This document shows, one piece after another, positions 1 through 42,259 of a stretch of DNA of 42,259 nt. Every line of letters starts with the position of its first letter. Position 1 is the first letter of the stretch. The notes below the pieces were generated by a model. That model was not told the DNA's origin, ran no database searches, and worked only from the letters and a program-made list of their open reading frames with translations. The DNA is from Acidobacteriota bacterium (GTDB taxonomy: Bacteria; Acidobacteriota; Terriglobia; Bryobacterales; Bryobacteraceae), in contig VFZU01000046.1 in assembly GCA_016870995.1 (NCBI GenBank), positions 1 to 42,259 of the forward strand, read 5' to 3'. Made by a program: the position numbers and the translations under genes.

Positions 1-10
1 GATGCGCGCC

Positions 11-44
11 GCAGAGGGGAGCCCCCATGGGGGCTCCCCTCTGC
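11..44. terminator. 34-bp perfect palindrome, possible bidirectional terminator
   Basis: Positions 11-27 and 28-44 are exact reverse complements, giving a 17-bp GC-rich stem with no unpaired loop. No T-run follows on either side, so it is not a textbook intrinsic terminator. It lies inside the stretch that looks like the end of an insertion element (see 75-127), so it may end transcription of the element's genes, which would lie outside the window. Confidence 0.4.
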
Positions 45-74
45 CTCCCTCAATAGAGCCAAATCTGCCAGACT

Positions 75-120
75 AAGTGTTACCCATGTGACCGGATAGA
101 AGTGTTACCTATGTGCCCGG
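75..120. repeat. Two 21-bp imperfect direct repeats, likely insertion-element end
   Basis: Positions 75-95 and 100-120 match at 19 of 21 bases and are 25 bp apart from start to start. Both read aagtgttacc-N-atgtg-N-ccgg. Short tandem binding sites like these are typical of the ends of IS21- and IS481-like elements, where the transposase binds several copies. The element would extend left out of the window, with its tip near position 127 (TGTCCGA read on the minus strand). The family assignment is from memory of similar ends and is uncertain. Confidence 0.45.
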
Positions 121-658
121 TCGGACACCCCCTGCCATGAACGAAGAGAATCGGGGCGAGGGCGTTGAAGCGAAAGTTCTTTAGCTCGATGCCAGCATAG
201 CAAGAGTTGCAGTATCCGCTGGTGGGAGAAATTGTTGCTCGCAAGATGTTTCGACCTGGCTTGGGAATAGAGCCCGAACCAGGTTCCGTTAGGACCGCAA
301 AACGTATCAATTCCGGAGAAATCGGAAGGTCGAACTCTCTTCGGGAACGCTTCGGGATCGAAAAGACTTCCCAGGTGACTCCATTAATCGACAAGACTAA
401 GGTAACGTTGACGTCCGATGTATTTGAAGAAATGACGGTAACGCAGCCCAAGGCGTCGATTGCCCCACTCCCAACCATTTCGCCATACCTAAACATCCGG
501 CCTTCGGGGAAATCAACACTTAAACCGCTTCCGACCGCACGGGTTACCTGAAATTCTCGAGTTTGTGGATTAATGCAGCCTTCAGGGCACCCGAGAGTTA
601 GAGGTAAGGGGACCCGCTTGCAACCTGACATTGTATGCCTGCTCATCACACCCGACAC
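80..658 (-). pseudogene. Truncated secreted-protein fragment, possibly the N-terminal region of a lipase-like hydrolase
   Basis: A 192-residue frame beginning with GTG at 658. The middle is beta-strand rich with several cysteines. Near its end it reads APILFVHG, the strand-and-oxyanion start of many alpha/beta hydrolases and lipases, which are normally followed by some 200 further residues. Here the frame runs within about ten codons into the direct-repeat sequence at 75-127 and stops, so the last residues are probably encoded by inserted DNA. No signal peptide is visible after the available starts, so the 5' end may also be damaged. The hydrolase reading rests on a short motif and is tentative. 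It could instead be an unrelated hypothetical protein. Confidence 0.4.
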
Positions 659-920
659 CGAAAAGACTTTGAATCATGAACCCAAAAAAACCGAACAGAT
701 AAATTGCTCGGCGCATTGCACAAGGCTAGCATAGTTTCATCATCAATTTGCCTTTTCCTCAAGTGATGTGAAGACTTTACTTGTCAATTATGCGATTTTC
801 ATTATTCGATATATTAGCGAAATTGAATCATCCCTTCGAGTCTTGTGAGAAAAGCGAGTCGCTGAAACCACTTTAGCTGTAAGGATGGTGCAGATAAGTG
901 CTGTTGGAGGTGTTCAAAAA
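659..920. other. Intergenic region, AT-richer than its surroundings
   Basis: About 260 bp between the gene fragment and yraN. It has several A/T runs and no open frame with coding character. It presumably holds the promoter for yraN, but I see no convincing -35/-10 pair. I found no RNA gene in it. Confidence 0.4.
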
Positions 921-1349
921 ATGAGCGTTTGGCGATTGGTGGATCGATTGCGGCAGTGGGTGGACTCTTGGACACTTGCGCCGGGGCATGCGCTGGGCCG
1001 GCGGGGGGAGGATGCGGCGCATCGGTATTTGCAGGGGCTGGGGTATCGGGTGGTGGGGCGGAATTGGCGGAGCCGGGATGGGAAGAAGGAGTTGGATCTG
1101 ATTGCTTGGCAGACTGGGGAGCCGGATCGGCTGGTGATCGTTGAGGTGAAGAGCCGGAGGACGAATGAGGTGGGAGCGCCGGAACGGAATGTAGATCGAA
1201 CAAAGCTGTGGGGGATGAAGTGGGGGGCGAGCGAGTTTTGCCGGCAGAATCGGGTGGATGAAGGGTTGGTGCGGTTTGATGTGATCTCAGTGGTGTTCGA
1301 GCCGGAGTTGCGGATTGAACATGATGTCGATGCGTTCGGGTGGCTTTAG
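921..1349 (+). CDS. yraN: YraN/UPF0102 family endonuclease-like protein
   Basis: A 142-residue protein of the UPF0102 family, small PD-(D/E)XK nuclease-fold proteins of uncertain role. The family signature is present in order: GRRGEDAAHRYL near the N-terminus, GYRVVGRNWR, KKELDLIA, then VIVEVKSR, giving the E-D-ExK nuclease core. I chose ATG 921 because GGAGG lies at 906-910. An in-frame ATG at 885 has no separate ribosome site and adds residues outside the family. The gene ends in a 4-bp convergent overlap with the small membrane protein on the other strand. Family assignment is firm. The substrate is unknown. Confidence 0.88.
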   Translation: MSVWRLVDRLRQWVDSWTLAPGHALGRRGEDAAHRYLQGLGYRVVGRNWRSRDGKKELDLIAWQTGEPDRLVIVEVKSRRTNEVGAPERNVDRTKLWGMKWGASEFCRQNRVDEGLVRFDVISVVFEPELRIEHDVDAFGWL

Positions 1350-1624
1350 CGGCGGATCCAGATCGTCATCATGAATGTGAAGAGGGTGTAGAGGATGAAG
1401 GTGCTGGCGTGGAGGTGCTTTTGGACCTCAGGGGCGGAGGTAGCCAGCAGGCCCGAGGCGTGGAGTTGCCAGTCGCGGACCAGCAGGCCAACGGCAATGA
1501 TGGCGCAGGTGGCGGAGATGGCAAAATTTTGAATGTCGAAGGGCCGTTCTGCCTCGAAGCCAATTGCGAAAAGGATCCAGAAGAAGGTCAGGAAACGGTA
1601 GATCCAGAGGGCGGCTAATGTCAT
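1346..1624 (-). CDS. Small three-helix membrane protein, unknown function
   Basis: A 92-residue protein with three hydrophobic segments at about residues 5-23, 34-50 and 73-90, joined by short charged loops and ending in RR. I do not recognise a family. It starts 6 bp after the DUF1501 stop on the same strand, so it is probably the last gene of the cytochrome/DUF1501 operon and may encode a membrane partner. Its 3' end overlaps the yraN stop by 4 bp in convergent orientation, which leaves no room for a separate terminator. The coding call rests on operon position and the clean hydrophobic pattern. Confidence 0.6.
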   Translation of the reverse strand: MTLAALWIYRFLTFFWILFAIGFEAERPFDIQNFAISATCAIIAVGLLVRDWQLHASGLLATSAPEVQKHLHASTFILYTLFTFMMTIWIRR

Positions 1625-1630
1625 GTATGG

Positions 1631-3043
1631 TTAGGCTCCGCGGAGGAAGCGGGTGAATTCGCGTTCGCCGTGGACGTCGGTAAGGCGCATGTCGCGGCCC
1701 TGATAGAAGTATGTCAGCTTGAGATGGTCCATACCCATGAGACGCAGGATGGTGGCGTTGGTGTCGTGGGAATCGACAGGATTCTCTTGAGGTCTGAGAC
1801 CGAATTCGTCGGTGGAGCCGTAGACGCGGCCGCCTTTGACGCCGCCGCCGGCGAACCACATGGGGAAGGCGTAGGGGTGGTGGTCGCGGCCATTCTTGCC
1901 TTCGGCGAGTGGGGTGCGGCCGAATTCACTGGACCAGACGACGAGCGTTGAATCGAGGAGACCGCGGCCTTTGAGATCGGCGAGGAGGCCGGCGATAGGC
2001 TGGTCGGACTTTTTGGCCATCTTGTTGTGGGAGCCGGTGAGGTCGCCATGAGCGCCGTCCCAATCGTCGCCGAGATGGCTGCCGCTGTAGAGCTGGATGA
2101 AGCGGACGCCGCGTTCGACGAGGCGGCGGGCGAGGAGGCACTTGCGGCCGAAGTCGTCGGTCAAGGGTTCGCCGATGCCGTAGAGCTTTTTTGTAGCTGC
2201 AGATTCGCTGTTGAAATCGACGGCCTCGGGGGCGGTGGATTGCATGCGGAAGGCGAGCTCATAGCTGGCGAGGCGGGCCTCGAGGACGTCGTCGCCAGCA
2301 CGGGATTGCAGGTGGTTTTGGTCGAGATCCTGAATGAGGTCGAGGGTGGTGCGTTGGGTCTTGGGGGAAATGCCGTTAGGGGTGGCGAGGTCGAGGATGG
2401 GGTGCTCGCCGCCGCGGAAAACAGTGCCTTGATAGAGGGCGGGCAGATAGCCTGCGCCGTAGCCTTGCGGGCCGCACTTCATTGCGCCGTCGCTCATGAC
2501 GACGAAGGCGGGGAGGTTTTGATTTTCGCTGCCGAGGCCATAGACGGCCCAGGAGCCGAGACTGGGGCGACCGGGGAGTTGCGTGCCAGTGGAGCGGAGG
2601 TACATGGCTGGGGCGTGATCGAAGGCGTCGCCATAGCAACTGCGGACGACGGCCATGTCATCGACGTGGCGAGCCATGTGAGGGAAGAGCGAAGAGACTT
2701 CGATGCCGGATTGACCGTGGTGTTTGAACTCCCAGGGGCTGCCGCGCATGATGGCCTTGGTGAAGTCGATGCGGGAGGTCTTGAGACCTTGCACGAAGGA
2801 GGCGGGGATGGTTTGGCCGGAGAGGCGAGTGAGTTCGGGTTTGGGGTCCCAGGTATCGACATGGCTAACGCCGCCGTGCATGAAGAGGTAGATGATCGAT
2901 TTGACTTTGGTGGGCTCGTGGGAAGGCTTGGCGGCGAGAGGGTTGTTGCCGGCGGCCTGTAGCAGGTGGCTGGCGGCGATGGCGCCGAAGCCTTTGCCGG
3001 CGCGGGTGAGGAGTTGACGCCTGGATAGGGGATTAATCGACAT
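1631..3043 (-). CDS. DUF1501 family protein, Tat-exported, sulfatase/phosphatase-like
   Basis: A 470-residue DUF1501 protein. It begins with a twin-arginine type leader (SRRQLL, Arg8-Arg9, then a hydrophobic AIAASHLLQAAG run), so export folded across the inner membrane is likely. The core shows the family's FMHGGVSHVDTWDPKPEL segment, GPQGYGAGYLPA, and a C-terminal EFGRTP...RDHHP, metal-ligand patterns related to the alkaline phosphatase/sulfatase fold. It overlaps the upstream DUF1549/DUF1553 gene by 11 bp, so translation is likely coupled. The same pair is abundant in Planctomycetes, Verrucomicrobia and Acidobacteria, probably in complex-carbohydrate use, but the reaction is unproven. Confidence 0.88.
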   Translation of the reverse strand: MSINPLSRRQLLTRAGKGFGAIAASHLLQAAGNNPLAAKPSHEPTKVKSIIYLFMHGGVSHVDTWDPKPELTRLSGQTIPASFVQGLKTSRIDFTKAIMRGSPWEFKHHGQSGIEVSSLFPHMARHVDDMAVVRSCYGDAFDHAPAMYLRSTGTQLPGRPSLGSWAVYGLGSENQNLPAFVVMSDGAMKCGPQGYGAGYLPALYQGTVFRGGEHPILDLATPNGISPKTQRTTLDLIQDLDQNHLQSRAGDDVLEARLASYELAFRMQSTAPEAVDFNSESAATKKLYGIGEPLTDDFGRKCLLARRLVERGVRFIQLYSGSHLGDDWDGAHGDLTGSHNKMAKKSDQPIAGLLADLKGRGLLDSTLVVWSSEFGRTPLAEGKNGRDHHPYAFPMWFAGGGVKGGRVYGSTDEFGLRPQENPVDSHDTNATILRLMGMDHLKLTYFYQGRDMRLTDVHGEREFTRFLRGA

Positions 3044-5453
3044 AGAGGAACTCGTTCAAGTTGAGAAGGGCTCGGGCTAGCTCGGCTGCGGCAGCTTCGC
3101 GGGAATTCGTGTTGCGGGTCTGGGTGGCGAGGAATTGCTTCGCTTTGGTGGATTCGGTGGTTGAGGCCTGGCGGGAGAGAACTTGCCGCCAAGCTTGATC
3201 GATGAGTGTGTCGTCGGTTGCGTGCTGTTTGACCCATTCGGCGGCAATGGCTTTCGATTGCTCGAGAACCAGGGAGCCGTTGAGGAGGGTGAGGGATTGC
3301 GGAGCGATGGTGGAGGCTTCGCGTCGCGAGCAGGAGAGCATGGGCTCGGGGGCGTCGAAGACCTCCATCATGGGGACGCGGAAGGTGCGGCGTTGTTGGA
3401 GGTAGATCGAGCGGCGAGTGTGTTCGGAGGTGTCGGTGGTGACGATCCACATGCTTGAGGGATTCCCGATCATGCCGTACATTTCTTCTTTGGCCAGAGG
3501 GGCGACGATGGGGCGACCGAACATCTTCAGGTTCAGGCGACCGGTTGCGGCGAGGACGCTGTCGCGCAGCTCGTCGGAAGTGAGGCGGCGGCGATTGAAG
3601 TGTGAGAGGTAGATGTTTTCGGGGTCGCGCTTTTTGACTTCAGGGTTTGCTGGATTGGCGTCGCGCTGGTAGGCGTCGGTGAGTAGGATGGCGCGATGGA
3701 GACGTTTGATGCTCCAGCCATCTTTGACGAACTGGGTAGCGAGGTGATCGAGCAGTTCCGGGTGAGAAGGGGCTGCGCCGCGGCGGCCGTAGTCACTGGG
3801 CGTTGCGACGATGCCGCGACCAAAGTGATATTGCCAGATGCGATTGACCAGGACGCGCGAGGTGAGGGGATGTTGTGGGTTGGTAAGCCATTCGGCGAGA
3901 GCGTGGCGGCGGCCCGTGGTGGGGAACATCGGGATGGGGCCGGTGGTTTTCCGTTCGAAGGAACGCTCGGGGATGTCGCCACCGCCGAGGGCGCTGAAGA
4001 AGCCGGGAGTGGCTTCGACGTTGGTTGCGATGCCGCGAGAGGGGACAAAGGTTTTTGGGGCGTAGTCGCCGACGTCGGTGACGCCGCAGGCGAAGGGTTT
4101 CTCGCGGTAGCCCTTGAACATGTTGACGAGCTGGCGTTCGAGGGCGTGGAGCTTGGTGGTCTCGGCTGGATTGAGGCAAGCGCGGATCTCGTCGTCGGAG
4201 ACGTTGACGGCCGAGTTGTATTCGGTCTGGAGTTCCTTCTGGCGAGGTGTGCGTTCGTTCTCGGGCGTCTTGATCGCTTGCTGGACTTCGGAGGTGAGGC
4301 GTGCGAGCTTTTGATCGTAGGTCTTCTTCTGGCAGGGGTCCTGGATGGTGCGGATCTGAGCGCCGACTTCGCGGAGTTTGATCTCGCGGATGTTTTCGTC
4401 GACGTCCCATCCGAGTGAGCTGAGGCGATTGAGGGCGACTTTGGTCTTGACTGCGGGAGCGAAGACGGCCTGGAGGCGGTAGTAGTCTTTTTGCGAGATG
4501 GGGTCGAATTTGTGATCGTGACAGCGGGCGCAGCCAGCAGTGAGGCCGAGGAAGACGTTGGCGGTGGTGTCGGTGAAGTCGGTGAGAGTTTCGACGCGAT
4601 TGATGTCGGCCTGGTCGGGGAAGAGGTCGCGATTGGGGCCGACGCAGTAGAAGCCGGTGCCGGTGTTGGCGATGGGGTCTTCGGGTGCGTATTCGTCGCC
4701 GGCGAGTTGTTCCTGGATGAAGCGGTTGTAGGGCTTGTCTTCGTTGAAGGCCTGGATGACGTAGTCGCGGTAGCGCCAGGCGTCGGCGACGTAGGAGTCG
4801 AGCTCGAAGCCGGCGGTGTCTGAATAGCGGACGAGATCGAGCCAGTGGCGGGCCCACTTCTCACCGTAGCGGGGCGAGGCGAGGAGTTTGTCGACGAGTT
4901 GCTCGTAGGCTTTGGGGTTGTTGTCGGCGGCGAAGGCGGCGACTTGCTGGGCGGTGGGAGGGAGGCCGGTGAGATCGAAGTAGAGGCGGCGAATGAGCGT
5001 GGCGCGGGAGGCGCGAGGAGCCTTGGGGAGCTTTTGCTCGGTGAGTTTTGCGTCGAGGTATTGGTCGATGGAAGTGATGGATTGGGGCTTGGGAGGGATG
5101 AAGCTCCACCAGGTGGGGGTCTGGGGTTGTTTGCTGGTTTCCGGGTAGGTTGCGCCGGAGCGGATCCAGGATTCGAGGATCGCGATTTGCTCGGGCTTAA
5201 GAGGGTTGGCCGGGGGCATCGGTGCGAGGCCCTTCTCGTGCTTGACGGCCTTGAGGAGGTTCGATTGAGCGGGGTCGGTGAGGTTGAGGGCGGGGCCTTT
5301 GTTGCCACCCTTGAGGGCGGCCTGGCGGGAGCTGAGGTCGAGGCCGGAGAGCTGGAGCGACTTGGAATGGCAACTGTAGCAATTCCGCTGAAGGATTTCG
5401 GTTGCTTCGTTTGCGGCGAGGGGGAGCGCGAGGGCAAGCAGAGCAATGCGCAT
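3033..5453 (-). CDS. PSD1 and planctomycete-type cytochrome C domain protein (DUF1549/DUF1553)
   Basis: An 806-residue exported protein. A short signal peptide (ALLALALPLAA) is followed by an N-terminal c-type heme site NCYSCH (Cys25, Cys28, His29). A DUF1549 block follows (SIDQYLDAKL, RLYFDLTGLPPTAQQV), carrying a second CARCH site in GCARCHDHKFDP. The C-terminal DUF1553 block is recognisable by HALAEWLTNPQHPLTSRVLV and NRIWQYHFGRGIV. It probably forms a periplasmic redox partner for the DUF1501 protein encoded 11 bp into its 3' end. Homologues often carry LamG or other sugar-binding domains, and none is seen here. Its ATG faces the histidine kinase gene, with about 49 bp between the chosen starts. 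Confidence 0.9.
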   Translation of the reverse strand: MRIALLALALPLAANEATEILQRNCYSCHSKSLQLSGLDLSSRQAALKGGNKGPALNLTDPAQSNLLKAVKHEKGLAPMPPANPLKPEQIAILESWIRSGATYPETSKQPQTPTWWSFIPPKPQSITSIDQYLDAKLTEQKLPKAPRASRATLIRRLYFDLTGLPPTAQQVAAFAADNNPKAYEQLVDKLLASPRYGEKWARHWLDLVRYSDTAGFELDSYVADAWRYRDYVIQAFNEDKPYNRFIQEQLAGDEYAPEDPIANTGTGFYCVGPNRDLFPDQADINRVETLTDFTDTTANVFLGLTAGCARCHDHKFDPISQKDYYRLQAVFAPAVKTKVALNRLSSLGWDVDENIREIKLREVGAQIRTIQDPCQKKTYDQKLARLTSEVQQAIKTPENERTPRQKELQTEYNSAVNVSDDEIRACLNPAETTKLHALERQLVNMFKGYREKPFACGVTDVGDYAPKTFVPSRGIATNVEATPGFFSALGGGDIPERSFERKTTGPIPMFPTTGRRHALAEWLTNPQHPLTSRVLVNRIWQYHFGRGIVATPSDYGRRGAAPSHPELLDHLATQFVKDGWSIKRLHRAILLTDAYQRDANPANPEVKKRDPENIYLSHFNRRRLTSDELRDSVLAATGRLNLKMFGRPIVAPLAKEEMYGMIGNPSSMWIVTTDTSEHTRRSIYLQQRRTFRVPMMEVFDAPEPMLSCSRREASTIAPQSLTLLNGSLVLEQSKAIAAEWVKQHATDDTLIDQAWRQVLSRQASTTESTKAKQFLATQTRNTNSREAAAAELARALLNLNEFLYVD

Positions 5454-5502
5454 TTTGTTCGAATTTTATCAAAGGGTCGGACAGTGTGAGAGTTTAAGAG
5501 TA

Positions 5503-6726
5503 ATGTCCTGGCGGCCCACTTCACGCGATGCAGTTTGGGTGTTGTTGTTCCTGGCGTTGCATTTGACGTCACGGGTGGTGAATGACGCCGAGGCGGAGAT
5601 GCTTGCGGCGTTTGCGCTGTATGAGATTCTGGAGCCGCGCATTGGGGTACTGCAGGGAGCTTGGCTGGGGGTGGGGGCGAGGCTTTTGCTGTCGTATTTG
5701 TTGATGGGCGTGACGGGGGGAATTTCGTCGAGCTACTACCTGATTCTGTTGCTGCCGGTGGTGCGGGCGGCGACCTTGTTTGGGGCAGTGTCGACGACGA
5801 TTGCGACTGGGTTGGCTGCGCTGTTGTACCTGTCATTCCTGTTGTTTTTGGATTTTCAGACGGTGGTGATTCCGGCAGATCAGCAGCAGGAGATCAGCTT
5901 CAGGATTCTGTTCTTATTTTTGGCTTCGTATCTGACTTATCAGTTGGCCAGGGTCAACCGGGATCAGGCGGCTCGCTATCGATCGCTGGCGGGTGAATTT
6001 GCACAGGCGAATGAGAATCTCAAAGCGGCGCAATCGGAGGTGCAGCGGAGCGAGCGGCTGGCGGCGCTGGGTCAGCTGACGGCGGGGCTGGCGCACGAGT
6101 TACGGAATCCGCTGGGGACGATCAAGAACTCGGCGGAGATGTTGGGAAAGCGCGTGCCAGCAGGTGACGCGATTGCCAAGGAATTGTCCGGCTATATCTC
6201 AACGGAAGTGGATCGCACGAATGAGCTGGTGAAGCGGTTTCTCGATTTTGCGCGGCCGTTCCGGTTGAGAGTAGAACCCGTGGATCTGACAGAAGTTTTG
6301 GACCGGGCGATTGTTCAGGTGGAACCGAGGGCTGCAACGAAGCGTGTGACGTTGTTGCGCAATGATTCGCCGGACACGCCGGTGGTGCCACTCGATGCGC
6401 AGTGGGTGGAGCAGATGGTGGCGAATTTGCTCGCGAATGGGATCGACGCGAGCGCAGAGGGTGGGGCGGTGACGGTGTCGACGAGAGGCGCGGAAGGGGG
6501 AGTGGAGATTGCGGTGGCGGACCGGGGCGTGGGGATCGATGAGGCGAACCTGGGAAGTATCTTCAATCCGTTTTTTACGACGAAGGCGGATGGAACCGGT
6601 TTGGGGTTGGCTATCGTCTCAAAAATTGTGGATGAACATCGGGGACGTATTGTTGTAGATAGCGTGCCCGGGACGGGAACGACATTTCGCATCTGGCTGC
6701 CGGACCGCCAGGAGGCGGCTGAATAG
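5503..6726 (+). CDS. Membrane sensor histidine kinase (NtrB/ZraS-like)
   Basis: A 407-residue kinase. The N-terminal ~145 residues contain about five or six membrane segments and little periplasmic domain, so the signal may be sensed within the membrane. A coiled-coil linker then leads to the HisKA box LTAGLAHELRNPLG, with phospho-acceptor His198. The ATPase boxes follow: N (MVANLLANGIDAS), G1 (VADRGVGID), F (FNPFFTTK) and G2 (GTGLGLAIVSK). An in-frame ATG at 5446 would overlap the start of the divergent cytochrome gene, so I chose ATG 5503. The response regulator starts 6 bp downstream. The stimulus is unknown. Confidence 0.88.
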   Translation: MSWRPTSRDAVWVLLFLALHLTSRVVNDAEAEMLAAFALYEILEPRIGVLQGAWLGVGARLLLSYLLMGVTGGISSSYYLILLLPVVRAATLFGAVSTTIATGLAALLYLSFLLFLDFQTVVIPADQQQEISFRILFLFLASYLTYQLARVNRDQAARYRSLAGEFAQANENLKAAQSEVQRSERLAALGQLTAGLAHELRNPLGTIKNSAEMLGKRVPAGDAIAKELSGYISTEVDRTNELVKRFLDFARPFRLRVEPVDLTEVLDRAIVQVEPRAATKRVTLLRNDSPDTPVVPLDAQWVEQMVANLLANGIDASAEGGAVTVSTRGAEGGVEIAVADRGVGIDEANLGSIFNPFFTTKADGTGLGLAIVSKIVDEHRGRIVVDSVPGTGTTFRIWLPDRQEAAE

Positions 6727-6732
6727 GGAACG

Positions 6733-8079
6733 ATGAGAATTCTGGTTGTTGAAGACGAAGAGAAATTGCGGCGGGTGATCGAGCTGCAGTTGATGGGCGA
6801 GGGCCATGAGGTGGTGGCGGCTGGGAGCGCGGAGGACGCGCTGAAGAAGTGCGAGGGTGTGGACCTTGTGCTGACGGATTTGAAGATGCCGGGGATGGAT
6901 GGGTTGACGCTGCTTGAGAAGCTCGGCCGCGAAATGGCGGATGTGCCGGTGATTGTGATGACGGCGTTTGGGAATGTGGAGACGGCGGTGGAGGCGATGA
7001 AGCGCGGGGCGGCGGATTTTTTGCAGAAGCCGTTTTCACTGGATCACTTGAGCACGGTGGTGGCCAAGGCGCTGGAGGTGAGGGCGCTGAAGAGTGAGAA
7101 CCAGCGACTCAAGGAAGAGCTGGAGACGCGGTATACGTTTGGCAACATGGTGGGGCGGAGTGCGGGGATGCAGGAGGTGTTCCGGCTGGTGGAGAAGGTG
7201 GCGCCGAGCCGGGCGACGGTATTGCTGTGCGGAGAGAGCGGTGTGGGCAAGGATATGGTGGCGCGGGCGATTCACTATCATTCGCCGCGGCGGACGCAGC
7301 CGCTGGTGAAGATCAACTGCAGCGCGTTGCCGGAGAATCTAATGGAGAGCGAGCTGTTCGGCTATGAGAAGGGGGCGTTTACCGGGGCGACGATCGCCAA
7401 GCCTGGGAAGTTTGAGCAGGCGGATCAGGGGACGGTGTTTCTCGATGAGATCGGCGATGTGCCGATGCCGGTGCAGGTGAAGTTGTTGCGGGTGCTACAG
7501 GAGAGAGAGTTTGAGCGGCTGGGATCGAACCGGACACGGCAGATCGATGTGCGGGTGGTGGCGGCAACGAATGTGGATTTGCGAGCAGCGCTGGAAGGAG
7601 GCAGGTTCCGAGAGGATCTGTTTTACCGGTTGAATGTGATGCCGATCAACATCCCGGCTTTGCGAGAGCGGGTGGAGGATATCCCGGCGCTGGCGCAGCA
7701 CTTCATTGAGAAGTTCGGGAATGGGAAGCAGCGGCTGACGGCGGGTGCGCTTGAGAAATTGCTCGCGCATGATTGGCCGGGGAATGTGCGGGAACTCGAG
7801 AATGTGATTGAACGGAGCTTATTGCTGGCGGGTGGGGATGCGCTAGGTGCGGAGGATGTGCGGATTGATATGGGCCCGAGGGGGAAGGGCGCGGCTACAG
7901 AGCCGGGATTCCTGCCGGCGGGGATGACGCTCGATGAGTATGAGCAGTCGATCTTGAAGGAAGCCTTGAAGCGGGCGCAGGGCAATAAGAGCCAGGCGGC
8001 GCGGTTGCTCGGGATTACGCGGAATGCGTTGCGCTACCGGTTGAGCCAGATCGGCATCGACGATAAAGAGGCGGATTAG
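6733..8079 (+). CDS. Sigma-54-dependent response regulator (NtrC/ZraR-like)
   Basis: A 448-residue regulator with three domains. The receiver domain (1-~120) has an acidic pocket EDEE and phospho-acceptor Asp49 in LTDLKMPG. The AAA+ domain has Walker A GESGVGKD, an intact GAFTGA loop for sigma-54 contact, and Walker B VFLDEIGD. The C-terminal Fis-type helix-turn-helix reads KSQAARLLGITRNALRYRL. It should activate RpoN promoters when phosphorylated by the kinase encoded 6 bp upstream. The TonB-receptor gene begins 12 bp downstream, so the three may be one transcript. I saw no clear -24/-12 site in the short gaps, so its targets are probably elsewhere. Confidence 0.92.
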   Translation: MRILVVEDEEKLRRVIELQLMGEGHEVVAAGSAEDALKKCEGVDLVLTDLKMPGMDGLTLLEKLGREMADVPVIVMTAFGNVETAVEAMKRGAADFLQKPFSLDHLSTVVAKALEVRALKSENQRLKEELETRYTFGNMVGRSAGMQEVFRLVEKVAPSRATVLLCGESGVGKDMVARAIHYHSPRRTQPLVKINCSALPENLMESELFGYEKGAFTGATIAKPGKFEQADQGTVFLDEIGDVPMPVQVKLLRVLQEREFERLGSNRTRQIDVRVVAATNVDLRAALEGGRFREDLFYRLNVMPINIPALRERVEDIPALAQHFIEKFGNGKQRLTAGALEKLLAHDWPGNVRELENVIERSLLLAGGDALGAEDVRIDMGPRGKGAATEPGFLPAGMTLDEYEQSILKEALKRAQGNKSQAARLLGITRNALRYRLSQIGIDDKEAD

Positions 8080-8091
8080 AGATCCTAAACG

Positions 8092-10981
8092 TTGATCGTT
8101 TTAGTAGGGAATGATTCATTTGTAAGACAATGCAGTACGAGTTTTCGGGTAGTAGTTGCTTTCTTTCTTTTGGCGGCGTCTGTGGCGTTGCCCCAGGCGG
8201 CTGCGATTGACGGGCAGATCGAAGGGATTGTGCGTGACCCGGCGGGGGCGGCAATCGCCAAGGCGAGCGTGAAGGCTCGCAATCTAGGTACGGGACTGGA
8301 GCGGGTGAGCGAGACGAACGAGGCCGGGTATTACCGTTTCTCGGCATTGCCCCGTGGGACCTATGAAGTTGCGGTTTCGATGAGTGGCTTCAATGCGGTG
8401 AAGCAAACGGGGATTCAGATTGGGGCGGGCACGACGGCGACGATCAATATTGACCTGGCGATTTCGAGCACGTCGACGGAGATCGTAGTGAGCGCGTCGG
8501 GGCCGGTGACGGAGCCGGGCCGGACGGATATCGGATCCACATTGAGCGCCAATCAGGTGCAGAACCTACCGCTGGTGAGCCGGATCCCGTACAACTTTGT
8601 GTTCCACCAGCCGAACGTGACGGGGCGTCCGAATACTGAGTTTGGGGTGCCTCGCAAAATCAACGCGAATGGCTTTGACGGACGCATCAACGATCAGCTT
8701 GACGGAAGCAACAATGTGCAAAGCGATCGGGCCGGGATCCGACTGATCCCGATCTCAAATACGTTTGTGGAAGAGATTGCATTTGTGTCGAATGGGTTCG
8801 CCCCGGAATTCGGCAATACCGTGGGAATGGTCGCGAACACGATCACCAAGAGTGGCACGAACGAGTATCACGGGGAAGGTGCATATTTGTTTCGCCGGAC
8901 GGACTTCAGTGCCGCGCCTGCGTTGTCAGGGCCGGGGGGGCGTTGTGCCACAGACCAACGTTGATTCGTTCTATGGCAACGGCGGGGGAAAGTTGATCAA
9001 GGACAAGCTGTTTTTCTATGGCGCGTATGAGAAGGTGAAGCGCGACTTGCCGCAGGTGGTGACGGTTTCGCCGGCAGTGTTGATGCAGATCGGATTACCG
9101 GCGAGCCTGGCGGAGCCGATTCCGTTCAATCAAAACGTGCAGTTTTTCTTTGCGAAGGGGGACTACCAGATCACGAACAACCACCGGCTGAGCTTGCGTT
9201 GGAACGGACACCGAAACAACTCGCCTTTCAACGCAGGTGGAGGCCTGCTGGTATCGACACGAACCACTAATTTTGTGGACCGCAGTCACGTGGGAGCGGC
9301 GCAGTTGGTTTCGACGCTTTCGCCGAATGTAGTGAACGAATTCCGGTTTCAGACACCTTGGAGGAGCCAGCAGCAGCAAAAGTTTTCAGGCACGGGGACA
9401 GGGCCGTCAATCAACATCACTGGTGTTGTTTCCTTTGGGCGAAGCGAAGGTGTTGGCTTTAATTTCACCGAGATGACGCCGGAGTATGGCGACAACTTGA
9501 GCATCAATTCGGGCAAGCATAGCTACAAGTTCGGATTCACGATGCGGCATATTCGGGACCAGCAGGTACAGGCGACTTTCGGGCGTTACACGTTCGCGAA
9601 TATCCAGAGCTATCTGGATGAGAGGAATGGAGTGAATCCGCGTTCCTATCAGAACTATACGCAGACGATTGGGGAACCTGTGATCCGGTACAACTCACTG
9701 TTCTCAAGCTTCTTCGCGCAGGATACGTATAAGCCGAAGCCGAACATCACGCTAACTTATGGATTGCGCTATGACGTCTACAGAATGCCGAGCGCAAATT
9801 CGAAGTCACCTTTCGGGGCATCGCAGCAGTTCCGAACGGACCGCAATAACTTTGCGCCGAGGGTTGGATTCTCCTGGGAATTGGGCAAGTCGCAGAAGAC
9901 CGTGGTTCGCGCGAGCGCGGGGATGTTTTATGATCCGCCGCAAACAGATGGATACCGAAGGGCGTTGCTGAATCATGGCACGGGGATTTTTCTGCAGGTG
10001 ACAAACCCGATCTTGAACCCGGCGTTTCCTGCCTTATTGACGAGCCTGCCGACGGGAGCAAATCTACCGACGCAATCCGTGGATACGATCTCACCGGACT
10101 TCGCAACTCTGTATTCTGGCAATTCCAACGTGAGCGTGACGCGAGAGATCGCACCGAAAACAGCGATTACGGCAACCTATCTGTTTACGCGCGGCAATCG
10201 ATTGCCGCTGTACCGGAACATCAACTTGCTGGCGAGCGGAAACCAGCTGGCCGATGGCCGGCCGATCTGGATCTCCACGGCAGGACAGCGCGTGGACCCG
10301 CGGTTCAACAATATCCTTTCAGCAGAAAGCGCGGGGCAGTCGACTTATGCGGGCGGGACGCTAACGCTGAATCGGCGCTATGGGCGCGGGTTTGAATTGT
10401 TTGGAAGTTATACGTGGTCCCATGCGATCGACGATGCGCCGGAGCATAACAACATCGACTCGGGAGCGTTCTTCTTGAGCGATCTTTCGAACCGGAGAAG
10501 AGATAAGGGTAACTCGCTGACGGACCGCCGGCACTCACTGCAGCTTGCGGGAGTGTACGAGCCCGACTTTACGTTTGAGAACAAGTTGGCGAAGTACCTG
10601 ATCAAGAACAACTGTCTTGGGTTTACGACGACGGCGATTTCCGGGGATGTATTCAACATCGGCTCGAACCGGGTATTGAATAATGACCAGGCAATGGGTG
10701 TGACGTTCCAGAGGCCTTTGTTTATTGGGCGCAAGACATACCTTGGCCCGGCAACTTATCAGCTCGATGTACGGTATTCAAGGATCTTCCCGATCCGTGA
10801 GCGGATGCGAGCGGAGTTCTTCGCCGAATCGACAAACCTGCTGAATCGGACCAATGTGACTGGCGTAAACACGGCGGCGATGGTGGATACCGCGGGCCTG
10901 ATTACAGCCCAACCCAGCTTCGCATGGACTTCAGCAATCGACCAGCGGTTGATCCAGTTGGGGCTGAAGTTTAGTTTTTAG
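8092..10981 (+). pseudogene. TonB-dependent receptor with carboxypeptidase-regulatory-like N-terminus, frameshifted at a G7 run
   Basis: An outer-membrane receptor of about 960 residues, read in two frames. Frame one runs from TTG 8092 and has a signal peptide (FFLLAASVALPQAAA). A CarboxypepD_reg domain follows (GQIEGIVRDPAGAAI, GYYRFSALPRGTYEV), then a plug region. At 8934-8940 a run of seven G moves the barrel into the next frame, which continues without a stop to LGLKFSF and a terminal Phe typical of outer-membrane barrels. Deleting one G restores SGPGGVVPQTNVDSFYG. No ATG exists in frame near the start, so TTG is the best choice. It ends in an 11-bp convergent overlap with the beta-lactamase gene. 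The substrate is unknown. Large families of such receptors are usual in Acidobacteriota. Confidence 0.85.
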
Positions 10982-11942
10982 ACAGCTTGAAGTTGAGAAT
11001 GGCAGCGCGGGTGATGTCGGCAATGGCTTTGGCGTTGCTCGATTCGGATTCGTAAGAGTCACCAATAAAGGCGACGATCGCGACTTGAGTGCCATCGGGG
11101 GCAATGAGAATGCCGACGTCGTTGGTGGCGACGGTGAGACCTTTCCACGTGCTGCTGGTGCCGGTTTTGTGAGCGACACGCCACCCGTTCGATAAACCTG
11201 CTTTGAGCCGATCCTGCCCGGTTTCCGCGAGCTCAAGGACTTCGAGGAAGTACTTGGTCGAAGCGGGGGAAAGGAGCTTGCCCTGGGCGAGACGGATGAG
11301 GAGATTGGCCATTCCCGCCGGAGTTGCGGTATCGCGGATCTCATTCTGGTAAGCCTTTTGGGCTTTGTCACGGGCGTCTTCGGGGAGCGCTTTGATCGCA
11401 GCGTCGAAGACCTTGGGGTCAAGAAATTCCGGACGCCACTTGAGGCCAAAGATTTGGGCCTGCAGATCGCGTTCTGTGCGGTCTAAACGAACGCCGGAGA
11501 GGCCTTTGCGCTTCAGGAAATCTGCAACGACGGATGGGCCGCCGAGGCGATCGATGAGAATGTCGGCAGCAGCGCTGTCGCTGTACAAGTTGGCGGAGCG
11601 GATCAACTCGTCGATGGTCGTCTCGTAACCATCAGGGCCGACTTTCCTGGAGATGGGCTGAACGAAGACGCTGAGGTCTTTCTTATAAATGCGGAATTTG
11701 GTGTCGAGCTTCCAACCCTTGTTGTCGACGGCATCGAGAGCAGCGAGGCCGACGAGCATCTTCATGACGCTCTGGATCGAGAAGCGTTGATCCCCGAGAT
11801 TGCAGACTGGCGGTTTTTCGGCAAGTTGGACGCAGGCACCGATGCGGCCTTTGAATCTGCTCGAGAGCTTTTGGAAGTCTGATTTCAGGGCAGCCTCATC
11901 GAGAGAGGCTGCGGTAATGAGAATTGCTAGTGTCGCGATCAC
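10971..11942 (-). CDS. Class A (PER-like subgroup) serine beta-lactamase
   Basis: A 323-residue exported serine hydrolase. It has a short hydrophobic leader (IATLAILITAAS), the SxxK motif SVMK (Ser58, Lys61), SDS at 121-123 in place of the usual SDN, an omega-loop Glu157 in RTERDLQ with Gln161 at the usual Asn170 position, and KTG at 259-261. About 50 residues separate the omega-loop glutamate from the conserved DTATP segment, longer than in TEM-type enzymes. The start is GTG 11942, which overlaps the stop of the upstream dehydrogenase as GTGA. A longer frame from 12065 would lie mostly inside that gene. It probably hydrolyses beta-lactams, but position in an envelope operon leaves a role in wall turnover possible. 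Confidence 0.85.
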   Translation of the reverse strand: MIATLAILITAASLDEAALKSDFQKLSSRFKGRIGACVQLAEKPPVCNLGDQRFSIQSVMKMLVGLAALDAVDNKGWKLDTKFRIYKKDLSVFVQPISRKVGPDGYETTIDELIRSANLYSDSAAADILIDRLGGPSVVADFLKRKGLSGVRLDRTERDLQAQIFGLKWRPEFLDPKVFDAAIKALPEDARDKAQKAYQNEIRDTATPAGMANLLIRLAQGKLLSPASTKYFLEVLELAETGQDRLKAGLSNGWRVAHKTGTSSTWKGLTVATNDVGILIAPDGTQVAIVAFIGDSYESESSNAKAIADITRAAILNFKLSKN

Positions 11943-13237
11943 AGCGTCACGATTTTGGAAGACTTGAACTTCTTGAGGGCGTTGCGCGTATCGACGATGA
12001 GCTTTGAAACTTCGATCGCTTTGGCGTAATCGAGGTTCGTATGGTCTGTGACAACAACCACGCAATCGGCGTCAGCGCAGGAGGACAGCATGTCTTGCGA
12101 TTCGAGTTTGTGGTTTTCGACGCGGAGGCTCGGGATGAAGGGGTCCGAATAGGAGACGTTGGCACCGCGCTGGATGAGGAGGTGCATGATATCGAGGCCA
12201 GGAGATTCACGGACGTCGTCGATGTCCTTCTTATAGGCCATACCCAGGATGTGCACTTTGGAGCCGCGGAGGGGCTTCGAGTGGTCATTAAGGGCGTTCT
12301 GAAGCTTGTCGACCACAAAATGAGGCATCTGGCCATTGATGTAGCCCGCAAGTTCGATGAAGCGGGCCTCGATACCGGATTGTTTGGACTTCCAGCTCAG
12401 ATAGAAGGGATCGATTGGGATGCAGTGGCCGCCGAGGCCAGGGCCGGGATAAAAGGGCATGAAGCCGAAGGGCTTGGTGGCGGCGGCGTCGATGACTTCC
12501 CAAACGTTGATGCCCATGCGGCCGCACATGATCGCCATTTCGTTGACCAGACCGATGTTGATCATGCGGAAGGTGTTCTCGAGAAGTTTGACCATTTCGG
12601 CGACCTTGGTGCCGCTGACCGGGACGACATGATCGAGGGCACAGCCATAAAAAGCGGCGCCAGCTTCCGTGCAGTTGGGGGTGTGGCCGCCGACCACCTT
12701 AGGGATGTTGCGGGTTTGGAATTGCTTGTTGCCAGGATCGACACGCTCTGGCGAGAAGCAGAGGAAAAAGTCCTCGCCGACCTTGAGACCGCCTTGTTCG
12801 AGCTTGGGGAGCACGAGTTCTTTAGTGGTGCCGGGGTAGGTGGTGGACTCGAGGATGACCAGCTTGCCCGGGCCGAAATTTTCGGCGATGGACTGGACGG
12901 CCGAATTGACGAAGGTCATGTCCGGGTCCTTTGCCTTCGACAAGGGTGTGGGGACGCAGATGTTGATCGTGTCGAGGTCTTGAATTTTGGAGAAGTCGGT
13001 AGTGGCGTCGAGCTTGCCGGATTCGACCAGAGGCTTGAGAACCGAGGTAGGGATGTCCTGAATGTAAGACTCGCCCTTGTTGATCTTGTCGGCTTTGCGT
13101 TCGTCGATATCGAGGCCGGTGACATGAAAGCCGGCGTGGGCGAATTCAACGGCAAGAGGCAGGCCGACGTATCCCAGGCCGACAACGCCGACGCGCGCGG
13201 TCTTCAGTTTCAACTTTTCAAGCAGTTCGTTTTTCAT
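11939..13237 (-). CDS. Nucleotide-sugar dehydrogenase (UDP-GlcNAc/UDP-ManNAc 6-dehydrogenase type)
   Basis: A 432-residue NAD-dependent oxidase of UDP-sugars to uronic acids, a four-electron step supplying surface polysaccharides. The Rossmann motif is GVVGLGYVGLPLAVEFAHAG. The catalytic cysteine lies in GPGLGGHCIPIDPFYLSWK, which is more typical of the WbpA/WecC group than of UDP-glucose dehydrogenase. The C-terminal UDP-binding domain includes HILGMAYKKDIDDVRESPG. It starts with an ATGA overlap on the DapF-like gene and ends with a GTGA overlap on the beta-lactamase gene. The exact UDP-sugar cannot be told from the sequence. Confidence 0.9.
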   Translation of the reverse strand: MKNELLEKLKLKTARVGVVGLGYVGLPLAVEFAHAGFHVTGLDIDERKADKINKGESYIQDIPTSVLKPLVESGKLDATTDFSKIQDLDTINICVPTPLSKAKDPDMTFVNSAVQSIAENFGPGKLVILESTTYPGTTKELVLPKLEQGGLKVGEDFFLCFSPERVDPGNKQFQTRNIPKVVGGHTPNCTEAGAAFYGCALDHVVPVSGTKVAEMVKLLENTFRMINIGLVNEMAIMCGRMGINVWEVIDAAATKPFGFMPFYPGPGLGGHCIPIDPFYLSWKSKQSGIEARFIELAGYINGQMPHFVVDKLQNALNDHSKPLRGSKVHILGMAYKKDIDDVRESPGLDIMHLLIQRGANVSYSDPFIPSLRVENHKLESQDMLSSCADADCVVVVTDHTNLDYAKAIEVSKLIVDTRNALKKFKSSKIVTL

Positions 13238-14046
13238 TGTTCTCTGTAAAGGAAATGACCAGTGGTTGTGATTTCAGCAGGCCCTAGGAGATAGATCGCC
13301 TCTTCCCAGGAAAGCTTTAGGATTCCGGCGGGGGTATGGACCTCAATCGGGCCCTGGACCAAGCCGCGCAGAACGCTTGCAGCCATGGCACCGGTGGAGC
13401 CAGTGCCTGAGGAATTAGTGACGCCGACGCCGCGCTCGAAGAAGCGGACATCGATGGCGCTGGGCCCAAGGACGCGGATGAAACTGACGTTGGTGCGCTT
13501 TGGGAAGCGGGGATGGACTTCAATCGCAGCGCCAACGGCGGCCCAATCGAAATCGAAATTGTCGACGAAGACGGCGCACTGGGGGTTGCCAACGTCGATA
13601 ATCGTGCAATTGAAGGATTGACTGTGAATGTCGAGAGTGGCTTCGAGATCCCCCTCCATCAGGCGAGGGAGGCCCATATTCATGAGGATGTCGAAGTAAT
13701 TCTCGTCCTGATGAGTGATGCGCATGGTTTTGAGGCCGGCACCGGTGAGAATGGTGATCTCAGGGCCTTTGGCCTTGCCATTGAGGATGGCCCAGGCGGC
13801 AGCGCAACGAGTACCATTGCCGGACATTTCCACCTCGCCGCCGTCGGGATTGAAGAGGCGGATGCGGATATCGGCTCCTTGTTCGCCGGGTGAGACGAGA
13901 AGCCAACCGTCGGCTCCAGCGCCGGAATTGCGATGGCAAATCGCGGTTGCGAGCGAATTGAGACTGGCAACCGGGGGCATGTCGGGCTGCCAGGTGAGGA
14001 GGAAATCGTTGAGCGCACCGTGCGCTTTTGTGAAGGGGATGTTCAT
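13234..14046 (-). CDS. Diaminopimelate epimerase-like protein lacking both catalytic cysteines
   Basis: A 270-residue protein with DapF architecture: an N-terminal substrate segment (HGALNDFL), NPDGGEVEM before the first catalytic loop, VGNPQCAVFVDN in the middle, and FERGVGVT before the second loop. True DapF uses two cysteines, in MCGNG and ACGTG, to move the alpha proton. Here the codons are TCC and TCA, giving MSGNGTRC (Ser75) and SSGTGSTG (Ser213). Substrate-loop residues such as Glu204-Arg205 remain. It may be an inactive homologue, an enzyme with different chemistry, or a serine-using epimerase. I chose ATG 14046, which overlaps the glycosyltransferase stop as ATGA. An upstream start at 14064 lies inside that gene. 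Confidence 0.85.
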   Translation of the reverse strand: MNIPFTKAHGALNDFLLTWQPDMPPVASLNSLATAICHRNSGAGADGWLLVSPGEQGADIRIRLFNPDGGEVEMSGNGTRCAAAWAILNGKAKGPEITILTGAGLKTMRITHQDENYFDILMNMGLPRLMEGDLEATLDIHSQSFNCTIIDVGNPQCAVFVDNFDFDWAAVGAAIEVHPRFPKRTNVSFIRVLGPSAIDVRFFERGVGVTNSSGTGSTGAMAASVLRGLVQGPIEVHTPAGILKLSWEEAIYLLGPAEITTTGHFLYREQ

Positions 14047-15539
14047 TTGCCGGATCGGCGCCACACCTCAATGACTGGTGCGTGCTTCAATGATATTAGT
14101 TTCACACAGCGATAGGGCAGGCCGAGGGCGCGCGCCCTGGCCATTGCGCCGCTGGCCTTATCTCCAGACTGGGCGATGACCCAGGCAGTGTCGAGGAAGA
14201 GATCCGGGCGGGCGGTAGCGCGATCAAATTCGAGTTTGTCGCCCTGGTGGATGGATTCGGCGATGGGGATGCTGGCCTGTTCGAGGATGGCGGTGAGGTC
14301 GCCGAAGGGCATGAGGATGCCAGTGCCGGGGTCGTATTGCTTTTTGAGCATGGTTGCGACCTCCGCCGTCCAGGCGCGGCGGGATTCGGAGTTAACGGTA
14401 CCTTCGCGTTTGACGATGACCGGCTCGAAGGCGAACCAGGAGAGCGCGATTGCGGGAAGGGCCCAGGTGAGGCGGGGAAGCATACTGGCGAGGGCGGCGG
14501 TACAGATCGTGAATAAAGGCAGGGGGGCGAGGGCGTAGCGCGAGTTGTAGTGGCTAAACGGGAAGACCTCGGGGATGAAGATGGGGGTGTCGCCGGATTG
14601 GAGGCTCCAAATGTAAAACAAGGGCGAGACGGCAGCGAAGGCAAAGGGCCAGAAGGCGCGGCGGATGAGGGCGGGGATGACGCCCAAGACGGCGATGAGG
14701 ATCAGGGGCCAGCCGCAGACGGCCTTGATGGCGTAGCCAAACTGGCGGGCGGCGGCGAGCCAATCGTGGGCACCGGGATAGGGTGCTTGTTTCTGAATGT
14801 CTTTGGCGGAGCCCACGCCGCGGTAGAACTCAAGCCAATCCGAGTAAAGAAATTGATTGTGGCCAAACCAGAAGAGGGGGCCGATGGCTGCGACTGTGCT
14901 GAAGGTGAAGCAGAGGCGGAGGCCGCAGGTGGCGAGGACGTACAAACCGGCTGCGGGGAGGAGGATCCAGCCCTCGTAACGCGTGAGACTGGCGGCGCAG
15001 CCGCAAAGGCCGGCGAGGATGGCATCGGTGCACGAGTTACTCGTTTTGAGGCGGACGGTGAACAGAAGCAGGCCAAGCGCAGAGGCGAAAAAGATCGACT
15101 CGGTCATGGGAGTCGATTGAAGGTAGAGGAGGTTGGGCTGTGTGGCAAAAACGGCTGTGCCGGCGAGCGCGCCGTGGTCGCCGAAGAGTCGGCGTAGGGT
15201 TGCGAAGAGGAAGGTTCCAGCGATGACCCATGCGATGGCGGCGGGGATGGCTCCGGCGAGGCCTGAATGCCAGAGTTGGTTATCGGTGGCAAAGGGCATC
15301 ATCAGCAGGTGCGGCAAGGGGAGCCAGACGGTGCCGATTTGTTCATAGCCGGGGTTGCAGCCATCGAAGAGGCGACGGGCGATGTTGAGATGGGCGGCGG
15401 CGTCGCCGTAGTGAAGGGCGGTGCCGTCCCACTGGATGAAGGCAACTGCGGCGGCGCTGATCAGCGAGAGCAACGCCGCGCAGAGGAAGATGGGGCGTTT
15501 AGAACGCGGTGAACTTCCGGAAGTCTTCGAAGCGGGCAT
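14043..15539 (-). CDS. Multi-pass membrane glycosyltransferase (GT39/ArnT-like, RgtA-type fold)
   Basis: A 498-residue protein with about ten hydrophobic segments. After the first helix comes a loop with YGDAAAHLNIARRLF and QIGTVWLPLPHLL, matching the acidic catalytic loop of polyprenyl-phosphate-sugar dependent glycosyltransferases. The last ~120 residues are a soluble periplasmic-type domain. An open frame extends to 15809, but its extra residues are an out-of-frame copy of the kinase gene. ATG 15539 is preceded by AGGAG (complement of 15544-15548) and overlaps the kinase 3' end by 41 bp. It probably moves a lipid-linked sugar onto an envelope acceptor. Donor and acceptor are unknown. Confidence 0.78.
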   Translation of the reverse strand: MPASKTSGSSPRSKRPIFLCAALLSLISAAAVAFIQWDGTALHYGDAAAHLNIARRLFDGCNPGYEQIGTVWLPLPHLLMMPFATDNQLWHSGLAGAIPAAIAWVIAGTFLFATLRRLFGDHGALAGTAVFATQPNLLYLQSTPMTESIFFASALGLLLFTVRLKTSNSCTDAILAGLCGCAASLTRYEGWILLPAAGLYVLATCGLRLCFTFSTVAAIGPLFWFGHNQFLYSDWLEFYRGVGSAKDIQKQAPYPGAHDWLAAARQFGYAIKAVCGWPLILIAVLGVIPALIRRAFWPFAFAAVSPLFYIWSLQSGDTPIFIPEVFPFSHYNSRYALAPLPLFTICTAALASMLPRLTWALPAIALSWFAFEPVIVKREGTVNSESRRAWTAEVATMLKKQYDPGTGILMPFGDLTAILEQASIPIAESIHQGDKLEFDRATARPDLFLDTAWVIAQSGDKASGAMARARALGLPYRCVKLISLKHAPVIEVWRRSGK

Positions 15540-16413
15540 CGATCTCCTGACGGGTGAGAGTGCGGAAGCGGTCGACGCCGAACTTTTCGCAGCAGAAGCT
15601 GCCCATGACGCTGCCGTAGATGACGGCGCGGTGGAGTTCGTGGGGGTCGATTTCGCCCTTGAGGTCGAACCCGCGTTCAGCGAGATAGCCGACGAAGCCG
15701 CCGGCGAAACAATCGCCTGCACCGGTGGGGTCGAAAACGCTCTCGAGCAGGTAGCCGGGAACCATGAAGAGGCTGTCGGGACGGAAGAGCATGGCGCCGT
15801 ATTCGCCACGCTTGATGACGAGGTTCTTCGGGCCCATGGCCATGATCCTGGCAGCGGCTTTGCGGAGGTTTGATTCTCCGGAGAGAAGCTTGGCTTCCGA
15901 GTCGTTGATGAGGAGGAAGTTCCAGTCGGCGATGGTGGCGAGGAGTTCCTGGCGGAAGTCGTTGATCCAGAAGTTCATGGTGTCACCGCCGCAGAAGCGG
16001 AGGTTGGCCATCTGGGCGAAGACCTGCTTCTGCAGAGCGGGCTGGATATTGCCGAGGAAGAGGTAAGGCTGCGACTTGTAGACTTCGGGCAGCTTGGGCG
16101 AGAAGGTGGCGAAAACGTTGAGATCGGTGCGCAGGGTGGTGCGGTCGTTCATGTCTTCGGAATAAACACCTTGCCAGAAGAAGGTTTTGCCGTCGGCGAG
16201 TTCGAGACCTTCGAGATCAATGCCGCGGGAAGCGAGAAGCTCGCGGTCGGCGGCATCGAAATCGTCGCCGACCACGGCGACAATTTTGGGCGAAGTGAAA
16301 TAGCTGGCCGATAAGGCGATATAGGTGCAGGCGCCGCCGAGCATGCGCTCGACTTTACCGTGGGGAGTTTCGACTCCATCGTATGCAACGGAGCCCACAA
16401 CGACTAATGACAT
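15499..16413 (-). CDS. PfkB family sugar/nucleoside kinase
   Basis: A 304-residue ribokinase-fold kinase. Family signatures are an N-terminal substrate region with MLGGACTYIALSAS and VGDDF, and the C-terminal anion-hole motif DPTGAGDCFAGGFVGYL with its catalytic aspartate. The start is ATG 16413 (MSLVVVGSVAYDG). The frame stays open upstream but the added residues are not family-like. It is first in a five-gene operon in which every junction overlaps. This suggests a sugar-phosphate role in making an envelope sugar, but PfkB substrates cannot be assigned from sequence alone. It diverges from the phosphoesterase gene across 67 bp. Confidence 0.85.
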   Translation of the reverse strand: MSLVVVGSVAYDGVETPHGKVERMLGGACTYIALSASYFTSPKIVAVVGDDFDAADRELLASRGIDLEGLELADGKTFFWQGVYSEDMNDRTTLRTDLNVFATFSPKLPEVYKSQPYLFLGNIQPALQKQVFAQMANLRFCGGDTMNFWINDFRQELLATIADWNFLLINDSEAKLLSGESNLRKAAARIMAMGPKNLVIKRGEYGAMLFRPDSLFMVPGYLLESVFDPTGAGDCFAGGFVGYLAERGFDLKGEIDPHELHRAVIYGSVMGSFCCEKFGVDRFRTLTRQEIDARFEDFRKFTAF

Positions 16414-16480
16414 CGTTTCATTGTAGCGGAGCGAGGCGAGTCGGCTGGATCGCGCAATACTGAAGAAAGAGAGAATCTCA

Positions 16481-17221
16481 CTGCGACAGCTCATCCTCAG
16501 CGATATCCATGCCAACCTCCACGCGCTGTATGCCGTTTTGAGCGACGCCGAAGGCCTTTATGACGAGATCCTTTGTTGCGGAGATCTGGTGGGGTATGGG
16601 GCTTGCCCAAATGAAACGGCGGAGTGGGCGAGCCAGCACGTCAAATGTGTTGTGCGAGGAAACCATGACAAGGTAGCGGTTGGACTCGACAACACCGAGG
16701 GCTACAACTCCGTAGCGGTGGCGAGCCTTAGCTGGACCGCAGTCCAATTGAGCCCGGCGAGTCGAGCTTATTTGACGGCCATGCCACGTGGACCGATTGC
16801 ATACGGCAATACCTGGCTGATGCATGGGAGCCCGGTGGATGAGGATTTGTATCTGGTGCAGGAATGCGATGCGAAGGGGATGGAGCAGTTTCTGCCGGGG
16901 CCGGTGAACTTCTTTGGCCATACGCACCGGCAGGGTGGGTTTGCGTACTTGCGCAAAACGGTTATGGTTTTGGAGCCAGTGCCCGAGTTGGAAAAGAAAG
17001 CGGAAATCGCTCTCGACCCGCACGGAATGTATTTGATCAATCCCGGAAGTGCGGGACAGCCGCGCGATGGTGACTGGCGGGCTGGCTACTGCATTTATGA
17101 CAACGAGGAAGGGCTGGTGACGCTATATCGTTCACGATATGACGTCGAATCTGCGGCGAAGGTGATCCTGGCCGCCGGGATGCCAGAATTGCTGGCGCGG
17201 CGGCTGTACCTAGGGAAATAA
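16481..17221 (+). CDS. Calcineurin-like metallophosphoesterase with a probable CTG start
   Basis: A protein of about 246 residues of the YfcE/MJ0936-like family. All metal-ligand blocks are present: LILSDIHAN (Asp8, His10), CGDLVGYG, RGNHDK, WLMHGSP and FFGHTH. A TTG at 16538 would remove the essential first DxH block. The frame upstream is open back to a TAG at 16424 and has no ATG, GTG or TTG before that block. CTG 16481 sits exactly where homologues start (MxxLxLSDIHAN) and is preceded by AAGAAAGAGAG. The function is probably hydrolysis of a phosphodiester or phosphomonoester, substrate unknown. Confidence 0.82.
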   Translation: MRQLILSDIHANLHALYAVLSDAEGLYDEILCCGDLVGYGACPNETAEWASQHVKCVVRGNHDKVAVGLDNTEGYNSVAVASLSWTAVQLSPASRAYLTAMPRGPIAYGNTWLMHGSPVDEDLYLVQECDAKGMEQFLPGPVNFFGHTHRQGGFAYLRKTVMVLEPVPELEKKAEIALDPHGMYLINPGSAGQPRDGDWRAGYCIYDNEEGLVTLYRSRYDVESAAKVILAAGMPELLARRLYLGK

Positions 17222-17274
17222 CCTTAGCCCTTACAGGTTCACAGTACGTTTTACGGCCAGACAGTAAAATTTTC

Positions 17275-17282
17275 TATACAAT
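17275..17282 (+). promoter_or_regulatory. Possible -10 element upstream of sdhC
   Basis: The 138-bp gap before sdhC contains an AT-rich patch, TATACAAT at 17275-17282, that resembles a sigma-70 -10 box about 80 bp before the start codon. Only a weak -35 candidate (TTTACG near 17250) is present and its spacing is poor. This is a guess from base composition and position. Confidence 0.25.
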
Positions 17283-17359
17283 ACAGGTAGCCCGTCATCC
17301 ACGGAAGTGGAAACCTAGAACTCCGCTTTCTGAACAAGTTCCGAGGCCCAACAATCTTT

Positions 17360-18064
17360 ATGGCAACCGCTGCTGCCCCAAATTCGAAGCTCCAGCAATC
17401 CCTGGCGCTCTATCAATCCACGATCGGAAAAAAATACGTTGTCGCTGTGACCGGCGCTGTATTGTTTCTCTTCACGATCGGCCATATGCTTGGCAATCTA
17501 CAGATTTATCTCCCTAATGCGCAGGAGGCTTTGGCGAACTATGCGAAGCTGCTGCACGCCTCGGCTGAATTGCTGTGGGCCGTGCGCATCGCATTGTTGA
17601 CCTGCTTTGTGCTGCATGTTGTGACGATTGCGCAGTTGTACAACCTGAACCGGGCGGCACGGCCGCAATCGTACGTGATGAAAACCCCGACGATGTCGAC
17701 CTATGCATCCCGGACGATGTATTTGTCGGGCCCGATTTTGCTCTTCTTCGTGCTGTACCACTTGAGCCACCTGACGACGGGGGCGACGCACCCGAGTTTT
17801 GTCGAGATGGATCCGTATCACAACCTTGTGACCGGGTTCCGTCAGCCAATGGCATCGCTGTTCTACATCATCGCGATGAGCATGCTGGGACTGCACCTCA
17901 CGCATGGAGTGTGGAGCATGTTTCAGTCGATGGGCTTCAATCACCCGCGGTACCGCAATGGACTGCGCAATTTTGCGACGGCGGCCGCAGCGATTATTTC
18001 GCTCGGAAACATCTCGATTCCGGTTTGCGTGCTGCTGGGAATTCTTGGAAAGGATTTGGTCTAG
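17360..18064 (+). CDS. sdhC: Succinate dehydrogenase cytochrome b subunit (single-subunit, diheme b558 type)
   Basis: A 234-residue membrane anchor with five helices (about 24-44, 72-94, 120-140, 165-188 and 208-230). Histidines 42, 86, 134 and 179 lie in four successive helices with the spacing expected of the four heme ligands in the Bacillus-type SdhC. One fused anchor replaces the separate SdhC and SdhD of E. coli, and no sdhD is present. The segment STIGKKYVVAVTGAVLFLF is typical of the family. The gene leads the sdhCAB operon, with sdhA 3 bp downstream. The quinone used is probably menaquinone, by family analogy. Confidence 0.92.
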   Translation: MATAAAPNSKLQQSLALYQSTIGKKYVVAVTGAVLFLFTIGHMLGNLQIYLPNAQEALANYAKLLHASAELLWAVRIALLTCFVLHVVTIAQLYNLNRAARPQSYVMKTPTMSTYASRTMYLSGPILLFFVLYHLSHLTTGATHPSFVEMDPYHNLVTGFRQPMASLFYIIAMSMLGLHLTHGVWSMFQSMGFNHPRYRNGLRNFATAAAAIISLGNISIPVCVLLGILGKDLV

Positions 18065-18067
18065 ACG

Positions 18068-19981
18068 ATGACACTCAACTCCCGTATCCCGACTGGCCCG
18101 ATTGAAAAGGCGTGGGAATCGACCAAGTTCAATATGAAGCTGGTGAACCCGGCGAACAAGCGGAAATATCACGTAATTGTGGTGGGTACCGGGTTGGCCG
18201 GTGGCGCTTGCGCGGCTTCTCTCGGCGAGCTTGGCTATAACGTAACGGCATTCTGTTTTCAGGATTCGCCCCGGCGGGCGCATTCGATCGCAGCACAGGG
18301 CGGCATCAATGCTGCCAAGAACTACCGCAATGACGGCGACTCGATCTACCGGTTGTTCTACGACACGCTGAAGGGCGGAGATTTCAGAGCTCGCGAGCAC
18401 AACGTCTACCGGCTGGCGCAGGTGTCGGTGAACATCATCGACCAGTGCGTGGCGCAGGGTGTGCCGTTTGCGCGCGAATACGGCGGGACCCTCGCCAACC
18501 GTTCGTTTGGCGGAGCGCAGGTTTCGCGTACGTTTTACGCGCGAGGGCAGACAGGGCAACAGTTGTTGATTGGCGCATACCAAGCGCTGGAGCGTCAGGT
18601 AGCGAGCGGTCAGGTGAAAATGCTGACGCGCAGCGAGATGGTCGATCTGATTGTGATCGATGGCAAGGCGCGCGGAATCGTGACCCGCAATCTGGTGACG
18701 GGCAAGATGGACATCCATATTGCCGATGCAGTGGTGATGGGCACGGGCGGGTACGGCAATGTGTTTTACCTGTCGACGAACGCGAAGGGATCGAATGTGA
18801 CAGCGTCGTGGCGCGCTTATAAGCGAGGGGCGCTGTTTGCGAACCCCTGCTTTACGCAGATCCACCCGACCTGCATCCCCGTATCGGGCGAGTATCAATC
18901 GAAGCTGACGTTGATGTCGGAATCGTTGCGTAATGATGGCCGGATCTGGGCTCCGAAGCAGCTGGGCGACAAGCGGTCTGCCGATCAGATTCCTGAAGGG
19001 GATCGTGACTACTACCTCGAGCGGATGTATCCGAGCTTTGGCAACCTGGCGCCTCGTGATATTTCATCGCGCGCGGCCAAGCGGGTCTGCGATGAGGGTC
19101 GTGGCGTAGGCGAGACCGGACTGGGTGTGTATCTTGACTTCCGTGACTCGATCCAGCGTCTGGGTGAGAACACGATTCGCGAACGGTACGGCAACCTGTT
19201 CGAAATCTATGAGCGGATTACGGGCGAGAACCCGTACAAGTCGCCGATGCGGATCTTCCCGGCGGTTCACTACACCATGGGCGGGCTGTGGGTGGATTAC
19301 CACCTGATGTCGACGATCCCTGGATTGTTCGTGCTGGGCGAGGCCAATTTCTCTGATCACGGAGCAAACCGGCTGGGCGCGAGCGCGCTGATGCAGGGCT
19401 TGGCCGATGGGTACTTTGTGGCGCCTTACACGATCACGAACTACCTGGCAGACACGAAGCTTGAAAAGGTTTCTGCAGATCACATTGAGGCTAAGGGTGC
19501 TCTTGAAAATGCTGAAGGCATCACCAAGCGACTTCTGAACGCCAAGGGCAAGAAAACTGTGACACAGTTCCACCGCGAACTGGGCAAGACGATCTGGGAT
19601 TATTGCGGCATGTCGCGTGATGAAGCTGGCCTGAAGCATGCAATCGGCAAGGTGCAGGAGCTCAAAGAAGAATTCTGGAAGAACGTGACCGTGCCTGGCT
19701 CTGGTTCTGATTTGAACCAGCAGCTTGAAAATGCCGGACGCGTGGCGGACTTCCTTGAGTTGGGCGAACTGATGTGTATCGATGCGCTGGACCGGAATGA
19801 GAGCTGCGGCGGCCACTTCCGCGAAGAGTATCAGACATCGGATGGTGAAGCGCAGCGCGACGACGAGAAGTATTCTTACGTTGCGGCTTGGGAATACAAA
19901 GGTGAAGGCGCGGCCCCGGCATTGAACAAAGAGCCTCTGACGTTTGAATACGTTAAGCCGGCGCAGCGCAGCTATAAGTAA
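18068..19981 (+). CDS. sdhA: Succinate dehydrogenase/fumarate reductase flavoprotein subunit
   Basis: A 637-residue catalytic subunit oxidising succinate to fumarate. The dinucleotide motif is [20 protein letters not shown]. The covalent FAD histidine lies in [15 protein letters not shown]. Substrate-site blocks include [20 protein letters not shown] and [18 protein letters not shown]. The C-terminal capping region ends in the usual Glu-rich [14 protein letters not shown]. Length and motifs match the Bacillus/Bacteroides-type SdhA that pairs with a five-helix SdhC. It lies 3 bp after sdhC and 16 bp before sdhB. Confidence 0.95.
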
Positions 19982-19997
19982 TCGAGGAACCCTGAAA

Positions 19998-20771
19998 ATG
20001 AAGCTAACTTTGAATGTGTGGCGTCAATCCGGGCCGAATACGCCTGGCAAGATGGTGAAGTACGACTTGCCCAACGTCAATGAGGACATGTCGTTTCTTG
20101 AGATGCTCGATGTGTTGAACGAGACGCTTATCGCCAAAAGCGAAGAGCCGGTTACGTTTGAGCATGATTGCCGCGAAGGGATCTGCGGCTCTTGCGGATT
20201 CATGATCAACGGGAAAGCGCATGGCGGCTTCCCGAAAACGACGGTGTGCCAGCTGCATATGCGGCACTACAAGGATGGCGACGAGATTTTCATTGAACCG
20301 TGGCGGGCGACGGCGTTCCCGATCGTGAAGGATCTGATGGTGAACCGCTCGGCGTTTGACCGGATCATTCAGGCAGGCGGTTTTATCTCGGTTCCGACAG
20401 GCTCGGCCGTGGACGGGAATGCGATTCCGATTCCGAAATCGAACGCGGATCGAGCGATGGATGCGGCGCAGTGCATTGGCTGCGGAGCTTGTGTTGCCAG
20501 TTGCACGAACGCATCGGCGAGCTTGTTTACTTCCGCAAAGATTGCTCACTTGAACCTGTTGCCGCAGGGCCAGCCGGAAAAACTGGATCGGGCGTTGAAA
20601 ATGGTCACGGTGATGAACGAAGAGAAGTTCGGATCCTGCACGAATCTGCAGGAGTGCGAGGCGACTTGCCCGAAGGGAATCTCGATCGAAAACATCGCGA
20701 TCATGAACCGGCACTTTGTTGAGGCGAGCTTTATGCAACGTCCTGCGATGAGCGAGGGCGGAGCGGGGTGA
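19998..20771 (+). CDS. sdhB: Succinate dehydrogenase iron-sulfur subunit
   Basis: A 257-residue electron-transfer subunit. The N-terminal ferredoxin-like domain holds the [2Fe-2S] ligands Cys58, Cys63, Cys66 and Cys84 (CREGICGSC and TTVCQL). The C-terminal domain has [11 protein letters not shown] and CEATCPKG for the [4Fe-4S] and [3Fe-4S] clusters. GAGG at 19984-19987 precedes ATG 19998. The longer frame from 19944 overlaps sdhA and is not needed. The stop overlaps the next gene's GTG as GTGA. Confidence 0.94.
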
Positions 20772-21418
20772 GCCTGGTCGATCACATCTCGCAGCATCTA
20801 TACACGGCGGTGCTCTCAGACTCACTAGATAGTCTGGGACACCGCCGTCAGGTTATGCGGGAGTACATCCGGCCCGTGCATTCGCGTTATAAGGTGGTAG
20901 CGGGTTACGCGCATACGATCGCATTTGAGGACAGCGATGTTGTGCTCGAAAATCCCTTTGACGCCGAGATTGAAGCGGTGGATGCGATTGAGCGGGATGC
21001 GATGGTGGTGATCGCGACGGGACTTTCGATTCAGAATGCGCCGTGGGGAGAATTGCTGTCGACGGCAGCGGTGGCGCGAGGGTCGCGTGGGGCGGTGATG
21101 GATGGGTTTGTGCGGGATGTGAAGTTGATTGAAGAATTGGGGTACCCGGTGTTTGCAACCGGGATGAAGCCAGTAGATTCGAATGGGCGGGGCGTGCTAG
21201 TTTCGTGGGGTAAGCCGATCGTTTGCGGGGAGGTCGAGGTTTCGCCAGGAGACTTGATTGTGGCGGATTTCGATGGGGTTGTCGTTGTGCCCGCGCATCT
21301 GATTGAGGCGACGATCGAGAAGGCGAACTCTAAGGTGTTGGGCGAGAACCAATCGCGGGAAGAATTGCGGCGCGGGGCTTATCTGCGGGACGTGTACAAG
21401 AAATACGGCGTTCTGTAG
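20768..21418 (+). CDS. RraA-like protein (4-hydroxy-4-methyl-2-oxoglutarate aldolase/dimethylmenaquinone methyltransferase family)
   Basis: A 216-residue RraA-fold protein. The metal and substrate loop reads [21 protein letters not shown] followed by FVRD, the G-x20-R-D signature of HMG/CHA-type class II aldolases. Later blocks include [16 protein letters not shown]. Members either cleave 4-hydroxy-2-oxo acids to pyruvate or oxaloacetate plus pyruvate, or act as inhibitors of RNase E. The aldolase motif favours the first. The GTG start overlaps the sdhB stop by four bases, which ties its translation to succinate dehydrogenase. The true substrate is unknown. Confidence 0.85.
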
Positions 21419-21448
21419 AAATTAGCAGGATCTGCCGATAGTTCGGGC

Positions 21449-22111
21449 ATGTATTGGGTGCCTTTGATTGCCTTACTTGCGCAGGATGCGACCACTTCAT
21501 CGCCGGACCTGACTTTGCACTATCCAAGTGGATCGGTGTCGGCGAGCGTGGCCCGGGAGATGCTGGATGCGCTCGACGAAGAATATGCGCGGATTCGGCA
21601 CGAACTGGGGTGTGTGATTGGGGCGAAGGTGACAGCTATCGTTGTTTCGCAGGATACCTGGCAGGCAATGGGGCATGCGCCCTGGTCTGGCGGGATGTTT
21701 GATGGGCAAATCAACGTACCGTTGGTCTATGAGCGGAGCCGGGTGGGGCCGCAGATGCGCAAAGTGTTTGCACACGAGATGGTGCATGCGTGTGTGGCGA
21801 GGTTTGGCAATTTCCCGACCTGGTTGCATGAAGGATTGGCGCAGAGGTTGAGCGGGGAGAGGTTGACAGAGGATCAGCGGCGGCAATTGCGACAGGCGGT
21901 GTCGGCGGGACGACTGCCAGGGCTGGAGCGCCTGGCAGGCTATTGGGGTGGCTTGTCGGCGGAACAGGCTTCTACTGCCTATGCTTATTCCTTGTGGGCG
22001 GCGGAAGTTTGGGCCGAGACGGATGGGGCAGAATCGATTCGTCAATTGCTGCGCAACCCGTCCCGGCTGAAGGACCTTACCGAGCGGTTGAATCAGACGC
22101 TGGCGCGTTAA
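21449..22111 (+). CDS. Exported peptidase MA-like (gluzincin) protein
   Basis: A 220-residue protein beginning with a short hydrophobic leader (WVPLIALLAQ). It carries a zinc-metallopeptidase HExxH motif at His109-Glu110-His113 (HEMVH) and a downstream Glu128 in WLHEGLAQ that fits the third zinc ligand of gluzincins. The C-terminal half is helical and contains the repeat-like YAYSLWAAEVW. It follows the RraA-like gene by 30 bp and may share its transcript. Its last 35 bp overlap the 3' end of the thioredoxin gene in convergent orientation. The substrate is unknown. Confidence 0.78.
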   Translation: MYWVPLIALLAQDATTSSPDLTLHYPSGSVSASVAREMLDALDEEYARIRHELGCVIGAKVTAIVVSQDTWQAMGHAPWSGGMFDGQINVPLVYERSRVGPQMRKVFAHEMVHACVARFGNFPTWLHEGLAQRLSGERLTEDQRRQLRQAVSAGRLPGLERLAGYWGGLSAEQASTAYAYSLWAAEVWAETDGAESIRQLLRNPSRLKDLTERLNQTLAR

Positions 22112-22757
22112 GGGCGGCGAGGATCTGGCGCTCGAGAGCCCCGGCATCGATCTTGCCGTTGATGCGGGCGATCTGTTTGCCTTCACGATCCATCAGGACG
22201 GTAACGGGGAGAGCTTCGATGGGGCCGAAGAACTTGGCGAGTTCGCTCGACGGCTTCTCAAGCTTGAAACCCAGGCGCTGTTGGGATGCGAAGGCAAGAA
22301 CGGAATCCCAATCTCCATCGTCGACAGAGACGCCAACCATGGCGAGGCCGGAAGACTCAAGGCGTTGCCGAATGGACTCGAGGGCTGGCAGTTCTTCACG
22401 GCAGGGTGCGCACCAGGTCGCCCAGAAGTTGACGGCAAGGACTTTGCCACGGTAGGGTGCGAGTGCACTGGCATCGGTTGATGCGGCGGTGTCGGACACT
22501 CCTACAGCGGCGCGGCAAGCCTCCAGGCAGCGGGCGGCAAATGCCTGAGTATCCGGCAGCACGGCGGCCAAGCCGACAAGGGTGAATGTCACGCCGAGAA
22601 TCGAAGCCCGTGTGGCAAGACTCCTGGTGGGTGCCTTTCGTTGCCTCAAGATGCGGAGGGCGGAATCCATTCCCTGGTCAGCCGAATGGCCCGGTTGCAG
22701 CGCTTGCATTTTCGTGTCGACCCATTGCTGGGTGTCATTGCTGTTGGTCATGACCAA
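22077..22757 (-). CDS. Single-pass membrane TlpA/ResA-like thioredoxin with anti-sigma-like N-terminus
   Basis: A 226-residue protein. A cytoplasmic N-terminus of about 48 residues (QQWVDTKMQALQP...) is followed by a membrane helix at about 50-67 and a periplasmic thioredoxin domain with VNFWATWCAPCREELPAL (Cys116, Cys119). This redox pair typically reduces periplasmic disulfides or serves cytochrome c maturation. It directly follows an ECF sigma gene (23-bp overlap), the usual place for an anti-sigma factor, so the N-terminus could bind the sigma factor and the thioredoxin domain sense redox state. That is an inference. The start is GTG/ATG at 22757 or 22751. Confidence 0.82.
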   Translation of the reverse strand: MVMTNSNDTQQWVDTKMQALQPGHSADQGMDSALRILRQRKAPTRSLATRASILGVTFTLVGLAAVLPDTQAFAARCLEACRAAVGVSDTAASTDASALAPYRGKVLAVNFWATWCAPCREELPALESIRQRLESSGLAMVGVSVDDGDWDSVLAFASQQRLGFKLEKPSSELAKFFGPIEALPVTVLMDREGKQIARINGKIDAGALERQILAALNAPASDSTAR

Positions 22758-23280
22758 ATCTCCTCAAGTATTCGTTTTTGAAGGCCTGTTGTGCCCTGGA
22801 CAACATCGTGCCCACGGAGGTTTGTTTCAGCTGCAAGGCGTCGCCCAATTCGGAGTAACTGAATCCAACAGATCGCAGAACGAGAAGCTCGGCGTCTCGC
22901 TTGGGGATCGAGGCGAGAACCATGCGAACTCGATCCTTTTCGAGTTGCGAATCGAAGAGTTCATCGGGTGCCGGATGGTGGCCGAAGATCCTCATGAGGC
23001 CCGAGTACTTCTCAAAGTGCTGCTGACGTCTCAGCTCGTCGAGGCCGAGCCGCAGAGCAGTTCGACATAGCCACGAGTGCTCGATAGCTTGCCCCGCTAA
23101 GCCCGCGCGGGGAAAGCGTAGGATTGCTTCAACGGCGAGTTCTTCGGCGCGAGAGGGATTCTTGATGACTCACGAAACGACGCGAATCAGATTCGGATAG
23201 TGATCGAAAAAGATTCGCTCCAGGTCGCGGGAGTGAGCGGTTGCTACTTGTTGGTTGATTGCTTCGCTTTGCGCTTCCAC
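22735..23280 (-). pseudogene. ECF RNA polymerase sigma factor interrupted by an in-frame TGA
   Basis: Read from GTG 23280 there is one frame of 181 codons broken only at codon 37 by TGA (complement of 23170-23172). Before the stop, RDLERIFFDHYPNLIRVVS is a sigma region-2 start. After it, VIKNPSRAEELAVEAILRF and WLCRTALRLGLDELRR continue region 2. The C-terminal 86 residues (from ATG 22995) are a full region 4 with a helix-turn-helix (FSYSELGDALQLKQTSVGTML). An arginine CGA-to-TGA change would explain the stop. Only a region-4 fragment can be translated conventionally. The gene sits 39 bp after mrp and overlaps the membrane thioredoxin gene. Confidence 0.8.
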
Positions 23281-23319
23281 AATGTAAGAGCGCTCAAGCG
23301 TTTCTATTTGTGACGAAGG

Positions 23320-24123
23320 TTAGTCACTAATGGTCATCGTCGGGCCGCTGTTCTTGTTGACTTCGGCGCAGCGGGCTTCGACCTGCTTGGCGACTTCATA
23401 GAAGCCTGAGGCCAGTTCGCTGGCGGGACCTTCGAGGGCAACCGGTTTGCCCGAGTCGCCGCCCTTGCGGATTTCGGGGATGAGAGCCAGTTCGCCGAGG
23501 AAGTTGATGTTCATCACCTCAGCGGTCTTTTTGCCTGCACCGTGGCCGAAGACGTCGATTCGCTCTTTGCTTTGCGGGGCGATGAGGTAGCTCATGTTCT
23601 CGACCATGCCGAGGACGGGAACTTTGACCTGATGAAACATATTGACAGCTTTACGGGCGTCCTCAAGGCTGACGTCGCTGGGCGTGGTAACCACGACAGC
23701 GCCGTTGAGTTTGGTGGATTGCATCAGGCTGAGCTGCACGTCGCCGGTGCCGGGAGGGAGATCGATGATGAGATAGTCGAGCTCGCCCCATTCGACTTGG
23801 CGGAGGAACTGCTGCATTACGTTGTGAAGCATGGGGCCACGCCAGACGAGCGGTTTGTCGCCGGGATTGAGAAAGCCCATCGACATGACACGGAGGCCTT
23901 CCTTAACGATGGGGCGGATGCGCTGGCCGTCGGTGAGTGGGGCTTCGCTGACGCCCATCATGAGGGGTACATTGGGGCCGTATACGTCGGCGTCCAAAAG
24001 GCCAACACGATTGCCGAGTCGGGAGAGTGCAATCGCGACGTTTACGCTAACTGTGGTTTTACCAACGCCGCCTTTACCTGAACCGATGGCGACGATGTTT
24101 TGGATACCCGGAATGTCCTGCAT
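23320..24123 (-). CDS. Mrp/NBP35-type P-loop ATPase without the CPxC motif
   Basis: A 267-residue MinD-superfamily ATPase. It has the deviant Walker A GSGKGGVGKTT, an LDADVYGPN block and LIIDLPPGTGD, all typical of Mrp/ApbC iron-sulfur carriers. Two family features are missing. There is no N-terminal MIP18/DUF59 domain, and the cluster-binding CPxC usually found in MSYFxCPHCGER is replaced by MSYLIAPQSKER. It may carry no cluster, or act in another ParA-like role. Its ATG shares one base with the stop of the upstream hydrolase (TAATG), so they are translationally linked. Confidence 0.88.
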   Translation of the reverse strand: MQDIPGIQNIVAIGSGKGGVGKTTVSVNVAIALSRLGNRVGLLDADVYGPNVPLMMGVSEAPLTDGQRIRPIVKEGLRVMSMGFLNPGDKPLVWRGPMLHNVMQQFLRQVEWGELDYLIIDLPPGTGDVQLSLMQSTKLNGAVVVTTPSDVSLEDARKAVNMFHQVKVPVLGMVENMSYLIAPQSKERIDVFGHGAGKKTAEVMNINFLGELALIPEIRKGGDSGKPVALEGPASELASGFYEVAKQVEARCAEVNKNSGPTMTISD

Positions 24124-25925
24124 TACTTCGAGGATAACAACCAGTCCCAGGCCTGTCCGGCTCGGGCGACGACAGATTCGAGGTCACGTTCGAGGAGGAG
24201 GCGGGATTGGATCATTTCCTGTGCGTGGGCGCGGACTTTAGCCACGTAATCGGCTTTGGAGGAGTAGAGTTTTTCGACTTTTTCCTTCGGGAGAGGGAAG
24301 GTGGAGCCGACCATGTCGTTGATGTAATTCTTGGGTGCGTTGGGGTCGGCACGGTAGTTCCAGCCGCGGTAGAGAGCCAGTGGTGCAGACAGTTCGGGCA
24401 GGCGGATGCCGCCGAGTTCATTACCGTCGGGGCCGATTGCAGGAACGAAGAGGGGGAAGAGCTTGCCAAGAGTGGGCGGTTCGGTTTTGTAGTCGGCGCG
24501 CCAGGCTCGCATGGGCTGCTTCGGGGAGCCAGCGTCTCTGATGGATTCGAAAGGCACGAGTTCCTTGCGATCGATGCGGGGGTAGCGGCTTTCGGGCGGG
24601 GCGGTGTTGTCTTTGACCCAGGCGAACATGGCGGAGAGAAAAGCGCGATAGAGCGGGCGATAGTCGTTCATGTTCGCGAAGTTGACGGTGCCCGCCTTAG
24701 GAGGTGGAAGGCGACCGGGACCGTGTTGGCTGCCGGCGACGTAATAGATGCGTGTGTTGGGAGCGAGCTCGGCGTCCTGCTTGCCATCGGGGGTGATGTG
24801 AATCAGGGCGGCATTGCGGCCCCAATATTCGTAGCTGCCATTGGTGTAGAAGATCTTCGGGACATCCTTGACGTTTGCGAGGAGGCCACCTGAAAGGTTC
24901 GTTTCCGGATCGGTTTGCGGGAGGTCTGTATAGGGAAAGAGGTCGCTGGGGTAGAAGAAGTTGAAGGTAGGGTGACCGTCACGGCTTGGTTGAGCGCCGC
25001 GGATGTTAAAGCTGCCACGGCCGGCACCAGCGACGTTGGCCCAAACGCCATCGAAGACCTTGCGGCCCTTCTCGTCGGTATTGAAGCCGTCATAGAGATA
25101 CTGGCGCAAGAAGCGGCCACTTTGGGAGGTGCCGAAGGCGATGGCACGCTTCATGTGGCGGAAGTGATCGCCGAGCAGAACGGTGCCTTTGTTTTCGTAG
25201 CGGAGGAAGCTGATGACATCACGGATGGCAGCGAGGCCAGTGCCGGCGACGACAGGATCTTTGGTGGTGTAGGTGGCCTCGTAGATCTGGTAGGGCTGGA
25301 AGCCGGTGGGCATCTGAATCGAGGTTTTGGCATCGTTCAGCAACCAGCCATCGCGAAGCTGCTGGCGCTTGCCGTCGCGCGTATCGCGGATTGTAAGCGT
25401 GACTGCGCCGGAAGCCGGATAGGCCTGCATGGTGCGGTCGCCGAGGCTCATGGTTGTGGTTTTTGCATGCGGGATGAACTCGCTGCGGATGAGAGCCTCG
25501 ATGCCTTTGGCGATGGGAGGGTAGACGCGGAGGAGATCCGGCGAGACTGGGACGTCCCATTGCCAGCCGACCCAGACGAGCGTGTAGCCCTGCTCCATCA
25601 GGAAGGGCTCGCCGAACATGCCGGTGAGGCCTTTGCCGCCGCGGTTCGAGACCTCAAAGAGGATGGTGCCATTGCCCGTGGCTGGGTCGCGTGGCTTGAG
25701 AACGACGAGGTCTGCGGTGAAGCGCACAAGGCCATTTTCATCGACCGGTGCAAATTCGATGTCGCGGATGATCTTGTTGGCCTCGGCTTTGGGATCGATG
25801 ACGAAGTAAGCTTTGGCGGCGATGCGCTCATAGCGTTCGCCGTGATCACCACGCTCGGTGAGATAGATCTTTTCAACCGCGGCGGGAAGAGACGCAGCGG
25901 CAAGGAATAGCGCGAGATATCGCAT
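24123..25925 (-). CDS. Exported alpha/beta hydrolase domain protein (Abhydrolase_10-like)
   Basis: A 600-residue secreted protein with signal peptide YLALFLAAASLPAAVEK. The catalytic nucleophile appears in IAFGTSQSGRFLRQYLYDG. A large second half carries a HGPGRLPP block and a cap region ending in KVRAHAQEMI. The pattern matches a family of periplasmic hydrolases common in Acidobacteriota and Proteobacteria and mostly uncharacterised. It lies 5 bp downstream of another exported hydrolase and one base over mrp. The substrate is unknown. Ester hydrolysis is a family-level guess. Confidence 0.82.
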   Translation of the reverse strand: MRYLALFLAAASLPAAVEKIYLTERGDHGERYERIAAKAYFVIDPKAEANKIIRDIEFAPVDENGLVRFTADLVVLKPRDPATGNGTILFEVSNRGGKGLTGMFGEPFLMEQGYTLVWVGWQWDVPVSPDLLRVYPPIAKGIEALIRSEFIPHAKTTTMSLGDRTMQAYPASGAVTLTIRDTRDGKRQQLRDGWLLNDAKTSIQMPTGFQPYQIYEATYTTKDPVVAGTGLAAIRDVISFLRYENKGTVLLGDHFRHMKRAIAFGTSQSGRFLRQYLYDGFNTDEKGRKVFDGVWANVAGAGRGSFNIRGAQPSRDGHPTFNFFYPSDLFPYTDLPQTDPETNLSGGLLANVKDVPKIFYTNGSYEYWGRNAALIHITPDGKQDAELAPNTRIYYVAGSQHGPGRLPPPKAGTVNFANMNDYRPLYRAFLSAMFAWVKDNTAPPESRYPRIDRKELVPFESIRDAGSPKQPMRAWRADYKTEPPTLGKLFPLFVPAIGPDGNELGGIRLPELSAPLALYRGWNYRADPNAPKNYINDMVGSTFPLPKEKVEKLYSSKADYVAKVRAHAQEMIQSRLLLERDLESVVARAGQAWDWLLSSK

Positions 25926-25931
25926 GGATGG

Positions 25932-27026
25932 CTAGCCTTTCAAACGGGAAGCGATAAAGGGAACGCCCTTGACGCCGTGGAAGACGTGGGCACCGGGGTG
26001 GACTTCCATGCCGAGGGACGAAGAAGCTCCGAAGACTTCGTAGATCTTGCTGGTGGCAGTGTAGGCTTCTTTGAAGCCAGGAAGGGGGAAGATACGATCC
26101 TGCTCGCCCGTCTCCACGAATAGAGGTCTGGGTGCGATGAGGCCGGCCACGTCACTCATCTCGGCCCAATTGAGAATGCCAGGGACGTAGTTGTCCATGC
26201 AGTGAGCGAGCGACAAGATGCAATCGCGGAAGGTGCATAGGTAGCCGGAGACCATCGCGGCCTGAATGCGGGTGTCGAGGGCGGTTGCGAACAGAGTGCA
26301 GGTGCCGCCACCGGAGATGCCGACGCAGCCGACTCGCTTGGCATCAAGATCCTTGCGGGTTTCGATGTAGTCAATGGCGCGCATCACATCGTAGGCACGC
26401 CAGCCAATCATGGTTTCGCCGAACAAAAGAGCAGCGCCAGCAGCGGGCTGGCAACTGTTGTTATTGGGGCCTTTGGCAGCATTGATCGGGTCGCGGCGAT
26501 GGCCGAAAGCAAGGGGCTCGATGGCGAGCGCGGCGATGCCCTGTTCGACGAACTGGAGAGCGAAATCGGCCTGGTAGCCCGCTTTGTTGGTGCGATCAAG
26601 GCCCTTCTCATCAATGCCTACGATGTCGTCGACACCGCGACCGTGGCCGGGGACGCAAACCATGACGGGTTGCTTGCCAGCGGTGACCTTGGGCTTCAAG
26701 AGGTAGGCGAGAACCTCCATGCCTTCACGGCTGGTGAAGGTGAGCTTTTCGCGAGTGTAGGTGGGGAAGTCTTTGGTTTCGAGGAGGCGCGCGTTGAGAG
26801 AAGGCTTCGAGGTTGGGAAGCCGCCAACGAGTTCTTCGACTTTGGTGCGCAGCTTGCGTTGCCAGGCACGCGCGGCGGAGGGAGTGGTGGAATTGAAACG
26901 GTAGCGGAGAGGTGCCTGGTCGTGCCGGAGACGGGCGTAGACAACAGGGTCGAGGCGGGGTTCTGGCGTTGTATCGGCGTTGAGAGCCGCAGCCAAGCCG
27001 AGGGAAGTCACTTCACGCCGGGTCAT
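25932..27026 (-). CDS. Exported alpha/beta hydrolase (acetyl xylan esterase/dienelactone hydrolase-like)
   Basis: A 364-residue protein with an N-terminal TRREVTSLGLAAAL leader of Tat type. The triad can be read: nucleophile in VGCVGISGGGTCTLF, aspartate in ETGEQDRIFPLPG and histidine in PGAHVFHG. The insertion with RRDPINAAKGPNNNSC is typical of this 'abhydrolase family' of Bacteroidetes/Acidobacteria esterases. Its ATGA start overlaps the cpaF stop, an odd pairing of a secretion ATPase with an esterase. The substrate could be acylated plant polysaccharide, by analogy only. Confidence 0.82.
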   Translation of the reverse strand: MTRREVTSLGLAAALNADTTPEPRLDPVVYARLRHDQAPLRYRFNSTTPSAARAWQRKLRTKVEELVGGFPTSKPSLNARLLETKDFPTYTREKLTFTSREGMEVLAYLLKPKVTAGKQPVMVCVPGHGRGVDDIVGIDEKGLDRTNKAGYQADFALQFVEQGIAALAIEPLAFGHRRDPINAAKGPNNNSCQPAAGAALLFGETMIGWRAYDVMRAIDYIETRKDLDAKRVGCVGISGGGTCTLFATALDTRIQAAMVSGYLCTFRDCILSLAHCMDNYVPGILNWAEMSDVAGLIAPRPLFVETGEQDRIFPLPGFKEAYTATSKIYEVFGASSSLGMEVHPGAHVFHGVKGVPFIASRLKG

Positions 27027-28420
27027 TCCTGGTTTACCTCGACAATCTCGTCGAAGATATCGGATCGCAGGCTGATGCCAGCCATGCGAAGGCGATCAAG
27101 GATTTTCGGTTTGACACCGCTCCAGCGGAAGCGGCCCTGTACGCGGCCGTCGGCGGTCATACCGGTGCGCTCGAAAAAGAAGATGTCCTGAGTCATGACG
27201 CGACCGTCTTCTACACCAGTGACTTCTGCGATCGAGACGATCTTACGAGAGCCATCTTGCAGACGGGCCACCTGGCAGACCATCTTGATGGCGCTGGCGA
27301 GTTGCTGGATGAGGACCTTCGAAGGGATCTCGAGATCGGCCATGAGCATCATGGCTTCGAGGCGGGAGAAGGCATCGCGCGGGGTGTTGGCGTGGATGGT
27401 GGTCATGGAGCCTTCGACACCGGTGTTCATGGCCTGAAGCATGTCGAGCGCTTCGCCGCCGCGGCACTCACCGATGATGATGCGGTCGGGGCGCATACGG
27501 AGAGCGGTGCGGACCAATTGGCGCTGGTTGATGCCGCCTTCTTTGTTGAGATTCGGGGGGCGCGTTTCGAACTTGACGACGTGGCGCTGCTGGAGTTGGA
27601 GTTCGGCTGTGTCCTCGATGGTGACGATGCGTTCATCTTCGGGGATGAAGCGGGACATGGCGTTGAGCGTGGTCGTTTTGCCGCTACCGGTGCCGCCCGA
27701 GACAAGCACTGTGGATTTGGCGGCGACGCAGGCAGCCATGAACTCGAGCATGGAGCGGGTGATCGTCTTCTTTTCGATGAGCTCTTCGCTGGTGATGACG
27801 TGCTTGCCGAAACGGCGGATGGACATCGAAGGGCCATCGAGAGCCAGCGGCGGAATGATGGCGTTGACACGGCTGCCGTCTTGCAAACGGGCGTCGACGA
27901 TTGGATTCGCTTCGTCGACGCGACGGCCGACCTTCGAGACGATTTTTTCAATGACGTGGAGCAGATGGGCATTGTCTTTGAAGCGAATGCCCGTGAGCGT
28001 GAGCTTGCCGAACCGTTCGACGTAAACCTTGTTCGGGCCGTTGATGAGGATATCGGAGATGGATGGTTCTTTGAGCAGCGGCTCGAGAGGGCCAAGACCA
28101 AAAACTTCATCGAGGACTTCTTCGATGATCTGGTTTTCTTCGGCCGTCGTCATGGGGACGCGCAGCTCCTGAAGAAGCTTTTCTACGACGCGGCCGATTT
28201 CCATGCGGACGCGGTCGCGCGGGAGCGAGTTGACCTTGTCGAGATTGAGGACGCTGATGAGCTTGCGGTGGATTTCACCCTTGAGCTCGAAGGTACGGCT
28301 GGTGGCGCGGAGATTTCCCGTCAGTGCTGGCGCGGCCGGTTTCTCCACGGAGGCCGCCTTCGTGGAGGCGGGCGGAGGTTTAATACCGGTACGGCGCGGA
28401 ACTGGACGAAATGTACCCAT
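27023..28420 (-). CDS. cpaF: CpaF/TadA family secretion ATPase
   Basis: A 465-residue hexameric ATPase of type II/IV secretion and Tad pilus systems. The first ~80 residues are low-complexity (PPPASTKAASVEKPAAPALT) and probably disordered. Then come ILINGPNKVYVERFGKL, Walker A VSGGTGSGKTTT, the Asp box IVTIEDTAELQL, Walker B RIIIGECRGGEALDML and a His box SMTTIHANTPRDAFSRLEAM. No tadB, tadC, rcpA or pilin gene is present in the window, so it is separated from a secretion cluster or is an orphan. It follows galT by 19 bp. Confidence 0.9.
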   Translation of the reverse strand: MGTFRPVPRRTGIKPPPASTKAASVEKPAAPALTGNLRATSRTFELKGEIHRKLISVLNLDKVNSLPRDRVRMEIGRVVEKLLQELRVPMTTAEENQIIEEVLDEVFGLGPLEPLLKEPSISDILINGPNKVYVERFGKLTLTGIRFKDNAHLLHVIEKIVSKVGRRVDEANPIVDARLQDGSRVNAIIPPLALDGPSMSIRRFGKHVITSEELIEKKTITRSMLEFMAACVAAKSTVLVSGGTGSGKTTTLNAMSRFIPEDERIVTIEDTAELQLQQRHVVKFETRPPNLNKEGGINQRQLVRTALRMRPDRIIIGECRGGEALDMLQAMNTGVEGSMTTIHANTPRDAFSRLEAMMLMADLEIPSKVLIQQLASAIKMVCQVARLQDGSRKIVSIAEVTGVEDGRVMTQDIFFFERTGMTADGRVQGRFRWSGVKPKILDRLRMAGISLRSDIFDEIVEVNQE

Positions 28421-28439
28421 GATCTAAGACACTAACACC

Positions 28440-29444
28440 TCAAACCAGCCCTGCGTCGCGCAAAAACTTTGCGGCTTCCTCGGGAGGCGTCGGATTTATG
28501 TAAAAACCGGTGCACCACTCGAAGCCAGCGATTTTGGTGAGGCGTGGAATGATCTCGATATGCCAGTGGAAATGGTCGAGGGGCCCGTCGTGCGCAGGGG
28601 CAGTATGAATGACGAAGTTGAAGCTGGGCCGCTCGAGGACTTTGTCGATGCGGCGCAATAAGGTGCGCATGACCCAGGCGAGGTTGTGGATGAGCTGAGG
28701 CGAAGAATCCTCAAAGTGGCTGCTGTGGTGACGTGGAAGCACCCAGGTTTCGAAGGGAAAGCGGGGGGCGTATGGTGAAAATGCGACGAACTGATCGGTT
28801 TCGAGGATGAGGCGAGAGCCGTCTTCCACCTCTTGGCGGACCATGTCGCACCAGATGCAGCGCTCGCGAAAATCGAAATAGCGGCGGGAGCCATCGAGTT
28901 CTTCCTGGACGCGCTTCGGCACAATCGGGAGGCCAATGATTTGCGAGTGCGTGTGTTCGAGTGTGGCACCAGCCAAGTCTCCGTGATTTTTGAAGCAAAC
29001 GATATAGCGCATGCGCGTATCGCGTTTGAGGTCCCGGATACGCTCGCGAAAGGCCCAAAACAGGTTCTCAACGGTTTTCTCAGAGCAATCGGATAGGAAG
29101 AGCTCGTGATTGGGGGTTTCGATAATGACTTCGTGAGCACCGACACCGTTCATACGGTCGTAGATGCCGTCGCCGATGCGATCGAGATTGCCTTCAACGC
29201 GGAGAGCAGGAAACTTGTTGGGGACGACGCGGAGCGTCCAATTCGGACCATTCGGCTCACCGCCGTCGGGCCGGAAGGCCATGATCTCAGGCGGAGTTTT
29301 CGATTCGTTACCTTCGCAGAATGGGCAGAACCGGTTTGTTGCTCCGGCTACGGGGACCCGGACGAAATCGCTGGGACGGCGGGCGCGTTCCACCGAAATG
29401 ATCACCCAGCGGCCAGTAATGGGGTCTCGTCGGAGTTCAGGCAT
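28440..29444 (-). CDS. galT: Galactose-1-phosphate uridylyltransferase
   Basis: A 334-residue HIT-superfamily transferase of the Leloir pathway, exchanging UMP between UDP-glucose and galactose-1-phosphate. It starts with PELRRDPITGRWVIIS. A zinc pair CPFC is followed by the catalytic H-x-H-x-Q in EHTHSQIIGLP, whose second histidine is the UMP-carrying nucleophile, and the C-terminal HWHIEIIPRLTK. No other Leloir genes are adjacent. It diverges from icd across 69 bp and heads a long minus-strand run of genes. Confidence 0.9.
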   Translation of the reverse strand: MPELRRDPITGRWVIISVERARRPSDFVRVPVAGATNRFCPFCEGNESKTPPEIMAFRPDGGEPNGPNWTLRVVPNKFPALRVEGNLDRIGDGIYDRMNGVGAHEVIIETPNHELFLSDCSEKTVENLFWAFRERIRDLKRDTRMRYIVCFKNHGDLAGATLEHTHSQIIGLPIVPKRVQEELDGSRRYFDFRERCIWCDMVRQEVEDGSRLILETDQFVAFSPYAPRFPFETWVLPRHHSSHFEDSSPQLIHNLAWVMRTLLRRIDKVLERPSFNFVIHTAPAHDGPLDHFHWHIEIIPRLTKIAGFEWCTGFYINPTPPEEAAKFLRDAGLV

Positions 29445-29513
29445 AAGGAAACCATCGATTCTCGCACAGCCGGGAGATTCAGCGTGTAGTAGGCTTGAAG
29501 TTTACCCCAAATT

Positions 29514-30947
29514 ATGTCGAAAACCTCTATCACAGTCGCACATGGCGACGGCATTGGCCCTGAAATTATGGGCGCTACCCTGCACATCCTTGAGTCGGCA
29601 GGGGCTCAATTGGACATCGAGACGATCGAGATCGGCGAAAAAGTTTATCTGAGCGGTAACTCTGCGGGCATCTCGCAGGATTCGCTGGACAGCCTGCTGC
29701 GCACAAAAATATTTTTGAAGGCTCCGATCACGACACCCCAGGGCGGAGGCTTTAAGAGCCTAAACGTGACCACGCGCAAGATGCTGGGTCTTTATGCCAA
29801 CGTGCGGCCTTGCGTCGCCTATCACCCGTTCGTGCAGACCAAGCACCAGGGTATGGACGTTGTGATTGTTCGCGAGAACGAAGAGGATTTGTACGCCGGT
29901 ATCGAATACCAGTTGTCGGCTGACGTTCACCAATCGCTGAAGATCATCACTCGCCGCGGCTCGGAGCGTATCGTTCGTTACGCGTTCGAATACGCGAAGG
30001 CGAATGGCCGCAAGAAGGTGACCTGCTTTACCAAAGACAACATCATGAAGATCTCGGACGGCTTGTTCCACAAGGTGTTCGATGAGATCGGCGCGCAGTA
30101 TCCGGAAATCGAGAAGGAACACTGGATCGTCGACATCGGCGCTGCAAAGCTGGCCGATACGCCTGGCGCATTTGATGTGATCGTGATGCCGAATCTGTAT
30201 GGCGACATTTTGTCGGACGTGGCCGCGCAGATTGCGGGCTCGGTAGGTCTGGCGGGATCTTCGAACATCGGCATGAAGTATGCGATGTTCGAGGCGATCC
30301 ATGGTTCGGCACCGCGTCGCGCGGGACAAAACCTGGCGAATCCTTCGGGGCTGTTGCTGGGTGGCGTGATGATGCTGGCGCACATTGGTCAAGCCGAAGT
30401 CGCGCAGCGTGTTCATAACGCTTGGCTGAAGACGCTTGAAGATGGCACGCATACCTACGACATCTTCAAGGAAGGCACCTCAAAGAACAAAGTTGGCACC
30501 AAGGAATTCGCGCAAGCCGTTGTGGCGAACCTCGGCAAGATGCCCGAGCAGTTGAAGAGCGTGCAGTATAAGACTCTGCCGCCGCTGCCCGAGCCGCCAA
30601 TGCCGACCTACAACAAGATCGATCAAGTAGGCGTCGACATCTTTGTGAACTGGTCAAAGGGCGATGCTAACGAACTCGGCAGCCAAATCGAAAAGCTCGG
30701 CACCGACAAACTGAAGCTCGTGTTTATCTCAAACCGCGGAACCAAAGTGTATCCAGGCGGACTTGCCGATACGGTGAAGGCCGACCAGTGGCGCTGCCGC
30801 TTTGAAGGCAAGCTGGGCGAAATCGACCAGCGAGACCTTCTCGCGCTTTATACCAGCTTTGTGAACGGCGGCTTCTCGATCATCAAGTCGGAAGGCCTGT
30901 TCTTCTACGACGGCCAGCGCGGATACTCGCTCGGCCAGGGCCAGTAA
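29514..30947 (+). CDS. icd: NADP-dependent isocitrate dehydrogenase (long, Thermus-like form)
   Basis: A 477-residue beta-decarboxylating dehydrogenase making 2-oxoglutarate. Key blocks are VAHGDGIGPEIM, FLKAPITTPQGGGFKSLNVT, the substrate loop RENEEDLYAGIEY, MPNLYGDILSDVAAQIAGS and IHGSAPRRAGQNLANP. About 140 residues beyond the usual core, starting near the PPLPEPPMPTY linker, form a C-terminal extension seen in Thermus/Rickettsia-type enzymes. It is 6 bp before purE. The coenzyme assignment is by family resemblance. Confidence 0.9.
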   Translation: MSKTSITVAHGDGIGPEIMGATLHILESAGAQLDIETIEIGEKVYLSGNSAGISQDSLDSLLRTKIFLKAPITTPQGGGFKSLNVTTRKMLGLYANVRPCVAYHPFVQTKHQGMDVVIVRENEEDLYAGIEYQLSADVHQSLKIITRRGSERIVRYAFEYAKANGRKKVTCFTKDNIMKISDGLFHKVFDEIGAQYPEIEKEHWIVDIGAAKLADTPGAFDVIVMPNLYGDILSDVAAQIAGSVGLAGSSNIGMKYAMFEAIHGSAPRRAGQNLANPSGLLLGGVMMLAHIGQAEVAQRVHNAWLKTLEDGTHTYDIFKEGTSKNKVGTKEFAQAVVANLGKMPEQLKSVQYKTLPPLPEPPMPTYNKIDQVGVDIFVNWSKGDANELGSQIEKLGTDKLKLVFISNRGTKVYPGGLADTVKADQWRCRFEGKLGEIDQRDLLALYTSFVNGGFSIIKSEGLFFYDGQRGYSLGQGQ

Positions 30948-30953
30948 GCCGGT

Positions 30954-31445
30954 ATGTCCACTGCTCCGCCGCGAGTCGCGGTCGTGATGGGTTCAAAGTC
31001 TGACTGGGAGACGATGCGTCATGCCGACGACATGCTCACGTTTTTTGGCGTGGCGCATGAGTGTCGTGTAGTGAGTGCGCATCGGACCCCAGAGTACATG
31101 AACGCCTATGCACGCGAAGCGGAAGAGCGTGGAATTGAAGTGATTATTGCCGGGGCAGGTGGGGCGGCTCACCTGCCCGGCATGATTGCGGCTCAGACGT
31201 TGGTGCCCGTGTTGGGGGTGCCGGTTGAATCGCATGCATTGAAGGGCCTTGATTCTCTTTATTCGATCGTGCAGATGCCGGGTGGCGTGCCGGTTGGAAC
31301 ACTGGCGATCGGTAGAGCTGGGGCAATTAACGCAGCATTGCTCGCGGTCGCGATTCTGGCCAATCATGAGCCTGAGTTGAGATCCAAGCTGCGGGCGTTT
31401 CGAGAGGAACAGACGGCCAAGGTTCGGCGCGAAACATTGCCATGA
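30954..31445 (+). CDS. purE: N5-carboxyaminoimidazole ribonucleotide mutase
   Basis: A 163-residue class I PurE that converts N5-CAIR to CAIR in purine synthesis. Signature blocks are [24 protein letters not shown] with the catalytic histidine, and [16 protein letters not shown]. The closing [15 protein letters not shown] is typical. It overlaps purK by four bases (ATGA). The purEK pair supports the bacterial two-step, ATP-dependent CO2-fixing route. Confidence 0.96.
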
Positions 31446-32566
31446 AGCCCGTGTTGCCCGGAGCGGCTATTGGGATTTTGGGAAGTGGTCAATTGGGTCG
31501 CATGCTGGCGATATCGGCGCGGCAATTGGGTTATCGAGTGCATGTGTACTCGCCGGATGCGAATTCTCCCGCGGGGCAGATTGCAGATCGCGAAATGGTT
31601 GGCGAGTACGAGGATTTGGATCAGATTGCAACGTTCGCCAAGTCTGTCGATGCAATCACGCTGGAGTTCGAAAACATTCCCTTTGCGGCGGCATCCGCTG
31701 CTGAGAAACTGGCTCCGTTACATCCAGGGCCGGAGGTGTTACACACCACGCAGCACCGGTTGCGGGAAAAAACATTTCTTCGCAATAACGACTTCCCGGT
31801 GACGCACTTCATCGCGATCGAAGATCATCTGCCGACGGAAGCGCACTTTCCCGCGATCTTGAAGACGGCGGGTTTTGGGTACGACGGCAAGGGGCAGATC
31901 AAAGTGAATTCGATGGCCGAGCTTGAGGCGGCCTGGGACAAGCTGGCAAAACAAGCCTGCGTGCTTGAGGCGTTTGTGCCATTTGAACGAGAGTTGTCTG
32001 TGGTGGCGGCGAGAGGTCAGGATGGCGCGTTTGTTCACTATGGGGTGTTTGTGAATTCGCACGCAAACCATATCCTCGACGTGACAACAGCACCGGCATT
32101 GCTCCCGGCGAAAACGTTTCAGGAAGCGATTGCAATTACAGAGGGGATATTCGAGGCGCTTCGAGTTGTGGGCACAACTTGTGTTGAGTTCTTTTTGCGG
32201 CACGATGGATCTCTGCTTGTGAACGAGATTGCGCCGCGGCCCCATAATTCTGGTCATTTGACCATCGATGCGGCAAGGACGAGCCAGTTTGAACAACAAT
32301 TGCGGGCGGTTTGCGGCTTACCCCTTGGGGACACTCATTTTCATGCACCAGCGGCGATGGCGAACCTGCTTGGGGATTTGTGGAGCGAAGGAACCCCGAA
32401 TTGGAGTGCATTGTTGAAATTCCCCGAGGCGCGGCTGCACCTGTATGGCAAAGACGACCCACGGCCAGGACGCAAGATGGGCCACGTGACGGCGCTGGGC
32501 AAGTCTGGCGTACACGCCGCTGAAATTGTCAAGGCGGCTCGTCACGCTCTTTTAACTTCAGTCTGA
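31442..32566 (+). CDS. purK: 5-(Carboxyamino)imidazole ribonucleotide synthase
   Basis: A 374-residue ATP-grasp enzyme that carboxylates AIR with bicarbonate and ATP, feeding PurE. It has the N-terminal [16 protein letters not shown], the ATP-grasp lid region [11 protein letters not shown] and the metal-binding segment [17 protein letters not shown]. The ATG overlaps the purE stop. Length and motifs are normal. Confidence 0.96.
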
Positions 32567-32580
32567 CAAGATCGGCAGTG

Positions 32581-33522
32581 ATGCTGCTGCTAGCCTCCGC
32601 TCTCTTGACTGCATATCTGGGCGACTTCGTCCTGGAATCGGGCAAAGTACTCAAGGACCTGACAATCGGCTACCGCACTTACGGAACGCTCAATGCCGAT
32701 GGGTCGAACGTGATCCTCTTTCCAACATGGTTCAACGGCAAGACGGATGGCGTCAAATCCTATGTCTTCAACAAACACCCATTGGTGGACCAGACGAAAT
32801 ACTTCGTGATTGCAGTTGATGCGATCGGGAACGGCGTATCGACCTCGCCTTCGAACTCGGCGACCCAAAAGGGCAAGAACTTTCCGCGCATCACAATTGC
32901 GGACATGGTTCGGAGCCAGCATTTGTTACTAACCAAGCACTTGAATGTGAATCAGTTGCACGCGGTGGTGGGAATCTCGATGGGCGGGATGCAGACGTTT
33001 GAATGGATGGGCCAATATCGAACGTTTATGAAGAAGGGAATTTCAATTGTTGGCACGCCTCATATGACTGGCGCTGATATGGCGCTTTGGATGGAGATGG
33101 CGACAAGCAAAGTGGGCGGTGGGGGAAAGAGATCAAGCGGCGGTATGTAGCAGACCATTCTGAATGGGATTCTCGGAGCCCTCGGTGCCAGAGGCGGAGG
33201 AGGAGGATCTTCCATTCCCGCGCCAGACAACGCGTTCTATCAGTTCAATGCCATGGCAACGCACAACTTGACGCGCTTGCTTGGAAACTCACTTGAGGCA
33301 ACCGCGAAGGGCATTCGTGCCGAGACGATGATTTTTGTGGCGGACGCCGACAAGGCTGTGTCGAACGACATCCCACTGCGGTTTGCGCAGTTGAAGGGTT
33401 CGCGAGTCGTGAGATTGAAGAGCGCGGAAGGTCACAATGCATTCAAGCTGGAACGGGAATTGATTTCGAGCGAAGCACTGCCGTTCCTCGATGGCGTGAA
33501 GCCCAACTCAGTCTTCAAATAG
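32581..33522 (+). pseudogene. Exported MetX-like alpha/beta hydrolase interrupted by an in-frame TAG
   Basis: Related to homoserine O-acetyltransferase-like hydrolases. It starts at ATG 32581 with a short leader and a family-like FVLESGKVLKDLTIGYRTYG. The nucleophile sits in VVGISMGGMQTFEWMG. At 33148-33150 there is a TAG after a G-rich stretch. The same frame then continues with the catalytic aspartate (VADADKAVSND) and histidine (EGHNAFK) to a stop at 33522. All triad residues are thus present on both sides of one stop. In another frame, codons around 33120-33170 (EIKRRYVADHSEW) look more protein-like than the read frame, so two nearby compensating frameshifts are also possible. The end overlaps the rluA-like gene by 15 bp. 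Confidence 0.75.
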
Positions 33523-34338
33523 CTGCCAGGGCGGGGGCGTCTGGTAGGTCTGCCCAAGCAGGGAGAGCTGGTGAGCATGGAGGAACATACGGCTCCCCGG
33601 TGTACCGTAGAGGCGGTCGCCAAGGATGGGGTGGCCGATGTGAGCGCAGTGGATGCGCAATTGATTGGTGCGCCCTGTAATGGGTTCCAGTTGAACGTGG
33701 GTCATGTTGCTGTGTCTCGATGTGACGCGCAGACGGGACTGCGCGGGCTTGCCGCTCGCTCGAACGCCCCAAGCAGGCTTGGCCTCGGGGTCGCGGCCGA
33801 TGGGCGCATCGATCAGCAGCTCATCCGGCTCGACGGTACCTTCAAGAACGGCCAGGTAGAGCTTGGCGACTTGACCGCTTTCCCAGGCACGCGTGATGCT
33901 CCGGAGTTCAATCTCGGTTTTCGCCACAACCAGGACACCACTGGTTTCCTGGTCGAGGCGATGCGGGAACCAGAAGCGAGCGCCTTTGAGATGAGAAGCG
34001 AGAGCGTTGGCGAGGGTGCCGGTCTTAACGTGCATCGTGGGATGCACCAACATCCCGCCAGGCTTGGCGACGACGATTCGATGCTCATCCTCGAAAAGAA
34101 TCTCGAGAGGGATTGCTTCAGGCTTACGAGATGTGGCGGCCTCAAGGTCGACTTCGATCGAGACGATTTGTCCCGGCTTTAGCTTGCGCCCCCAGTTCTC
34201 TACAAGTTCGCCATCGAGGAAACAGTGGCCCTGATAAACGCGAGCGCGGAGATACATCTGGCTCAAGCCAGAAAAACGGCGGGTGAGGAAGGTCTTCACA
34301 CTGAGCCGATCTTCTTCTCGCGCGACAATCAGATCCAT
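33508..34338 (-). CDS. RluA-family 23S rRNA/tRNA pseudouridine synthase
   Basis: A 276-residue enzyme with an N-terminal S4 RNA-binding segment (RRFSGLSQMYLRARVYQGHCF) followed by the catalytic domain. The catalytic aspartate is in PHRLDQETSGVLVVAK. Later blocks are KLYLAVLEG and LEPITGRTNQLRIHCAHIGHPILGDRLYG, which follow the RluA/C/D pattern. The exact RNA target (RluC, RluD or other) cannot be decided. Its ATG shares bases with the start of the sirtuin gene on the other strand. Confidence 0.9.
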   Translation of the reverse strand: MDLIVAREEDRLSVKTFLTRRFSGLSQMYLRARVYQGHCFLDGELVENWGRKLKPGQIVSIEVDLEAATSRKPEAIPLEILFEDEHRIVVAKPGGMLVHPTMHVKTGTLANALASHLKGARFWFPHRLDQETSGVLVVAKTEIELRSITRAWESGQVAKLYLAVLEGTVEPDELLIDAPIGRDPEAKPAWGVRASGKPAQSRLRVTSRHSNMTHVQLEPITGRTNQLRIHCAHIGHPILGDRLYGTPGSRMFLHAHQLSLLGQTYQTPPPWQLFED

Positions 34339-35059
34339 GAATCGAGTATCCGATGCGCGAGAGCTTTTGTTGAGTGCGAATCGAGTGATTGCGTTGACTG
34401 GGGCGGGAATGTCGGCCGAATCAGGCGTGCCGACGTTTCGGGGATTAGACGGGCTGTGGCGTAATTACAACCCGCAGGAATTGGCTACGCCGGAAGCGTT
34501 TGCGGCGAACCCAACCCTGGTGTGGGAGTGGTACGACTGGCGGCGGGGACTGATCGCGCAAGCACAACCGAACGCGGGGCATTTCGCGCTGGCCCAACTG
34601 GAAGAGAAGGGGCCTTTCGTCACAGTGGTGACCCAGAATGTGGATGGCCTGCATCAGCGCGGTGGCTCAAGCCATGTGATCGAGCTGCATGGGTCGATCT
34701 GGAAACTCCGCTGCATGGGTTGCCAGAGGCTGCATAGCGATCTGAGAGCACACCTGCGAACTTTACCGCCGCTGTGCGAAGAATGCGGGCAGATGCTGAG
34801 GCCGGGCGTGGTCTGGTTTGGGGAGAACTTGCCACCCATGGCCTGGGAGGCGAGTGTTGAGGCTGTATCGAGCACCGACGTACTGCTGGTGATTGGGACC
34901 AGCGGGCAAGTTTATCCAGCGGCGCAGTTGGTTCCGATTGCGAAAGAGGCAGGGGCGAAAGTGATTCTGGTGAATCTGGAAGAAATTGAGTTGGGTGGCG
35001 CAGCCGACATCGTAATTCAAGGCGCGAGCGGAGAAATCCTTCCAAAACTGGTTCAATAG
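34337..35059 (+). CDS. cobB: NAD-dependent protein deacylase, sirtuin (CobB-like)
   Basis: A 240-residue Sir2 protein. It has GAGMSAESGVPTFRG for NAD binding, TQNVDGLHQRGG, the catalytic histidine in IELHGSIWKLRC, and a four-cysteine zinc site (CMGCQ... and CEECGQ). GTSGQVYPAAQLVP and VNLEE lie in the C-terminal Rossmann part. It removes acetyl or related acyl groups from lysines. ATG 34337 gives a normal N-terminus. An open frame upstream to 34283 lies inside the antisense rluA-like gene. No ribosome site is obvious. Confidence 0.9.
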   Translation: MNRVSDARELLLSANRVIALTGAGMSAESGVPTFRGLDGLWRNYNPQELATPEAFAANPTLVWEWYDWRRGLIAQAQPNAGHFALAQLEEKGPFVTVVTQNVDGLHQRGGSSHVIELHGSIWKLRCMGCQRLHSDLRAHLRTLPPLCEECGQMLRPGVVWFGENLPPMAWEASVEAVSSTDVLLVIGTSGQVYPAAQLVPIAKEAGAKVILVNLEEIELGGAADIVIQGASGEILPKLVQ

Positions 35060-35075
35060 AAGTAGAGATCTATTG

Positions 35076-36323
35076 ATGCGAGTTGCATATTTTGACGCCT
35101 TCTCCGGCGTAAGCGGAGACATGACTGTTGGCGCCCTGATCGACGCTGGAGCGGACGCCCACAAACTAATTCACGGCCTTGAACATTTGGGCCTGGGTGC
35201 GAAGTACCGGGCCGAAAAAACGGTTCGCTATGGGATCACTGCTACGAAGTTCCATGTGATGATCGGCGATCAACCGGCCGATCACCACCACCATCATCAT
35301 CACGGCCATCACCACGACCATGATCACGACCACGATCATGGGCACACGCATGAGCAAACGCACGACCACAGCCATCGGGGCTTGACACAGATTCTTGAGT
35401 TGATCGATAAGGCCAAGATTCCCGCGCCAGTGAAGGCTTCCTCAAGCCGCGTGTTTACCTTGCTGGGTGAGGCGGAGGCGGCGGTGCACGGCATCCCACT
35501 CGAACAGGTTCACTTTCATGAAGTGGGCGCGGTAGATGCGATCGCCGATATTGTCGGCGCCTGCTATGGCCTGCACCTGTTGAAAGTAGATGCTGTTTAC
35601 AGCTCACCGATTAACGTGGGGTCTGGAACTGCGAAGATGGCTCACGGCGTACTGCCTGTGCCGGCACCAGCAACCGCGTTGCTACTAAAGAACAAGCCGG
35701 TGTACGTGGATGGGCCCGCATTCGAACTGACTACGCCGACCGGGGCGGCGATTGTTTCCGCGCTGGCCAAGGGCTTCGGCCCGATGCCCTCATTGAGTAT
35801 TCAATCGCTGGGGTACGGAGCGGGGACCAAGGATTTTCCCTCGCGAGCGAATGTGTTGCGCATCACGATCGGAGACCAGCTTGAGTCGACCGAGGCTCAA
35901 ACGGTGCTGTTGATCGAGGCGAACATTGACGATTCCACACCGCAGGTTTTGGGTTACACGATGGATCAACTGTTTCTGGCCGGAGCACTGGATGTGACTC
36001 TGACGCCAGTGTTGATGAAGAAGAACCGTTCGGGTCATGTATTGACCGTTGTGGCCAAGCCGGAAGACAAAGATGCTCTGACGAGCCTGATCCTGCGCGA
36101 GACAACTACGCTGGGTTTGCGGATCTCGAGTGCTGAGCGTTGCACGCTGCCGCGTGAATTTGTTGAAGTGAAGACAACCTATGGCCCGGTGCGCATTAAA
36201 GTAACCGGGAATGGATTCGCTCCTGAATTCGATGATTGCCAGGCTCTGGCGCGAGACAAGAAAGTGCCGCTCAAAGAAGTGCTCGCCGCCGCCAATTTCG
36301 CGTATCTCAAAACAAAAGCTTAA
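35076..36323 (+). CDS. larC: Nickel-pincer cofactor biosynthesis protein LarC, single-frame with a His-rich segment
   Basis: A 415-residue CTP-dependent nickel insertase of the LarC/DUF111 family, which inserts Ni into the pyridinium bis-thiocarboxylate made by LarB and LarE. It opens with RVAYFDAFSGVSGDMTVGAL. Residues 70-100 are a metal-binding tract with 19 His, mixed with Asp. The core has VHFHEVGAVDAIADIVGACY and the C-terminal domain starts around VLLIEANIDDSTPQVLGYT. In Lactobacillus plantarum the product needs a -1 frameshift between larC1 and larC2. Here it is one continuous frame. No larA, larB or larE lies nearby. metG starts directly after the stop (TAAATG). Confidence 0.92.
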   Translation: MRVAYFDAFSGVSGDMTVGALIDAGADAHKLIHGLEHLGLGAKYRAEKTVRYGITATKFHVMIGDQPADHHHHHHHGHHHDHDHDHDHGHTHEQTHDHSHRGLTQILELIDKAKIPAPVKASSSRVFTLLGEAEAAVHGIPLEQVHFHEVGAVDAIADIVGACYGLHLLKVDAVYSSPINVGSGTAKMAHGVLPVPAPATALLLKNKPVYVDGPAFELTTPTGAAIVSALAKGFGPMPSLSIQSLGYGAGTKDFPSRANVLRITIGDQLESTEAQTVLLIEANIDDSTPQVLGYTMDQLFLAGALDVTLTPVLMKKNRSGHVLTVVAKPEDKDALTSLILRETTTLGLRISSAERCTLPREFVEVKTTYGPVRIKVTGNGFAPEFDDCQALARDKKVPLKEVLAAANFAYLKTKA

Positions 36324-38228
36324 ATGAACAAGTACTACCTCACCACGCCCATTTATTACGTCAATGCCGCGCCGCATATTGGGCATACCTACACGACGCT
36401 GGTCGCCGACACCATCAAACGCCTGAAGGCGATGCAGGGAACCGAAGCGTATCTCGTGACCGGCTCAGACGAGCATGGGCAGAAGATCGAGCGCGCTGCC
36501 ACCAAGATCGGCAAGACTCCGCAGGAGTACACCGATCTGATTTCGGCCGAGTTTGAAAATACCTGGAAGCAGTTAGGACTTGGAATCGATAAATTTCAAC
36601 GGACGACTTCTCCGCAACACGCCGCTGCGGTGGCGAAGCTGTTTTCTGATTGCGAGAAGAACGGCTACATCTATAAGGGGAGCTACACAGGCTATTACTC
36701 GGTGACGAGCGAAGCCTTTGTCGCAGATGCCAAAGAGGGCGATGTCGATCCCGATAGCGGACAGCCACTCGAGTTGGTGACAGAAGAGAATCTGTTCTTC
36801 AAGTTGTCGGCGTTTCAGGACAAGCTGATTGAGTTGCATGAGACGAACCCGGAGTTTTTGCAACCGGATGCGCGGCGCAATGAAGTTTTGAGCTTCCTGA
36901 AGAGCGAGAAGTTGCAAGACCTGTCGATTAGCCGGACGACGATCCAGTGGGGCATTCCGGTGCCGAATCATCCGGGGCATGTGTTCTACGTGTGGTTTGA
37001 CGCGCTGATGACGTACTGGTCGGCGGTTGAGGGTAAAGATCTCTGGCCGGCGGATCTGCATTTGATGTCGAAAGAGATCGTGCGTTTTCATGCGATCTAC
37101 TGGCCGTCGTTTTTGATGGCAGCGGGCTGGCCATTGCCCAAGAGGATTTATTCGCACGGATGGCTGCTGTTTGAAGACAACAAGATGTCGAAGAGCCGCG
37201 GCAATATCGTGCGGGCGACACCGATTCAACAAGTGATGGGTATCGACGCCTTGCGCTACTTCCTGCTGCGGGAAATCCCGTTCGGGTCTGACGGCAGCTT
37301 CAGCTTTGATGCTTTGGTGGCGAGATACAACTCGGACCTGGCTAACGGCCTGGGCAATTTATTGAGCCGGACGCTGTCGATGATTCTGCAGTATCGCGGC
37401 GGCAAAGTGCCGGCGCCGGTAGAGGCGGATTCAAGCGCGATTGGTGTGGCGATGGCGCATTATGAGAACTTCGAGTTTCATAAGGCGCTTGAGGCCATCT
37501 GGCGATGGATCGGTGAGCTCGATAAGTACATCGTTGAGAATGCACCGTGGAAGTTGGCGAAGGACGCTTTGCCCGAAGCTCAGGCGAGGCTCGATGCGGT
37601 GCTCTACCGTTGTTTCGAGAGCTTGCGGCTGATCACAGTGCTGGCCGCGCCGGTGATCCCGGAATCGGCGGCGCGGATTCGTGAGCAACTGAATGTTGGC
37701 GGGCCGCTGGAATGGGGTCATACGCCTGCCGGCCATGCGATTGGCGAGATCTCACCGATTTACCCGAGGCTTGATCCGAAGGTTGCTATCGAACAGATGA
37801 AGGCGCTTGAAGCCGCCGAACTGGATCGCCAGAATGCGTTGCTCGGCAAGGTGGCTGAAGAGGCGCCGGCCCCTTCGAACTTTACACCGATCGCGGAAAC
37901 GATCACGATCGATGACTTTGTGAAGGTGGATTTGCGAGTGGGCCTGGTATTAAGCGCCGAACCCGTGAAGGGAGCCGATAAATTGCTTCACCTGAAGGTG
38001 AACATCGGTGAACCAACCGGGCCGAGAACAATTGTGGCTGGCATTGCCCAGGCCTATCAACCGGAGCAATTGGTGAATCGCAAGGTTGTGATCGTTGCCA
38101 ACCTGGCACCACGCAAGCTGAAGGGGATCGAGAGCCAAGGAATGATTGTGGCGGCGAGCCTTGAAGGTGGATCGCCTGCGCTGGCGGCGTTTCTCGAAGA
38201 GGTGCCCATCGGAGCCCGGTTGAAGTGA
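36324..38228 (+). CDS. metG: Methionyl-tRNA synthetase
   Basis: A 634-residue class I synthetase. It has the HIGH motif PHIGHTYTTLVADTIKR, ATP-loop NKMSKSRGN, and a C-terminal EMAP-like tRNA-binding domain beginning at ITIDDFVKVDLRVG and ending near GSPALAAFL. The connecting region usually holding the zinc cysteines (CxxC...CxxC) lacks cysteine here (GYYSVTSEAFVADAKEGD), so it belongs to a zinc-free type. The ATG touches the larC stop. The stop overlaps the tatD GTG (GTGA). Confidence 0.95.
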   Translation: MNKYYLTTPIYYVNAAPHIGHTYTTLVADTIKRLKAMQGTEAYLVTGSDEHGQKIERAATKIGKTPQEYTDLISAEFENTWKQLGLGIDKFQRTTSPQHAAAVAKLFSDCEKNGYIYKGSYTGYYSVTSEAFVADAKEGDVDPDSGQPLELVTEENLFFKLSAFQDKLIELHETNPEFLQPDARRNEVLSFLKSEKLQDLSISRTTIQWGIPVPNHPGHVFYVWFDALMTYWSAVEGKDLWPADLHLMSKEIVRFHAIYWPSFLMAAGWPLPKRIYSHGWLLFEDNKMSKSRGNIVRATPIQQVMGIDALRYFLLREIPFGSDGSFSFDALVARYNSDLANGLGNLLSRTLSMILQYRGGKVPAPVEADSSAIGVAMAHYENFEFHKALEAIWRWIGELDKYIVENAPWKLAKDALPEAQARLDAVLYRCFESLRLITVLAAPVIPESAARIREQLNVGGPLEWGHTPAGHAIGEISPIYPRLDPKVAIEQMKALEAAELDRQNALLGKVAEEAPAPSNFTPIAETITIDDFVKVDLRVGLVLSAEPVKGADKLLHLKVNIGEPTGPRTIVAGIAQAYQPEQLVNRKVVIVANLAPRKLKGIESQGMIVAASLEGGSPALAAFLEEVPIGARLK

Positions 38229-39010
38229 TCGATAGTCATTGTCATGTCGACAGCGATCAGTTCGATGCAGATCGCGAAGCCGTTATTGCTCGGGCTGTTG
38301 CAGCTGGGGTGACGACGATACTTGCGATCGGCACGGGAGAGGGGCCGCCTCATCTTGATGCTGGAATTGCGTTGGCAGAGGCACATCCATGCTTTCTGGC
38401 AACCGTTGGCGTCCATCCGCACAATGCGGAACGGGTTCAGCCTGAAACTTATTCGCAGCTAGAAGCACTTGCCGCTCATCCAAAATGTGTGGGAATTGGT
38501 GAAATTGGTCTCGACTATCACTACAACTTCTCCCCTCGTGAGGTGCAGCAGGAGGTATTCCAGCGGCAGCTTGAGTTGGCCAAGAAGTTGCGGCTGCCGA
38601 TCGTACTGCATACGCGCGAGGCATGGGCAGACACAATTAAAATTCTGAAGCAGCATTGGGATTTCACGCTTGGCGGAATTGTTCACTGTTTTAGCGAAGG
38701 GCTAGAGGAAGCGAAGGAAGCCGTCGAGTTGAACTTTCATTTGGGCCTTGCGGGTGTTTTGACTTATCCCAAGGCAGACCGGCTCAGAGAGGCAGCGAGT
38801 TTTGTACCGCTGGATCGCATTCTCGTCGAGACCGATGCGCCGTACCTTGCGCCCGCACCTTTTCGAGGCAAGCGCAACGAACCCGCCCATGTCATCGAAA
38901 CCGCCAAGCGGCTTGGGGCCTTGCGTGGCGTGACGCTGGAAGAAATCGATGAGCTGACGACCGCAAATTTCCGCCGGGTCTTCCCGGCTAAACTGGAGCA
39001 ATTGGCATGA
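38225..39010 (+). CDS. tatD: TatD family metal-dependent DNase
   Basis: A 261-residue TIM-barrel hydrolase. Motifs in order are MIDSHCHVD, IGEIGLDYHYNF, LHTREAWADT, HCFSEGL and ETDAPYLAPAPFRGKRNEP. These are the metal ligands of TatD/YcfH-type 3'-5' DNases involved in DNA repair or turnover. The GTG start overlaps the metG stop, as commonly seen for metG-tatD pairs. The end overlaps the polyprenyl synthase ATG (ATGA). Confidence 0.94.
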   Translation: MIDSHCHVDSDQFDADREAVIARAVAAGVTTILAIGTGEGPPHLDAGIALAEAHPCFLATVGVHPHNAERVQPETYSQLEALAAHPKCVGIGEIGLDYHYNFSPREVQQEVFQRQLELAKKLRLPIVLHTREAWADTIKILKQHWDFTLGGIVHCFSEGLEEAKEAVELNFHLGLAGVLTYPKADRLREAASFVPLDRILVETDAPYLAPAPFRGKRNEPAHVIETAKRLGALRGVTLEEIDELTTANFRRVFPAKLEQLA

Positions 39011-40014
39011 CAAAGTCTGTGAATCAGGCTGTCTCGATGAAGCAGATCCTGGATCTGGTGCGCGACGACCTGGCGCGTGTGGAGAAAGTAATTGGACTGG
39101 AAACGATTGGGTCCGTGGCGGCGGTCAACACGATTTCACACCATATGCAATCCGCTGGGGGAAAGCGTTTAAGGCCAATCCTGTTACTGCTTTCCAGCCG
39201 GGTAGTTTCCTCAAGCACTGAAACGACTTCAGAGGCCATTGAATTGGCTGCCGTTGTGGAGTTGGTGCATACCTCGACGCTGGTGCATGACGATGTGATC
39301 GATGAAGCGAAAGTCCGCCGCGGGAGGCCCAGTGCGAATGCGCTGTGGGGCAACCAGATGAGCATCCTGGCTGGCGACTGGTTGTACATGCAGGCGTTTC
39401 AGATCGCGATGCGGCAGCGAAACTTCACGGTGCTGGATATTCTGATCGGACTGACGCAGGTGATGGTGGAAGGCGAGCTGATGCAGCTCGACCGGCTGGG
39501 CAGAATTGACCTGACCGAAGCAGATTACATGGAACTGGTGGACCGCAAAACCGCCTGCTTGTTTAATGCTTGCTGCCGATTGGGCGCGATGGCCGGTGGC
39601 GCGGACGACTCGGATTCAGCACGGCTGGGTGAGTTTGCCTGGAACCTGGGTATGGCGTTTCAATTAATCGATGACGTCCTCGATTTTACATCGAAGGAAA
39701 ACATCCTGGGTAAGCCGGTTGGGAATGACCTGGCTGAAGGCAAGGTAACGCTTCCGCTTCTCTACGCACTGGCTGAAACCACCCGCGAAGAGACACGTAT
39801 GATCGAAACGATTCTGAAGGATCGCAGCTATGAGCGTGTGCCCTTCTCAACCGTTCTTGAAATCATCGAGAAGTACAAAGGTGTGGAGCGCGCACAAGAA
39901 AGAGCGCAACAGTTCACAGCCCGATCGAGGGAAGTGATCGAGACTTTCCCGGATTCGCCGTATCGCAAAGCGGTCCTTACCATCGCGGATATCATTACTG
40001 AACGAGACCGTTGA
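39007..40014 (+). CDS. Long-chain all-trans polyprenyl diphosphate synthase
   Basis: A 335-residue prenyltransferase with both aspartate-rich motifs: LVHDDVIDEAKVRRG (first, DDxxD-like) and LGMAFQLIDDVLDF (second). It has GGKRLRPILLLLSS and KVTLPLLYAL blocks. It makes a polyprenyl chain (C30-C45 likely) for quinone, which fits the quinone-dependent SDH, though chain length is not readable here. It is the third gene of the metG operon. Confidence 0.92.
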   Translation: MTKSVNQAVSMKQILDLVRDDLARVEKVIGLETIGSVAAVNTISHHMQSAGGKRLRPILLLLSSRVVSSSTETTSEAIELAAVVELVHTSTLVHDDVIDEAKVRRGRPSANALWGNQMSILAGDWLYMQAFQIAMRQRNFTVLDILIGLTQVMVEGELMQLDRLGRIDLTEADYMELVDRKTACLFNACCRLGAMAGGADDSDSARLGEFAWNLGMAFQLIDDVLDFTSKENILGKPVGNDLAEGKVTLPLLYALAETTREETRMIETILKDRSYERVPFSTVLEIIEKYKGVERAQERAQQFTARSREVIETFPDSPYRKAVLTIADIITERDR

Positions 40015-40757
40015 GACGCTTGCTCCAGTTCGCCGCGCTGATTGCCATCCCATTGGTGGCGAGCGTAGGCGGGTTCGCGGAGAAGGCTGAGTTTTACTTC
40101 TTGCGGATGGAGTACACGGATGCGCCGTTCGTGCGTCGCCCCTGGGGCCGGGGCTGGTGGATGCAGGATATGCCTGAAGCGGAGATTCACTTTACGAAGG
40201 GGATCCAGCGGCTGACTCGCATCGATATTGGCGAGATTCGGCATACGGGGCTAACCGACGATCGAATCTATGACTACCCCTGGATCTACGCGACGCAGGT
40301 AGCCTGGTGGGATCTTTCTGAGCCTGAAGTGAAGCGGCTGCGGAGCTATCTCGAGCGTGGCGGCTTTCTGGTTGTGGATGACTTTCACGGGGATCGGGAT
40401 TGGGAGTTATTTGCGGCCTCAATGCAGCAAGTTTTACCGGGTAAGCCGATTGTCGATATCGAGGATGGGGATGCTGTGATGAACGTGGTGTTCGATATCA
40501 AGGAACGCACGTTTATCCCGGGGTTGCGGCATTTGCGCCGTGGGCCGAGTGGTGCTACAACAGTGCAACCAACAGCGATTCCGCCGCGCTGGCGGGCCAT
40601 GTACGACGATCAGGGTCGGATGGTTGTGGCGATTAACTTCAATATGGATATCGGGGATGCCTGGGAGCACGCCGATATGCCCGAATATCCCGAACAGATG
40701 ACGAGCCTGAGTTATCGTTTTGGGATCAACTACATTCTCTATGCGTTCACGCATTGA
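40011..40757 (+). CDS. DUF4159 domain protein, exported
   Basis: A 248-residue protein. TTG 40011 overlaps the polyprenyl synthase stop as TTGA and is the only start giving a signal peptide (LLQFAALIAIPLVASVGG). Family blocks include FYFLRMEYTDAP, DDRIYDYPWIYATQVAWWDLS and LERGGFLVVDDFHGDRDW. DUF4159 resembles a glutamine amidotransferase/ThuA-like Rossmann fold and is often near MoxR/DUF58 genes. None is seen here. Function unknown. Confidence 0.87.
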   Translation: MRRLLQFAALIAIPLVASVGGFAEKAEFYFLRMEYTDAPFVRRPWGRGWWMQDMPEAEIHFTKGIQRLTRIDIGEIRHTGLTDDRIYDYPWIYATQVAWWDLSEPEVKRLRSYLERGGFLVVDDFHGDRDWELFAASMQQVLPGKPIVDIEDGDAVMNVVFDIKERTFIPGLRHLRRGPSGATTVQPTAIPPRWRAMYDDQGRMVVAINFNMDIGDAWEHADMPEYPEQMTSLSYRFGINYILYAFTH

Positions 40758-40768
40758 GGCGTTCACAG

Positions 40769-40783
40769 GAGCCACTTGCAAAA
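40769..40783 (+). repeat. Left inverted repeat of the insertion sequence
   Basis: Reads GAGCCACTTGCAAAA. It pairs with the reverse complement of 42236-42250, 13 of 15 matching. It lies upstream of the transposase start by about 120 bp, a region that also holds the putative transposase promoter. Confidence 0.75.
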
Positions 40784-40903
40784 ATCGACTGAGCGCAAGT
40801 GTCAGGGAACAAGGCAGATAGCGAACAAAGTGATTGAGAAAGAGGCCAACAGGGTCTAAGATTAAGTCGCCAAACCAAACCAGCAGACGCGAGGTGACCT
40901 CAG

Positions 40904-42034
40904 ATGCAGCATACTCCGCGAGCAGTGCTTATGCAATTCGCGCAGCTATTTCAAGCTGAGTTGTTCCCGGCCTTGGAGCAGACGACGGGTGAGTTGAGCG
41001 GCCAGGCAAAGCTGCTTGCCGAAGCGATGACGCTGACACAACTGCATCGCTTTGTGCACAAGCAATGGCGTGGTCGTCCCCAGGATGATCGGCGAGCTTT
41101 GATTGCGGCCTTTCTCGCCAAGTCCATCTACAATTTGGCGACGACCCGGCAGTTGATCAGCCGCTTGAAGGTCGACGCCCAGTTGCGCTCATTGTGTGGA
41201 TGGACCAACGCGGCTGCGCTGCCGAGCGAGAGCACCTTTTCACGCAGCTTTGCTGATTTTGCCAGACGCAAGCTGCCCGAACAGATCCACGAGAGTTTGG
41301 TTCGGCTCACTCAGCAAGGCCGAATCATTGGGCACATTGCCCGAGACTCGACTGCGATTGAGGCACGGGAAACGTTTCCTGAAACCCGCCGACAGAAACA
41401 GCAACGCAAGCACGAGAAGGCCGGTAAACCTCCGGCTGAAAGGCGTTGGGGCAAACACTACGGCATTACAGCCAAACAACGCACCATGAAGTTGAGCGAG
41501 ATGCTAAGGGGCCTTTCGCGTGATTGTGGCATTGGCACCAAGACCAGCAGCAAAGGTCATCAATATTACTGGAAAGGATCTAAGCTGCACCTGGACGTTG
41601 CCGACGGCCAGATCCCGATCACGGCAATGCTGACCAGCGCTCAGGTTCACGACTCCAAGGCGGCGATTCCGCTGATGACAATCACCAGCCAGCGCGTCTG
41701 CTACCTGTACGATTTGATGGACTCAGCCTATGACGCAAACGCGATCCTCGAACACTCCCGGGAACTCGGCCATGTGCCGGTGGTGGAACCCAACGGCAGG
41801 CGGGGCAGACTGAAGCCGCACAAGGGCAAACCAATTCGGCCCAAGCCGGAGTTATGTCCAGCCAAGTCGGAACGCTATCGGAACAGGACCATGGTGGAGC
41901 GGGTCAACGCGCGGCTGAAGGACGAGTTTGGTGGGCGTACAGTGCGTGTGCGGGGAGCAGCCAAGGTCATGGCGCACCTGATGTTCGGCATTATTGCGCT
42001 AACAGTAGACCAAATTCTTAAGCTGATTACGTAA
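40904..42034 (+). CDS. IS4/IS5-group transposase (DUF772 plus DDE domain)
   Basis: A 376-residue transposase. The N-terminal half has the helical region with LCGWTNAAALPSESTFSR, as in DUF772/IS1182 proteins. The DDE catalytic residues can be placed: aspartate in IARDSTAIEAR, second aspartate in YLYDLMDSAYDAN and glutamate in RTMVERVNARLKDEFG, followed by the Y-R-E/K-type spacing of this group. GAGG at 40890-40893 precedes the ATG. The reading frame is intact, so the element may still be mobile. Confidence 0.88.
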   Translation: MQHTPRAVLMQFAQLFQAELFPALEQTTGELSGQAKLLAEAMTLTQLHRFVHKQWRGRPQDDRRALIAAFLAKSIYNLATTRQLISRLKVDAQLRSLCGWTNAAALPSESTFSRSFADFARRKLPEQIHESLVRLTQQGRIIGHIARDSTAIEARETFPETRRQKQQRKHEKAGKPPAERRWGKHYGITAKQRTMKLSEMLRGLSRDCGIGTKTSSKGHQYYWKGSKLHLDVADGQIPITAMLTSAQVHDSKAAIPLMTITSQRVCYLYDLMDSAYDANAILEHSRELGHVPVVEPNGRRGRLKPHKGKPIRPKPELCPAKSERYRNRTMVERVNARLKDEFGGRTVRVRGAAKVMAHLMFGIIALTVDQILKLIT

Positions 42035-42235
42035 TACAGTAAGACAGAAAAAACACACAAAACAAGGCACCCCAAGGCAGGGCTGCGCCCAGACATGGCC
42101 AAACAAGGGCAGAAACCGCTCTTCTGTGCCACGAAACGGGCAAAAAACAGAAAACCTCTCGCCAAGCCAAGCTCAATCGAAGGCGCAGGCTGCCTACTTG
42201 CCGCAGCGGGGAAAGTCAACCGCAAATCAAAAACA

Positions 42236-42250
42236 TTTTGCAAGTCGTTC
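42236..42250 (-). repeat. Right inverted repeat of the insertion sequence
   Basis: The reverse complement reads GAACGACTTGCAAAA and matches the left end at 40769-40783 at 13 of 15 bases. About 200 bp of A/C-rich, non-coding sequence separates it from the transposase stop. Position 42251 onward begins with ACAG, matching the left flank. Confidence 0.75.
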
Positions 42251-42259
42251 ACAGACATT

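Follow-up and report, generated by a model that had tools for sequence, protein, structure and literature searches.

Serine at both catalytic cysteine positions of a diaminopimelate epimerase homolog in Acidobacteriota

The window analyzed here, a stretch of 42,259 nucleotides from a member of the Bryobacteraceae (Acidobacteriota), encodes a homolog of diaminopimelate (DAP) epimerase, DapF, in which both catalytic cysteines are replaced by serine. We consider it somewhat probable that this protein is the putative DAP epimerase of its genome and active with the serine pair, and we infer that it processes DAP fast enough to be useful; an altered function, as suggested in a preliminary description of the locus, is possible but comes second to this reading. 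DapF is the textbook case of cofactor-independent racemization and a drug target owing to its cysteine pair, and the enzyme concerned is needed for both the cell wall and lysine in this soil bacterium and many relatives. Either answer would be new: Active Ser/Ser forms would show the chemical requirement accepted so far to be incorrect or incomplete, and inhibitors directed at thiols would not harm these organisms; inactive forms would mean that many Acidobacteriota have an unknown enzyme for making meso-DAP. Databases hide this question because the TIGR00652 model scores Ser/Ser proteins well over its cut-off and names them DAP epimerase. To our knowledge, no characterized member of the family has serine at both sites, and a pair of oxygen bases would be new; our search of the open-licence full-text literature found no description of a DapF that has the serine pair by nature.

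A serine pair at the catalytic positions of a DapF homolog

The gene and its neighbors on the same strand are listed in Table 1. Alignment with DapF of E. coli K-12, to which the window protein is only 31% identical, places S81 and S219 at C73 and C217, respectively, and the motifs MSGNGTRC and NSSGTGSTG are both found in the protein; this bears out the original claim that both acid/base cysteines have become serines, with TCC and TCA as the codons. In the same alignment, H159 corresponds to Q162, a change that is absent from the preliminary description. As DAP-contact set we used eight positions (N11, N64, N75, N157, N190, E208, R209, and S/T219 in E. coli numbering), and these same residues are given as the DAP contacts of Anabaena DapF (PMC12039745). 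All eight are retained in the window protein, with N11, N64, N75, N157, N190, E208, and R209 corresponding to N19, N72, N83, N160, N192, E210, and R211, in agreement with the earlier statement that the substrate-loop residues are kept. The overlaps with the open reading frames on both sides that had also been noted are 4 bases long.

Table 1. Features of the dapF locus in the window.
Feature	Position	Strand	Evidence or remark
DapF homolog, Ser/Ser replacing the catalytic cysteine pair	13234..14064	(-)	ATG start at 14046; alternative GTG at 14064
Codon TCC, Ser81 (Ser75 from the ATG), place of E. coli Cys73	13822..13824	(-)	Alignment and model
Codon TCA, Ser219 (Ser213 from the ATG), place of E. 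coli Cys217	13408..13410	(-)	Alignment and model
Codon of Gln162, place of E. coli His159	13579..13581	(-)	Coordinate computed from ORF start
PMT_2 glycosyltransferase-like membrane protein, upstream neighbor	14043..15809	(-)	PF13231, 38.4 bits vs. 26.1
Nucleotide-sugar (UDP-sugar) dehydrogenase, downstream neighbor	11939..13237	(-)	TIGR03026, 443 bits vs. 189.8
PfkB-type carbohydrate kinase, same gene run, farther upstream	15499..16515	(-)	PF00294, 83.7 bits vs. 25.8
Class A beta-lactamase, just downstream of the UDP-sugar dehydrogenase gene	10971..12065	(-)	NF033103, 214.4 bits vs. 200

By its profile scores, the window protein belongs to the DAP epimerases (TIGR00652, 199.6 bits vs. a cut-off of 114.65; PF01678, 149.8 bits vs. 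34.7). An AlphaFold2 model built from 17 sequences (pLDDT 95.0, pTM 0.90) has the two-domain DapF fold, with the cyanobacterial (Anabaena) DAP epimerase 9mro as its top Foldseek match (E 9.9e-30, 36% identity) and chains of DAP epimerase or O-ureidoserine racemase as all of the best 26 matches; the feature missing is the catalytic cysteine pair. In the model, S81 is the last residue ahead of helix 82-94 and S219 the last ahead of helix 220-232. Assignments to the proline racemases and hydroxyproline epimerases (NF010576, PRK13969 proline racemase, 21.2 bits vs. a cut-off of 556), to the bifunctional DapF/glutamate racemases (NF038284, 73 bits vs. 350), or to PhzF-like proteins (Pfam gave PF01678 alone at E up to 0.001, and PhzF chains found by Foldseek are 14% to 16% identical) were rejected.

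The DAP pathway of the genome and of other Acidobacteriota

The genome from which the window comes is 98.99% complete and contains an operon-like run of genes for an M20 DapE-like protein, asd, lysC, dapB (122.7 bits vs. a cut-off of 122), dapA (332.2 vs. 206.15), and dapD (NF008808, 301.6 vs. 204); the M20 protein scores under every NCBIfam cut-off shown. It also encodes LysA (508 bits) and a MurE (473 bits) with a DNPR motif, which we take as the mark of a DAP-adding enzyme. A profile search of this genome gave no match for DAP dehydrogenase, TIGR00652 has a single match, and PF01678 exceeds its cut-off only in the two halves of this same gene. A second DapF with cysteines, for which a search had been suggested, is thus not found in the genome. 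The other weak PF01678 hits are C31, presumably a proline-racemase-like protein as judged from its motifs MCGHG and SPCGTGT, with both motif cysteines kept, and a hit of 13.7 bits with two stops; both were dismissed as second DapF. We further discounted the LL-DAP aminotransferase route because the protein matching TIGR03540 does so with 418 bits, under the cut-off of 593.25, and has its top NCBIfam score for alanine transaminase, likewise under the cut-off; TIGR03542 has no match in this genome. With the DAP genes present and neither DAP dehydrogenase nor a second DapF found, a step from LL- to meso-DAP is needed, and the window protein is the only visible candidate for it.

A similar picture emerges from 37 Ser/Ser genomes tested across the phylum, among which DapB is present in 26, LysA in 33, and both in 25. 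Each of these 25 has a single TIGR00652 match, and DapA scores over its cut-off in all 19 of them that were searched. DAP dehydrogenase is absent from all 45 Ser/Ser-only genomes searched, and the total of 70 genomes searched yielded one match over the cut-off (G196) and a weak one (G002), both in Cys/Cys genomes. DapB is not found (E up to 1e-20) in 11 of the 37 Ser/Ser genomes and 5 of 13 Cys/Cys genomes, nor is DapB_C (E up to 0.001) in those 11, so that the Ser/Ser protein persists in genomes with no visible de novo route to DAP. Four of the 11 were searched for DapA, which is lacking in G096, G120, and G047 and represented in G062 by matches under the cut-off only. The MurE proteins of these organisms carry DNPR wherever the motif was readable (29/29 of 31 fetched), DapB-less genomes included. 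Besides G096, genomes with a DNPR MurE and no DapB match are G004, G005, G047, G062, G102, G120, G146, G219, and G267 with Ser/Ser and G002 and G010 with Cys/Cys forms. Many Acidobacteriota possibly have a DAP source that is not recognized by these searches; on the diamino acid of their cell wall, our search of the open-licence literature for chemotaxonomy gave nothing usable.

The strongest genomic point against a role in DAP metabolism alone is G096, which we take as Chloracidobacterium validum (loci L016, L253, and L268). This genome keeps a Ser/Ser DapF (L016), LysA (406.2 bits vs. 297.9), and a DNPR MurE, yet has no match for DapA or DapB, and C. validum is described as requiring L-lysine for growth on experimental grounds (PMC12816986).

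Distribution and origins of the Ser/Ser form

We aligned 206 DapF-like rows comprising the window protein, 30 loci from a phylum search, 75 loci from a search of genome contigs, which was made with the window protein and therefore leans toward its kin, and 100 fetched stretches, minus the loci of the own genome and three without hits, plus the second piece of one split gene. The catalytic positions are Ser/Ser in 114 of these rows, Cys/Cys in 81, and Cys/Ser in 5, while 6 have a gap at one site; removal of three repeat rows (L207, L208, and L150) leaves 113, 79, and 5, respectively, of 203. Holders of the serine pair are mostly Acidobacteriota and also Zixibacteria (including 32 and 8 of the named loci, respectively). 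We typed 125 genomes of the phylum, which were selected for family coverage and thus are not a random sample. The Ser/Ser form alone was obtained from 69 of them and the Cys/Cys form alone from 48, while 4 have Cys/Ser, 2 have both forms, and 2 gave fragments, so the pair is common in other Acidobacteriota, where a look for it had been suggested. Two genomes counted as Ser/Ser, G106 and G162, each have one further TIGR00652 match outside this typing. Sorted by family code, 40 of 77 families have only Ser/Ser and 29 only Cys/Cys. TIGR00652 matches 280 of the 297 sampled genomes of the phylum, 257 of them over the cut-off, and more than one match line was obtained in 15, some of which are pieces of one gene.

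A few loci stand apart. At L068, a zixibacterial dapF lies in two reading frames of one contig, a frameshift or a decayed gene whose pieces we left unjoined. L196-L204 (family f23), L193, L194, and L201 encode divergent DapF-like proteins of the Cys/Cys type in which Asp replaces Asn64 and for which most TIGR00652 scores are under the cut-off, and the two typed f23 genomes G065 and G252 have a Ser/Ser copy in addition to the divergent Cys/Cys one.

The Ser/Ser form arose more than once, inside fixed gene slots. A single origin was rejected (p-AU 1.03e-06) in a test with the two catalytic columns masked that gives no direction of change; its 61 rows (31 Ser/Ser and 30 others) were chosen by us, the tree was a quick one, and the tested group was picked in knowledge of the first tree. 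On a quick tree of 200 rows, the Ser/Ser label requires 5 changes, and starred branches force 4 of these. In the slot hslV-hslU-(fn3-like gene)-dapF, both hsl genes lie upstream in 26 loci, where the Cys/Cys form is found 21 times, the Cys/Ser form 3 times, and the Ser/Ser form twice; one of these 2 Ser/Ser proteins belongs to G001, a genome with no DapB or LysA match. The slot with an aminotransferase gene upstream comprises 13 loci (10 with Ser/Ser and one each with Cys/Ser, Cys/Cys, and a split gene), of which 12 are named loci, mostly of Zixibacteria, and one (L122) comes from the phylum sample. Each of the five mixed rows has Cys at the first site and Ser at the second, and the reverse arrangement does not occur, suggesting on these few rows that the second cysteine may be lost first.

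Genomic neighborhood

The position of the window gene between a glycosyltransferase gene and a nucleotide-sugar dehydrogenase gene had led to the proposal of a role linked to wall or surface sugars. In 45 fetched loci, a homolog of this glycosyltransferase is encoded upstream; 44 of them are Ser/Ser, and the remaining one is truncated past its first Ser. The UDP-sugar dehydrogenase gene is downstream in 25, all of them Ser/Ser and with the same glycosyltransferase upstream. In contrast, the neighboring family f2 of the same class has an ldcA-like gene (PRK11253, 127 bits, under the cut-off) and then mpl (TIGR01081, 441.4 bits vs. 388.7, scored in one locus, L145) directly downstream in 12/12 fetched loci, and still other genes are found elsewhere. 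Since the downstream genes vary across Ser/Ser loci, the sugar genes are the company of one lineage and no mark of function, leaving the proposal unsupported. As peptidoglycan-recycling genes, ldcA and mpl next to dapF point to DAP-containing peptides. Upstream, htrA is found in 18 other Ser/Ser loci. The listed frame of the glycosyltransferase in the window overlaps that of the PfkB-type kinase by 311 bases, which makes a true start at a more downstream position probable for the glycosyltransferase.

Conservation and selection

All eight DAP-contact positions are intact in 111 of the 114 Ser/Ser rows vs. 5 of the 81 Cys/Cys rows, a difference that is mainly due to valine at the place of Asn160 in most of the latter, and the other seven positions are intact in 67 of the 81. 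This valine, at the place of the distal contact Asn157 of E. coli, is seen in 60 of the 81 Cys/Cys rows (e.g., L110, L116, and L006). The gene is under purifying selection, with dN/dS (NG86) of about 0.04 to 0.14 in 8 of 9 pairs of relatives, those with usable dS. The catalytic positions hold only Cys or Ser in rows with letters at both sites, and serine is encoded by AGC at the first site of 10 of the 114 Ser/Ser rows and at the second site of 2 of the 5 Cys/Ser rows. Gln occupies the place of His159 in 48 of the 114 Ser/Ser rows vs. 10 of the 81 Cys/Cys rows, but there is no strict link between this change and the loss of the cysteines because 59 of the 114 Ser/Ser rows keep His. Residues commoner in Ser/Ser than in Cys/Cys rows are Cys43 (112/114 vs. 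59/81), Gly48, Gly131, Asn160, and Gly214, and of these Cys43 and Asn160 also occur in the aligned Anabaena DapF. Comparison of the 114 Ser/Ser with the 81 Cys/Cys rows revealed no new acid, base, or thiol specific to the former that could replace the missing bases.

Discussion

The case for an active epimerase is made by the single DapF in a genome with an otherwise complete DAP route, the retained contacts, and purifying selection, and it is strengthened by ldcA and mpl in f2, by the hslV-hslU slot that is common to Cys/Cys, Cys/Ser, and Ser/Ser forms, and by a serine-containing relative: a natural and functional 4-hydroxyproline epimerase of the proline racemase superfamily is described with a Ser93/Cys pair (PMC4113996). 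Together with an aspartate/glutamate racemase that, according to a review, has one Cys replaced by Thr (PMC8142540), this natural enzyme provides precedent for one oxygen base. Against an active enzyme we counted the nearly dead Cys-to-Ser mutants discussed below, the DapB-less Ser/Ser genomes, the loss of His159, G001, and the DapE-like M20 protein under the cut-offs, though the point on DapB is weighed down by the Cys/Cys genomes that lack DapB as well.

A serine-pair mechanism can be envisaged on the basis of the model and of work on cysteine-type enzymes. In DapF, helix ends are described to stabilize the thiolates, with LL-aziDAP bonded through Cys75 and D,L-aziDAP through Cys224 (PMC12039745). 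In the window protein, LL-DAP from the dapA-dapB-dapD branch would bind the closed cavity via the retained Asn, Glu, and Arg contacts, and S81 and S219, located at the N-terminal ends of helices 2 and 4, would flank the alpha carbon from either side. The oxygen of one serine, with activation from the helix end and backbone amides or with a water as intermediary, would abstract the alpha proton, which the second serine would return from the far side. More broadly, we propose tentatively, and with somewhat less conviction than the assignment of the window protein, that many bacteria may run the essential epimerization of LL- to meso-DAP by such a thiol-free serine pair, as a cofactor-independent two-base reaction that was reached more than once. 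If true, this would overturn the need for a thiol/thiolate pair, and the enzymes would be insensitive to thiol reagents and to aziridine-DAP inhibitors.

Alternatively, the window protein might be a catalytically dead DapF that serves as DAP-binding regulator, chaperone, or complex partner while an unrelated, unrecognized epimerase or racemase makes meso-DAP, which we consider rather unlikely. Cys-to-Ser mutants of this fold are reported as nearly inactive: those of PddB have less than 0.1% activity left, in line, according to that work, with M. tuberculosis DapF among others (PMC8225329), and activity of HisR C67S and C209S is greatly reduced (PMC11602996). Ligand contacts without catalytic atoms are the expected look of a DAP-binding pseudoenzyme, and E. 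coli DapF has a second role as a partner, with an RppH-DapF complex among the solved structures (6d13). However, a dead DapF demands a second unseen enzyme in all 25 genomes that combine DapB and LysA with just one DapF, of the Ser/Ser type, a Cys/Cys form accompanies Ser/Ser only in two typed f23 genomes, and idle catalytic positions should drift and not alternate between Cys and Ser alone.

We regard it as quite improbable that the protein is instead a cofactor-independent racemase, epimerase, or dehydratase for another substrate, with serine chemistry like that of the 3-hydroxyproline dehydratases (Ser/Thr). Such a function would fit the persistence of Ser/Ser proteins without DapA or DapB (e.g., in G096, G047, and G120), and proteins annotated as DapF turned out to be racemases of histidine (PMC11602996) or diaminobutyrate (PMC8225329), while a Ser90/Thr256 enzyme of the proline racemase superfamily is described as a dehydratase of 3-hydroxyproline (PMC4113996). 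What speaks against another substrate is that the distal DAP contacts Asn72, Asn160, Asn192, Glu210, and Arg211 are kept no worse than in Cys/Cys rows and that every readable MurE has DNPR, also in the DapB-less genomes. An assembly or sequencing error is a practically negligible explanation, and the earlier caveat to this effect can be laid to rest, given that 114 of 206 rows, which come from independent genomes and metagenome-assembled genomes, show the pair, with differing serine codons at both sites and in relatives 28% to 76% identical to the window protein.

Comparison with known enzymes

The window protein shares with the DapF enzymes of Anabaena (9mro), E. coli (4ijz), and H. influenzae (1gqz) the fold, length, TIGR00652 score, DAP-contact residues, location of both acid/base positions at helix ends, and pathway company, and it differs from them by Ser at both catalytic Cys and Gln for His159. 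The same substitution at one site each is known from the C73S and C217S mutants of H. influenzae DapF (2q9h and 2q9j), which match our model at Foldseek ranks 11 and 17, but these are single-site laboratory constructs intended to slow catalysis, whereas the window protein has both changes naturally and conserved. PddB (diaminobutyrate racemase; PMC8225329) and HisR (histidine racemase; PMC11602996) are described as DapF-like proteins initially taken for DapF; unlike the window protein, they keep the Cys pair, and its change to Ser costs activity. Finally, the Ser/Cys 4-hydroxyproline epimerase and the Ser/Thr 3-hydroxyproline dehydratase resemble the window protein in having a natural serine as acid/base at the first site, but they belong to another family with other substrates, and the enzymes of the proline racemase superfamily presented in the relevant parts of PMC4113996 include none with serine at both sites.
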